NCBI GenBank assembly: GCA_021234155.1
Contig: JAJEKV010000006.1
Span: 8,211,003-8,275,002 of the forward strand
Reading direction: 5' to 3'
Origin: Isoetes taiwanensis
Taxonomy: Eukaryota; Streptophyta; Lycopodiopsida; Isoetales; Isoetaceae
DNA: 64,000 nucleotides
Of this stretch, positions 1 through 64,000 are shown one piece after another. Both the position numbers and the translations under genes were made by a program. Below the pieces are notes generated by a model. The model worked only from the letters and a program-made list of their open reading frames with translations, ran no database searches and was not told the DNA's origin. The stretch's first letter is position 1; each line of letters begins with the position of its first letter.

Positions 1-460
1 TGACCGTTTGCCCCCTTCCCCTCCAATTTTTGTTCTTGCACCTCGGGTGAAGTGTTCAGATATCCAAGGAGAGGGCTACCAAAAGTAAAAGATTTGTGGA
101 AATGGAGGATAAACATTGAAGCTGGCTGCATGAATAGGATGTTCACACAGAATGATGTTCACTGGTCATGTGTTCATGTGATTTTGCACTTGAAGCTTTA
201 TCAGAAGTGTTTGCAGGGAATAATGATGATTTTGCACTTGGAGACCTTTCTTCAAAAGTAAAATTAACGTATGCTGAGATACTTTTCGTTCTCACAAAGC
301 TTGCTGGACCCAACTTGGAGATTCTTCAAATGGCTTTCTATTTCTACTATTGAATTTGTAAGTGGAGGCTTCGGAGAAGTGGCAATTGCAAAGGGTTCCA
401 ACGTCGGACAAAAGTGCTCATGGTAAGTTTCCTTAGAAATTGTGAGTTTCAATGTGTAAC
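1..460 (+). other. Possible exon fragment, unrecognised
   Basis: Two overlapping short open frames lie at 52-261 and 168-353 on the plus strand. Neither has a motif I recognise, and both are short enough to be chance. A GTAAGT-like donor at about 421-428 follows an open stretch that reads glycine-rich around 365-420. It could be the tail of a gene lying mostly left of the window, but there is no independent support. The next 480 bases hold nothing I can name. Confidence 0.15.
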
Positions 461-942
461 ATGGATGCTAAACTAATATCATTTCATCAAATAACTAGCT
501 AATCACTATCATTATATTTGACTTGTAACTAGTGCTTTAGGGAAGATGCACAGCACTCCCCTAGAGTTGTCAGATGAATTATATCATATCTTGTTTTAAT
601 GCTAGATATTGGATGCCAATGCCGGTTATGATTGCTATCTCTTTTGTATTGATGCTCCCTCTTTGTGGCAAAACAGGCTTGCATTGACACCAGCACATGT
701 TACCATATGCACTAGCATATGCTTCACAATGTGCATATGCTTGACAATGTGCAGTTTACAATAGTTACATGATTGTTGTATTGCAATATAATATAAAGTA
801 CATAAAATATACTCAATAGTTGTTTGCAATGGAAATAATTTGTTTGTCTTGATGTTATTATGCTTTTTAGTAATTAATATTTAGGCCCATAAAGTTTACT
901 TATGTTTGCTTTAGTTAGGGCCCGAAGGGCCCAAAATTTTTT

Positions 943-1412
943 TTAATATAACAATCAACACACAACTACCATTAATATTATTAACACAAACCATTGCATT
1001 TAATACATTTAAATTAAAATCCCCCTTAAACCCCCTTTGGTTTGGGTGCATATTCACACGGGGGGTTACGTAGGGCAGCGAGAGCTCTAAAAATATATTT
1101 ACCATACATGTATAAAATTAACACCATTAAGTACATTCTCTCAAACCTTATAGTATTTTGCAAACCGTAATATACAGTATACAAAAACTTGTACATGGAT
1201 ACCCCACAAACGAGGATCGCTATGTGCGGTCCAGATCTTGGAATAAAGGGCAAATATGCCCATCCGACAGCTCTCGTTGCCCGGAGTAACCCCCCGTGTG
1301 AATATGCACCCAAACCAAAGGGGGTTTAAGGGGGATTTTAATTTAAATGTATTAAATGCAATGGTTTGTGTTAATAATATTAATGGTAGTTGTGTGTTGA
1401 TTGTTATATTAA
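943..1412. repeat. Fold-back element with 127-bp near-perfect inverted arms
   Basis: The left arm (943-1069) and right arm (1286-1412) are reverse complements with no mismatch that I could find by eye. Similarity continues inwards in weaker form for about 20 bp (GTAGGGCAGCGAGAGCT against its near complement). The spacer is about 215 bp. The outer edge starts TTAATATAAC. A short internal direct repeat (AATGGTAGTTGTGTG) occurs inside the right arm and again just outside it. A palindrome, GGGCCCGAAGGGCCC, lies just left at 918-932. It contains no coding frame that I trust, so this is a fold-back transposon or hairpin-type MITE. No clear target duplication was found. Confidence 0.75.
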
Positions 1413-1460
1413 TGGTAGTTGTGTGTGTTTAAGGGGGAAACCCAGGGTTTCGTAAGAAAA

Positions 1461-1510
1461 AGTTTAGGGTCTGCATCCTCGATTTAGGGTTTCAGTTAGG
1501 TTAGGGTTAT
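1461..1510 (+). other. Cluster of telomere-repeat-like (telo-box) motifs
   Basis: Three TTTAGGGT/TTAGGGTT words occur within 50 bases (near 1463, 1482 and 1500). They match the plant telomere unit TTTAGGG but are not in tandem array. In plant promoters and 5' leaders this motif (telo-box) is common in genes for translation and growth. A 64-codon open frame starts at 1696, but nothing in it is recognisable. This may be a regulatory region or chance. The following 500 bases hold no other signal. Confidence 0.3.
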
Positions 1511-2262
1511 TCAGCCCTTTTCTTTCTGGCGATGGCATCTCGGCTCTTCTAGGCACGCGCATTCTAGCTTAATCGGAAGGACCAGTCTAGTAGATAAAGA
1601 AGTAAATTCTTACCGGAACAAGGCAAATCTTCAGAGGCTTCAAAACTTCATTTACTGTTCGCAAGTTTTAGGATTTCGCAACAGACGATTTAACAATGAA
1701 GCCAAAATCTAATCATGGTCTAATCATGAAGTTTCACAGCGGCTACGACAAAGCAGTAAGAAGTTATCAAATCACTGTCATAGCTTATAGATTCGATAGA
1801 ATAGAAGGCCTTTTGCCGATTCGGCACATTTTAACAGAATATCTCAGCAGGCTTTCAAAGGGCAAAGGGTTCTTTTTTTTTCATCACTAGAAAGGTAAAA
1901 TTAGCTTAAAGTTCTTTAACTAGACTACTTTCAAAGTTTCCATAATATAGTTTCAAAATTTCTCACTTAAATAGGATACCACAAGCACTTGATACTGCAA
2001 TATTGGAGGATTTTTGAACTTTAAAGATATTGTTTACCTTCACAGCCGGGTTCAGCAAGTGTTGTTCGATTCTAAACATGCATATCAATTTTTTTCTATA
2101 TTCAATAAAGGATGCAACAAATCTGGAGCTTCGATTAGCATCAAGTACTTAATCCATCGGCTTTAATGTAGTTTCAAAAATCATGAAAGACTAGTTATAA
2201 TCTCAAATAAGCATAGCTTATTTTGTTAGCAGTGGAAGGTCAACTTGGACTTAGATTTCCCT

Positions 2263-2462
2263 GGGAAAAACTACAATATACCCCTAACTTTTTGCAAAAT
2301 TCACAACATACCCCTAACTTTTAGAAAGTTCCTGAAATGCCCCTAACGTATAGGTTTTTTAGGGGTATTTTGTGAATTTTTAGGGGCATTTTGTGAATTT
2401 TTGGAAAATTAGAGGTATACTGTGAATTTTGCAAAAAGTTAGGGGTATTTTGTAGTTTTCCC
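2263..2462. repeat. 200-bp fold-back MITE
   Basis: The ends are inverted repeats of about 42 bp. The left end starts GGGAAAAACTACAATATACC and continues CCTAACTTTTTGCAAAATTC. The right end is its reverse complement with about two differences. The middle repeats ACCCCTAAC or AGGGGTATTTTGTGAATTT several times, so nearly the whole unit can fold into one hairpin. It has no coding capacity. The size and structure are those of a miniature inverted-repeat element. No convincing target-site duplication was seen. Confidence 0.7.
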
Positions 2463-2536
2463 CTTAAACATACGAATTTCAAAAACCAGAAATCGTAAAC
2501 TACTATTTACAGGCTCCAAGAGAAATCGAAACCTTA

Positions 2537-2600
2537 GCTCTGATACCAATTGTTACGAATCAAAGGTTAGTCCATAATCAAAGATCAAACCAACACTAAA
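2537..2600 (-). other. LTR-retrotransposon primer-binding site and LTR edge
   Basis: On the minus strand the word TGGTATCAGAGC (2537-2548) follows an LTR-like end ...GTAACA at 2551. TGGTATCAGAGC is the classical plant primer-binding site complementary to the 3' end of initiator methionine tRNA. This suggests a minus-strand LTR element whose 5' LTR lies at higher coordinates from 2551. No second LTR, gag or pol domain is evident. A 69-codon minus frame at 2988-3197 (glutamine-rich, with LLQQVQQLVQEYQHL) could be a remnant. It is probably a degraded fragment. Confidence 0.4.
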
Positions 2601-3803
2601 ACACTAAGGATTTCCAGACTTGGCCTTCAGCCCAAAGCTCTCCACCCAATCGGGCTCGTAAAAGCAAGAGTCACCAAGATCGTCCATGCACAATTTATGT
2701 CAAGCTAGAAAAAGGTTTAGGATCATCAACCCTTAGAGAATCCTCTCTACGACACAGATATAGAGTTTATAGAAGGTGGCAAGAGGCAGTCGAAGGAGCA
2801 GAGGTAAAGGTATGTGGGCCAATTATAGGATCTCAACCTTTTCCAAGGATCCATAATTATCTCAATGGTGCAAGTCTTATGTTCATTTCCCATGTAACTA
2901 TCTTGTTCTTGCTTTCCGAACGACTCCCCCGAGAACCATCATATCATTGTTCTTGACCCCTGGGATATCTATGAGGATGGAGCTGAATTACAAGTTCAAA
3001 ACACCATGAATCTTGGATAGAGTGACATAAACCTTTTTTGGCAAGCTAATCTTAGGCTCTAATAGCTTCAATCCAGAGCTAGAGGCTGGCTCATAGGAAG
3101 TAACCCATTCCATGGGCTCTTTATTATCAAACTGCAAATGTTGATATTCTTGAACAAGTTGTTGGACTTGTTGCAACAAGATTGAAACCTCTTCCATAGG
3201 ACAAAATGCAAAATATGGACAAAGAAATACTTAGGCTCAGATCAGGCTAAAATGGGTGAAGGGATTTTGGTTCAAACATGAACCTACACAGAAACAAGAG
3301 AAAATATTAGAAAATTCACGAGAAATACTCAAAGAATACACTGGATCACTAGCTATACTTGATACAACAAAGCAAAATACAAAGGACTTGAGCCAGAAGG
3401 CTCAACATTGGCGTCAAACTGGAGGGGTTCGATAAGAATGAGACACCTCTATATATATCTAGACCAATTGTCATGATTGCACTACTTCAAAGGATGGGAT
3501 CACGCCAAGTGTTGCACATGTATGTAGCATCTGGAATGTTTCAAAACCTGTTGGAAATATTTGCGCAAGGAAATGTCTTTAAAAAAAAATCGTAGCTAAC
3601 TTAGCCAATGCGTATGTCTTGGATATGACAAATATATATGGTAAGAAAGAATGCCATTCTTGAAAGAAGTAGATGAATATAAAAAACTTTGTGGTAAATT
3701 TTATAGTTGGGGGCAAAAGAAGTATGCTATGGATTTTAAGGTGTTTTAGTCATTGTCATTGGATCTTACAATGTGTGGTCAACATCTGCCAGTAATGGAG
3801 AAC

Positions 3804-3941
3804 TTAAATTCCATTATCTCTCGGTCGGGCTTAAGTTTGACGAACATCGATGCACTAGTAGTCGTAAATCCATTAAATTCCATTATCTCTCCGGCGGGCT
3901 TAAGTTTGACGAACATCGATGCTTTAATAGTCTTAAATCCA
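3804..3941. repeat. 69-bp tandem duplication (2 copies)
   Basis: Copies start at 3804 and 3873. Each begins TTAAATTCCATTATCTCTC and contains CGGGCTTAAGTTTGACGAAC. The copies differ by only a few bases, so the duplication is recent. Because the unit is 23 codons long, a short open frame runs through both copies, but I see no reason to call it a gene. Confidence 0.8.
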
Positions 3942-3998
3942 TTAATATAAACACATGTTGCAGTTTGTAGGAGGGCAAGGAAACCATAGCTAGTACAG

Positions 3999-4080
3999 GA
4001 TTGAAATGAATTGAATTGAATTTTATAATCCATGCATGACGACCATACGGGTATTACACTCGTACGTACAAAGATGGCCG
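3999..4080 (-). repeat. LINE 3'-end remnant with pentanucleotide tail
   Basis: Read on the minus strand, a short stretch ending in ATGGATTATAAAATTCAATT runs into further TTCAA repeats. This resembles the 3' termini at 34.38-34.44 kb and at 40.85 kb, which also end in GATAAAA followed by a five-base microsatellite. It is probably a 5'-truncated copy of the same non-LTR retrotransposon family. Similarity is short, so confidence is low. From 4090 to 6118 I found no gene. That interval holds AT-rich sequence, two short frames without recognisable content (4654-5047), and a T-run at 5580. Confidence 0.35.
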
Positions 4081-6118
4081 TCAAATGGATGCAAGGTAGT
4101 TAAATGAAACATGATTTGAACTTCAACTTTCTAGTTGCATGTCTAGTTCATCGAAAAATCCCTTTCTTCCTTATCCAAAGTCATGAAGAATATTAAGCAA
4201 CCAATGAAGGCTAATAACAATCTCAACTACTTAAACATCTAGTTTGAATTAAAACATATGTTTTTTGCGATGTAAATACTCAATTTTAAAACTTTTCATT
4301 TCAAATAAGAAGAATAAAAATAATGAAGAATTATTCCTGTGATATTTTAGATTTCTCTAGACATCTTTGTAGGCAATTTATTTTTTCACCTCTCTAGACA
4401 TGTCTTTGAGGTTGGTAGAATACAATGCTTGTTGATTTCTAGCATTGCATGGGGGGTGATGCCATCCATGTGTGTTCTTGCTATAAATTGTGCTCTATAT
4501 ACACGAAAATTCGAGGAAGATTGTATTATGATTGATGATAAAAGTACTTTTCCCTTTTAGACTTATATTTACAAAAGCCGTCCAACTGTTTGCCCCAAAA
4601 TGAATAAAATCAAGGTGAATTCTATGACAAAGACACCATAAAGTGTTCCGCGATCAAGTATATAACCATATATTGAAATCCCTGACATATTGAGCTTCAT
4701 GTATGTGACTGGTTATAGCAACAACAAAGGTATAAGAATAAATATAATATGATACAAAAGAGGATGACTCTATGTTAGTAGAATTATATCTAGTACTCTT
4801 ATTACAAGCAAAATGTATTAGAAGTGAAAAAGATAGTGTAGGTAGGAATATTACTTTTAGCCTTCCTCTTATTGGGACTTGGAGTTTATCACCCCACTTG
4901 GTTAGGGATTTGGAGTCAAACAATTATTCATTTGCCATACATCAAGATGTGCAGCTAAGATTGCATGAAGAGTCTAAGCTTTGCGTACTACAATTGATGA
5001 GGGTTCTCAAGTGTTTGTGTTGCCCAGCCCTACGACCATGTTTCTAGCCTAAGGTTATAGGTTTTAGGAAAGCACTACATAGTGTAGGGTTAGTTAATAA
5101 TAATTTGTCACTTGCAGATGCTTATAAATATAGCAATTCAACAATCTGGTTGGCTCGATTCTAGCAATTTGTAGTTATAAGGGTAAGTTTTCTCCAAAGG
5201 CCATGCCCTCCAAACTCAACTTGAGCTCCTGCAATTAGGTCTTTTGCAATGACATAATGCCATAGACTATTACAATGCCTCATAGCTACAGCTGGGCTTC
5301 ACATTAATCGTTTAGTAAAGCAAACTAAGGGAGAGATTCGACTACGGCATTTAGAACTTAATTTTTAATTACAAGCAAATAAAGTTTTGACACGTCTGAA
5401 AATTAGGAGGCTTGACATATTCCACTTTGCCTGGTCTTTATGTGCATATGCCAAGGTGTCATTATTTTAACTATTTTTTAACTGCCAGCCAATAATCCCT
5501 GTCCTTTAGAAAATAAAAATATAACCACCTATCTCTTATTGCCACGTAGGAGGAAAGCTTAACATCCTTTTCTTGATCTGTTTTTTTTTTTTAAAGGACA
5601 TGCATGAGCGTGGAATCTCATGCGCAAACACTCCATTTTAATATGGAGACTTTTAATGCCACGTCAATAAAAGACCCCCACTGTAATTGAATCTCACCCT
5701 AATATAATGTCTTGGGTTAATCAACTAGATTATTATATTTCAGTTTGGCTTCATTGGGCCACCCAAAGTGGGCCCATCACACAAGAATAATTTTGGGGTA
5801 AGAGAGGCTCTAACTCTTGGAGCTCAGGATTTCACTTTAGCTATGAGACATACACGCTAGCAAACTACGCAAGCCACCTCATCTTTCTTGCTTTTGAGGT
5901 TCAAAAACTTTGTTATTCATACTAGTAGATTAAAAGTTCCTATATGCTTAGAATACCCAAATCGACATGGAGCCCTAATTTGGATCTCCATTTAAATTAT
6001 CACAAAAAGGGATTCTCCAATTTGTGGCTAGTAGTGGTTAATCTCTCTAACCAAACCTCTCACAATTACATATTTAAGTCATCTCATTATAGGGAAAGAG
6101 ATATGGAAATGAACTTAC

Positions 6119-7491
6119 CTAGTGCCTGACCTCTGGAAAATTCTATTGGACCATATGGGAATTCTTCAGAAGGTGTGTCACAAGCTTCAATAGCATGCCA
6201 TTCACATACAGCAGCCACAATTCCGTAAGCTTTATGAGATATGGATGTAGCTCCATTTAGACAGAGAAATAACCCTGAGATTTGAACTGCAGAATTAATC
6301 TGCCACACATACCAAAACCCAATCAGGTAAACTACCTAACCTAATTTAAATAAAAATACACACTTACAAATAGGCCACTGGCTTTCAGAAAGTTGAGATT
6401 TTCAGGAGATGAAAGAAGAAGCATAAGGGATACAGCCTGAGTTGCAGTAGTGGTAAGTAAAGAGAGAGTCAGGAAAAGGCGCCCGCGCTCGCTGATCTTG
6501 TTTAGCTGGTGTCTGATCTGCATATATTCTGCTAGAAGAATAGGCGCATCCTTTGTTTCTGATAGCATGTTAAGAAAACCATCGAGGCGCAATGTTTGAA
6601 GAGAGCACATGAGGCTGAAGAGCACACACATCACTAGGTACATGCCTGTCTTGTATGTCCATGCTACCATAGATGGTATCCATAGTATTACTACTTCATT
6701 TTGACCTAGCTGTATGCCTGGAATGTCAAATGAGGTCTTAGAAAACCACCACAGCCTAATTGGTGCCTCTAAGAGCAGCAGTGGCAAAATTATGGTGGAT
6801 AATAAATGCACAGCATGCTGAAACAGAAACAGAAGGAGCTTTTCAGTTTCTTATACACAGAAAAATTATATAAACTAACTTCTAAGATAAACAGCATGCA
6901 GCATGCTTAACAGAAACAGAAGAAACATTTAGCTTTTTGAACAGAAAAAAATAACTTAATTATTGTCCTAGACATACTCACATCGACTCTTTCTGTGTAC
7001 CCTAGAAGAACTTCTCTTCTTTCCTTTTTCAGTTTATGCAGCATCAGCAACTTTCTCAAGCCATGTGTTCTCAGTACAGATGAAAGAATGAAGAAGGATA
7101 AGGCACAGAGCAGAGAACTAGACATATTTTCTGTTATGTTGTACCACTTACAATTTTCACACTGTATCCAAACAATTTCAAAAACTGGAATGACCACTGC
7201 AAGAAGGATGAATAGGAGCCATGAAAATAGCATTTGGCAACCACTGGACTGATCAAGGGCCATCCAAAACAGACCAAATCTGAGGCCTTGAAGGTCCTGA
7301 TCAAAATTGGTTTTAGCCCTTGTAAATTTCTTGGTGAAGGCTCTGTTGTACATTTTCTGGCGATGGATTTTGTCAGCAACAGGCGTAGGCACATTAGGAG
7401 ATCCATTATCCAGTGATCCAAAGCCTGCAAAAACTATATTTCTAGGTGGAGGAATAAGGGGAGTAATAGAAGAAGCTCCATTCAAGACCAT
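6119..7491 (-). CDS. DUF3537 / plant gustatory-receptor-like (GRL) membrane protein, three exons
   Basis: Exons on the minus strand are 7491-6982, 6817-6368 and 6299-6119. Donors are GTGAGT, GTAAGT and GTAAGT, acceptors are TTTCAG and GGCAG, and the first two introns are phase 0. The start is the ATG at 7491. The protein has an LRFGLFWMALDQSS region, several hydrophobic helices, the LRLDGFLNML and LLAEYMQIRHQLNKISERGR loop, then SGLFLCLNGATSISHKAYGI and an EWHA motif. This order matches land-plant DUF3537 proteins, polytopic membrane proteins distantly related to insect odorant/gustatory receptors. Their role in plants is not settled. Family members have one more C-terminal exon (a final transmembrane helix). 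The third exon ends in a donor with one base left over, and I could not find the partner exon down to 5 kb. No in-frame stop or frameshift is visible, unlike most neighbours. Confidence 0.87.
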
Positions 7492-7499
7492 GCCGGAAA

Positions 7500-8897
7500 A
7501 ATGTAATTGATTTACTTACAAAGCATTGGAGATGCATGGTTTTAGAAAACCTTTTTTTATAATGTGCTTGCTTGGGTCGCTACGTGAAGGGTCGTGTGCG
7601 TAGCCAGGCATAATCTATCGTGCAAATGTGGCCCCACTAAACCGTGTAGAATACTATCTCTCACTCAGCTTTTTAAAACCTAGGGCTGACTCACTGTACA
7701 AAACATGGCTCTCTTTGACCATTTGAAATGGTCCATTCCTCACCTACTAATCATTACCAGTCATACATATGGTGATACTTCTTTATCACACGACTAAGTC
7801 AATGCTCTTACTGCAATTAATTTTTTCTGGTTGCCATTTTGAGTCAGTGGTGCATTCGCATGTTCCTTCATGTTTAATGCATTTACAGAAACTGAACATG
7901 CCAATATGCCAAAACCATAGCCCAGTTAAGTCAATTCAATGTCAACATGACAAATGTGCCAAAACCCATTGTCGTCATGTTTAGCCAATTTCGTTCCACG
8001 TCAACATGATGTTTTTGGCATCTATGTGCCTGTGGCGACCGCCATGAGGGCGTCATGGAAAATGGCTGCCGGTTATTCGCCACATAAACCAACAATTCGC
8101 CACGTTAGAAAAATGTTGTGAAGGTATGTCGCCATGTGTCAACATTTTTGTAACATGGGAACAACTAAAATGTGTGTACCATCACAATAGCGAGGTGTAA
8201 CGCTACATGTAAATCATCTCCAAGATATTGATCCAGAACAAATGTCTAACTTGTGGCCATTGATTTCCAGAATATTCCTACATATCTTCTCTCTCTTAAA
8301 TTGTCCACCGTTCCACAAATCTGTGATGGGGTCAAATGCCATTTTCCACGTCAGCATATGATTCTCAAACCATTGCACCAAGTCAACATGCAAGTCAATT
8401 CATGTACCTCTTCTCCACACAAAAATACTCTATGAAATACCAGCATGACATGAATGAAATTGCATGCCATATTAGTATGTCCCACATATTATATTCTCTT
8501 ACTAAACTTATAGAGCTAAATGCTTCATAAGACAAAGGAAGAACATAAATTGTTTAAAGAAAACCGGAAAATTTTTGTGATATCGACAATTGGGGCGGTC
8601 GTTCTTGCGGTTTTGAGAAGATCCAATGGGTTAAACTTGTGAATGAACATGGGTTCGTTGAGCTAGAAGGGGATATGGGATTCACTTGGTGTAAAGGATG
8701 GGTAGGACAAGGTAGGATTTATGCAAGAGGGTAGAAGCATGAAAGGGTGGGCAAAAAAAGTGCCCGTATTTTACATTTACAAATTCAAAATGCAAGGAAA
8801 TCCCTCCCCCCCAGAAATTATTATTCTTGGAATGAATCATTAATAGGGCAAATAATTTTGAACTCTCCTCCGGCTACTGTTCAACCTTCCTCCCCTT
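7500..8897. other. Intergenic region without recognisable gene
   Basis: This stretch is upstream of the minus-strand DUF3537 gene and may contain its promoter. Short plus-strand frames (7769-7984, 8253-8530) have no motif. The words CGTCAACATG/GTCAACATG recur loosely around 7935-8010 and 8350-8400, but I could not define a repeat unit. Nothing else was supported. Confidence 0.3.
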
Positions 8898-9010
8898 TCG
8901 AACCTCCATAGCCGAAAGCTTGACATCCATATTCGAACCTCCATAGCGAAAAGCTTGACATCCATATTCGAACCTCCATAGCCAAGATCATGACCTCCAT
9001 AGCCAAAAGC
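8898..9010. repeat. 35-bp tandem repeat, about three copies
   Basis: Units start at 8898, 8933 and 8968. Each begins TCGAACCTCCATAGC and continues with AAAGCTTGACATCCATAT. The third unit is altered, and a partial fourth ends near 9010. It is non-coding and has no relation to the neighbouring repeats that I could see. Confidence 0.75.
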
Positions 9011-9389
9011 TTGTATTTTTTGAGATTTGAAGCACCGGGGAAGAGATCATGACGGCGACTTGGAACAAAGACATCTCAAGGAAATCTCCTGCAACAAACC
9101 TGTAAAGCCCATGCCAAGGTCTCCCACTAGAGCGCCAGAAAACTCAAGAGTGGGTCTTCTTGATCGGGGAGGTTTTCCGCCTCGAAGTTTGACAAGGTAA
9201 GCATCAGCGACTTAGGAGCAACAATTTTGATAGCATGTTTCGGGGCTAGTGCAAATAGTGCAGGATGTTTGGGTTCCAAGCCCCTTTGTGTTAGGGGTTA
9301 TCAAGAGTGCGGGATTAAGCTTTGGTTGGATGGCGATTTTTTTCCGTGTATGAGCACGTTTTTGTAGGAAGGACATTGCAAATCATCAC

Positions 9390-10020
9390 ATTCCATTGTA
9401 TTTTGCCCGAGCATATGCACTTCATTACAAAGGAGTAAGCATTGATTGGGATGAGGTGAAAGCAAGTGCAAGTCTTCATTCAAAAGGCTCTCAAAAAGAA
9501 TTTGACCTGAAAAAATTAGCTACAGTAAAGTCTTCCAATGTTAAAGCTATTAAATGTATGCCTCAGGTAGAATTGGGGCAGCAGTTGGAAATGATGAAAA
9601 GGTGGAGGGAAACAAGAGCATTAGATTCGCCTCCATGCTTGATGAAATCTGAGACTTTAAAAGAGAAAAAGGAAAACAATAGAAATTGAACTGTTGAAGC
9701 ATGAGAGTGATAAGAGCTTCTTGACAAGACTTGTGCAGAGTAAAGATGCAAAAATATGTGAGCAGTTCAGCATTATGACAAGTTTAAAAGCAAGCGGGAA
9801 GCCAACTGATGTGCAAATGGCTTTGGCATCCCATTTAGAGGAGGAGAAATCAAGTTATATTGCTGACTTAGATGCTCTAATGATTCCCATTGATTGTTTA
9901 AAGGCTGATTTGCAAGAATTAGAAGCTGCCATTGAAAAAAAATCAGCAAGGATTTGGAAGTTAATTCCAACCGTGAGAATAGAATAAAGGAGATGACTAA
10001 GCATTTGGAAAGATCGGACC
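9390..10020 (+). pseudogene. Unrecognised charged helical protein, frameshifted
   Basis: A plus-strand frame runs from about 9390 to 9689 (including YKGVSIDWDEVKA and LGQQLEMMKRWRE). After a one-base shift in an A-rich tract near 9665 it continues to about 9955, and after another shift to about 10020 (NRIKEMTKHLERSD). The content is lysine/glutamate-rich with heptad-like spacing, suggesting coiled coil. I do not recognise a family. It may be an upstream part of the spliced gene at 10.8-14.1 kb, which has the same strand and similar composition. The shifts could be real decay or sequencing errors. Confidence 0.4.
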
Positions 10021-10838
10021 GATAGGCTGCGGCCCGCTCCCATACTGCAAAGAAGACGGACCGCTTCATTCTCACATATAAGCAATACTTGCTGGATGCA
10101 CGATTGCCTTGACTCGACCATGGTAATATCTCCACTTTGTGGTCATACATATTGTCTATTTTGTCTTGTATTCAGGGTTTCAACGACGAATACATGTGTA
10201 CATGATTGTTCATGGTCCGAGGACCTGCGACACTGCTTAGGAATCCCTTCCGAAGGTACATCTATTTCTATTTTGATTACATAATTAGTTTGAGTGTACT
10301 TAGATGTAGTTAGTTTCCATCATGTACATAACTGTATTAACATTTGATTTGGCGTGGTTTTGTCTTTACTGTAAAGAGGAAATGTATTTGCTTCTGTACT
10401 TTACATTTACATGTGCCATGAAGTGCTTTTCTGGAATTCCTTTACAGGGTGTATTAATAGGGTGTATTGCATTTACATGTGATCAGAAATGCATATGAAT
10501 TTGGTATTTGACTTTCCTTTACATTCAATGCTGAATGATGTATTTGATAGGGTGTATTGATAAAATATTTTGTTCTGAAATGCATTTGAATTTAGTATTT
10601 GGTTTTCCTTTACATTGTGATAGCTATGTACACTAATGTACTTCTATTTTGTCGTTACATTATCAGCAGAAAGTTTGCCTGTAGTAAAAACCTACTTGCA
10701 TGTAATTAACATTTGTTCTGTTTTGATTTGCATCTGATTGTTTTTTCTTCAGATTTTGCTTCTATCTACTCTACATCTCCCCTTGATTCTGAATCAAGTG
10801 TTTACATTTCTTATTGACACCCAATTGTGTCAATGCAG

Positions 10839-11928
10839 ACATGGGTAGTATCAAAGAAAGAAGAAGTAAAACTGCAGGTAAACTAAACAATTCATGTTTC
10901 GTGCACTATGCTTAAGTTCTGAATATAGAAAAATCTCATGTTGTAGGTGAAAAGAAGAATGTTATTGGGAAGGGGTTGCATTTACCATTCTCAGACATCC
11001 CAATTCTTTGAACTCGGCACAAAAGATGCTGCTCCTATCGATGTTGGAAGTCCATCCACATCTACATCACCTTTGAGAATTGCAACAACTCATAAGCAAT
11101 CAGTGCAGGATTTGGAGACAGAGGGGTATGTGGAAGGTAGGGTGATTACATTCTGATTACATTAAGATTGCATCTGTTGTAGTTAGAGTTCACTAATGTT
11201 CAATATTTTGCAGCAGAGGTTGTTTTCCAAAAAGAGATCCCCTATTTGAAGCCGAGCTGCTATTATTGAGCAACTAATGAAAGCCCGGAAAAGCAATTCT
11301 CTCTCCTTTTCAGGGTTTCTATTTTTTTTTTGTATTTTGAAACTTACGTTGACGTGTTTACAGATAAAATTACTGAAGATGTTGGTGACGACATTGAAAA
11401 CAGTCCTGAAGCTGCTGTTGAAGTTCAAGTTGAGGAAAAGGCTTGTTCTTTGGCAGGTACGTGTTTCTTTTTTTGTCTTGCTTTCAAAACATTAGAATGA
11501 AGCACTTTCTTGTCTTCTAGAGACTTGCTAACGATTCAAAGGAGCTAGATGATGTTGAAGAAGCCTTGGAGATTGCAGCCAAGGCAACGACTAAATTTAT
11601 GGTCAAAGCTGATGCCAAAACAGCTGGAAAAAAGAGAGTGCAAACCAGGCGGGAACATCCATTGCGCAGTAATTGCTAGCTTACATTGACTTACTTATAC
11701 TTCAGTAGCTTATTATATTTTACTCGTTTTGCAGGTCTAAACAACTGGAAACAGAGATTGGAAGGTATCAATTTATGCTTTATTGTCATGGATCAATTGT
11801 TAATATGACACTAACATCTTGGATCGACAAACGTAAATGATGACAAGGATAAACTTATGGAATTCACGCCATTCACGCCATTCAAGAACCGTCCACGGGC
11901 TGAAATGAAAGTGGTTGCATCGACATAG
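10839..11928 (+). CDS. Candidate spliced gene of unknown function
   Basis: Exon-like blocks with good splice signals are 10839-10877, 10947-11136, 11364-11456, 11521-11668, 11735-11764, and a terminal block ending in TAG at 11928. Blocks one to three join in frame (phase 0, then phase 1 with a G completed to GAT). The third is acidic (KITEDVGDDIENSPEAA). The fourth is helical and basic (ELDDVEEALEIAAKATTKF, then KKRVQTRREHP). It joins in phase to the fifth, but the join from the third needs a one-base shift. The last block has FTPFTPFKNRPRAEMK. No domain is recognised. A nuclear or chromatin protein would fit the composition, but that is a guess. Confidence 0.5.
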
Positions 11929-12119
11929 CAATTTTATGTGCAACTAACTCTAAAATGAGTAGCCGCTTAGTGGATCTTTATGGCGGTAATAACTGGGGTT
12001 GTAAATTTGTATTTGTTGCTATTCCTTGTCTCTAATGTTAATCTTAATCTAATCCGGTGCTTGTATGAGACATTGCCTTTCGGTGGAAGAACAAAATCTT
12101 TTTTTTATCCCGTTTACAA

Positions 12120-12940
12120 CTATATAAGGTTTAGAGAAGCTACCAAAGAAGAAAAGAAAGGGTGAATCGGTGAAGGATCAATGTCATTGAAATAGTGAAA
12201 TCAGGGATGAAGGGATTGTGGTAGCTAAATGCCATCATATCCTTGGACCTATCCTTGAGAATGACCATTTTGTGCTGTTTTTTACTTCGCACCATCGATT
12301 CCAAGATCCTACCGCACCGTGAATTCACGTCTTGAATCCTCTTACAGGTTATGCGACGAACGAGAAAGCAATCAAAGGGTATGTAATACTTTAAGTTGTT
12401 GCTTTGCTTTTCTTCGCTAATTCGGTCTGTTAAATTTCGTGATATGTAGGCTGCACACACAAATGTTAACCACATCGATCGGTCAAGTATCTAGAGGCGT
12501 CGATTTCATGAAGAGAAATAATGTTAATCGGATTCAAAGAAGTAGAGGTGCCACAAAGAGCCCGATTTAACATCATGTGGGTTGTATGTGATGGGATTTA
12601 TGCACAAATATGTTGAAGCTCTTGTCTCGGTAGAGATATGGAAGTAAGTTGTATGCCTTCCCTTGTATATGCGCATCTCATGTTCCTTTAAATATTTCTA
12701 ACCTTATTTATGGATGTCTGATTACATCTAAATGGTTCTCTCATGAATCGCCACATCCGCGACGACAATTTCTAATAGATGCTTTGGTCATGCATTGTGA
12801 TGCCAATCCGAAAGAACGTATCAGCCAGCAGTCCTCTGATTTCTGAGCTGATCATGAGTCTAAATATCTGATTTTGCAAGATGAACTATGTAACAGGCTT
12901 ATATATATCTTTTGTTCACATTTGTGTTCACATTTCCTAT
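12120..12940 (+). other. Possible decayed coding sequence, unrecognised
   Basis: Broken plus-strand frames follow the gene above, for example around 12190-12300 (KCHHILGPILENDHFVLFF) and 12715-12845. The first fragment faintly recalls the core of Ulp1-type cysteine proteases, which some plant transposons carry, but the catalytic residues cannot be placed. It is treated as a remnant of uncertain identity. Confidence 0.2.
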
Positions 12941-13129
12941 CATAAGGAATGTGTAAATGACACTATCTTTGAATAGTATACTACTTGATAGTATACTTTT
13001 ATGACTATGTAAGTTTTTTTTTTTTTTTTTTTTTGAAGAAAAAAGATTTCTGATTTAAAGAAGCCTTGTACCCTTTTTAGTCAATCAAAACAGTTACTTG
13101 ATTGTTTCGACTAATATATTTTGTGATCT

Positions 13130-13745
13130 TGTACCACACCACACCCCTCCACCACACTTCACCACCACCACCACACACCACCACACCACAACACACCACA
13201 ATCCACAACACCACACCACACCACACCACCACCACCACAACACCACACCACCACCACCACACTCCACCACACCACATCATACCACCACCACCACCACCAC
13301 CACCACCACCACCACCACCACACCCCACCACCACCACACACCACACCACCACCACACTCCACCACCGCTCCACACTCCACCATTTGGTGTATGGTGTATG
13401 GTGTGTGGTGAATGGTGTGGTGTGTGGTGGGGAGTGTGGTGAATGGTGTGGTGTGTGGTGGGATGTGCTCGTTCTGGTGAATATGATAGTTGGTGTATGG
13501 TCTATGGTGTATGGTGTGTGGTGAATGGTGTGGTGTGTGGTGGGGTGTGTGGTGGGTGTGTGGTGAATGGTGTGGTGTGTGGTGGGATGTGCTCGTTCTG
13601 GTGAATATGATAGTTGGTGTATGGTCTATGGTGTATGGTGTGTGGTGAATGGTGTGCGTGTGGTGAATGGTGTGGTGTGTGGTGGGATGTGCTCGTTCTG
13701 GTGAGTATGATAGTGTGGGGCATGGTATGGTGCATGGTTTGGTGT
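13130..13745. repeat. CAC-rich then GTG-rich minisatellite that folds back on itself
   Basis: From about 13130 to 13383 the plus strand is almost only C and A with some T (CCA/CAC repeats, including an uninterrupted CCA run near 13280-13320). From 13384 to 13745 it switches to G and T (GTGTGGTG). The second half contains a higher-order unit starting GGATGTGCTCGTTCTGGTGA at 13461, 13585 and 13685 (spacings 124 and 100 bp). Because the halves are complementary in composition, a very long hairpin is possible. The long frames predicted here are composition artefacts. Confidence 0.9.
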
Positions 13746-13785
13746 GGTATACACACCCTAACAGTTTAGTGTTCATTTCATGCAG

Positions 13786-14285
13786 ATGGTATTGTTCAAG
13801 AGGTTTCTGGACCAACATCCAGAAATTTTTGGCAGATGCTTCAGATGCTTCAAGATGCATTTAAAGAAAAATACTCTGAACATATTTTCCTATTGGCTGC
13901 CGAACAGGGAAACCAATTGAACAAAATCAAACGGAGAGGCAGTCACGAGTTCAGAGGTACTCCTATTCTTAAACATGCTTTTGTTCCTAATCTAACAATT
14001 GCTTATGATGTTCTACACAGATGCACAGAGGAGACTTAACAATGTTGGAAGCATGGACGAGCTATGGGAGTAGCAGCGGACAAGGGGGGTGAGGAATCCC
14101 AATTATCTAAAGCAGAACTAGAGAGTATTCTCATTCAACTTAAACAGGAAGTTGTGCATGCAAAAGCAATCAACAAAGTCTTTGAAAAGGGTGAGGTTTG
14201 GAGATTCAATAGCCTCAAACCATACTTTACCAATCTCTATCATAAATGGCATGAAGCGAGAAGCACATGTCTTGCTTCTCGTTAG
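13786..14285 (+). CDS. Exons of an unknown gene downstream of the minisatellite
   Basis: Two exon-like blocks have good signals. Block 13786-13956 follows TTTCATGCAG and ends before GTACTCC. Block 14021-14073 follows TTCTACACAG and ends in TAG. They join in phase 1, each intron completing a G to GAT, exactly as in the block pair at 11136/11364. The first encodes helical sequence (NFWQMLQMLQDAFKEKY) and the second RRLNNVGSMDELWE. The phases would allow splicing from 11456 to 13786, placing the minisatellite inside an intron, but this is unproven. A further frame at 14064-14285 is lysine-rich and helical. No family is recognised. Confidence 0.45.
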
Positions 14286-14388
14286 ACTTCACCAACTTCA
14301 AAGCAAATTGTCCCGGACACTCTTCTCACAATTTTTGGGAGCAGGACCATTGCTGATCTCACACCGCTGCGGGGACCTTACGGATGAA

Positions 14389-14412
14389 TCTTGAGTCTTG
14401 AATCTTGAATCT
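14389..14412. repeat. Short tandem CTTGAATCTTGA repeat
   Basis: Three to four copies of TCTTGAAT/TCTTGAGT occur in tandem. This is a simple repeat between the unknown gene and the TE-A 3' side. Confidence 0.7.
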
Positions 14413-15360
14413 TGAGACCTTACGCTACATGTGTTTTTACAACTTACACTAAGTATAACAGTCTTGGAACTATATAAACAATATATTAATGTTTGTGTTT
14501 TAACGGTCACATTCTGATTACATTCAGGTTTGCAAGTCCATGCCTTAGTGCATAGAAAAGTTATTTCAACAACAAGGTTAGCGTGAGATTCTACAATCTC
14601 TGGCAAATTTCCCAGCAACATTTCATGCCAATAGTTAGTCAGTTCATATGCATAAGATGTACCTTTAATCTTATGTTTGGTGGCTCCAATGGAAATCTCA
14701 CCTCAATTCTTGATTTCGGGATGGACAAGAACTTTCTTTCCTTGAATAAGCCTGTACTTTTTGATGGCAACCAGAATCAATTCAAAGTAGTTACCAGCTA
14801 TAACTTCATTACCACAATAAAATTCATTTCCATAGTCATCCTTGGTGTCTTCTTCGAGGGCATGTTTCACTTACGTACCTTTGGATGAGATAATAAGGGA
14901 CCCTTTCATAATTGTCTGGGGATGTGAATGATGCAAAATAATCTCCAACCTGCACTGTCTCATCCACATTGTCCACGTCATTTGCCCACAAGTCCTCGCG
15001 CCTCATTACCCATCTTCTTCAACATTGTCCCTGTTTGTAGGCTCTAGTTTTCTCAACTCCCCACCGCAATGATCAAGCATTCTCACAAGCGGGCCAATCA
15101 AAATTGATGCATGCCTTACAAAAACATGAAAGAGATCTACACATTAACTTTGTTGGATCATTTGGATCTATGGATGATACGCAATAAAGAGATTGCGCCT
15201 CTTTCACTGGGAGCACATCAAATCTTTGGGAACGGTCAATGTCAGACACCTTCCAAAATACCCTTTCCACATCAAAAATTTTCTCTTCAAGAACCTCACA
15301 TGGGTGATTTTTTAATTCACATACTCAAAAAAGGATGTGGGCGACACATGTGCTGCACAG

Positions 15361-15432
15361 GTGCTGACTGCCCTTCATTGCCCTTCAAACTGCCCTTCAT
15401 TGCCCTTCCATAGCCCTTCATTGCCCTTCAAA
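15361..15432. repeat. Degenerate TGCCCTTCA tandem repeat
   Basis: The word TGCCCTTCAT/TGCCCTTCAA recurs about six times (with AGCCCTTCAT variants) within TE-A between its main domain and its C-terminal block. It probably lies in an intron, since no frame crosses it. Confidence 0.75.
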
Positions 15433-16875
15433 AAATCATGAGTGTTTTCTATTATATAAAGGATATAATGAGCATATTAGTGATGCAAATGATGATGACA
15501 TAAATTATTTGGTGAAGGTGCTTATATGTGCTGTGATGGTCAAAAAACTGGGTAGGTCAATAAAAAAGTTACCCACATGCAGTTTCTGCATTTTTTATCA
15601 CTTTTCCATCCTTTTTTCTTTGTTCTGCCTCGAGCCATAGTTTGGCTATGGCTCCTTCTCCGTCATGTGTGCCTTCCCATGTCCTGAGCCAAAGAAATTC
15701 CAGTGCATTCTGATCTTATGCTCTTGATGATACCTAATTACATGATAGAAAGCTCTTCTCGACTTGAATTGGGCTGCACACCCGTCAGACCAAACTAAGT
15801 GGTATTTCATATGGCCAGCACCATTTTCTTTCAGCCAATTGAGGTGCATCTTGAATGCTTTTTGTACAAAGTGAGTATCATGTGTTTTGTCATCTGAAAT
15901 AAAGAAGTGCACACATTTCCTCATTTTACCCTGTACCTTGAACATCGTGATGTGGACCAATATTTCATTGGACCAATGTTGTGCTTGAATCTCGTTGAAT
16001 GGCTTCAAAGTATAATTCTCCGAGAAATCAACAACTGATAATACGGTATCATCACAAAGACTCTTCATGGATTCCTTGAATTGTTTGCTCTGCCAATGTG
16101 CCACAAAGTTATGATATACAAACTTCGACATATGATCAAACATGTTGTCCAACATATTACTGGAGCTGCCTTTCTTGTCAATTAGCTTTAGTCTTCGTGA
16201 AGTTCCTTTCTTCGAGGGCTCATTAACGTAACCATAGACTTGACAATCAAGCGTTTGATCAATCTGCTCCTTGTATTCTCTTGGACACAACTCAATTAAT
16301 TGTTTCCCACAATTTCCACAATCTGATTTGATACATTGTAGCTTATGCCACTCGTTGCCTGCTGCTCTGTCACATACCATAGCCCTCCAAAATGTGTTAA
16401 CATTATCAAATGTCTTGTTCTTGGCTTGACATATTCCAGCATGAGCTTCAGATGCGCACACACCACAATTGCACGAACAATTTTCATGGAGTCTTGACCT
16501 CATCAAATTAAATGCCTGCTTGTACAGATCTGATTGCTCATGTTTCACGCAACAACATGTGTTTCTTTCCTTTAGCTTTCTAATGCAAGAAGGTTTTAAG
16601 TATTCAAATTGCCTAAGCCCAATCCAGAACCTCTCGGATCTTGATCCACAAAATTCGGAATAATTCTGCCTGTAAAATTACGATTGAAATAAAATTAGTC
16701 ACCTCATTACATTACATTACATACAAATCTTTTTACATATTCAAGACCCTAAACTCTCACACATACATGTACATTCTGACATGAATTTTATTTCATTTAC
16801 TATGAAGTCACATAATTTTTTGACAATTAATACATCTCCACACTAATTTCTTCTTAGTTACTGCCTACATCTACA

Positions 16876-16933
16876 ATACATCCAGAATATACATGTAAAC
16901 AAATATACATCCAGAATATACATGTAAACAAAT
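16876..16933. repeat. 29-bp tandem duplication
   Basis: Two adjacent copies begin ATACATCCAGAATATACATG and continue TAAACAAAT. They lie between the N-terminal and main coding blocks of TE-A, probably in an intron. Confidence 0.85.
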
Positions 16934-17959
16934 ATACATGTACGTGTTGCCATGAAATAATTTGACATTTCCATGTAGAACAACTAGGGCAGACTGCATC
17001 TACATTACATTCAAAAAAGTAAAGAAATGCATTTACAAACTTTACATCGGTTGTTTACAAAATAAAAGACATCTCAAAAAGTAAAGAAATCTACAAACTT
17101 TACATCAGTGTTACAAAATAAAAAACATCTTTATTCTGAAAAACAAGATGCAATTACAGCTAAATTACAGTCGTACCTGTGTAATGTCAATATATTAAAT
17201 TGGTTGTGTCCTCTTCTTAATGACATCTCTAATTTTTGGTGAAACCTTTGAGTTATCTAACCAAAACTGAGCAACCATATCCTTCATAGCCTAATCTATC
17301 GTATTTGTTCTTGGATTTCGACCTGCTAATGCCCACAGATTTGTTCCACCTAGTGACATTCTTTTCCTTCTCTCCACTGCTAGTTTCATATTTCTAGGAT
17401 GTATTTTCAGCAATTTAGCTGCTAGTGAAGTCTTCTGTAATTCTCCTTCCTCTCCAACCACCATAGATAGTACAGAATGCTTTGCAGCAAGTCTGTCATT
17501 GCTATTTGCATTTTTGACGTCTTGGAGGCCATCCTTTAAATTCTTTACCAGATCTGTTTTCACGATAGCCTCTTGAGGCTTTCCAATGACTGGCTCAAAT
17601 AGGAATTGCAATCTTTTGTCCTGCAATAATCTTTTTGCAAATATACTTTGCTGTTGTGGAGTCAAATTAGATACCTCATTCATTATGAGATTTATAGAAG
17701 CATTCACCTTTCTTCTAATTGGCTTTGTCACGTATCCACCCCTACAAACCCTATGTTTCGATTTTCTTTGCCTGCTTGTAACAGTGCTTTCCAAAACTTC
17801 ATCAACATGAGGATTGAAATCTGAACCCGATGCTGACCTCGAAGTGCTTGCATGAGAGTCCAATCCTTCTTCCATAGTTTCTTCTTCAACTTTAAGACAT
17901 CGATCCATTCTGCAGAAAGGGGATACAACATCCTGCACAAAAAATCAGATTATTAACCA

Positions 17960-18003
17960 GATTTGTATTACTGCTTGAAGGGATTTGTATTACTGCTTGA
18001 AGG
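17960..18003. repeat. 22-bp tandem duplication
   Basis: Two exact adjacent copies of GATTTGTATTACTGCTTGAA plus GG lie just upstream of the TE-A N-terminal block on its 5' side. The 1.6 kb that follows, to 19600, has no confident gene. Confidence 0.85.
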
Positions 18004-18550
18004 AAAGGGATTTCAATTTCTTCAAGATACATTTGTTTCTTGAAATGCATTCGATTTAGGAGCAGCTATAATCGATTCGGGCCAAGTTTTCGTTGAGGTA
18101 GAATCAGGAGCCATGTTTAATCGATTGAGGAAAGTTCAAAATGTCGCCAAAGTTTTTTTTTTCGCAGGCAAGATATTTAGATTTTATTGATAGAGAAGCT
18201 AGTACAAGATTTCGGGAGGATTTGGTATAATTATGGAGAATATTGTACGTCAACCGCCTTTATTAATGATAGGCAACTCCATGTAAAATTCAAAATGTAC
18301 ATTACAAACACATTAGAGTTTTTTTGGGTTCACTTATCGTCCCAAGCTCGATGCCAGCATGGAAATCACGCGGCCAATGGGAATTCGGGGGGGGGGGGCT
18401 TTTTCTTCATCCATGCCTCCCCTTCCCATGCAGTGTCGTCAAGATGCAGGTTCGACATTATCCTTACCTACCTGCCCTGGAGGTTCGGTGGGCGGGAAGT
18501 AATAATTACAAATTATTCCCGCCCTGAATTACCGCCCAAATGTTGGGGTG

Positions 18551-18759
18551 TCTATAAGTACCCCCTCCCCTTCCTCAACGGCTCTTCTTTTCTCGTCTCT
18601 CCATCCAGGTTTGCTAATGCTTTCAATCCTTCTAGTTTCTGCGAGCTCATCGATTCGGATTTGTTTGATCTAATTAATTTGCGGTTCATTTTAGATGGCG
18701 ATTACCTCATCCACGGTGAGAACGATTTCTTTGCTTCAATATATTTCTTGGGAGCTTAA
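18551..18759 (+). promoter_or_regulatory. Possible promoter (TATA-like) and pyrimidine-rich leader
   Basis: CTATAAGTA at 18552-18560 is followed by a C/T-rich leader (CCCCCTCCCCTTCCTCAACG, then TCTTTTCTCGTCTCTCC) and an ATG at 18694 opening a 21-codon frame. The same arrangement of TATA-like box, pyrimidine-rich leader and ATG appears before genes C and D at 26.6 and 27.8 kb. No protein is recognised downstream; the sequence to 19600 has only short frames. The G-run at about 18387-18397 lies upstream. Confidence 0.25.
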
Positions 18760-19607
18760 GTGACAATCCGACCGCCACTCGAGAGGTCCTCATCGGGTGA
18801 TCAAAGGGAGAAATGTTATTTCAAGCCATTGGAAGGCTATTGTTGTCGGGTTCGAGGTGAGAGGGGAAGTATATATCAAGGTCGGACACCTATATACACC
18901 CGGCGGACATGAGAAAAGAAAAGATAAGATCTCGGCGTAATTTCCACGAGCCAGGCGAATTGTGAGTTTCATTATATCGTGCTAATCCGTCATTCATTAT
19001 ATTTTGAAGAAATCAACTAATTGGGTTTTACGGTATCTCGAGGGCTCTGTATTTCGAGGTCTTTGGACACGGAACCATCGAAGTTCTATCACAAGCATCT
19101 TCCGTGCTTTCTATTATGATATTGGATCCTTGCTTTTGAAGGTCAAGCGAAGTGGAGCTCTTTGAAAAGGGGATTTGGTTCTTAAAATATGAGTATTATC
19201 CTCGGAAAGGCAAAATTGTGGACTTACCATTGCCCCCATTATCACGCGACTTAGTTCTGCCCAATGGATTCCAATTCTGTTTCTTGCCAAGCTGAAATTG
19301 TCACGAGGAAATTTTCGATTGCTTTGAAGGAGAAAGGTGGAGTCTGTGGACACGTGAAAGTAAATGTACCCATCGATATGTTTATTACCTTGTTTAAGAA
19401 TGTCGAGAATGTTAAGAAGACTTCAAAATGTTTCTTGTAAGTGATTGTCGGTTGTTTACGGATGACATTTTATGTGATGAATGGTCATCCCGTCTGCTGC
19501 ATGAAGGAGTTGAGAAGGTACGGTCTGCGGGATAAAGAAAGAAAGCGTTCGAATCGGGTATTGTATTCGAAAAGCAAAGCAGTTTACATTACCTTCAAAT
19601 ACTGAAG

Positions 19608-19901
19608 ATGGAGGGAAGTAAAAAAGAAGGGAGCAGATGGACGTGGGTTCCAGTGGAACAAGACGATGCTGATGGTACCCATTCTGCGGTCATTGACATT
19701 GCTATCTTCAAAAGTGGTCAATTGTTTAAAACTTTAAAAGTCGAAGAAGCATGGTCTTTATTTGATGTAAGAATTATTTTGGAATCAGAATGTGACTTAA
19801 ACGTCTTCCATTTTTTGGTGGATGGTGTCAAGGTAGGAAAACGTAGGGAAGAATTGTATACAACAAAGCTCTGTATGCCTCCTGTTCAGGGTTGCCCTTA
19901 A
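19608..19901 (+). CDS. Island gene interrupted by a hAT element, unknown function
   Basis: An ATG at 19608 opens a frame of charged, soluble-looking sequence (TWVPVEQDDADGTHSAVIDI, FHFLVDGVKVGKRREELYT). At 19886 a 3.4-kb transposon begins, and the frame runs only five codons into it. The 8-bp target duplication lets the pre-insertion site be read: the frame would pass through the duplicated bases and stop at 23309, nine codons beyond the element. The ORF was therefore intact and about 101 codons long before insertion. No family is recognised. It is the left-most gene of the palindrome-bearing island, with palindromes starting 78 bp after that stop. Confidence 0.55.
   Translation: MEGSKKEGSRWTWVPVEQDDADGTHSAVIDIAIFKSGQLFKTLKVEEAWSLFDVRIILESECDLNVFHFLVDGVKVGKRREELYTTKLCMPPVQGCP
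19879..19886. repeat. Target-site duplication, left copy
   Basis: CTCCTGTT at 19879-19886 is repeated exactly at 23275-23282, immediately outside the terminal inverted repeats. Eight bases is the hAT-superfamily duplication length. Confidence 0.9.
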
Positions 19902-22900
19902 GGTCAAATCTGCATAGGCATAATTTAGAAAGTCAGGCGAATCATAGGCTTTTGAAATTAGTAGCATTGGCGAATGTTTTCCCGACTCGAATTATAATCA
20001 TAGAAATGTAGGCGAACATTTTTTCTATGTAGACTTTAAATAACCGCACAAGTTTTTGTTGCCCATAGTTAGTCGAGCACACAAAGTACATGGACATGCA
20101 TATTAGAATATATTCCCATTGCTTTTTTCAAATGGTCTATGGTTTTTTCAGGAGCTATGGAATGGTTTTTTCGGGAGGCTCTTATTTCTTCTTCAATGCT
20201 TTAAGGTTGCTCAATTGAACTATGGAATGGTTGGGGATGAAGTTTATGGCAACATAAAATGGCTTTTCTAACCGAATGCTAGAGAATCAATTCAACATTG
20301 TTAACCTCATAGTAGTATAATTTTTTTGCATGATCAAACACACATCTTTTTAAAAAGAACGATATAGTAGGGTTCAAAGTGTACAATAATGCTTCATTAA
20401 CTACAGGGATGTTCAGTTTGGTCTATATTAGGGATGGGACAAATAGGTGAGTAACAACAGACAACCACTGTGATGTAAACTCCTACTCATCAAATCGGAT
20501 TTACTGTACATTCATGTCTCTATAGTCAATTATACTTATTTGAGAAGAAGCGATGTAAAGTTGAATTTTAGAACATAAGATTCTCTTCAAGCAGAACCTG
20601 ATGATAGAAAATCATGTCGATCATGATTTTTAGCTGTTTTGTGGATGCAAATGTTTTAACAAATTTTTGTAATAATCACAAGACAGACAACAATTTATAT
20701 GCATACGTATGTAATAAGAAAGTTTGCAGTCTTATTGTATCCACCTTGTTCTCCTGTGCAAGTTTATTATATACAATCGATAATTCTAGAAGAAATGAAA
20801 GAATAATGAAGAGACTAAGGCTTGGGAACTCCAGTAGAGAGCTCAAGATTAATAACCTGCAACAAAAATAATGTGGTCATGACAAGAATCTGAGCTATGG
20901 CCAGAAAACCAAAAATAATTTATACCTCCCGTGGTGTCGACCTATCAAGGTACATGATGATTGCTCGTAAGGAGTTGCCATGCGCTGCAATCATAATGTT
21001 TTTGCCATTTGCAAGCCTATTTGGAACAAACTGCAATGTTACATTGTAAATGCTTCGAATCCAAATATGAGCCTTTTGAGATTACGAAAACAACTTAAGC
21101 TCAGAATATAATATTCCTCTTTTCTCAAAGCTTTGAGCATCTTTTGCAATCTCCTTTTATTTGGGGAAGTTGTTGTATACTAAGGTTTTCTACCACTTAT
21201 TATATACCTTGTCCTTAAAGTATGCAGCACTGCTCGTTACGCACACATGGCAAGGCTTTCACCATTTGGAATGTCATAACTCCTCCTCCATTCCATAACT
21301 TTCTCGGTTCCAAATTTCTCCACGTTTCCTTCTTGTTCAAGTCCCGAAGTTCTCCATACCTGCATTTCCCAAGAGCAAAGACATCTGCGATTAACTTTTT
21401 AATATGCATAATCCTTAACAAGCGGGCTAACATTAATATTAATATGCACTTCATCTTCGGTCGAACTCTTGCATAACTTAATCTTTGTAAGTGACATTAC
21501 AAGATATTACTAGAGAAAAATGTCACCTCTTTGCCTTTTGTAACTAATTACATACGCCTTTAGAAACAAAACTGAATAAACAAACCCATGTTTAACTTTG
21601 TCATGCTGATTATTTAGAATTCAAAATTTATAAGCAAATATCACAATAATCATGCAAATCTTACATTCTTTCATTCAGCTCGAGGCGTGCAAGAATAACT
21701 GGGATGGTCTCTTTTCGGTGGGGGCGAGTTGAACATTCTGCTCCAAGCCACCGCCCCCTGCCGCTTTCATTATGCAAAATAACGGGACTCGCATGCGAGG
21801 TTCCGCCTCATAAGAAAAACCAGTATATGAGGTAGCTTTACCATACTACGGCAAATCATCAAATCAAGGTATATATGAACAATTATTACTAATACACGTA
21901 CGATCGTTGCTCCTAATCTTACTTCAAAATAACTAATTACTCACCTTCTTCATTCGATGTTGTGTCATGGCCAACATTGTCGTCATTTGTGCACGGATCA
22001 GTGCTGAAGTGAAAATAATGTCCACTGGTAGATCACATATCCTCTTTCCAGCTTCAATGGCTTCCATCAACACATCCAGTAAATAAATTCTTCTGATTCC
22101 AAAGTGATTCTCCATGTCGGATCAATATCAAAGCGGATTCTCCTGTTACATCCAGTGAAGGGGAACACACATTCTGCCCACTTCTATGCATCAAGGACAT
22201 AGATCTCGACGGAGAAGCCAATCCTAGAGCCATAATTTGTGGGTGAAGAAAAAAAATCTATGAAGAAAGGATGCTGCATACTGTTGTTGAGAAGCAGAAT
22301 TTCTGAGGCTAAGTAGCAAAAGTTGAACTGGGGGTGTGGGAAGGAGTTGTTTACATCTTCATAAACTATTCAGGATATCATTATTAGAGTTTCCAAAGGG
22401 TCTTAAACTAGAAGAGACTAAATATATCAAGACATGCTATTTACAATAGTTCTATCTCAAATTCAAAGTCACTGCTAAATTTTAAAAGTACGTAAAAACT
22501 GAATCTTCTTGCAATATGTAGACAGTTTAATCAGTTTTTGCGTGAACAATATTTAACCTTTTTCACTTGAGCCTACATTGTGTCTAAAATCCTTTAGAGT
22601 GTACAACGCAATGAACAAGCTTCTAACTACAATACAGTACTCATGTTATGATTGACTTACCTCTGCTAGATTTGGTCAGTGTTTTAGCTGTGAAAAATCA
22701 GATCCAAGAATCAATGGCATCTAGCGTGGCAGATTACCCAAATGACTTTTGCATTTGTCATTTGGCATTTGTCCACAATCGAACCAACCTGACTACAAAA
22801 TTATGAGCATCACGTTAGGGAAAGAAGTAATTAAAAAAAACACAAATATATCTAGTCCTATATCTGAATCTTGCTGTGACCTGTATGTAAAAGTAGTAGT

Positions 22901-23274
22901 GGCTGCAATTTTTTTCCTCAAAGATGAATCCTCCAAAAAGTCATAATCCTATTTCGAATTAGTAGCATCAAGAATACAGAAGCTTTTGTGAATGCACAAA
23001 CATGCTAGCAAAAAGATTACCTAATATGGAAGGGTATCAAGAGGCGAATCCACCAGATCGGCCTAGCACCTCGGTAGAAATGGCGGCGAAATCGTAGACG
23101 GCGGCCCAAGAATGTAGGGCGAAACAAAAAAAAATGAGTAGAAGAACCATCAAAATTCGGCGAAAATTCAAAAATCAATATTTAATAGTATTCTACTAAG
23201 GTTTCGTACGACATTCTTAAAAATAACCAAAATATAGCCATTGGGCTAAAATTCGCCCCTTAAGGGCAACCCTG
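19887..23274. mobile_element. 3.4-kb non-autonomous hAT element carrying a captured gene
   Basis: The termini are perfect 17-bp inverted repeats: CAGGGTTGCCCTTAAGG at 19887-19903 and its reverse complement at 23258-23274. They are flanked by the exact 8-bp duplication CTCCTGTT. CAGGG ends and 8-bp duplications are hAT hallmarks. No transposase is visible inside. Instead the minus strand holds at least six exons of a phosphoglycerate mutase gene (20828-22233). It is therefore a gene-carrying, non-autonomous (Pack-type) hAT element that needs an enzyme supplied elsewhere. It landed inside an open reading frame of the palindrome island, so it is younger than the island. Confidence 0.9.
20828..22233 (-). 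pseudogene. Captured cofactor-dependent phosphoglycerate mutase (dPGM) pseudogene
   Basis: The enzyme interconverts 3- and 2-phosphoglycerate in glycolysis. The minus strand starts with ATG at 22233, a transit-like Ser-rich stretch, then LILIRHGESLWNQKNLFTGC with the catalytic RHG histidine. AIEAGKRICDLPVDIIFTSA and LIRAQMTTMLAMTQHR end at a GTGAGT donor (21945). The next exon (about 21785-21665) reads HNESGRGR ... ETIPVILARLELNERM. Then come YGELRDLNKKET with WRRSYDIPNGES (about 21370-21205), NIMIAAHGNSLRAIIMYLD (about 21030-20927) and LELSTGVP (20856-20828). Defects: about 26 bp lost after FTGCVD causing a frameshift, a TAA plus a shift after GESLAMCA, and no C-terminal exon. Introns are retained, so it was captured as genomic DNA and not by retrotransposition. 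Confidence 0.88.
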
Positions 23275-23282
23275 CTCCTGTT
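23275..23282. repeat. Target-site duplication, right copy
   Basis: CTCCTGTT, identical to 19879-19886. The downstream 27 bases to 23309 complete the interrupted reading frame. Confidence 0.9.
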
Positions 23283-23386
23283 GTACTTTCTTTAAGTGAA
23301 AACAGTTAAACAAATAAATAACAATGGTGTTACTGGGTTCAAATCCCAGTGTTGTTTGCCAATAACTTATATCCTTTTGCAAAGAT

Positions 23387-23609
23387 AGCACCGTGGCCAG
23401 GGTGCGAAATATGTGGAGTTCGTATAGTCGTGTTGTGTAGTTTCGCACCGTGGCCACGGTGTAGTATGTTTTGCAGTTAACATAAATTTGGCCTTCTTTT
23501 CGGCAAAATATCGCACCGTGGCCACGGTGCGAATACCTTATTCTTGTCTTTGGGTTTTACATTTGTTTCGCAAGACCAGGTGGCCCGCGGTGCGGCATAT
23601 TTCGTCGGG
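23387..23609. repeat. Palindrome array, cluster 1 (about 4 units)
   Basis: The unit is a palindrome centred on GGCC: TTCGCACCGTGG followed by its reverse complement. Centres are near 23396, 23453, 23521 and 23583 (spacings 57, 68 and 62 bp). The third unit is essentially perfect, the first two have one or two changes, and the fourth is degraded. The sequences between units are unrelated. The cluster starts 78 bp after the stop of the interrupted ORF and ends before gene A. Confidence 0.85.
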
Positions 23610-23937
23610 GACACTTAAGACATTTTAGTTTGGCGTCAGCTGCTGAGCACTTACTTTTAGGCGATCAGGTTTTTATTGCACTAAAGGAGGGCTACAATTC
23701 CGCAATATCAAGCGGCAGGTCGAGAAAGCTTGGGAACAGCCTGGGCATGGTATGACCAGATCGTCGGGGAAGGAAGCGAGTATCGGTGTCACACCCGGAT
23801 GAGTTCGCTCAATGACACGAAAACCGGTGAAGACGCCTAATTGTAGTCTACAATAACTTCGCCCTAACGGTAGATATAATCTCACGAGGCTAACAAACAC
23901 TGGCCCGGCGTGTATGGTCGATTACATTCATGGTTTC

Positions 23938-25186
23938 ATGGCGTGTGGCGGGAAGCGTCCTTCTCCCTCATTTGGGAAGATTGTATTGAGTCTAAAGTCC
24001 TTCTGAAGCTTTTTCCCAAAGGTGACCAAGATAAGGTTGAAGGTCGTTCAAGAGACGCCGACCGACTTATGTGAGAAGGATGGGAAGGATAATTTATATC
24101 CGATTGACATCATGTTTGCTACTTACATGATATATACGGTTCCACCAACAGATAGGAAGAACCACGGTGAAGGCTATTGCAGAACCTCAGTCACCTGTAG
24201 AGGAGGTATTTGATGCAGAGAAAGAGAAGGAACTGGTGGAAAAGCTCAACGAGGACGAGGATGAAGACGTAGACGAGCATGAAGAGAATCTTGATAGATG
24301 GGGTGTCACGGAAGCCTTGCCAGTTAATATAGGAGGGAAGGACTATCTTCTTCTCCACGATATATCTTCCATTCTTGGTTTGAGGGAAGATGAGGTCCTT
24401 GGACAAATCTATGCTTTTCGTTGTTGGTCTAGGCGACTTCATTGACTTTCGAGGAAGTGCCTAGGGACCTGCACGATCTCTTAACTTATGATGGAACTTC
24501 AATAGCTCCTGAGAATGCTTTTGATAGAGTTCTAGAGATGGCAGAAATGGGCTTGAAGGAAGTCTCAGAAGTAAAGTTCGAGGCGAGTACATCAGAAGCT
24601 AAAAAGGATAGTGCAAAACAAGTATCAAAGAGCGAATCAAGCTCTTCAAGGTCGTCCATCAACATTTCTACCAAAGAGGTTATTGCATCTGATGAAGTGG
24701 AGGTAAGCTACCATAAGTTTGCTTATTTTGTTAAGTGCCTAAGAACGATTGTTTATTGCTTGAGAGAGATTTTTGTGGATGATTTTTGCGCCACATGTGA
24801 GTTACCCTTGGCGAGAGATGCAAGTATCGCCCACTATATGGGCTACCTTTATAAGGGAGAGATCGTTGTGTTCCATTCTAAGTACAGCCCATATGGACCG
24901 AAGAGGTCTTGAAACTCAAGGCCCTCTCGTTGATTGGTAATCACATCCCATTATCGCCAATTACGATCGAGTAGTACATTGGGAGAGAGATATCGCCACG
25001 CATATTTTTGGTGGCTTTAATATGTATTCTATGGCTGCCAAGAGTTTGCATTGGCCTTGTCCGGCGTGGATAAGGCTACAATTCGACCCGACTTGGGAAG
25101 AGAGGGAGCCCAGATTCCTCGCCTTATGTACTGTTGCTGGTCTGGTGCAGGAGTCCGAATTGGAAGAAGTCGAAGTGTCCAGATGA
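23938..25186 (+). pseudogene. Island gene A, unknown protein with acidic segment, frameshifted
   Basis: An ATG at 23938 (MACGGKRPSPSFG) begins a coding stretch that must change frame near 24005, 24165 and 24440 and skip a TGA at 24910 to reach the TGA at 25184-25186. Recognisable order: DLCEKDGKDNLYPIDIMFAT; acidic tract EKLNEDEDEDVDEHEENL; VNIGGKDYLLLHDISSILGL (helix-turn-helix-like spacing); LHDLLTYDGTSIAPENAFDR; a Ser/Lys-rich linker; CLREIFVDDFCATCELPLAR with a CxxC pair; and a Trp-rich end (HWPCPAWIRL). No known family is assigned. Intact length would be about 400 residues. A palindrome cluster starts 135 bp downstream, where it converges with B1. Confidence 0.5.
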
Positions 25187-25320
25187 CTTACATGTTTCTA
25201 AGAAAATGAAGTTGTAACCATTGTCAATTAATGCAAAGACTTGTTTGAAATCTCTATTCTTGTTATATCGAACATAAACTTGGTTTTATTTTAATTTGTT
25301 TTACGCTTCTATTTTACTTG

Positions 25321-25516
25321 CAGACCGTGGCCCACGGATGCGAGAAGACCGTGTTGTCCGTGCTTACAACTAACAAATATTCGCACGCGTGGCCGCGGTG
25401 CGAAAATATTTATTCCACATTATGTGGAAAGGTCTATTCGCACCGCCGCCGCCGGTGCGAAAATACTTTGATTCAACGTCTTTGGGTGTGCAATTTCGCA
25501 CCGTGACTACACAACT
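25321..25516. repeat. Palindrome array, cluster 2 (about 4 units)
   Basis: The same palindrome family as at 23.4 kb lies between the convergent 3' ends of genes A (plus) and B1 (minus). Centres are near 25331 (degraded), 25392 (TTCGCACGCGTGGCC half), 25449 (CACCGCCGCCGCCGGTG core) and 25506 (half unit). Spacings are 61, 57 and 57 bp. Most changes keep the symmetry or are single substitutions. Confidence 0.8.
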
Positions 25517-25630
25517 GCGAAGAGAATGCTTATCTGAATTTAGAATCTACATGTAAGGAAAATGGCCAAGAGCTTTCCAAATTGAAAATGTGCGGTAAAT
25601 AGATGGATCATATGTTTCTATCTCTTATGG

Positions 25631-25993
25631 TTACATACTTATAACTAGAGAATGTCCGAAATATTCTAGTAAATGTAATTTAGAACTCATATAAGAGGCA
25701 TAGCATACATAAATGCAGAAGATCATCGCAATCGGGATCATCATGAGCAGCAAGTTGAGTGATGCGATTAATCTCATAGGCGTGACGCTACGGAACCCGA
25801 TGAAGGTGGATAACAACACGATAAACCCCGTTGGAAGAATGATTTTCGACCCTCTCGCTACCCCTTCCACCCGGGGAATCAAGGGGATACCCCTACGAGA
25901 ACATCTATAAAGATCATTATATTTCATAGTGCAAGTAATGGAGTCTATAGGGAAGGTAGACCCCCCGTAATAAGAATAACCAGGCCGAGACAT
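25631..25993 (-). pseudogene. Island gene B1, paralogue of B2, frameshifted
   Basis: Minus strand, start ATG at 25993 (MSRPGYSYYGGS), then DSITCTMKYNDLYRCSRRGI, which aligns with DSITCKMNHENFKQCREREI of B2. The in-frame continuation is hydrophobic, but the neighbouring frame gives VVIHLHRV ... YEINRI, matching DVIIHLIWNREHQMYMIEKI in B2. The hydrophobic reading is therefore a frameshift product and not a membrane segment. A third relative is at 60.1 kb. Family signature: ITCxM, about 12 residues, R-E-I-x-M, a D/W-rich stretch, then D-V-I-hydrophobic-H-L. Function unknown. Confidence 0.5.
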
Positions 25994-26075
25994 AGCAAAT
26001 GGATGTCTTCTCCATTGAATGAATGGAGTTGTACTTATATCGAACAAAATTATTGACATGCACTGTAGCAGCTCA

Positions 26076-26423
26076 TTATTGGTTATATATACGAGCATAA
26101 TGTACAAAATACACGATTATGAACTCTTCAAATAAGTATTGACAATATGATCGGATGACAAGTATTGATTTAGGGGACTCTTTCGAGTCATTGTCACCGA
26201 GCACCCCGGTGATCTTTTCTATCATGTACATTTGATGCTCTCTATTCCATATTAGATGGATGATAACATCGAAGGGATCAGGATAATAGCGAGGATTGAG
26301 AGCGGCAGTGGTCATCCAGTCTTCCATTGATATTTCTCGCTCGCGACACTGCTTGAAGTTTTCGTGATTCATCTTGCAGGTAATGGAATCACGTTCAGGA
26401 CCAGGAGGAGGCCACATGGCCAA
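26076..26423 (-). CDS. Island gene B2, unknown small protein
   Basis: Minus strand, ATG at 26423, 115 codons. It opens MAMWPPPGPERDSITCKM, then REISMEDWMTTAALNPRYYP and DPFDVIIHLIWNREHQMYMI. After KITGV the sequence becomes less conserved, and the true end may be earlier. It lies head-to-head with gene C, with 377 bp between start codons and no palindromes in that gap. It is a paralogue of B1 and of the ORF at 60105-60341. The family is not one I can name. Compact, soluble and Trp/Pro-rich. Confidence 0.6.
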   Translation of the reverse strand: MAMWPPPGPERDSITCKMNHENFKQCREREISMEDWMTTAALNPRYYPDPFDVIIHLIWNREHQMYMIEKITGVLGDNDSKESPKSILVIRSYCQYLFEEFIIVYFVHYARIYNQ

Positions 26424-26580
26424 TGTTGCTGCACTCGGTAATTTGATGTATATTTATACCCACCAAAATTATTGATGGTATGTATGCACCAAAATTATTG
26501 ATCGTATATACATAGAAATTATTGGATTATATACATACTTGTATGGTACTCGTATAATGGCATATATACCTGATTTCTCT

Positions 26581-26800
26581 TTAAATAGGCATCTATGCCT
26601 TCACTGTCTATCATTGTCTTTGCTTCTTGTTTGCTCCTTGCCTCTTGTCTGCTTCTTGTCTGCTTCTTTGCCTCTTTCCCCCTCTTGTCCGCCTCTTGTC
26701 TGCTCCACTAATTTCTTGTCTGATCCACTAATTTCTTGTCTGCTCCTTGCCTCCCTGTCTGCTCCACTAATTTCTCTTCTGCTCCACTAATTTCTTGCAA
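26581..26800 (+). promoter_or_regulatory. Promoter and pyrimidine-rich leader of gene C
   Basis: A TATA-like TTTAAATAG near 26581 is followed by about 200 bases made almost only of CTTGCCTC/CTTGTCTGCTCC/CCACTAATTTCTTGTCTG variants, running directly into TTGCAA and the ATG at 26801. Gene D has an equivalent CTTGATCTTGCTACTTG leader and the same TTGCAAATG start context. The repetition of the arrangement before both paralogues argues that the leader is functional. Confidence 0.45.
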
Positions 26801-27364
26801 ATGGTAACCTTGCAAGAACATCCTCATTGGGCTGATCGGAATACCCGCAAGCGTCGCGGCAGAAATCACGTGCACTTTTTGATGATTTTTTAGCAACTTT
26901 TGGGAGCATCGATGGCGTCCACGGTCCAACCACGAGCTTGCAAGGCGGCTGAGCAACTTCATTATCGATCGCTATACTGCGTCATCTCCCTCCACGGAGG
27001 AGATCAATTCAGTCGAGGCAAGGTTCAATCTAAGTGCTTTGGGACTTCTTGAACCCCCCCAGTTAGAAGATAGGCTAGAACAGGTTGAAGGACATGCTTT
27101 TCCATGGTTTCATGGCCTACTCTACGGATCATGATAGCCTCGGTCATTCCTACTAGTGAGAAGAATAGGATTTATATCCTCATTGAACTTTACAACTTCC
27201 ATTACAAATCTTTTGTGGATATTGGTAAGCTCCTATTCCGTTCCCTTGACTTCAACATCCTGTGGTTACTGTCTAGATTCCCCACCTGGGATACAATTCC
27301 TTGGGATACACGTGACCTATGGCTACATAGCACACATCACATAATACGTACATATCACAGGTGA
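26801..27364 (+). pseudogene. Island gene C, paralogue of gene D, frameshifted
   Basis: The start ATG at 26801 follows TTGCAA and opens MVTLQEHPHWADRNTRKR. Frame changes near 26890 and 26945 lead into LSNFIIDRY ... LSALGLLEPPQLED, and another near 27120 into IYILIELYNFHYKSFVDIGK, LLFRSLDFNILWLLSRFPTW and the end at 27364. GLLEPP and the IY-x-LI-x-x-Y-x-x-x-Y-x-x-F-V block align with gene D. Intact length would be about 185 residues. No known domain is recognised. It is a tandem duplicate with D, same strand, separated by a palindrome cluster. Confidence 0.55.
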
Positions 27365-27552
27365 AGATACTCCATTGGAATATGTGTATAAATTAGATTT
27401 TCATAGAAATTAAGTATAGAAGCAAGTGAGTTTCGTGTAATTAAGTTACATCTTCGTGTAATTAAGTGATTTTCGTGCAATTAAGTAATTAAGTAATATC
27501 TTCTACCATTTTCCTTGTATTTTTTCATGTGATTGTTCTATTTGTGGTCATA

Positions 27553-27627
27553 TTCGGCACCGTAGCCACGGTGCGAAATCGCTTCATTTACAAATTATTG
27601 AAGTGCCTATTTCGCACCGTGGCTCTG
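27553..27627. repeat. Palindrome array, cluster 3 (2 units)
   Basis: Centres are near 27565 and 27622 (57 bp apart). The first unit reads GGCACCGTAGCCACGGTGCG, with one mismatch to perfect symmetry. The second keeps only its left half (TTCGCACCGTGG). It lies 189 bp after gene C and before the promoter of gene D. Confidence 0.75.
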
Positions 27628-27766
27628 ATCTTGCCCTCTCTGAATCCGATTTTCTTACCACCACTTAGAATGGTATAATACTTCAGCATTATTGGTATTA
27701 TTCTTCATCATTCTTGGTATTATACTTCTTGATATTAGTATTATACTTCAACATTATTGGATTCGT

Positions 27767-28061
27767 AGCTATAAATTCTTTCAGCTTGCTTTCACTTCTC
27801 ACCTTTGGTCTTTGGTCTTCCTTGTTCCTTGCCACTTGATCTTGATGTTTGTTCTTCGCTACTTCATCTTGTTCCTTGCTCTTGATCTTGCTACTTGATC
27901 TTGTTCCTTGCTTTCTTGCTCCATGATCTTCCTTCTTTTTTGAACTTCTTGCTCCTTGATCGTCCTTGATCCTTGCTTCTTGCTACTTGATCTTGATGCT
28001 CCTTGCTACTTGATCTTCGTGCTCCTTGTTCTTTGATACTTAATCTTCGTGCTCTTTGCAA
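27767..28061 (+). promoter_or_regulatory. Promoter and pyrimidine-rich leader of gene D
   Basis: CTATAAATT near 27769 is a TATA-like element. It is followed by nearly 290 bases of CTTGATCTTGCTACTTGATC and CCTTGCTT variants on the plus strand, ending TTTGCAA just before ATG at 28062. It matches the gene C leader in composition, length order and start context, though the exact repeat words differ. Confidence 0.45.
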
Positions 28062-28653
28062 ATGATTGGACCGAATCCTCCCTGGGCCACTCCAGAAGGC
28101 CTGCAAGCATGCCCCAGGCATTCTGTGCGGCCTGGAATGGATGAGCTATGGGACCATTTCTTGGAGTGGAGGTTGCGCCCACAGTCCCACCAAGGAGCTT
28201 ACAATGGAGTTGATCAACTTCATTCGTGGAGGCGATTTGATTGTGGTCATGAGCCAGCGATGGAAATTAATCCATCTCGAATGTTATAGGAGACTTGCAA
28301 TGAAGGGACTTCTTGAACCCCCTCCTTATCACGGGACGAGATGCTCTGACAATTGAGGCCTCTTCTTCGTCTTTGGATATTTAGCACACTCTCTCGGATG
28401 CATACATATCGAGTTCATTCATGAAATTAACCGGGGACAGATGTATGGCCTTATTAGGGTGTACTACAACGAGTACAACGGTTTTGTGGAGTTGGGTCCG
28501 CTCTTCTTCCGTGAGTATCATCCTGTGGAATTACTTTTTCTAATGACTAGGTACCCCATATGGTGGGAAGAATCAGGCTGGGAGGAGCGTGAGCTCTTGA
28601 CTCCTAACCCAGATGCATGGGTTAGACCTCGCAGGGGAAGGGGAAGGGGTTAG
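28062..28653 (+). pseudogene. Island gene D, paralogue of gene C, frameshifted
   Basis: ATG at 28062 (MIGPNPPWATPEGLQACPR). One frame change near 28160 leads to KELTMELINFIRGGDLIVVM and LAMKGLLEPP. A second near 28330 leads to LFFVFGYLAHSLGCIHIEFI, MYGLIRVYYNEYNGFVELGP, LFFREYHPVELLFLMTRYPI, and a tail rich in Trp, Glu and Arg-Gly (RRGRGRG) ending at 28653. Gene C aligns along GLLEPP and through the second half. Intact length would be about 195 residues. Function unknown. It converges with the histone-like gene, with palindrome cluster 4 between them. Confidence 0.55.
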
Positions 28654-28789
28654 AAACCTAGAGGAAGGTTACTTGGACATAATTCCGTTACTTGCCGTTC
28701 TCTAAATGTTCTCTAATATGTTAATATATTCTCTAACATGTTAATATGCTCACTTTGATCTTGTGGTTCACCTTCTATGGAATGATTCA

Positions 28790-28926
28790 ATTTCGCACAG
28801 TGGCCACGGTGCGAAATTGCCTGCCCTCACACAGTAACTTACAGGAATTTCGCACCGTGGCCACGGTGCGAAAATACCTCCCTCACAAAGTAATTTATAC
28901 CCATTTCGCACCGTGGCAACGGTGCA
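28790..28926. repeat. Palindrome array, cluster 4 (3 well-preserved units)
   Basis: Centres at 28803, 28860 and 28916 (spacings 57 and 56 bp). The middle unit is perfect: TTTCGCACCGTGG then its exact reverse complement. The others have one change each. Interunit sequences share a little (CCTCACACAGTAA/CTCACAAAGTAA), hinting that the repeat unit once included the spacer. It sits between the convergent 3' ends of gene D (137 bp away) and the histone-like gene (92 bp away). Confidence 0.92.
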
Positions 28927-29017
28927 TTGTAAGTATACATAGAGAATAGATACAATCAAAATACTTAGCAAGCAAACAAAATATACAACAAAGATCGTTT
29001 CATTAATATAAAACACT

Positions 29018-29338
29018 TTACATGCCTCGGAAGTAATTTGTCAAGGCAATATCCTGCCTCATTATTGTCACTCTCTTGGAATGCACAGCACATTTCACAC
29101 AGTCTTCGAAGAACCTGACCATGTGATTCTCAGCGGCCTCGTGCAGAGCATCAAGGGCATCTGCAGTGAATCGAGTCACCTGTTCTGGCATTGGAAAACT
29201 GTAACCAGCTCTCCGGTACCTTGCACCATCCCTCTTCATCTTATTTGTATCTCTCTGAACCACCTCCTTACATATTCTAGCCATTGTGAGCCGGAAGCAC
29301 CCACTCCCGTGGTTACGGAAGTCTTGGGGTTCGCGCAT
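29018..29338 (-). CDS. Divergent histone H3-like (CENH3-like) protein
   Basis: Minus strand, open to 29338, stop at 29018-29020. The C-terminal half is a histone H3 fold: [40 protein letters not shown] and [11 protein letters not shown]. It covers helix 2, the FED and CAxHxKRVTxMxxD signature and helix 3. Upstream, [14 protein letters not shown] can be helix 1, but about 27 residues separate it from RFT, against about six in canonical H3, giving a much longer loop 1. The TA-DAL-ALHEAAE wording is closer to centromeric CENH3 than to H3.1. The normal tail (ARTKQTARKS) is absent in frame; Lys/Arg-rich frames further upstream are broken. A nucleosome-like role in packaging DNA would be expected if expressed, which is inference. 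Confidence 0.75.
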
Positions 29339-29475
29339 CCATCTTAACTTTTGATTAAGCGGTGGCCCTTCTTATTCAGCTTAGGAGGGCCTTTGCAGAA
29401 GAACCTGTTTCTTCTACAGTTGCTTAGGCTTAGTCTTCCTCTTCGTCTCTTGGATTCCGCGACTCAGGCTGCTCA

Positions 29476-30350
29476 TCAGCGGGAACCACGCATCACGGTA
29501 CAGCGGTTTGCACAACCGATCCGCAGTGCTGCCGGTGGCTCTTGTAGAACGATATTTTCTTCTATTTGAGTACATCCGCGAGGGGACACGGAAAGGGACA
29601 TCTGGTACATAATATTGAGGGGGTTCAAAAGCTGCACGAACGGCAATAGGGCGTTACGCGCGGGCACATCACCAACAGGAACATCACGGACATGCACATC
29701 GATGGTCATCCTCATGGGGCTTAGCATTCTCATTGTCGGCTCCAAGCAAGTCCGCCCTGGTTTATCCCCACCAATCAACTTCCGGCTTTGCATGCGAGGA
29801 AGTCCGGTTATGTAATCTATCTCATTAGCGGTCTGAGAGAATGTGTTAGGAGTTGGCGTCAAAGAAGCCATCAACACGGGCCACCGCGGCGAAGGAATGG
29901 AGTGCCTCAAGCAAGGTGTCGGCTCCCATCGAAGGAACAGGCAACGCCGTAATGCGGTGCAACTACCACATCGGCGTTAACGGCGATGCAATCATCGAGC
30001 ACGCGGGAACTCCATGACATGACGGTACGCGCCGCGAAGGTTCCTTCTCGAGCTAAATGGCGAAGAGAACGGTAAACACGCCTTGGCTCGGAAGGTATGT
30101 CTCTAAAAATCTCCCCTGCGTCATTGGCAACATTGAATTCTGGCGTCGGACACGCTTGATGGATGTTTTCGGCTCGGAAGGCGGTTCTCGTTCGGATGTT
30201 AGAAGTTAATCGACATAGCTAGTGGCGCTGCCCTCATTTGTCTTCACCATGATGTGTGCGCCCGGGGCGGCGCCTTCTCTTCTGTTCTTTGGTTGTTGGG
30301 ATTGTTAGATCCGGCATTACCGCTATTAGCGCCATTGTCTACGAATCGTA
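29476..30350 (-). pseudogene. Island gene F, unknown protein, frameshifted
   Basis: Minus strand. It begins in an Asn/Gly-rich stretch near 30350 (AGSNNPNNQRTEEKAPP), with MVKTNEGSATSYVD at about 30252. After a shift it continues as EFNVANDAGEIFRDIPSEPR, YRSLRHLAREGTFAARTVMS and LDDCIAVNADVVVAPHYGVA. A further shift leads to the frame 29910-29476 (EIDYITGLPRMQSRKLIGGD, MRMTIDVHVRDVPVGDVPAR, LLNPLNIMYQMSLSVSP). Intact length would be roughly 280 residues. The sequence looks globular and conserved-protein-like, but I cannot name a family. It is co-oriented with and upstream of the H3-like gene, so the two could be one transcription unit. Confidence 0.4.
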
Positions 30351-30504
30351 ATGCAACAAATGAGTGGACAAGATTGATAAATATGCAATGTAATGACTTA
30401 GAACAAATATCAAAAAGCGGACAACATCGATAACAAAGATAATTATATAAAAGTACCGTTGCTACCGTCTAAAGCGCAAAAGATAGCCACGAAACCAAAT
30501 GCTT

Positions 30505-30652
30505 TTCGCCGACCGCGGGCCGCGGTGCGAATAGCGATTAATCTATAACTAATTCCCAACTTCATTCGCCGCGAGTGGGCCGTCGGTGCGCGTAATACTT
30601 GTCATTCAGCAATTGAATAGCAACTAAGTTCGCACCGTGCCCACGCTGCCAA
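30505..30652. repeat. Palindrome array, cluster 5 (3 degraded units)
   Basis: Centres near 30519, 30579 and 30640 (spacings 60 and 61 bp). Cores read GACCGCGGGCCGCGGTGCGA, GAGTGGGCCGTCGGTGCG and CGCACCGTGCCCACGCTG. It lies 155 bp beyond the start of gene F and just before the 3' end of TE-B. It is the right-most cluster seen, so it may mark the edge of the island. Confidence 0.75.
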
Positions 30653-30718
30653 CCTAACATATTTGAAACATTATAGTTGCACATCATGGTCAATAGTTAT
30701 ACATTAATATGAATTTAT

Positions 30719-32990
30719 TCATACAATTGATTCCCCAGAAGTATATCTTCTACCCTGTCTGATCCTTGTGGATCGCCACGCTTTAACTTGTCTGGCTGCA
30801 CTAGAGCTACACCATATCTGTTTCTTTTTTTCCTGCTCAACTTTTCTCCTCAATATTCTAGCCAACGTCGTGTCTTGTTTAGCTTTATCTTTTTTCTCTA
30901 GCTTGCAGATAATCCTTCTATAGAACCATTGGCACATCTGTTGCAATGAGTTACCACACGAACCTCGATGTTGTGTGAACCTGAAAAAAGCATTCTTGGC
31001 TTGCTTATGTGACTTCTCCATTCCCTGCGTATTCCATATTCCCAAGCTCCCGTACTCTTTGGCAAACCACAAGCCATGGGCATGAAGTATATGAATGTAA
31101 TGTGTGACATTGCATTCTCCCCATGCTTGTATAAACGACTTCGTGAATTCAGTTACTGCTACTCTGAATTCATCTAACTTTCCACCCACCATTTTCTTCT
31201 CTGCCATCAAAGTTACCAGACTGCTCAGATTCTGCCACGCTTTAATTTTCTTTAGTTTTGCCCTCCCACGTGAAGTACGGTCATCTTCTGCTTCCAGCAA
31301 GTCCTTATACCCCTCCCACTTTCCAGTTGGCAATGATCCATTCTTACGTAATTTAGTACAAGGCAGAAATCTCTTCGCTTTCACCCCACCCATAGATGGT
31401 TTATAAGGAACCTTGCCTCCCTTCTTAGGATCTTGCGAGGATTTTATAGTCACCACCATGAAGACCAAGATCAGAAAGCACGCGTTCTCAACATCTTTCA
31501 TACACTTTTCTCGACTGATTGTGGAGACTTATTCCAAGCAAAAAGAATGCTCATGTACACCATCTTATCCACTATTCTTAGAAAGGCATGGAGAGTGCAA
31601 ATATGTACTGAACTCTTCAGAAAACAAAGCGGTAATCGGTTCGCCAAAAGCAGTTATAACTAACTCATTTGGGGAATTTTCAGCATCACGGGGATCAAAG
31701 TTTTGTCCTCCTTCTAACCTTTGGGTGGTTTGCATATCTTTTGGTAGGATAGAAAAAAAAATGGTAAAAACCATGGGGGTCACACCTAAGATTGGAAAGA
31801 TCTACTATCATTCCCTAAATCCCTTTTTATCATCTACCCTAGCATACAAAGCGATTAAGGACATGGCTTAGTTGGTAGTCTTAATCTCAAAAACCATGTT
31901 TCATGTTATACATGCACTTGATGGTCTTTAGATCAGCGGTCACACGGATGCCATTCAACCTCGTAAGGACATCTCGTAACCATGTTTCATGACACACTTG
32001 ATGGTCTTTAGATCGTGACGGATGCCTTCTCTCTCGGACTCCATGAGCAGCAATAATAGTAGGAATAGGTGTCTGCTGAAAGACCCAATGAAGAACACCA
32101 TGATTTTCTTCGGTGCTTGAAATATCCCTATCCACCAAATATGGTCCTCTCGATTGAATCCCTTCCTCATTATCGAATTTGACAACATACTGTTCATTAA
32201 TGTCAAAGAAACCCTCTCATACTTTTCACCTTTGATCAGTTCCATCTCATCCAACTTTATAGCAATTTGGAGTTTCCCTCCACATTCTTCCACTTTCATA
32301 TCATAGAAGCGAACTAACAGAAGAAGCATTTTAGAGATCCATCCAACAATTATTCTTCTCATTAAGAACAAATAGATCATTTCCGGAGCCACCCTTCTTC
32401 TTACTTTTCCCAGTGATTAATGATCCCAAGTGCACGGATGTGGTGATCTGGTACATCTCTCCCAAATGTTCGTGTACTTCTGCATTCCTCTTTGTTACGC
32501 TTTTGCTCGACATAAGCGAGTCTTGGCAAGTATGGTCTTCGTAATACCACTGTTGCTTGATACCATCCACGCAAACATCTAAAGAGAGCAATGTAAGCTT
32601 GTCGATTGATACCCACATTGTCACATAATTCTTGCATGTTATCAAGCACTTTGACTCTTTCCCAATTCAAGTAAGCACTGTTCGAAGAATGACTTTTCTT
32701 AAATGGTTAGCTCGGGAAGCTTCAACATATCTATAACATCATCTTTAGTTACAAGCTTTTTCAACAAACTAGCCATATTACAAGGTTTTCTCTTCTTCTT
32801 TTCAGCCATAGTAGGATCCACCAGATTTTTAATAGCGTGGATCCTTCTTGAAACCCCACCACTAGGGGCAAGTATATTTAGGGCCTTCAGTTCTTTTTTC
32901 CTCTCCCTCATGCCCGGTGGTGTCATTTTCAGTCTTTTTAACTTCCTCTCGGTTTGTCATTGTCCTCGAGCATCTCTTCAATCCTTGTTT
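30719..32990 (-). pseudogene. TE-B: second transposase-like gene, frameshifted
   Basis: Minus-strand pieces: 32926-32699 (basic N-terminus, LKALNILAPSGGVSRRIHAI, KPCNMASLLKKLVTKDDVID), 32670-32401 (VLDNMQELCDNVGINRQAYI), 32392-31955 (KLDEMELIKGEKYERVSLTL) and 31501-30719 (C-terminal). The last holds VTHYIHILHAHGLWFAKEYG and SLGIWNTQGMEKSHKQAKNA, then a basic coiled end. The YIHIL...H...G.L....QG.EK..K..K pattern is shared with the C-terminal helical domain of many uncharacterised eukaryotic DNA-transposon proteins. It seems different from TE-A, which lacks this motif. Catalytic acids could not be assigned. Frames are broken at several points. No terminal repeats were identified. Confidence 0.6.
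31894..32015. repeat. 86-bp-offset direct repeat inside TE-B
   Basis: CCATGTTTCATG followed shortly by CACTTGATGGTCTTTAGATC occurs at about 31892-31934 and again at about 31979-32013. The intervening text differs. It is an internal tandem duplication that breaks the TE-B coding frame between its middle and C-terminal blocks. Confidence 0.7.
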
Positions 32991-32996
32991 AAGTGA

Positions 32997-34050
32997 CTCC
33001 ACCTCCATAAGCAACCTTTGATTGGAAGCTTGCGGTTCTTACGTATTCTTAGACCTGTTGGTTAAGAAATAGTTACACCTTGTTGGAGGTAATTACAATG
33101 TGCTACCATATTGCAATGCACTCCACACAATTGATTGTACATTGTTCTCAAATGCACATCGGAATTACTTGAAATATTATTGCAATAGCCAAGCGGACCT
33201 TGATTACCCTTACGGGCAAAATGAATAAGCCCGATGGAGAATGAAATTCGGGATGTCTTACGGTGATCGGATCGATGGGATCTGATTCCCCCAGCGCCCG
33301 AGAGATCAATATTCATTGCACCGAAGCTCGAAGAGCATTCTCATCGACTGTTCCTTCCGATTATATTGATTTTTATAGGGCAAGCGGTTCTTGGGCACCT
33401 CCACCCGAATTGGCCTTTCGGTTTACGTATTCAAAAAGAATTACTCATTGTCATTGGCGAAATTAATAGAACGATTACCTCCGCCATAGATCGAATTCGA
33501 GAGTTGCGTGATCGCTTTCCGAGCTCCACGGTCCGGTGACCAAATTGATGCAATTCTTCGCCAAAATACGAAGGAAAACTAGAGAATTCCTTGGATTTGC
33601 AGGATTGACATCAAAACTAAATTCGAAATGCCCTCCAAAGCTTTGGCGCCCAATTGAGGCATTCTTGAGGCATCCCGCTCGAAGCTACTCCTTGTAGCTT
33701 CAGTTCGGTGGGAAGGTGGGGGGAGGAGGGATTTAGGCGTAATGAGTAAAACAACAAGTAATAATGACGTTTACCAGGTTCGGTTGCTCCAGGGCTGAGG
33801 TTCGGTTGAGGTTCGTGGGGGCTTTTTGCCCATACCTGCAGGTTCGGGTACCAACTAAAATCCAAATTTGGGAATGGCTTACAAGGGCGTTAATAGACTC
33901 CACCAAACCTCTAATGCTTTAACCCAGTTCAAATTAGATCAATATACAAAAAAATTCAATCACCCTTTCATGCTTCTACCCAAGATATGACAGATGCTAC
34001 GTGAATCGCATGGCTCTTGCCTGGTATCCTAATCTATACAGATCAAATGT
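32997..34050. other. Region without a recognisable gene
   Basis: Short frames only. A plus-strand stretch at about 33355-33520 reads partly as coding (SGSWAPPPELAFRFTYSK in one frame, INRTITSAIDRIRELRDRFP in another), suggesting a frameshifted remnant, but I cannot identify it. Nothing else was supported. Confidence 0.25.
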
Positions 34051-34079
34051 GATTGAGAATGCAATATCCGATCATAGAC

Positions 34080-34447
34080 CTCAAGTTATATCATGCCTGG
34101 CATTCCCCCACATCTGAACCCGCTGAGTTGATTCCGCCTAACCAATCGCTTGATTTGCTGCTAGCCACACCTTCAATGGGTTTGCGAGGATCCTACCTCC
34201 AAGACATCATGGATGAATGCACTCGGTTATGCTCCCACCTGTTGAATTCAGAAAATATATCATAATGTATCATTGTACAGTTTCTCAGCATGCCTATTAC
34301 TGCCAAGGTTTCTCTCTCGAAAACACTTTGATGCAGGGGTTTTTTAATCCTGATAGTAATATGTTTATTATACTCCTTGATTGGGTCCCATAGGCCAGTT
34401 AATCTATGTGGATGATAAAAAACCATTCAATTCAATTCAATTCAATT
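34080..34447 (+). mobile_element. 5'-truncated LINE 3' end with ATTCA tail
   Basis: The plus strand contains ACTCGGTTATGCTCCCACCT, a run TTTTTTAATCCTGATAGTAA, then GATTGGGTCCCATAGGCCAG, GATGATAAAAAACC and a tail of ATTCA repeats ending near 34447. The same order (CTCGGTTATGCCCCCGTCC, TTTTTAATCCCGGTAGTAA, TGGGTCCCATAGGCGGTTGG, GACGATAAAATC, ATTCT tail) occurs on the minus strand at 41.07-40.84 kb as the 3' part of the GC-rich LINE. It is therefore a truncated copy of that family. Pentanucleotide tails in place of poly-A are known for some non-LTR clades. Confidence 0.7.
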
Positions 34448-34633
34448 CACCAATTAGAAAATTAGTAATATGCAATGATGAAGTTCATTTGCAAGTGAAA
34501 CGTATCCTGCAAAATAAATCAGAAAGTAGTACTAGACAAACGATTATAATATACAAGGCGGTAATGTGGTGGCTTCGAAAGGGTTTTAATAATATGGATA
34601 ACATAGATATTGCATGAACTCTGGAAGCAAAAT

Positions 34634-34680
34634 GTCATTCCTAGAATGGGTCCTATGATAGCACATATGTCAGTTGAAGT
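34634..34680. repeat. Dispersed 40-bp direct repeat, copy 1
   Basis: CATTCCTAGAATGGGTCCTA followed by TGATAGCACATATGT here matches CATTCCTAGGATGGGTCCTG plus TCATAGCACATATGT at 36299-36336 in the same orientation, with three mismatches. The two copies bracket the hAT MITE at 35.1-35.8 kb. They could be ends of a larger element or a segmental duplication. Confidence 0.6.
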
Positions 34681-35131
34681 GAAGCAGTGTTCTCATTGAG
34701 CTTTGTGAAATCATTTACAACTTGATCCCCATACTAGGGCTTAAAAACTTTGAAAAAACTTAAAAATTAAATGCTTTAAAACTAGACAATAATTGAGAGC
34801 ATGACGAAACTAAAGAATACATGATAAAAGATGATTTATTCGTCGCTCGATCTATGTAAAGATGAGAAAAACTAATGGTCGCTTCTCATCGGGATGAAAA
34901 ACCCTGCTCTTTTGCATTTTGGAGGAAAGCCCTAATGAGAAACGGTCATCAACACTCTCAAACAATGCGGCAGTACTGGAAACAGACTAGAGACAGTTTG
35001 AAAATATTGCATCAAGCAAATAATTGATGCATAACCCCGCGCACTCCGGCAACCACGAGATCATAAAAAATAACCTTTACAGAGTCAAGAGTGAAAAGGA
35101 AAATAACCCGTCAGAGAGTTAGATGCCCCAA

Positions 35132-35139
35132 GCAGAAAC
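35132..35139. repeat. hAT MITE target duplication, left copy
   Basis: GCAGAAAC, repeated exactly at 35817-35824 on the other side of the element. Confidence 0.93.
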
Positions 35140-35816
35140 CAGGGATAGGTTCTGTACGTACAAAATTCAAATTCCTGACGTATAAAGTCAAAAAATATAT
35201 ATTTTTTAATAAAATACGTATTTAACGTATTTAAACCCGCCAAAAAAAAAAATTTTCGTCAGACGCCGAAAAGCTTCGCGGCGAGCGAAAGTTTTTCAGA
35301 CGTCTGCAAAACGATGAAAACCACGTCTGTGAACGCAAAAAAAAAAAAAAAAAAAAAATAAAAAAATCGCGGCGACGTCTGTGAAACCCTTCAGATGCTA
35401 GCGTGCAGCGAAAGTATTTTCACAGACGCGCTTATAGAAGAATTTCGTCACAGAAAAAAAAAAAAATTAAAAAGCGAAAAAAAAAAAAAATTATTTTTTT
35501 TTTTTTTCAGCGTCTGTAATTCTTACGTATCGGCGTGCGAAAATACTTTCGCGGCGACGCGAAGATCTGAAGGTTTCAGCGTCTGCGATTTTTTTCTCTC
35601 TCTCTCTCTCTCTCTCTTCTTCTTTGCGTTACAGACGTCTGCGGTTTTCACTTTTTTTTCAAGATACGCGAAAAAATTTTCGCGTACGCGAAAATCTTCC
35701 GACGCCGGAATTTTTTTTTTGCCGTATTTTTTACGTTTTATACGGCAAATATGTGCCATATCATACAATCCATACGTATTCCATATAAAACGTACAGCGT
35801 ATTGAACCTATCCCTG
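35140..35816. mobile_element. 677-bp hAT-type MITE, intact ends
   Basis: Perfect 13-bp terminal inverted repeats (CAGGGATAGGTTC and its reverse complement) are flanked by an exact 8-bp duplication, GCAGAAAC. Both features are diagnostic for the hAT superfamily. The interior is non-coding: A-runs and T-runs, a CT microsatellite near 35595-35616, and repeated short palindromes of the kind GCGAAAATTTTCGC. Subterminal words TACGTA and CGTATAAA repeat near both ends. The exact duplication implies recent insertion. A diverged relative lies at 41.19-41.86 kb. Confidence 0.93.
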
Positions 35817-35824
35817 GCAGAAAC
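35817..35824. repeat. hAT MITE target duplication, right copy
   Basis: GCAGAAAC, identical to 35132-35139. Confidence 0.93.
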
Positions 35825-35829
35825 ACATC

Positions 35830-37417
35830 AATGCATAATATAAAAAACATAGTGAGTCTTAGAGGCTCCAAGGCCATGTCGAGAAAGAAATAACAGCCGA
35901 CCAATCAGGAACCATCTGCGAAATGACCATTGCGGGGAAAACATCCGATTAGTGCTGCCTTGGACCACATCGAGAGAAAATGAAAAAGAATCATGCCTCG
36001 AAAGCTACATTGCCATGCCAAGGAAGAATGAAAATGGTATGTATGCTTCAGAGGCTACAGTGCCACGTCAAGTTAAAAAACATAGAAAGAACAAAAAATT
36101 GGACATGATCAAACATAGACGATTCATCAAGAGAGGGTGGACGAAGCAAACTGATAGGATAGAGACAAAAGGAGAAAATTAGCTCAAAAGAACGCCGATG
36201 CCAGATAGATGAAGAGAGGCAGAATAAATAGGTGCGAAAGAAAGGGACGTCCCCATACAAGGAATGTCGATTCTATTGCTATCACAATAGAACCATGGCA
36301 TTCCTAGGATGGGTCCTGTCATAGCACATATGTGGCAAAAGAAGAGAGGAGATGATACTCAGCAAAGAAAGCAGATGAAAAACGGGTGAGAACAGAAATG
36401 ACGGAGGCAAAGGAGATGAAGAAAGACAATGGAATAAATGACAAACTATAATACCTAAGTAGAACTGTTAGAACATATAGAACAACAAAAAAAAAACTGG
36501 ATGTATGATCAGAAAATAGAAACTCATGAAGCAAAACACATGGCAAAAATAGAACTAAGTATAAGAGGGCCCAAAACGAGTAGCAGCAATGAAAGACAGG
36601 ATGAAAGACCAAATACTAGATACGAGAACTCGAGTGGATACAAAGGCAACCAAGATCAAGCTGATAGACAAAACAAAATCAAAAGCAGGGAGTTTAAAAT
36701 CAAAAGGACACAAAACAGTTGTAAAAAAGCCGAAACACATATAACATGATTGAAGGATACTAGTAGAGTAGCTATGGGAACAACTTGGCAAATTTGAACA
36801 AACCAAAAATCAAACAGATATGAAAAGTCCGAAGGGAAAAACAAGTCTATATGGGTCAATCCAACAAATGAGACAGAATGCACAGGTAAAACAAGGAGAG
36901 GAATATGAAATGAAGAAGTGAAAGAGAGAAACAAGTTTACCAAGGTCAATACAAAATGAACAAAATGCATAGATAAGGAACTGATGGGGAATATGAAGCA
37001 AGAGGAAGAACGAGGAAAGTGGAGCAAGTAAGGAATGCCAGAATATCTGAATGCATAGAATAATGAGACAACAAAGGTAGTAGAATAATGGGACAAACGA
37101 ACAAGGCAGAAATGGCAAGTAAAGAATCAAAGATACAGAACAACAAAATGCATAAAGTGAACAAATGGAACAATGCAGTAAAAGATGCGAACATAATTGT
37201 ACCAAAATATCGTCACAATGAAAAATCTAGAACAATGGAACAATGCAGTGGAAGATGGTAAAAGGCTGATGGGATGAAAATAAACAAATCCATGAATATG
37301 ACAATAAACAAAATAACAACCACCAAGTAGAGATCCAACAGAATTAATGCACTAACGAATACTATGTCTGCAAAATATACGATAAACAAACTAACATAGA
37401 TAGCAAAAAGAACAAGG
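35830..37417. other. Purine-rich, A-rich non-coding tract
   Basis: The plus strand is strongly biased to A and G (for example GGAACAATGCAGTGGAAGAT and AACAAATGGAACAATGCAGT, both near 37150-37260). The long minus frames (Phe/Leu/Ser-rich) are composition artefacts. A related tract lies at 56.56-57.06 kb upstream of the L1 reverse transcriptase, so this may be a decayed LINE internal region. The second copy of the 40-bp direct repeat is at 36299-36336. No gene is supported. Confidence 0.4.
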
Positions 37418-37565
37418 TGCTGCGCACGAAGGGTTGCCCTTCTGTGATTCGAGAGTTGTGTTTGCATGCTTTTTGTTTTGTTGTTTCATAATAGATCTTG
37501 TTTGTTCAATATCGAGCCTTTGTTTTGTTGTTTCGTAATGGATCTTCTTTGTTTAATATCGAGCC
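37418..37565. repeat. Shared element edge followed by a 47-bp tandem duplication
   Basis: AACAAGGTGCTGCGCACGAA plus GGGTTGCCCTT at about 37409-37440 closely matches AACAAGGTGCTGCGCACGGA plus GGGTTGCTCT at 47815-47844, same orientation, with GAGAGTTGTGTTT/GAGAGTGTGTTTT after both. It is probably an element terminus. Immediately after, a 47-bp unit starting TTTGTTTTGTTGTTTC occurs at 37472 and 37519 with few differences. Confidence 0.65.
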
Positions 37566-39470
37566 TTCTAAATGCTACAAATATAGGAATTCATTTTCAT
37601 AGCCCAGAAGTTCTTAGATTTCATAACTTGTGAGGTTAATTCATAACTAAAGAAAAAAAGAGAAGAGAAAGTACTGATAACTTCATCGTGATTAAGCATG
37701 CATTGACCTCATGCATTAGAATAGAAAATATTCAGTTGGTCATTTTTTCTCATTTGCATCTAAAGACAAAATATCAAGTAGCATAGTATTTCTAGCAAAA
37801 AGAACACTTTTTATGAAACTTTAAAATAACTGCCCACAAACTTCAGCTCCACAAGAAGAATGATCTCAACAATAACATGGTTCTCCTTGAGGAGAAGATG
37901 ACGTCTTTTTTAGAGCAAATAGATAGATCCTTTTGGTTAAGTATGGTGCTTCCATGCCCTAAGTTGTGGTGCTTATATGACCATTCTTATTTCTTGTGCT
38001 TTTTGGGCATCCCTTGGGTGCACAATTCTCATTTCCTTACTTTTCATGGTTGCATTTGAGTGCTCAAGAATTTAAAAACCATTGAATCACAAAAAATCTT
38101 AAGGTAGCATCAAACCTTCCATAGAAATTTCAGGCAATATCTTTTCCTCATAGACTAGGTTATGAAAGCAACTGATGATTGTGAATCTCCCACATTTTTC
38201 TATTGCAATGTCACGGACCATAACCTCATAATTGTTATGCCACATTTATGATAATCATGTCTCATATATGACAAAACGTCTTGATTCCTAAATTCATGGT
38301 AAAACCATGAACGCAATATCCACCCCCTCGTTTTTTTAGTGCCACATCAGCACCGAGGGTTTCCCTTAAGAGAAATCTTTAAATAGGTTAATTTAGAACA
38401 TGTGGCAAATTATGTAATTTGAGATTAGCTAATATTGGCAAATTTTCTCTTGTATGCCACATATGATAACCCAAGGCTAATTTCAAAAACGATTCAAAGA
38501 TACACGTGAAGGAAAAAAATAAGTTATTTAGAGGATATTAACATTTTTGCAAGCTCAATTGTTATTTATACAATAATGACTAGCAATGGATACAGAATAT
38601 TAAAAAGAATATTAAAAAGAAAAAACAACGCAGAGAGAAGTTACAATATTTTAATGGCACGCGTGCTACACATCACCATTCTGAATTACGAGTTCCACAT
38701 TGTTCCAAAGTTACACTATTCACCAGACTATTTGCCTTTCCAATACTGTAACAAAACACGTTTTATAGTGAGCCTAACTATTGTATGATCAGCTGCACCT
38801 CATATGCTATGGTAACCATGCTATGTCAAGACTCAAGGACCTGAAACAATTAAACATCAAATTCAACAATAATTAGACATTCCAAACCTAGAAAATGATG
38901 ACTATTTTATAGTTAACAATAGATTCTAGTAGATCTTAATCGAAAGGAAGTATTAAGTGCTTAAATATCATACTGATCAGATGAGCATGCCTTTGTTGAG
39001 AAGCTGCATATGTAATAAAATGCATGTTTTCTCCTTCACATAAAGATGTCAATATATTATTCCATGATATAAAGATGCATAATAAATGCAACAAAATTCC
39101 TGCTTATGAAATAGTTGCATGTAAAATGTTGGCATTTCAAGATACAATAAGTTCTGAAAAAAGACGTCCCAGCTATTAAGAGAGAGTAGAATTCAAGAAA
39201 AATCTATTGAGCTATCAAGAAACATGTTTCTGTTATTGTCATGTAAATTCGGGATGGCTACCTGTAATTACCAGAAAAAAATATAATTATGATAAAAAGA
39301 TGACATTCAGTCTGTAGCCATAACAGTTTTGAGATTTTTCAACCATAGAAGGCGAATCTATGAAAATGGGCTGGCTTTCTATAGCAATCAGGGCGAATTA
39401 ATCTTGCCTTATTTTTACAAGTAGATAGCCAATCAAACCTGTTCGAGAAGGCCGAAATATTTAGCTCCAG
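37566..39470. other. Region without recognisable gene
   Basis: AT-rich sequence with only short frames of no recognisable content (37877-38059, 38576-38788). No repeats stood out. Confidence 0.3.
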
Positions 39471-39479
39471 ATACTAACT

Positions 39480-40549
39480 TCATGCCAATTCTATTTTGTG
39501 TAGACTTCCTGCCCAGAAATACTGGTATAGACGAACCATGAAAGCCCGACATATAGAAACAGATTCTTCTATTAACTGTAATGCATGACCTTTAGAGCAT
39601 ACTTTATCTATAATCACTGGCTCTTCCAAGATCTGAGATGACTTGGCATAATTATTTTCAGAGAGCATTTGACAAATAAAAATCAAAGAGTAAAGAATGA
39701 GGTTTTCTAGCACTTGCCAATTCAAGCCATGGTTCCTTAATATCTGGAGCAAGTTGCAGCTGAGCATGTATTGTTTGAGCTTGTTCTCATGTTATGCAAG
39801 CATGCTGCTCCTCTGCTTCCTGCTTCTTTGGTCCCTGCAAATATATCTGACATGTCTTCGTTTCTTTTTTCTACAATTTCAGGCCAAATATGCGTGACCA
39901 AGAAAGAATCTAAATACCGATCATCATAAATAGCAGGAAGTGGTAAGGTTATAATGTCAGCCAAGAATTCACAATCTGCTTGTGACAGTACATTACCTTC
40001 CAAATGCATGTGCTCAAACTTGGATTGTAAACAGTCCGATAGTGCTTTGGAACTAGCAAATTTACCTAAGATCCACGGATATACTTGCTGATCAATGTTA
40101 TTGAATGATATCCAAGGCATTGCCATCGTTTAAGTCAAACTTTTGTGGATCTTGTGCCTCTAATCTGGTAAACTGCCCAACGGCAATTTCCCAGTAACCG
40201 TGACATTAAAGAAGTTTCTTCATGAAGATCTTCCATGATGAATAATTGACATGGGTCAAAAGCTCAAAATCTGTCAAGGGTATATCGCCAAATATCCATC
40301 TTGTAAGATATCGCCTAAGAGCTCTCAAAATCTCCCCGCTCTTGCGAAGCACCGTGATCTTGGCCAAGAAACGAGGAGGAGGACCTGAATCTCCCTTCCA
40401 ATCGACTCGCGGCTTCTCAAGAAATAATACCCCTCCCCGAAGCGGGTAAATTTTTTGCGTAAGAAACAACTACAAAAATAGATTAGGGCATCAAATTGCT
40501 TTTGAAAACCATGCATATTACTAGCTGCCTTGATGACGTGGTCGAGCAA
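39480..40549 (-). CDS. Unrecognised minus-strand gene, at least two exons
   Basis: Block 1 (about 40469-40206) encodes PPPRFLAKITVLRKSGEILR, ALRRYLTRWIFGDIPLTDFE and LLTHVNYSSWKIF. Block 2 (about 40180-39737) encodes WEIAVGQFTRLEAQDPQKFD, then after a shift YPWILGKFASSKALSDCLQS, CEFLADIITLPLPAIYDDRY and SFLVTHIWPEIVEKRNEDM. A third block to 39480 is broken by stops. The sequence looks like a conserved plant protein, helical and without membrane segments, but I cannot assign it. Frameshifts suggest a pseudogene or sequencing indels. Confidence 0.45.
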
Positions 40550-41189
40550 GGGGGGAACATTTACTCGCCAAAGAGAATAACTAAAAGCATAACAGTCATG
40601 AAAATATAAAGCGAGGACAAAGATTGTTCTCAGAAGTTGTAATGCATAACTTAATCTTTAGAGCATACTTCGTCCCGATACAAGAAATAGCTCTACGCTA
40701 AAAGACATATTGATAGCTGCCTTATCCAAAGAAAGAGGAAACATTTGCTAGGCCAAAGGAAAGGCGTAACAACGTAAAGCGGAAGAGCCCATATCCGATT
40801 ATGAACAACAAAGTGAAAAAAAATGGCGTAAAGGTGAGAAAGTTAAGAATAGAATAGAATATGATTTTATCGTCCACGGAGACCAACCGCCTATGGGACC
40901 CAAGTACAAAGAGAGAGCAAAGCAGCGATTACTACCGGGATTAAAAACCCCCCCCGAAGGGTTTAGAAATCGGGGGAAAAACCTTAGTAGCAATAAGGAT
41001 GTTGACATACCGCACGCTTATATACATAATCACAAGTACGGTGAGGTTAATGTCGGACGGGGGCATAACCGAGTCCGCACAGATCTATTACCTCCTGAGG
41101 TAACGATCCCAACAAGCCTACAGAGGAGGCCGCTGGGTAGCTCATGCAAGGCGATGGGGCACAACTAACCGAGCATCACCGAGGCGGAT

Positions 41190-41866
41190 CGGGGATAGGT
41201 TACATGCGTATGAAACTATTTTTCGGGCGTATAAAGTGCAAAAAATTATTTTTGGGAAAAATACGTATTTTTGTATTTTACTATTGACCGTAGGAAAAAA
41301 AGTTTGGCGTGGCGAAAACCTTTGTTTTAAAACGCTTGAACTTTCTTTCGGCGTAGCGCGAAGTCTAAGTTTAAACGCCGGCGAATCCCTCGCCCAGGCT
41401 TTACAGTAAGCGAAAGCCTTAATGTTCGCTACGCGAGAAACTTTTTGCGCCCGAAGTATAAAGGTTAAACTACGCGAAACTTTTTTGTTCGGCGTAAGCA
41501 TTCTTTTGCGTTTAAACTTACGAAAGGGCGTTCGGCGCAGTTTAAACGAAGTTTCCGCTTACTGAAGTTTTCTATATATATTCGGTGTGAACCAAAAAAT
41601 TCGGCGTAAGCGAACTTGAATTTGTTTAAACTTACGCGAAGATGTTTTCGTAGTTTAAACAGTTCATTTCTTTACGCTGTAAACTATTTACGGTTCCCGG
41701 CGTTTAAAAAAATCGCTTGTTTACGCTAAACGCCGAAAGTTTTCGGACGTAGGAAATTTTTTAGCCGTATTTTTGACGTATTAAACGCCAAATTTGTGCC
41801 GATCAAACGAAAAATATGTATTGCGTATAAAACGCATATCAAAGATTGAACCTATCCGGCCCGGGA
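41190..41866. mobile_element. Diverged hAT-like MITE nested in the LINE 3' region
   Basis: The left end reads CGGGGATAGGTTA and the right end GAACCTATCC, matching the ends of the 35.1-kb MITE. Subterminal CGTATAAAGT, ATACGTATTT, GCCGTATTTTT and GCGTATAAAACG words are shared in the same order, and the length is nearly the same (about 677 bp). The interior repeats GTTTAAAC and CGCGAAA/TTTCGCG motifs. The ends are imperfect and no 8-bp duplication is recognisable, so this is an older copy. Confidence 0.65.
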
Positions 41867-42370
41867 TATGCTCAGACACGGACGGGCCCGGAGGGCGTGA
41901 CTTTCATCCTCAATGGCTCGCTGACAAAGATTTACGGCAGACTCGTCCTCACGCGGCCCCCGAATCCATCTCCATGTCTCAATGCGAGGTGGTGTGCACC
42001 TGTATGAATGGAAGCAATCACCCTGCGCTTTTTCATGGGTAGATGGGTGCGCAGTAGTGGTGTGGGCCCCTCGTGAGCATGGGATTAACCTCGTTGTCGA
42101 TAATTTGCCACCTTGACATGTGGCAGGCCCTCTGATCCCAAAGCTTGGCCATGAAGCAAGCATCCAAATCGCTTCAAGGCAACGCGTTCCTTCGATGTAT
42201 GCACCGGTCCACATCATTGTGCCCGCACATTCCATCGAGAACCACCGGGCTTGCTTGTCTTTCCAAAGAGGCTTTGAGTCGCCAAGGGCCCATCGCCACG
42301 CCAAAGCAAGGTTGGGCAGCCGGGCTTCATCCATAGCCACCACCTTCCGGAAGTAAATAATGTGACGCGT

Positions 42371-43611
42371 TCAGCCAGCCCCCTCAGAATGGAAGGAAGC
42401 CCGCCGCCTGGAGCAAGATCGATATGGGACCGTGGATTTCACTCCCGCCCGGGCCAAGAAAGCCTTCTCAGACCGCTCTAGATCGTTCCAAGTGGTGAGG
42501 GATATCACTGGCCCCCACACTTCTGCCCCATAGAGGAGGACCGGTTCAACCAAGGCCCTGAACAAGTGTGCCTGGTGACCCCATGCATACAACTTCCTGT
42601 GGCGGATTTGTTGTTTTGCATTGCATACGGGGCTTTTCGACTGCGGTGACCCGTAACTGATGGATGCATCCCGGTGTGTGGTAGTAGAAAACTCAATGAT
42701 TAAATACTTATAAGACTGAGCCACCTCCACTACCTGCCCCTGGTAAGTGAATGAGGGAAGGCGTGGGTGCCGGGATGATGGGACCAAAGCACCCTTGTCT
42801 TGGCCAAGTTAACTCTCATGTCAGTGAATTGGCAGAAAGTGTCCAAAGCATCCGGGTGGCATTGCATGTCCTTCAGGGGTATATGCGGCAGTCAACATCA
42901 TCGGCGATATATGAGTTGCCGGATTATGTGGTGCATCAATCGAAGCGCCCCCCAGGTGCTCGGCTAGCCATTCTTCTAGCGGTCAATGTACAAGAGCGCC
43001 GGGGATAGAGGGCAGCCCCGGGCGCACCCCAATGCTACTAACAACGGGCTCCCCAAGCGGTGAGCGGCTAAGGAGCAAGCCTCAGATAGTCCGTATATAG
43101 CATTCTCGCAAGTCGACGGGGTCCCTTAGCCGCCTCAATCAATCTGTCCCCACAACTTATCCCGAGGCATCGCAAGGTCAAAAGCCTTTGCGAAATCCAC
43201 AAAGCAACAAGATGCATTCTAGCGTCGATTCCGGCTATCCTCTATGAGTGTTCGCAGAGTGAAGATATGGTCAATAGTAGAATGCCTGGGCGGACTTTGC
43301 TAGCGTCTGGCGAGCCCAGCACTTCTCCATCCTCCGCCCAAAGTGTCAATCGCCACTCAAGAATCCGGCAAGCAACTTGGCAAAGACAGAACCCGACCAT
43401 AATGGTGCGATAGTTATTGGGGTGTGGGGGTCCCCCGCTTTGTATATGGGCACAACTCACCGGTAGTCCGTCTTGGGGGGAAGCCTTCTTGCAATGCCCC
43501 CGTTGAAGAGTGCTTTGAGAACCGGCACCATTGGGGGCCGGCCCACTTGAGAAGCTTTGCGCGATACCATCCAAATCTGGCTGCCTTCCCCGCGAGGCGT
43601 TGCAGGCCCAT
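42371..43611 (-). pseudogene. LINE reverse transcriptase domain
   Basis: Order on the minus strand: AKLLKWAGPQWCRFSKHS, then NNYRTIMVGFCLCQVACRIL and EWRLTLWAEDGEVLG (fingers/palm entry, 43611-43242). Motif A is CFVDFAKAFDLAMPRDKLWG near 43200-43140. A GVRPGLPSIPGAL block (equivalent of GCPLSP) and EEWLAEHLGGAS lie near 43030-42950. A Y-x-ADDV active-site motif is near 42900-42880, off frame by one base. The thumb region is YKYLIIEFSTTTH, then LFRALVEPVLLYGAEVWGPV (42710-42500). The two aspartates of motif A and the ADD motif are retained, but at least three frameshifts separate the blocks. Confidence 0.85.
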
Positions 43612-44197
43612 TATGACATCCCCTTCAGATGACCGATTACTAGCTGTCTGTCATGAGCGGGAATCGGGTGCCCTGGGCTTCCCATTGGGTCATACAGATT
43701 GCCGCAAGTATCTCACCCATTGTTCCCGGTAATATTTCCCGGTGGGTGGGCGGCTTACTCAAGACCTTTCTCTAGAAGGCCCTAGGGTGGCGGTCTAGAA
43801 GACCAAACATCATTCTTTGGTGCTCATAAAGGTACCGCTTTCTTGGTCTTGAGGAAGGAGCGTATTGACGGACGGCTCAAGGGCGAATGGTGGGTCCGGC
43901 ACTTGGCGGAGCCATCGTTTCAGCTCCCATTACATTCGGCGAACCGGTGATTGCGGGGAAGGTGGTTGCAGCCCCGTGGAATCGCCGAGAGCGGCCTCTC
44001 CCAAAGCATCCGCCCCTACCCTCGGCGAGCCTGGTTCAAATGGGTCGCGTCTGGCTGTTGAAGTGTGGGGAGTTGCAAAGACTCCGCAGCTCATGCTCAA
44101 GCATCCTCGCATAGACCGCCGCGATGATCATAGTCCGTGACGCGAACCGTGGGTACATGGGGTGTTGGGGCAATGGGTGCTCGGTTGGCTCGCCAAT

Positions 44198-45245
44198 CTA
44201 TCTGCAAGAACGGGGGCCGATGGTGGAGTCTACTTCCTCGCCCCGCCACCTGCCCCACATTAATCGGCTGCAGTGATCAAGTGTAGGCATTGCTCGTCTC
44301 GCTAGCACGTAATCCACCACACTGGTGCCGCCCCGGGTTTTCCGTCTACAAGTGAAGGGAGGAGGACGGCCAATCGCCCGACCCATTGCAAATGACTGTG
44401 TCAAAGATCTTGCCTCAAAGAACAAAGAATCACGGGCCATACCGCGGTCACCGGCTATCATCGACGCCCTTGGCCAAACCATCTCTCGGGGTCCATTTGC
44501 AACACATCCTCGCCTAGAGGTGCGAATTTTGGGATCCGCCTGGCCCTCGGCGCGAATTGAAATCTCCAAGCAACATGACCTTGCCCAATTGTTCAGATCA
44601 TCTTTGTATGTCATCATATAGATCGACATAGGGCTCCCACTCGCCCACATCCAAGTGCGTGTGGTAAAAGTTGCTCTCAAAGATGTGGGAAGTAGCAAGC
44701 CGCCACAAAGAGAGGGCTGCCATCGATGTTTCGGGCAGCTTGTACCCATTGTGTATCTGTTGTGCCGTCATTTTTGCATGTGGAGACCGCCAAGGTCGCC
44801 TCGGTAGTAACACGCAATTCCTCGCGGTCCTTGTTTCCGGTGCACTCATTGAAGACTTGAGTAGCGGCGGGTATCCCGGCAAATCGGGTAGCCTATGACC
44901 AAGATGTTCCCATGTTTCCATGAGGAAGATAAGGTCCATGTCCATGGCGATTTTAATTGAGATCGTCCCCTTCTCGCCATGGAAAGCCACGGCAATTCCA
45001 GGATACCACGGCGAGGCACGATCCCTATTTAGTGGCATGCATCGCCACTTCAGTCCGGTGGTAGTGGTGGTCCTGTGTGGAGCGGAAGATGTGGATGCCT
45101 CAGACGGCCGGGGCCCCCTCGAGGGGACTCGAGGGGCCGAGGTGCTCGTGATCCCTGTTTGGTCTGCTGAATTCCCGCATCCTTCCCGGACCAACCCCGG
45201 TGCCCCTCCATGTTCAATGCGCAGCCCCTCGACTTTGGCCACCAC
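44198..45245 (-). pseudogene. LINE apurinic-type endonuclease domain
   Basis: The minus strand reads PGIAVAFHGEKGTISIKIAM, then DLIFLMETWEHLGHRLPDLP with the METW motif (the E of the endonuclease active site), GYPPLLKSS, and after a shift GTSVVDYVLARRAMPTLDHC, equivalent to the S-x-x-D-Y/F-hydrophobic block near the domain end. This matches the exonuclease-endonuclease-phosphatase fold used by LINEs to nick target DNA. The final SDH motif is not clear. Frames are interrupted near 44750. Confidence 0.7.
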
Positions 45246-45430
45246 GCCTGGGTCCCCCTGCAGGCCGGGTCAAGTCCTGGTCAATGTACTGAGCCGTCCC
45301 CTTCAACTTTGGGGCCACGCAGATGGCCACCCGCCTGCACGCTCTCAATGTGAAGATGACCACCCGGGGCGCATCGTGGCGTCAATTCCATGACGACTTC
45401 GCCTTTTCCAATGGTCACAGGCTGGGAACA

Positions 45431-46641
45431 TCATCCGTCCAAGATCTGCGGTCCGAGTCGAAGTGAGATGTTCTCCGACTCCTCCGTCCGGGCCTCGACT
45501 ACCACATTGCGGCTCTCGCGTCTCGTTCTCGGAGTTCGGGCGGGGGCCGCACTGTGTGTTAGTTGAGGTGGATGAGGCATAGGCTGTGGCCGGGCGCCGG
45601 GTGGTGGTGGCTCTGGCGTGATCTGATGTGTCCGCGGCATGTGTTCAGGTTGGCGTCCGTAGGTTGGTGGGTTGCGGGGTTGGTGTGTTCTTTCTTTGTG
45701 GTTTACGTTCTCGGTCACAGGCTTCGGCTCTTGCGGGGGCGTTGTCATGTCTTGCCATCTCCGCGTGCAATGGCGAGGAGTTGCTCATGTGCCTGCGGCA
45801 TGGAGGCCCTTGCCTTCTTTGGAGCAGCGGCGCCCCGGCTCAGTAGCTCCGTCTCGTGCTAAATCCTTACTCGAAGCTTCCGGTTACGCACGGCTAGCTT
45901 CCAAAGCGGCACGGAATCGCTGTCTCACGCAGTGGCGGCCTCGCAACCTCACGGCGGGGCGGCTGTGCTCCTCGTGCCATGGCCTTAGCCTCCTCAACCT
46001 CGGCTTTGGATCAGGCGGGGGTTTACAGTGTCTCTGCTCTACGGGTTCTGTCTGCGTCCCGGCTTCCATAGGCTGCCAACCGCGGTGTCTACCGCCCCCT
46101 CATATCTGCAAGCTCTTTGGTATTGCTGTCTGTCAAATTGTAGCAAGTGGATGCTATCATCTCCGCCTGTCGTGACGCGATCCTCCACCCCTGTGATTCG
46201 CCGCTTTTTGGCACCAATCGCATGCGCAACATCCGAGATGTTATGTTCTCCACCTTCGCCGGGAGGCACGCAGGGCGCGTAATCGTTGGCCTCAACCCTC
46301 GCCTCGATGCGGCTCCAAAGTTCGACCGGGCGGATTGCCTCGGGTGGCCCGCCTGTCGGGTCGACGGGCCTTGGCTCGGGCCTCCCTCTTCATGGAAGAC
46401 GTCTCTCCCCCGCCTCGAGGCCTCTTCCTTGGTGGCCCCGCTTCATGGTCTTCCTGCAGGGCTCTTTCTGCGTGGGGTCAACGGTGGTGGTTGGTGTGTT
46501 TGGGCCTTCCTGTGATGGGTTGGTGTGGTCGAGGTAGCTCACCAACCAAGTGTGGGTCCACACATGGGACTCAGTATCCGTGGCCATGACTTGGGGTATG
46601 ACTTGGGCGGCGACTCTCGGATATCCGGTGTGTACCGCCAC
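45431..46641 (-). pseudogene. LINE N-terminal region, Pro/Arg-rich
   Basis: It opens at 46641 (MAVHTGYPRVAAQVIPQVMA) and continues through basic, frame-broken sequence to a proline-rich segment at 45748-45431 (PRTHQITPEPPPPGARPQPM). No zinc knuckle was identified. Position upstream of the endonuclease suggests an ORF1-like or N-terminal extension of the LINE protein. Confidence 0.5.
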
Positions 46642-46645
46642 AAAA

Positions 46646-47420
46646 CCCTAGCACACAGCCCGGAAAAGTGCAGATTTGAGCACTGAAACAAAGACAAGCA
46701 TGCAGGTATCATACACCGTTGGAAAGCTCTCTGAACCGGCTTTCCAACAAGCCCAAGCACATGAAAATCGACACCGGATGTGAGAGATACAACAGTGTCG
46801 AAGTGTCTACCGATTGCCACGTAAAACCCTAGCACACAGCCCGGAAAAGTGCCAATTTGAGCACAGAAACAAAGCCAAGCATGCAGGTACCATACACCTC
46901 TGGAAAGATCTCTGAACCAGCTTTCCAACAAGCCCAAGCACATGAAAATCGACTAATCGGATGCGAGAGATATGACCGATCAAAATTCTGCGGCCAAGAA
47001 GACGAGACCAATCGAATATTTACTAAAACATACGCCAATCCCTATATTGGTGTCGGACTTTCATCAACAACACCATCAGGAACTAGGGTATGAATTAGTA
47101 AAACATTCTCGTAACCTTCAATAAGAGTACAACACACACCTTTCAACACCGCGTGGTCAAGGCCAACAACGGCATCAGGCGAGGGCTATACTTCTCAAAG
47201 AAGGAAGAAGAAGGGCTGCCACAAAAACCCTAGCACACAGCCCGGAAAACAGCAGATTTGAGCACTAAAACAAAGACAAACATGCAGGTATCATACACCG
47301 TTGGAAAGCTCTCTGAACCAACTTTCCAACAAGCTCAAGCACATGAAAATCTGACACCGGATGTGAGAGATACAGTCCGTCGAAGTGTCTACCGGTTGCC
47401 ACAGAAACCCTACCTGATTC
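46646..47420. repeat. Three 181-bp units at the LINE 5' side
   Basis: Units start with CCCTAGCACACAGCCCGGAA at 46646, 46827 and 47228. Each carries CATGCAGGTATCATACACC (or ACC), TTGGAAAGCTCTCTGAACC, and CTTTCCAACAAGCCCAAGCA plus CATGAAAAT. The first two are exactly 181 bp apart. The third follows a 220-bp interruption. They begin five bases beyond the putative LINE start on its 5' side, which suggests tandem promoter or 5'-UTR monomers like those of some animal L1 elements. Confidence 0.8.
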
Positions 47421-47729
47421 CTTACAACCTTCACTGTCCTGGGAAAATCACGCCTCAGGGCAGAAGCTTCGAAGTCGCCAGATGCTCTAACAAATGTTTG
47501 CAAGTCGCCAGATGCTTCAACAAAGGCCGAAATCGAACTTTAAGCAGCTCACATGTCTAATCTAAATGATCTGCTCTTGCGATTTGCTCCTCGATTGACG
47601 TAGGAAGACCCTCGCCATCTTCTTCTTTCAGAATAGCAGCCCCGCCATAGCCACGCCGCGAAGGAATGGGCTGGATGATCGACCACTTATGTGCACCAGC
47701 CGGTTTTTAGCAAATCACCAAGATATGCT

Positions 47730-47860
47730 AGGCATATGCCGCAAGATATACTGGATATGCCCACATACCCACATAAACGAGGGTTTGCCCCTAGGGGCAA
47801 CCCAAAAAAGCAAACAAGGTGCTGCGCACGGAGGGTTGCTCTCCGGTGGCCCGAGAGTGT
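47730..47860. repeat. Hairpin-bearing repeat and element edge, left copy
   Basis: CCCACATAAACGAGGGTTTG leads into the palindrome GGGTTTGCCCCTAGGGGCAACCC (47781-47803) and then AAAAAA. The block recurs at 56430-56470 in the same orientation, preceded in both by GATATGCC/CATATGCC-type words. The adjacent AACAAGGTGCTGCGCACGGA edge at 47815 matches the one at 37.4 kb. The two hairpin copies bracket the gene-fragment region 47.8-56.4 kb. Downstream to 49.7 kb nothing codes recognisably. Confidence 0.7.
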
Positions 47861-49699
47861 GTTTTCATGGTTTCTGTTTGATTGTATCGCGTTATGCCCT
47901 TTTGTTGGGCTTGGATGCAAAGCATATGTCGACACATAGCAAAAGGCCAAACTCATTTCTACAGTCAAACACGGTCCACAAGCACGATGCAAAATTTGAC
48001 TATAAATAACGCTTTAATCTTTTTCGCAAGGTTTTTGGTTATCCGTAAAAGCAACTTTCTTGCACTTTGTTCTTCCAAAGTCAACCAATTTTTCTATCTC
48101 TTTTTCAAGTTCCAAAGATTTTCAACTTTGATAACTCACATGCCCTTTGAGCCTTTTGATGTTTTTGCATCTTGGTAATTACATGAGTTTGTATCACTAT
48201 TAGAAACTTTGGGAAGATGGCTCAATGGAGTTAACCCTTACTGTAACCAAAAGTTTACAACATTCAGTTTCTTTGCCCTCATAATGGCTCCAAAATCTTA
48301 CTTGATTAAGAATCGCACCTTTTTTTTGCAAGTTCAGACCAAATATAGTTTGGTCAATGAGTATATTCTTACCAATGAGAAATTTTAGTCTTTTCCTTTC
48401 CCACAAATATTGCATTAGCTAATTTCCTACATGCTTGGTTTTTCATATTCAAAAGACTCAAGGCCAAAATAACATGTACATTTCTCGATGAAAGTAAACA
48501 CTCTAATCATTCCTTTATACACATTACATAGTACATTTCATGATGCCATAATTTAAGGATAATAAGTAACGGAACTTGGTGCACAGCCAAAAGGTGGCTT
48601 TGGCCATCAAAACTGGTCGTACATAGCATCCTACTTAAGAGCATATATGAAGTTATTTTTAGGCCGCTCATCAACCTCTTCTGCCTTTCGTTTCTGCAGA
48701 TACAATCTCCATGTTATGGACAATCTCCATGTTATGGCATCCAGTACCAGGCTAACAAATGCTAGCATTACAACAAAAGTGGTATAAGCATGCTGCATTT
48801 TTTCTCCGATCGTAGGATGTTAAACCCTTTACAGATCCAATGGTGTAGTGGTATATGTTCCAATAGCACCTGCATTTATGATCCTTGCTGGGTCTTACAA
48901 TGGCATAATCTGTTATTAGAAAAGAGATACTTGAATGATATCATCATCAAGGAGTAATATCCTTACTTGCAATGTTGCCAAAGCAAAATGGAAGCTCCGA
49001 TGTAGCGATGTTCTTGGATAATGGGATTTGGACCTTCGAAAACTTCCATAGCCTATTTTCGACAGTCTTGTAAAAATACAAGGAAGATTAGCATGCAAAA
49101 ATCGTCTCCAAGTCTAACAACTAACTGGTGCATAACCAGATCGACCATAAAAGCCAGCTACACGCAAGATGAAGCTCATTTTCGCCATTTATGCTATCCA
49201 TCAAGATAGATAGCGAGCGTATTTATAAAATGATGACATTTGCAAGCACGCAAGATGATGTAATTAATGATTTCTTTTTTCTTATTTATGACGTAAAAAT
49301 ACTATGTATCTATCTATCATAACGTTGATGCATCTGGATGCATAGTGGTGGACCCTCCATTTCTGCTTATGCTTGTTGATTGAAATCTGGTGGGTCTTCT
49401 TGGAATGGTGGAGTGTCGAGCATCTATTATTCCCAAATACAGATTTTTGTCTTAAGGGGCACATTTCCCTTATGTAGTTTTAGTTTCCTACTTAACAAAA
49501 TTTAAGCCACAATATGGTAATCGAGCCTGCAAAAGCATTGAAAGCCAACAAACTTGATCCCAATGGTTAGAGTTGACTATCTTAGATATGTCGTACTAAG
49601 GAATATGAGAAGAGTTTCAATCAATGATGAGGTAGCATGAATTTGGAATATACTAACAGATTCGGCAAGCTGTCCATACTATACCTAGGCCTTCATCCT

Positions 49700-51640
49700 T
49701 ATGGTCCATGACATAATACTTGCAGGTATTTTTTCAATGATTTGAGAAGCTCCTTTGATGCAACCATGTTGCATATAAGCTGCAGTAACCACCTTCCATA
49801 GTTATCACCTTCCATGAGATCTGCTTCAAGACCTTTAAGAATTTACTTTACCTTTTGTGGGATCCTTGCCTCATTGCTTCAACGGGAAGAACTTGTAGGT
49901 ATATCAAGCATGATAGCTTTACATGCTAAAAGACTCCACTTTAGCTAGAAATGCACAACTCATTTCTGCAACCTATGTGCAAGAATAAAACAAAAATGGT
50001 TGTACCTCTTCATCCCTGTGCATGAAAATCAGAGTGCCCTCAGGAGCTGCCTTGCTGAATAAACATAATATGCATAATGAATTATTAATCTAGAGAGAGG
50101 CTTTTTGTACTTTCTTCACGATATGCAAAGACTGAATCTGTTCTCATGTCATAAAATTTAATGCAATTCAAAATTGCCACATCTTCAAAAGTTTGCTCAC
50201 CACTGCTTCAAAAGTATCTTCATAATCATTGACAACAAAATAAATATCTGGTAAGTTGGTATAGTTTTTGAAGCATGCACAATAACAACGATGGTTATCA
50301 GAACAAACAATTAATGGTTGTACCAGTCTTGTTTAGCATTTTACAGTAACTGAACATGGGAAATGTTATTCTAATCAACTCGCTGATGCGATAACGTTCT
50401 TTATCTTTAAACACAACTCGGACTATTCATAACTATAGATTATCAAGCTTACCCATTGAACCAAAATCTTTCACGAACATCAATGAGGTGAGGAGAGGTG
50501 AAGAGGCATGTTTGATATCTACATCTTCACATGCTCTCAATAACTGCATACGTAGATCCCTAGAATGCAAAGCTCTTTATGTTAGTCTGTATTGACACTT
50601 CCATGTATTCATATCCAAACATGCACACCAGAAAGCTTAGTGAATTAAAAATATCTTTATGCCAATGTATCCTGGATGTGAAAAATAACTGCAGAATGCT
50701 TAACTCATAGATTGATTTCATTCTACAACTGATATAAGCAACTGTATGAAGAAAGGATGTATTTAACTCCAAAGATATCATGCTTATCTAATGAACTCCT
50801 TTTACTTCAACATGTATCCGATGCACAAAATATATGTTGAATCTTTCTATGAACTCTCATTCAGCCTTGTGCATACACAAAACCATCATACCATTACTCT
50901 GAGGTAAATGGAGATCTGAAGATAGGTGTTCATAAGAGAGGCATCTTTTCACACGTTTGATGTTTGATAATAAGAGAGGAAAGCGCTTCAAGTGCAGCAT
51001 TGTGGGATCTGCCATCGGTCCCCATAGCCAGAACTCTTAGCTCATCAGAATTATTGTTTCGAACCCATCACAGAGTGAAATAATCCAGGAATAGATTGGC
51101 AATAGATATACTCATTGTTGCAGCTCTTCTTTGCAAGTGGCAGATGCCATACCAGGTGTCAATCTACTCCAGCAAGTATTCTTAGAACCATAACCATCTT
51201 CTAAAGCAACTGAGAAGTTTAGAAACTAAATTTTCTAGAGAAGATGAAACAAAGGGACGGAGAAACCATACCTTACAAGAATATTCCATGCTCACCAAAT
51301 GTGTTGCATATAATATAATCTCAGGCACATCTAAGGCTTGCCCGCATATTAGCGCAGCTCTGCTAAAATCCGCTCATCCAACTTGTAGCCCTGCCTGCGT
51401 ATGAGTGGTATTGCAGCTCTGCTAAAATCCGCTCATCCAACTTGGAGCCCCGCAAAGAATTAAATCCATGATCATAACCTCGCCTAGCCTAGCGAATGAT
51501 AAAAGTAAATGCTTATTACTGGAGATCCGCTTTCTTTGCCGCAATTTGTACATTAGATGCCAGTTCTCCATAGCTGAAAATATTAACTGAGATTGAGACA
51601 TGTAGCCAAATAGTTTCAAAGTTTCACGGCTCATTTGTTA
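49700..51640 (-). other. Exon-like minus-strand blocks, unrecognised gene
   Basis: Short open blocks with helical content: about 51060-50945 (NNSDELRVLAMGTDGRSHNA, ALEALSSLII), 50580-50455 (SRDLRMQLLRACEDVDIKHA, SSPLLTSLMFVKDFGSMGK before a GTAAG donor), 50260-50165 (NLPDIYFVVNDYEDTFEAVV, SKLLKMWQF) and 49850-49700 (LEADLMEGDNYGRWLLQLIC, NMVASKELLKSLKKYLQV). They are consistent with a multi-exon helical-repeat protein, possibly another captured gene fragment, but I cannot name it. The stretch 51.64-52.86 kb has only short frames. Confidence 0.35.
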
Positions 51641-52867
51641 CTTCTATTCACCAGATTGATCTACAGGGCTACTTCAAAGAAACGATCTTAGGCGCTGAAT
51701 ATGGTGAATGATATGGCACAACATCTAAATGTTGTACCATCACATACTTTTGTTGAAACTCCTCTTATAGATAATGAAGTGATCAACTACCTTAGAACCA
51801 CACCTGTTTACAATGGAGATATAAGATATCTACTTATGAGATATAATGCTCAATACAAATGCATGCAAATAATTTTTGCAAAGAAATAGCTGTAGATGAA
51901 CAAAATCGGGAAACCAACAGTAAAAGCAGGAAGGCAATAACTTCCCGTGGCAATGCTAAGATCAATCTCTAAGCCAAAAGAAGAGTCTGAAAGAGCCTTA
52001 CCTGATTAGAATTGCAAAATCCATTTGATAGGCATAAGACAATAAACCGCTTCTTTGAAATTAGCAATAACTCAACCAAAACCCTATGCTCACTCCATGT
52101 TCCAGAATCCGAAACCCTATACTCACTCCATGTCGCAGAATCTGGACCGATTGTAAGGAAGCTAAGCCGCAGTTCCAATCAATCCTAGGGCATAATAGAA
52201 TCCCTCTATCGTAGAAAAATTCTAGATGCCACAGAAATGAATGCAAGTTCTGTCTGACATCATGCGGTATGCTATGTCGACCAGATTAAGGGAGGAATCA
52301 AAGAAGTCTCGACTGGATTAAGGGTGAAATTGAAGAAGCCAAAATCATATGGAAAGAATCCTACGATTTTTGGAAGAGCAGAAAATTTTTCTGGCAGCCA
52401 AAAGTCTCAAAATCTTAGGAAATCAAGTTAAGAAAAATTCCAAAAATATTTTCCACCAAGCCGGAAAATCCCAAATTAACAAGATTGATTGATTGATAGA
52501 AAGGTATCTCTCATATACACTTAACATTGTCCCAATACAATTTCGATAATTAGGAGAACAAGTTCATTGATTTGTTACAAATCAATTCTGCTCCTTAGTA
52601 GTGCTAAATATAATTCCTCCTCAGTAGTGCGGCTCTTAGACGAGTCCCACTTTGGCAAGGGCAACATAGCATACAACCATTTCTGTTTTACTCTTCTAGC
52701 TTGCTTGCACAAAAAGAAGCATCTTAATATTCTGACCACCTGACCATACAGACACAACAATTAGGAACCTAAAATACAAAAGAGTTACCTAACAAAAAAA
52801 GGCGCTGAAGACAAAGACACATAAAGCAGAAGCATTAAAAAAAGATGTGATGTGACTTACAAAAACG

Positions 52868-53335
52868 TCACAAAGAATCCTCCTGGAGATGTTGATGGAT
52901 ATCTCCTTGGCTGTCCAAAGGCATATATTGTGCCATGATAGCCCGTATTTCAGAATCCATCTAAGACTGCAACAAAGGAGCATGTAAGCTCAAACTTCAA
53001 GATGTACAGATATGACCTAGGAAATTAAGTTTTACCCGAAGCCTGTACTTATAGACCATATAGCCTACAATTCCCACCAATGCCAATCCAGCAAATAGCA
53101 CTACTGTCACTGTCCAGCCGAGTCTAGATACAGCAGCAATTTTACCTTCGATTGTGAAGTATGATAAGTGAGAACAGAAAACAAGGATGATTTTTATTCA
53201 TACATAGATTAAATACTATGAAAAGCTCCTTACTAATGCAAGTATCATGCTCTCTAATATAAATGAGATCTCCATTGCATCGGCAATCAAAGCCACCCCA
53301 ATTATTTTTGTAGGAGCATTCTTTGCACTGGCAAG
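52868..53335 (-). pseudogene. Vacuolar sorting receptor (VSR/BP80) C-terminal exons
   Basis: VSRs are type I membrane proteins that carry cargo from the trans-Golgi to the vacuole. Three minus-strand exons are seen. 53335-53234 is an EGF-like repeat (CQCKECSYKNNWGGFDCRCN, GDLIYIREHDTCI). About 53146-53036 is the transmembrane helix (VSRLGWTVTVVLFAGLALVG, then VYKYRLR). 52960-52868 is the cytosolic tail (MDSEIRAIMAQYMPLDSQGD, ending EDSL and TGA). YMPL is the classical clathrin-adaptor sorting signal. Donors are GTAAGG and GTAAAA; the tail acceptor is TCTTAG. These exons read without frameshift, but no ligand-binding PA domain is present in the window, so it is a fragment. Confidence 0.85.
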
Positions 53336-53379
53336 CAATGACTAATGTTTTGTTGTCAATGTAAAGAACGTAGACTTCA

Positions 53380-53720
53380 AATCTATATCATGGAAAAGTC
53401 GCTCGCATACCAAGTGGTGTAGATGACCATTCTTGTCGCACCTTGTAGAATATATTTGATGGTAATACTGAAAGCTGTTGCCCTGATACATTTACTGAAA
53501 AGAGAGGCAAACCTTCTAGACTTGCAAATAGGATTAAGTTCTCCAAGGGTGATGCCTCCAAAATCTGCAATTATGAAGCCATCAGCACACACGTCTAACA
53601 TGTCTACATAGGGCAACTATCTCTAGAGAAGTAGTACAATATTCATCTGCACAACAGCCCATTATGATGTTCCCTTTGCAGGAATGATCAAAACTAAACT
53701 TACAACCCGTTAAGGAATTA
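53380..53720 (-). other. Cys-containing coding-like stretch, unassigned
   Basis: The minus strand reads CKFSFDHSCKGNIIMGCCAD and CADGFIIADFGGITLGELNP with seven cysteines in about 60 codons. It lies between the RND-like and VSR tail fragments. It might be an extracellular segment of either protein; I could not align it. Confidence 0.3.
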
Positions 53721-54119
53721 GATTCATGATAAACAAACCTAGTTGAACAAGTATTAAAAGCAACATAAGTACAAATGTTTCATTCTAGATTTGGGGTAAA
53801 GATGGTTAAAGTGGGAGAATAAAGCAACAGGAAGGAGAACAAGAAGAGTTAAAGCGTTTTAGAGCTGCAATATATGTTAAGGGTTGTGATGGTCTTGGCA
53901 CACAACAGAGGTGTAAAAAGAAATAAAGACATAAGAGAAGAGCAAAAAGTTCAGAATATAGAGGAACCATAAGCATTGTGATAAAAAATCTCATCTAAAG
54001 CAGATTATGTAGTAGTGCTTATGTACTGTTCCTGCAACATAGTGTTAGCACATGCTGCTATAAGCAAACCTCGGTTTTATTCCTATATCAGATAGACTAG
54101 CTAGTGAAGTTTCACATAC

Positions 54120-55303
54120 CCTGGGCTGTGGTGGCATCCAGTATGAAAGATTTGCTTGTAGTGTCTGGTATATATGTAGCATTATCTCTTGTTCAGTAGG
54201 GTAATCTATCCCCTTTGTAACATAATACTATGGTTAAAGAATAGTTGAAGTCAGATTTGAAGTCCTATAATAGAAGAATGAGTATTAAAGCCTCTCACAA
54301 TTTGGTAACTTGGAAATCTATCCTCTGTTATAACTGCAAATGCGTTTTGGTATGAACCTGCAATAATTGTGTCATACTCCTTAATACCAGACTAGGAAAG
54401 AATCATATGTTTATGAAGGCAATTAAAGACCTTTAAGAGTCACATCTGAGAGTATAAGACCTCGTTCAACCTTTACAAATCCCAAATATGACATCCCAGT
54501 TAGAAACCCCAGCTTCTATTTAGCAAAATTAAGGATTTACCAAATATTATTCATTTACAGAATCAACTACCACATCAATCTTGAATGTGTTACTCTCAAA
54601 TAGAGGAGAGTAATATTTTGCAACAAATTTCAACAATGAAGTGCTCCCTACATGCCCCTGAAAGTTGATACCCTTTCTAGGGGAGGATACTTTTGTTTTC
54701 TCTATGGAAACATCTGCAAATATGAACATGAACGTAACAAAATCATATTACATTTGAAAGATGAAAGAAGCACCTTGCTTTACCTTCAGAACAAATTTGC
54801 TTTCGCATTCCAGAAAATAACCATAAGTAAGGATCACATATGCTGACCTGCCATTGCAACAAAATCAGTTACAAAAATGAGAAATAACTATGGAGCTGTA
54901 ATAATATCTCATAAGAGGTCACCTTAACTCGCCGTGCATCAATTGCCATTATTGGCATAAATATTAGTATCATCCCACAAGTATGGAGTGTAGCAGTAAT
55001 ACCCATTTGCCAGCAAAACCAACGAACAACAGGCATCGAGCTCTGAACAAGAAAAAACATGATTTCCAGACTCGCACATACTTCATAGCTAAAGGTAATA
55101 CCACAAATGAAATATATGAAGAAATTCTACATACAACTGAGGATATGAAGAATGCTGCAAGAACAGAGAAAGTTATCAGCACGAAAGGGCCTGCTAGTGC
55201 CACAGTAAGGCGCATCTCCTCTTCAGGAATAGGGTTGGAGTTTATAATCTTTGGACTTTTCAAGTAGTTCCTTAGAATATTCACCAAGACAAAAGCATCG
55301 TCA
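54120..55303 (-). pseudogene. RND-family permease fragment (Patched/NPC1-like)
   Basis: Minus-strand exon blocks: 55303-about 55131 (GVDDAFVLVNILRNYL, then EMRLTVALAGPFVLITFSVL, AAFFISSVV), 55046-54923 (SSMPVVRWFCWQMGITATLH, GMILIFMPIMAIDARRVK), about 54700-54545 (LLKFVAKYYSPLFESNTFKI), about 54405-54300 (GIKEYDTIIAGSYQNAFAVI) and about 54235-54125 (YVTKGIDYPTEQEIMLHIYQ). GVDD-x-F at the end of a transmembrane helix, IDARR after the last helix of the sterol-sensing-like half, and KYY-P before the next half are typical of eukaryotic RND proteins such as Patched and NPC1. Several helices are missing, so it is a partial copy. It lies between two VSR-like pieces. Confidence 0.68.
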
Positions 55304-55439
55304 ACTCCTGCATCGACAGTATTACATAATTATAATAGCCTTTACAAGAAGAGAACATCATGGTTGCTATGTCAATTGCTAGCAACTAACTGCATTTATT
55401 GCTGAAAGTTAAGAAGTGAACCATTCCATCACAATGTGT

Positions 55440-55545
55440 AATGCCGTCACCCCGAAACCCAGGAGGACATTGACAACTATTATCATGATCCATCTGTCTA
55501 TAGTCTTCCTCAAATCGAAAGTCTGAGCCACCATAAATCTAACAA
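55440..55545 (-). pseudogene. EGF-like fragment resembling a VSR, next to ELP4-like sequence
   Basis: The minus strand reads DHDNNCQCPPGFRGDGITHC, like the second EGF repeat of vacuolar sorting receptors (C-x-CPPGF-x-GDG). Just upstream, an alternative frame gives TFDLRKTIDRW, which resembles the FDLRKPLER segment of ELP4. Both readings may be remnants joined head to tail, but they overlap in the same bases, so at least one is partly coincidental. Confidence 0.45.
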
Positions 55546-55617
55546 ATTAAGTTGGTCAAACATTGTCCACTCTAGAAGTGGCGAACAAAAGACTATTAGT
55601 CTGGCACCACCACTGAC

Positions 55618-56230
55618 CTAAGCTGCTACCACAAGGATCTTCATTAAGATTTGATTTTGATAACCGTTGGTTTTGCTTTTGTTTCTTTTCATCAAGAGCC
55701 TGTTGTTTCGGCAAGTATCTTCGGTATTGCCATGCTATTCTTAATGCCTCTCCTACCTGTATACATTCAATAAATGAAAATGCACATGATACATCATTTT
55801 GATGACAAGAGAATATGAAAGTTCAGATCCTAAAATTTGGAAAGAGCACTTACCTCTGAGTTCTTTTCGGCCGAAACAGCACGGTCACTCGTAGTTAATA
55901 CTGCAGGTAGAGTACCCAAAAGTGCCTTTGGAGATGCCAATGAGCTTCCATACAAAATTGGTTGGCCATGAACAATTCCCTGAGCTATAAAATAACGAAG
56001 GAGCGACAGGTGATGGGGAGATTCCAGATCTTCCATCACATAAGAAGCCCTCCCATGGGAACACCGCCGCCAATTATCTGTAAATTTGAACGTCAAGGAA
56101 ATTGTAATGGCAAAGACAAATACTGGAATATTAAGTGCCAAAGATGCAGTAGAGACGAGCACTGTCCCATTGGGTCCAGGCTTTGTGGTGAATCAGATTT
56201 TCTTCAAGAAAAATGCAGCACCACCTAGTC
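55618..56230 (-). pseudogene. ELP4: Elongator complex protein 4 (ELP4)-like fragment
   Basis: ELP4 belongs to the ELP4-6 RecA-like ring of Elongator, which acts in tRNA wobble-uridine modification. Minus-strand exons: about 56230-56115 (KPGPNGTVLVST), 56077-55854 (IIGGGVPMGGLL, then after a one-base shift VMEDLESPHHLSLLRYFIAQ, GIVHGQPILYGSSLASPKAL, LGTLPAV) and 55756-55618 (VGEALRIAWQYRRYLPKQQA). These match the order GxxPG, LVSTG, GGGxPxGSLxxVMED-x-PHHxxLLR, GTLP and LRIAWQYR of the family. Defects: the indel after PMGGLL and a disturbed segment after LVST. N-terminal and C-terminal exons are missing. Confidence 0.78.
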
Positions 56231-56414
56231 GGCATCATGAATCCATAGCTTCAGGCGTATTGCTTCAGGCGTATTGTTAGAAAGGAAAATCTTCGGTCTG
56301 CCCTGCCAGTTACTCGGTTGGAAGTTCAGAATGCAGATGACCGAGAATTTACAGGGAATAGTAGGTTTGGAGCAGTCATCAGCATATCCTAGGTATATTC
56401 TAGCATATACCTAG

Positions 56415-56470
56415 GATATGCCATAAACCCACATAAACGAGGGTTTGCCCCCCTAGGGGCAACCCAAAAA
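56415..56470. repeat. Hairpin-bearing repeat, right copy
   Basis: CCCACATAAACGAGGGTTTG and the palindrome around CCCCCCTAGGGGC (56441-56465) followed by AAAAA duplicate the block at 47.77-47.81 kb in the same orientation. It is preceded by an inverted CATATACCTAGGATATGCC/GCATATCCTAGGTATATTC pair at 56380-56422. Confidence 0.75.
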
Positions 56471-56559
56471 TCCAAAGGAACCATGGGGGAAAATGAAGTA
56501 ACTGATGGAGTGATGATATGAATAGAAGTTAAAAGGAGCCAGAATTCTAATATTTATCA

Positions 56560-58660
56560 GTAGAGAGAAAAAAGGCAGAAGAAGGAAATAAAGGAAACAC
56601 TTTGAAAGGGACGACATGAGCAAAACATAACCAAAAAACTTTGAAGAACCAAACGCAGAGAAAATTTAAAGAACAAAGGAGAAAAAAGGAACATGAAGAA
56701 CACTAGATTAAAGGGCCAAGGTATATCAATTGAGAAAATTGAATAACTATCAGAAGCAAAACCTTTGATGCTAAAAGTAAATAAAAATTGGAAGGGACGT
56801 GGAGCAAGAAAGAACCACGAGAGCAAAACAAATGAATCGAACAATTCGCATATGGAACTAAGGAAATGATCAAAAAGACGAGAGCAAATGGCCAAACTAG
56901 AACGAATGGAACAATTAGATCGTGGAGACTAAGGAGACTAATGACCAAATAGAATAAATATGGACAAATATGATTAAAGCACATGATGGAATATAAGGGA
57001 CAAAAGGATGTCAAATAGAAGATGAGGTCAGGATAGTAAAGACGACAAATGCAAACAATTGTGGCATGCTGCATTTAGATCCAACACCGACATGAAAGCT
57101 CTCACCGTTGTATTAGCAAACATAAAAAACTTCGCAAAGTTATCTGGCAGGGCAGAAGTACAAGAAGAAAGAGGTGATATGGGCAAGATTGTATGTACAA
57201 CTTGCATTATTGAGAGGAAGGAGGGCCCAATGATGGAATGGAAGAAAAGAGATTACTCGATAAAATAAAAAATAAAGAGTAGATTCAAGTAAAAGAAAAT
57301 AGAAACAAAGCAGGCTTAACATGGCTTAAGCAGGCAGATAAATGCTCAAGATTCTTTTTATAAGACAGCAAAGCAAAAGAAATGGCCAACTGCTTTATCT
57401 AGTAACGACTTGAAAGATTTCTCCTATATGAGTTCAAAAATTTCTTCGAGGAGAAAACTATGCCATATCAGGATACTTTTGAAGACCTAGTGATATCAAA
57501 GGTGAAACCAATTATAGGACATGTATAACAACAGGTATTGGGCCAACAACTATCATTAGAAGAGTTGCACCAGGCAGTCCTCTCATTAAACAAAGGCAAA
57601 TGCCCAAGGATAGATGGAATACCAACTGAATTTTTTCAACATTACTAGGAATGGATAAAAGAAGGCATCCTTCCAGCATACATTAATTTTACACAAGCTG
57701 ATAACTTGGATGCAAAATTAAATACAGGTTGTATCTCTCTAATTCCCAAGAGTAAAGATCCATGTACCATCAACGATTGGCGCCCCATCACGCTTTTGTC
57801 CACATTCTACAAAAATATAGCAAAGTCTTTGGCAGAAAAAATAAAGCATGTACTGGCAGAGAATATTTCTACTATGCAATCAGGTTTTCTCCCTGGAGGA
57901 GTATCCTAAATAACATAGCTGCCGTTTTTGATGGTTTGTATTGGGCTTGAAAAATAAAACAAGAAGTGGCTTATTACAAGGTAAATTTCACTAAGGCATA
58001 CGATAGTATCAGATGGAGCTTCTTGGATAAAATGTTGTTAAAGTTGGGATGTGGTAAAGCCTTCACAAATAACGTTAAGAAGTTATTGTACTCTGCACGT
58101 GCATCAGTTTTAGTCCACGGGAAATCCTCCTCTATTTTTGAAATTAGAAGAGGCATCAGGCAAGAATGCCCACTAGCACCATTTCTATTCAATATTTCTG
58201 GGAAAGTGTTTTCCCAACTATTTCATCAAGCCTCAGAAGAAGGCTTAATAGAAGGACTACAGATGTGGAATGGCTCGCAGCAAGTCTGCAATCAGTATGC
58301 AAAAGATTCTTTTCTATTCTTACTAGCAGAGGAAAAAAATGTAAAGAGTGCAAATCAACAGCTCCATACATTCTCCTTGGCATTAGGGTGCTTCATTAAC
58401 TAAAAGAAATGCTTTGCGCAGTGGGCGGGAGGAGACCCACCCTAACTGTTTTCAACGTCTTCCATGGAAAATAATTCCAGAAGAGGAGTGCTCCAAGCTG
58501 CTAGGGATCTCGGTGGGAAATGCTCATACAACTAAGATTTAAGATGAGATGTACTTATTCTGCAGAAGCACCTAGATTGGTGGAAAGTCGTAAAGTTATC
58601 ACTAGCGGGAAGGATTGTAGTAGTAAAGCATGTGCTGTGCAACACGCATATGGGTGAAAA
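56560..58660 (+). mobile_element. Decayed L1-type LINE with reverse transcriptase
   Basis: Purine-rich sequence (56.56-57.28 kb) precedes plus-strand reverse transcriptase remnants. From 57310: AGLTWLKQADKCSRFF (pre-RT motif). 57540-57640: ELHQAVLSLNKGKCP-x-IDGIP. 57706-57909: NTGCISLIPKSKDPCTINDW, RPITLLSTFYKNIAKSLAEK, STMQSGFLPGG. 57966-58403: VNFTKAYDSIRWSFLDKMLL (motif A), IRRGIRQECPLAPFLFNI (motif B) and CNQYAKDS (motif C). About 58560-58640: W-x-x-VKLSLAGRIVVVKHVL (thumb). The catalytic YADD is altered to YAKD, and stops and shifts occur, so the enzyme is dead. The domain order is that of plant L1 elements. Confidence 0.85.
57966..58403 (+). pseudogene. L1 reverse transcriptase core, catalytic Asp lost
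   Basis: This is the longest uninterrupted piece of the LINE (145 codons). FTKAYDSIRWSFLDKML holds the motif A aspartate. RGIRQECPLAPFLFNISGKV is motif B. The metal-binding pair of motif C reads YAKDS in place of YADDS, a D-to-K change that would abolish polymerisation. It ends at a stop just after LALGCFIN, where intact elements continue into the thumb. Confidence 0.88.
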
Positions 58661-58934
58661 CCCACTAGTAGGGTGTAAAAGCACGCGTCCGGATGCATGC
58701 TGCCAACACCTCGCTTCTTGCTGGGTAGCAGGTGCTGAGATTGTGGCACACCCTTCAAAATGCAAAGCTGCCCGTCAATGAAAGAGATGGTTAGCAGCTT
58801 GTAAGAAATACTCGTCAATGAAAAAGACGGTTAGCAATTTAGATATCGAATGGCAGTTTAGATAGAATGGCTCTTAAGCAATAGGGTGCCTAGGCACCCC
58901 CACCACCCGCCAATTTTTTCCGTCTCTGCCCTCG

Positions 58935-59547
58935 ATGATCATACCCATTATATTGAATTCCCCTGCCCATTTCGGTGACCTCGCAAGATGGCGCAAAAAC
59001 CCCAGTGGTTGGCAAGAACTGAGAGGTTGGCGCGAACCAAAAGCCTATGTAGTCAATTACTCGACGGCATTAAATGACATTGTCAGGGATGCTGGAACAT
59101 ATACCGGACCTGTCACCGACTATTCTTTGTGTTTGAAGAATATGAAGCATTTCGAAGTATGTATTGAATGCAAGAGAAACTGATTTAATAATATTTTTTC
59201 GGTTCACTTACAAGAGGAGCTATCGTCTCATAGAACATAGGGTTGCTTTCAAGGTATACAGAGCAATGTTCTATCCTGAATGGAAGTGCACAGAGTGCAA
59301 ACTGATGGATGAGCAAAAGGAGTTGGAGGAAGTAAAAAAGGCCATGGAGGAAGACAAAAAAGCCTTGGAGCAAGAGATATTGGAGGAGGAGCAGAAAGCA
59401 CCGAAGGAAGAAAAAAGCCCTGGAGTAGTAAAAGGTGTTGGAGGTGGAGCAGAAAGCATTGGAGGAAGAAGAAAAGCCCTGGAGCAACAAGAGGTATTAG
59501 AGGAGGGACACTGGAGGAAGATAAAAAAAGACACTGGAGCGTTTTAA
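58935..59547 (+). CDS. Unrecognised gene with Glu/Lys-rich coiled-coil tail
   Basis: The first frame (58935-59183) reads AHFGDLARWRKNPSGWQELR, GWREPKAYVVNYSTALNDIV and DYSLCLKNMKHFEVCIECK. A shift near 59165 continues as RFTYKRSYRLIEHRVAFKVY, RAMFYPEWKCTECK (CxxC) and a repeated ELEEVKKAMEEDKKALEQEI array to 59547. CIECK ... CTECK could form a zinc-binding pair. The tail consists of near-repeats of about 12 codons, probably a long helix. No family is recognised. It lies 1.4 kb from a B-family gene, so it may be part of a second island. Confidence 0.45.
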
Positions 59548-60104
59548 TCTGTTCTTCTAAAAGCTATGGAAGACTACTAAGGCAGCTACATCTAAAGTAA
59601 AGGCTGCCTTTTCTTGTTTGAAAGTTTTTTTTTTTAACGACTGCAGCCATATCAAATAGTAGAGGCTGTCGTTTCCTGTTTCTTAATATATTGAAAGTTC
59701 TTTTTTGTTTAAAGAGTATGATGCATGAATATTGAATACTGTTTCTTAATCTAGTTCTCTATCTAGTTCTGTAGGTACGATAGTTGGTAAACACAGGGTG
59801 TTGATTTTATAAGACAAATGCATAGTGATTAAAAGTAGCAAGCAATCCCTGAATTTAAAAATGTAGATGACAATCTTTGTGAGTGAACATGACCAATGAA
59901 ACTGTAGTACTGATGACTGTCATTATAGAGCAACTAATATTGTATAGATGTTTGACAACATTTGGACCTAATGTAACCTTCAAAGTTCCTGCTGACAACC
60001 TGTTGGGAACCCGTCTTGAGTTGAGCGAGGGGTCGTGGAACACTTCAAAGATTCCAATTCCCCGGCTCTTAATCTATGTACAAAATCCTACTCTAAATTT
60101 CCTG

Positions 60105-60341
60105 CTACTCTAAGTTGGGAGCAGCACAGGCCCACACGATTACATAGCCCTGCTCCGGATCATAGTGTAGATGTAGTATGACGTCCTGATAGTTGGACAT
60201 GCGGTCAGGATTATCCGCTGAAGCGGCCAGCCAGCCATCCATGGGAATCTCACGGTTCTTCATCTTCCAGAGATCCAGACCGTTCATGTGGCAGGTAATC
60301 CATTCAAGGCAAATCTTCGGCATGTTGTTTACCAACTCCAT
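60105..60341 (-). CDS. B-family gene B3, paralogue of B1/B2
   Basis: Minus strand, 78 codons, opening MELVNNMPKICLEWITCHMN. It continues GLDLWKMKNREIPMDGWLAA, SADNPDRMSNYQDVILHLHY and DPEQGYVIVWACAAPN. It aligns along its length with B2 (ITC-x-M, K/C-x-x-REI-x-M-x-x-W, NP, DVI-x-HL, Y-x-I). No frameshift is seen in the conserved part. The neighbouring gene at 60903 is divergent from it. It supports a second locus of the same element family in this window. Confidence 0.65.
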   Translation of the reverse strand: MELVNNMPKICLEWITCHMNGLDLWKMKNREIPMDGWLAASADNPDRMSNYQDVILHLHYDPEQGYVIVWACAAPNLE

Positions 60342-60379
60342 CGCTGCGATTGGTAGAGTTCTCGCTTCACTCCTCGTTC

Positions 60380-60902
60380 GTCTTATATAGCCCTACCGAC
60401 TCTTACATGCCACCTGTGGCCCAATCACTTTTTGCTGACCTGTCCACATATGAGGTACATTCCAATTCCAGATTCCCATATCTCGCCGCAAATCTAGTAG
60501 CGATACCTTCTCCCTGGCCTCCTGCTTCTGCCACCTCCTTCATTTTTTTGGACTCTCAAGTTGCCTCTCTTAATTACGCCAAATTAAAGCACGGTTGTGT
60601 CAAATCATTATTCTCAAACCACCATGATATTTATTCGCACCGTTCATTCCTGTCCATCTCCACCATTGATTTTCTCTCAGTTGGCTTTTTGGAACTTAAC
60701 CAAACTTTTGGTCTGAGTCTTTCTTTCATCCATGTTGCCATCTGGCACTTTACGGCTCAGATTCTATGTTCGGACCTACCCATAAAAATCTTTGCTGAAC
60801 AAACGCGAACCCTAAAGCTCCAAAAATTTCTCTGCTCGTTGCCTTCCACTCTCCACCTCTTTCCTTCGATCACTATTACCCACTCTCCAGGCCATTGCGC
60901 CC
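60380..60902 (+). promoter_or_regulatory. Possible promoter and long leader of the gene at 60903
   Basis: A TATATAG at 60383-60389 lies 514 bp upstream of the next ATG. The sequence in between is rich in C and T near its end (CTTCCACTCTCCACCTCTTT), again resembling the leaders of genes C and D. The open frame here (60350-60913) has stop-free composition but no recognisable protein. It is shared with the divergent B3 start side. Confidence 0.25.
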
Positions 60903-61545
60903 ATGGATCCTGAACTTTTTTCATTAGTGATTTTTTCCACCGTCACTGTTCGGGAAGCTCTTGAAGGCGCCAATCATGGAGTTGCTGAAAGGGTGAGGTT
61001 ATTTGATTTTGCAAAACAAGAACTTCCTGTTCCAAATTCGGCACAGCTTCGGCGGTTTGTTGCTCACTTGGTGAAGACAGATGCTGGATACCAGACGATG
61101 GTGGATCATACCTCCATCACTTCAATCAGAGTCTTTTGGCACATGTATTTCAACTGCCTAGACGCACACTTCTTTAAATTGGGCTGCTTTACAAAATCAT
61201 GATGGCACCATCTATGGTCAAGTTCCCTATGCTGCCACCATACATAAGCTTACCAACATAGCAAAGCTGCATGAGGCCTTTGTCATGTTTTTATGGAGGA
61301 AGTTCTATGGGTGCTCTGTCAAGAACACCCACATCAACAAGCATTTTTTCCGTACAGCTATTGCTGCTATTCACTCCACCAACTTTGATGATTCGCCCCA
61401 GATTCTGTTCCAAGGTCTTCTCCATGAAGTAGATCGGGTTCACCAATCTCCTGGTTCAGGTCTTGATTCTGCCATGGGCACTCATTTCCAACCCATCATT
61501 AATCGATGTCTTCCAGAACCTAGTCGACTCTCCACCAGATAAGCT
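60903..61545 (+). pseudogene. Unrecognised gene, frameshifted
   Basis: ATG at 60903 (MDPELFSLVIFSTVTVREAL) runs through VPNSAQLRRFVAHLVKTDAG, YQTMVDHTSITSIRVFWHMY and DAHFFKLG. A one-base shift near 61185 continues as LQNHDGTIYGQVPYAATIHK, LTNIAKLHEAFVMFLWRKFY, CSVKNTHINKHFFRTAIAAI and FDDSPQILFQGLLHEVDRV to 61542. A further Pro/Thr-rich frame to 61864 may be its tail. Predicted mostly helical and soluble, over 200 residues. I do not recognise the family. The sequence to 62200 holds nothing else. Confidence 0.45.
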
Positions 61546-62208
61546 TCTAGTCGCACACACTCTTTCATCCGTCCGGTCAAGGAACTTTAAGAAGAGATCT
61601 CTCGGCCACGCCCTGATGCCCAACCATTTCCACATCCGCGCCCCACACCTTTCAAGGTCATCAATGTCCCCTCCTCTTAGTCTACTCACACTAACACTTC
61701 CACCTCCCACCAAGTCTCTCAAACATCCACTCACATTGTTCACCAACTGCCTTTGCCTCTTCAACCGCTCGTTCCTCCACCCACCAGAAGGTCACTGTAT
61801 CAATATGCACAGATTGTTTCCAGTTGCATGCTCAAACTCCAGGAGTCATAAGACTACTTCATGAATGGCTTTAAAGAATATATGGGTGCAAAATCGGTAC
61901 TGGGTAGCAGAAATCACCGTCCGGACGCCGCTTACAAGTGCTTAAAATCGGTGTGTTTTAAACACGACGTGCGTGATTGAAGTATTGACATGTAGGGTGC
62001 GCGCCCGTCAAATGACAGGCTGAGAGAATCATGAACATGTTTGGTGCCGGAAACATGAATGCCTGTAGCCCGCCATATTCCTGGATGGCGGGCTAACCCA
62101 TCTTGAATTCAAGCAAAATGGAGGGACTAATTGTTTCCAAGAATTGCCTGAACCGAAATTCAACAATTTGCCCTCAACAATTCAGCAATACACAGAAATC
62201 CGGGATAG

Positions 62209-64000
62209 ATGAAACCCAATTCCTCTCCCCGTTCAATTTACAGAGCCATTGATGCAGCAAGGAAGAGAGATCAGAGGCAGAGATTATATGCAAAGAAGGT
62301 AGCAATGAAGAAGAATTCCCCTTCTAAAGATTCGCCTTCAAAGACGAATAAGAAATTGAGACTGAGTGACCGCAGAATAAGAGAAATTTCAGGAGAAATT
62401 TATGAAGTATTCAACCAAATCAGTACAAATGTTGATGACAATGACAAAGGCCGCATCCTTGACAGTCTTCTTTGGAGGGCAAGGGATTTACCAATTGCTT
62501 CTATAAAGAAATCTAAGCAGGTTACTATGGCCGAGCAAATGGTGAAGAATTTGAAGGAAACAATGCAAGAACATAAGTTTGAGAGGAATTATGACATGCT
62601 TCGCGGCAAGGAAGTCCACCTCGATAATAAAAAAGCAGCAGTACAAATGGTGTCAAGCCATTGAATCAAGCAGAAGTGGCCAGATTGCTCAGCATCCCCA
62701 GAAAAACAATTTCAAATGCTTTTCAAAGAAGGGTGCAAGCTAACAAAGGGGAAGGACCTTGGTCAATGTTCAGGAGGAGGAAGCGGATGGATAGCATGTT
62801 AGATCACAATAGAGAAGCTGTTATCAAGTTCGGATGTAAAATACAAGAGTTTCTCCATACAAGAAAGACGGAGGAAGTATGTATCGAGACAGAATAAAGA
62901 TGGAACATCCAATTCACCTTCTTGAAGTCAGCCAAGTAAGTATTCATCCTATATTGTAGGGTTCATTATATGTAGCATTTATTTGGCATTCACACGATTT
63001 CCCTGCAGTTGCAATTCTACCTCAGGTTTAGAGAGGAGAATCCTCATATCAAAATTGCATTGCAGACTTTTGAGAGGTTGAAACCTAGTTTTTGTAAGGA
63101 GGATGCGTGAGAGGCATACATGTTTGTTGCATTTACCACTTGAAATTTGAATACATCATGCAAGGATTGAACAGCCGAGAAAAATCGGGTGGAGTTCATG
63201 ACAATTGCAACCGCCATCGTGGAGATTTGTGGGCCCCGCCCGTAATGTGCAGCCAAGGAGCATACAATCAAGTGTACCGGTGATTTATGGAGACAAGTGG
63301 TCCGGCAAAGAAAGGTGATGATGAGGAGTGGTTTGATCATAACCGCTTGATGTTGGCGTGTAAAAAATGTGGGTTGGATAGAATTAGAAAATGTCCACGT
63401 GAAATGGATGGCACGGGTTTCAAGACTAGTTAATTGGAAGACATTTGAAAAGCAACCCGTGGACCGTGACGAGAATTCGGGGATCCAAGAAAGGCTTTGA
63501 GGTACAAACCCTGCCTTGAGATTAGTACGTATGACGTAAGTCCCAAAGAATTTCAAGAGGAAGTGAAGAAGGTAATATCAGATTTTGTTCCACACAATTA
63601 CATAGCACATTGGCGTGCCAATCACTTTAAAACAAGGTGTGTCATCATTTTAAGATACAATTGTATCCGTTATTGACTTTGCAGAAAATTACAAAGATCA
63701 AGATCCGAATGAGCCCCTACCAATGCAGACCGCATACGTAATTCAAGTTTCTATACTTGTTCACATAACATATAGGCATGACAAAAGTGCCGATATTCCT
63801 GTTCTCGCGCGCATTTAAGAAGACCGTCCAAAGAAGAGAAAAAGAAATGTAAGGTTGGAGCAGTCCGGGGAATAGACTCAACAACGGTAGGAAGATCATA
63901 AAAGAGACTCACTTTTACATTTCGATGATAAAGTGCATGACTCATTATTTGTGGAACACCGCCTACAAAAAAGCATGTTGCATGGCTTAAGGAATGTGAA
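62209..64000 (+). pseudogene. TE-A copy 2, transposase-like, truncated by window end
   Basis: ATG at 62209 (MKPNSSPRSIYRAIDAARKR) opens 151 codons with VKNLKETMQEHKFERNYDML, aligning with VKNLKDGLQDVKNAN of copy 1. A shift gives LNQAEVARLLSIPRKTISNA (helix-turn-helix-like). About 63060: TFERLKPSFCKED, matching FEYLKPSCIRKL. About 63540-63630: FQEEVKKVISDFVPHNYIAH and WRANHFKT. About 63685-63780: VSVIDFAENYKDQDPNEPLP, then VSILVHITYRHD, matching VVDFSENY and ILVHITMFK. The catalytic-like D-F-x-E-N-Y is preserved, but many shifts and stops occur. The SDG and HGK blocks would lie beyond the window. Confidence 0.75.

Follow-up and report, generated by a model that had tools for sequence, protein, structure and literature searches.

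What is the role of a GC-rich palindrome that recurs in clusters between the genes of a compact island in the genome of Isoetes taiwanensis? In the stretch of 64,000 nucleotides that was analyzed (the window), the 26-mer TTTCGCACCGTGGCCACGGTGCGAAA is the repeated unit, and it occurs in five clusters: c1 (positions 23384 to about 23600, three clear copies and one degenerate copy), c2 (25318–25519, four copies), c3 (27553–27635, two copies found by matching to the 26-mer), c4 (28791–28929, three copies), and c5 (30507–30653, three copies, one degenerate). Fourteen cluster sites matched the 26-mer at ≥ 15 of 26 letters, nine of them at 19–26, and with the degenerate copies near 23566 and 30564, which were read by eye, the total was 16, in agreement with the original prediction of about 16 copies in five clusters. 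By themselves, matches at 15–16 letters carry no significance: between 10 and 25 positions reached ≥ 15 letters in each of 10 Markov-shuffled versions of the window, although none exceeded 17, and nine sites at 15–16 letters were present in the window outside the clusters. The start-to-start spacings were 57 and 68 bp in c1, 62, 56, and 58 bp in c2, 57 bp in c3, and 57 and 56 bp in c4, and the spacing in c5 was 121 bp with a degenerate copy in between. Genome-wide, the exact 24-mer occurred 158 times and its reversed control 0 times. Among 123 neighboring pairs < 200 bp apart (27 records), 84 were separated by exactly 57 bp and 96 by 56–58 bp. The predicted regular spacing is therefore borne out, with most window spacings at 56–62 bp and a mode of 57 bp in the 27 records.

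Each site consists of 11-bp half-sites, TTTCGCACCGT, flanking a partly variable 4-bp center, and the arrays, which vary in size, mostly contain 2–9 of these dyad-symmetric sites at a mostly 57-bp period. Across six array groups, the half-sites were 81–98% identical and the period was 57 bp in 41 of 52 cases. The spacers between different groups had median identities of 23–37%, vs. 29% for shuffled spacers, and the spacers inside one array were similar to each other (median 0.65). Spacers of c2 in the equivalent place can be identical across subfamilies (L006 and L016), so spacer decay is not uniform. No paper containing the exact half-site was found in the open-access literature searched.

The island is the interior of a DNA transposon with terminal inverted repeats (TIRs) that is repeated in many interspersed copies. 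The copy in the window extends from 18311 to 33916, the positions at which the sequence common to independent copies begins and stops. Its left TIR (18311–18342, plus strand) begins with CATTAGAG and matches the reverse complement of the right end at 23 of 32 positions; its right TIR (33885–33916, minus strand) ends with CTCTAATG and was delimited by right-end alignments with 98–100% identity. Scoring was performed on the best 40 of 228 left candidates, of which 37 aligned from query base 1–3 (18309–18311), and on the best 40 of 189 right candidates, all of which stopped at query base 137–140 (33916–33919). Gene D of the window copy is split by a nested insertion (19887–23276) that is not part of the palindrome system and has a 17-bp TIR and an 8-bp target-site duplication, CTCCTGTT, identified by eye; it is presumably a hAT element. 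It is younger than its host transposon and is missing from four other copies (L012, L015, L020, and L024). Without it, the window copy is about 12.2 kb long, and six measured copies are about 12.05 kb long. No target-site duplication was detected in any of 15 copies with both ends, and no AAATTT motif was present at these 15 insertion sites; furthermore, the joined flanks of C1058 and C1035 matched empty sites of equal length (2 of 2). Within the part of the source considered here, Spy of the PHIS superfamily is described as a DNA transposon that inserts within AAATTT without target-site duplication (PMC4482050), and it is a precedent for a TIR element lacking such a duplication. Unlike Spy, the Isoetes element lacks AAATTT at its 15 sites, is about 12 kb long, and carries at least seven genes, including a presumed transposase of no recognizable family. 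We found no description of this transposon in the open-access literature searched.

The genes are arranged as follows. Gene D (18990–23309, plus strand, left limit approximate) is a remnant in the window, recognized by the open frames in L015, L020, and L024, with a stop at 23307–23309 (by eye). It is followed by c1, by the remnant of gene A (23690–25186, plus strand), whose broken frames were found by tblastn with frames from other copies, and by c2. On the minus strand are gene C′ (25631–26116, 161 aa, supported by the frame and copy comparison) and gene C (26076–26453, 125 aa), whose start resembles that of C′. Beyond the divergent start gap (26454–26802) are the remnant of gene B2 (26811–27364, plus strand), which shares 34% identity with B3 over 55 aa, then c3, gene B3 (28063–28653, plus strand; the related frame at L022:1153–1863 has 237 aa), and c4. 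The series ends, on the minus strand, with gene FH3 (29018–30461, frame broken in the window copy), c5, and the presumed transposase gene Tp (30719–33068, broken frames, recognized by conservation between subfamilies). The Tp protein is 65% identical between subfamilies over 163 codons at which synonymous sites are saturated (pS 0.795, pN 0.23), and its C-terminal stretch is nearly identical. Comparisons of one pair per gene also indicated saturation or near-saturation of synonymous sites in A (dS 2.5, ratio 0.15) and H3 (dS 2.0, ratio 0.31); the dS of B3 was 0.148, vs. saturation in the other genes, indicating mosaic divergence. Searches of Pfam and PDB, including a Tp profile against PDB, revealed no credible family for Tp, and no relatives of it were found in prokaryote contigs; its C-terminus may resemble RAG1/Transib-like transposases. 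No Pfam family matched the scanned frames of A (including the L020 frame), B, C′, or D. Single-sequence AlphaFold models of the window Tp frame and H3 frame were discarded (mean pLDDT 37.5 and 43.8).

FH3 combines a long N-terminal part with a C-terminal histone domain. The original prediction had treated F and H3 as two genes, and the gap between them did not fit the pattern; this misfit disappears in L020, where both form a single open frame of 486 aa. The Pfam Histone profile matched the window at E = 3.4e-12 and the L020 frame at 4.9e-17, with profile positions 5–118 of 122 aligned at residues 343–480, and FH3 matched H3 chains in PDB with E values down to 2.1e-12. Judging from these alignments, the C-terminus of FH3 is a complete H3 histone fold. 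The canonical short tail with K9/K27 contexts was not found: ARKS and ARTK were missing from five FH3 frames (two long frames, one with two stops, and three fragments). The 302 residues ahead of the fold in L020 contain 23 K+R and 34 D+E. Fungal DNA transposons with TET/JBP genes are similar in that a DNA transposon carries a chromatin-related accessory gene, thought to aid escape from silencing, but that gene encodes a dioxygenase instead of a histone, and target-site duplications occur in the lineages described in the portion of the source used here (PMC12730594).

We then compared the positions of the arrays with those of the genes. In 46 of 50 arrays at 13 places, a gene 3′ end faced the array within 600 bp; these are not 46 independent tests because the copies are related, and the arrays of B2 and B3 may be inherited because these genes are duplicates. 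The remaining four arrays had an insertion or truncation on the gene side, and wherever both neighbors were present a 3′ end was always found. The rearranged short relative C222 was left out of these counts and of the reverse counts that follow. Conversely, a palindrome at ≥ 17 of 26 letters was present within 500 bp of 52 of 62 3′ ends of D, A, B, C′, FH3, and Tp, vs. 689 of 3,900 500-bp stretches drawn at random from these places (18%); the other 10 ends are explained in some cases by insertions and in others by apparent decay. For gene C, which stands in tandem before C′, only one of nine copies had a palindrome within 500 bp. The stop-to-array distance was 67–70 bp for Tp in 6 of 8 cases, 92 bp for FH3 in 8 of 12, and 103 bp for A in 5 of 10, and overall 57 of 63 distances were ≤ 254 bp, with a usual range of 66–250 bp; c1 lies 78 bp past the stop of gene D in L024. 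Within one element, arrays occupied five of the six gaps holding a 3′ end and none of the three others (chance 6 in 126). The predicted placement of clusters after stop codons was thus confirmed, as was the location of two clusters between convergent genes, c2 between A and C′ and c4 between B3 and FH3. The gap between the starts of B2 and C, reported as empty, contains no palindromes in the window or in seven other copies (0 of 8). Cluster 5 had been considered a misfit, but its end lies 66 bp from the stop of an element gene, Tp, at 30719 on the minus strand. Additionally, in subfamily 2 (L016 and L022), FH3 is located between A and C′, not between Tp and B3, and arrays are found behind both A and FH3 despite this relocation; in L022, the new convergent gap between Tp and B3 is also filled by an array.

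The palindrome is confined to this element family in the places checked. All 50 places checked, of 158, lay in the family or within 15 kb of it: 37 were ≤ 15 kb from an H3 match or an element end (taken from the best 150 H3 matches and the best 40 left and 40 right ends, as far as they lie on contigs with listed palindromes), five were in mapped loci, and eight were fetched, of which seven matched element genes and one (L053) had no more of the element than roughly 140 bp together with its array. Satellite DNA was rejected on this basis, and the random placement or satellite origin named in the original prediction as grounds for refutation was not what we observed. The suggestion of a virus-like or giant mobile element stands as regards a compact multi-gene mobile element. 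A large-DNA-virus origin, including Nucleocytoviricota, was rejected: a six-frame Pfam search of 23300–32301 detected only the histone domain at E ≤ 0.1, with no capsid, polymerase, or packaging ATPase (selected frames were searched in 18311–19886 and 32302–33916), IMG/VR scans with the exact palindrome, Tp, FH3, and the Tp alignment found no relative, and the element is a TIR transposon. CRISPR, to which the likeness had been called superficial, was excluded because the spacers of one array are alike and no cas family appeared in the six-frame search. The SIRC elements of Arabidopsis are also short repeats with unlike spacers tied to transposable elements; they are 10–29 bp long, about 57% lack palindromes, and a gene-end rule is not among the features described in the sections of the source consulted (PMC10342631).

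The stem was also examined for covariation in 169 copies. Inner pairs 5–11 had two compensatory doubles vs. 2.45 expected, a test of low power because dead copies dominate the counts. The outermost pair, 1/26, had 18 compensated doubles vs. 7.6 expected, and pair 10/17 had 2 vs. 0.5. Central bases 12 and 15 carry much of the tolerated variation and had one compensated double vs. 6.8 expected, together with five uncompensated ones, as if one half must stay intact; positions 13 and 14 are 94–95% conserved. The unit is predicted to fold at −16.5 kcal/mol, which is no better than arms re-paired at random. A sequence-specific hairpin would likewise be expected to keep its stem while the 4-nt center varies.

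The reading that we tentatively prefer, as quite possible, is that the arrays are dyad protein-binding sites forming two-way gene-end boundaries. Once bound by a dimeric protein, encoded by either the element or its host, an array of dyad sites would act as a transcription boundary in both directions, serving genes from either side because the site is a palindrome. Such a boundary would stop transcription, or keep it from running on, where genes are tightly packed in tandem or convergent order, and less read-through may in turn hold down antisense RNA and the silencing of the transposon. Half-sites and a mostly 57-bp period common to arrays with unrelated spacers, beside genes saturated at synonymous sites, together with an inner stem that shows no compensatory excess, are best read as favoring this function. 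The histone fold was the only DNA-binding domain recognized in the element genes.

It is possible, but rather unlikely, that the arrays are docking sites for anti-silencing in the manner of the VANC targets of Arabidopsis VANDAL transposons, at which an element protein would bind the motifs and remove silent marks, the 3′ ends being merely the available room; as an H3 that lacks the usual tail, FH3 might take part in this. In VANDAL elements, a family-specific motif forms tandem arrays in non-coding DNA, as far as the cited passages describe (PMC5735166, PMC10398659), and the Isoetes element is likewise a plant DNA transposon with family-specific non-coding arrays, confined to one family in the places checked (compare PMC10398659, in the part considered). 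The variable array size, the absence of ARKS and ARTK from the FH3 frames, and the CpG observed/expected ratio of 0.82–0.91 in the element vs. 0.45 in the left flank are consistent with this explanation, but the right flank has 0.70. The VANC targets of these Arabidopsis Mutator-like elements are, in the same passages, a fast-diverging 9-base motif in one orientation that also lies upstream and in introns, whereas the Isoetes arrays are long palindromes at 3′ ends that avoid the start gap, their half-site barely differs between subfamilies, and the scanned A, B, C′, and D frames matched no Pfam family. An unlikely explanation is that the transcribed palindrome folds into a hairpin that would set cleavage or termination at transcript 3′ ends, as in mimiviruses. 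The location behind stop codons, the fold energy, the variable would-be loop bases 12 and 15, and the excess compensation at pair 1/26 point in this direction, but the inner stem has neither a compensatory nor an energy excess, the stem sequence itself is fixed, “loop” positions 13 and 14 are conserved, and hairpins would not account for several copies recurring at a constant 57 bp. A plant nuclear element is transcribed by Pol II. Mimivirus-type hairpins, in the text consulted, have A/T-rich stems of ≥ 13 bp and loops of up to 5 (PMC8557863), unlike the single fixed GC-rich sequence in multi-copy arrays of Isoetes.

We consider it quite doubtful that the arrays are kept as recombination joints for shuffling, inverting, or homogenizing genes among copies, with no role in expression. 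The segment from c2 to c5 is inverted in L021+L028 with both breakpoints inside arrays (window positions 25371–25411 and 30508–30535), FH3 has moved in subfamily 2, and divergence is mosaic; however, repeats would be expected to recombine anyway, as a side effect, and the avoidance of the start gap and the period are left unexplained. Selfish, functionless repeats that spread in tolerated gaps and were homogenized are very unlikely. The edge units tend to miss the outer arm (by eye) and the likeness of spacers inside one array indicates that the arrays turn over, which counts for this explanation, but homogenization of whole units would equalize the spacers between arrays, and only half-sites and period are common. 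Replication or enhancer arrays would be a weak and highly improbable explanation. Baculovirus homologous-region palindromes are clustered at a regular pitch. Those of AcMNPV are also imperfect palindromes of about 30 bp at several places of one element, according to the part of the source used (PMC6669502), but they are viral replication origins whose sequence, host, and gene content differ. Furthermore, the six-frame search of 23300–32301 revealed no replication gene, the ends are those of a transposon, IMG/VR contained no relative, and an enhancer has no need of a 3′ location.

If the preferred reading as two-way boundaries is true, a plant nuclear genome would contain a sequence-defined, bidirectional gene-end element that is compact enough for direct testing. 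A broader and improbable extension is that the element, which inserts with neither target-site duplication nor target motif, might represent a new superfamily of DNA transposons with a self-contained chromatin programme, combining its own long-tailed H3 without silencing lysine contexts with palindromic boundary arrays that one of its own proteins recognizes, and so form a transcriptionally insulated, hard-to-silence domain. A TIR element that inserts without a target-site duplication and without an AAATTT target is a testable oddity, and so is an element-encoded H3-like histone with low dN/dS between subfamilies, which is relevant to the ways in which transposons evade silencing by chromatin.

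Copies from elsewhere in the genome align to the window from 18311 to 33916 and stop there. In a genome-wide search for these ends, the alignment reached 33916–33919 in 40/40 of the best 40 of 189 right-end candidates and began at 18309–18311 in 37 of the best 40 of 228 left-end candidates. The two ends are inverted repeats matching at 23 of 32 positions, and the gene island, viewed in the original prediction as a large-DNA-virus-like or giant mobile element, is the interior of a transposon. By coordinate subtraction, its length was 12.03–12.09 kb in six copies (contigs C1026, C954, C1089, C1035, C949, and C908); other end pairs were 3.7 to 16 kb apart. The window copy is decayed, and gene D of this older transposon holds a hAT-like insertion at 19887–23276 (3,390 bp, 17-bp TIR, 8-bp TSD CTCCTGTT) that is missing from four other copies. 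The right 137 bp (33780–33916) showed 98–100% identity in the best 40 of 189 places, and the left end 85–93% in the best 40 of 228, window copy apart. A short relative of ∼4.4 kb with a longer TIR was found in the fetched records L009 (4142–8499) and L008, with 14–19 palindromes in rearranged arrays; these two records have the same left flank and therefore look like a segmental duplication.

The transposon itself inserts without target-site duplication: for the 15 copies in which both ends could be compared (the window copy and 14 others), none had a complete direct repeat of 2–12 bp in its flanks, and mean flank identity (0.23–0.34) was close to that of mismatched flanks (0.23–0.28). Two copies interrupt frames that we take to be a Gypsy-type RNase H (C1058) and a Copia-type reverse transcriptase (C1035). 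When the flanks were joined, 133 bases at C1058 matched other genomic places at equal length and up to 98% identity, and at C1035 a 126-base match of equal length (92%) was found elsewhere in the genome; at these sites, insertion neither added nor lost bases.

From left to right, the genes are D (+), A (+), C′ (−), C (−), B2 (+), B3 (+), FH3 (−), and Tp (−), the last called a putative transposase from position and conservation alone. Pyrimidine-rich CTTGCTCCTTGATC-type repeats precede the starts of B2 and B3 (26600–26800 and 27800–28050). FH3 (window 29018–30461; L020:2406–3863; L016:7220–7669) is a histone of H3 type whose extended N-terminal part is net acidic and in which ARKS/ARTK motifs are absent; in L020 it is an open frame of 486 aa with the H3 fold at its end. 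The genome has at least 150 H3-like places, and among the 150 scored, open frames of 457–567 aa occur at seven that lack internal stops. Three records (L016, L022, and L023) are distinct from the window type and form subfamily 2; in L016 and L022, FH3 is found between A and C′, and in L022, Tp directly faces B3. Between subfamilies, Tp had pS 0.795 and pN 0.23, and dN/dS was 0.15 for A and 0.31 for the H3 part (near-saturated dS, one pair of copies each); because of these values, the three look like selected genes. B3 was far closer (dS 0.148 at a ratio of 0.40), a pattern suggestive of exchange. For FH3 in two window-type copies, the ratio was 0.92, as expected for dead copies.

The predicted sixteen or so GC-rich palindromes were recovered, several of them degenerate, in five arrays (c1–c5) at 23384–30653. 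Nine matched 19–26 of the 26 letters, and the best match in ten shuffled windows never exceeded 17/26. The exact 24-mer occurred 158 times in the 1,658,258,908 bases and 1110 contigs searched, and its reversed control 0 times; for the published assembly, PMC8566536 gives 1658.30 Mb, 204 scaffolds, and 909 contigs. Among 50 listed places of the 158, 37 were ≤ 15 kb from an H3 hit or element end and 5 fell in loci already mapped; the remaining 8 were fetched, 7 matching element genes and arrays and one (L053) showing an array and only ∼140 bp of the element's sequence.

Mapping of 13 places, with C222 excluded and a minimum match of 17/26, gave 50 arrays, 46 of which were faced by a gene 3′ end within 600 bp. 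For the other four, the neighbour was missing through the nested hAT (window), insertions (C908 and C904), or truncation (C952a). Conversely, a palindrome lay ≤ 500 bp from 52 of 62 3′ ends of genes other than C (C′ 9/9, FH3 12/13, A 8/9, B 11/14, D 6/8, and Tp 6/9), from only 1 of 9 C 3′ ends, and in 689 of 3900 random 500-bp stretches. Some 3′ ends without a palindrome are explained by named insertions, and others seem decayed (best match 15–16). The divergent start gap, originally noted to be devoid of palindromes in the window, had none in any of eight cases (0/8 gaps). A tRNA-like T-arm (GGGTTCAAATCCCAGT) lies at 23330–23360, between the D stop and c1, with a similar one in L015. In one copy, covered by L021 and L028 (C952:15765001–15779500), the segment between c2 and c5 is inverted, with breakpoints within palindromes.

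Across six array groups, half-sites were 81–98% identical and the period was 57 in 41 of 52 cases, whereas spacers of different groups had median identities of 23–37%. However, corresponding c2 spacers of the two subfamilies can be identical, and spacers within a single array are often similar (median 0.65). Short inverted repeats (TTCCACAT..ATGTGGAA; GGCAGT..ACTGCC) were seen by eye in some spacers of c2 (25406–25435) and L016:5898–6172. Positions 12 and 15 vary most, one of them usually being altered in subfamily 2, and edge units tend to lack the outer arm. Compensatory stem changes, one of the checks originally proposed for hairpin 3′-end signals, appeared at the outermost pair 1/26 (18 vs. 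7.6 expected) and not in pairs 5–11 (2 vs. 2.45); pair 10/17 gave 2 vs. 0.5. No folding-energy advantage over re-paired arms was found. These tests are weak because most copies are dead and mutating freely.

No earlier account of this transposon was found among the open-access papers listed in literature searches. Its parts resemble VANC arrays, the Spy insertion, hr palindromes, and 3′ hairpins; the defining feature set was found for none of these. As a putative function, we favour a two-way gene-end boundary, in which a dimeric DNA-binding protein would act at the arrays. A close alternative is that the arrays may counteract silencing, and boundary and anti-silencing could form a single system.
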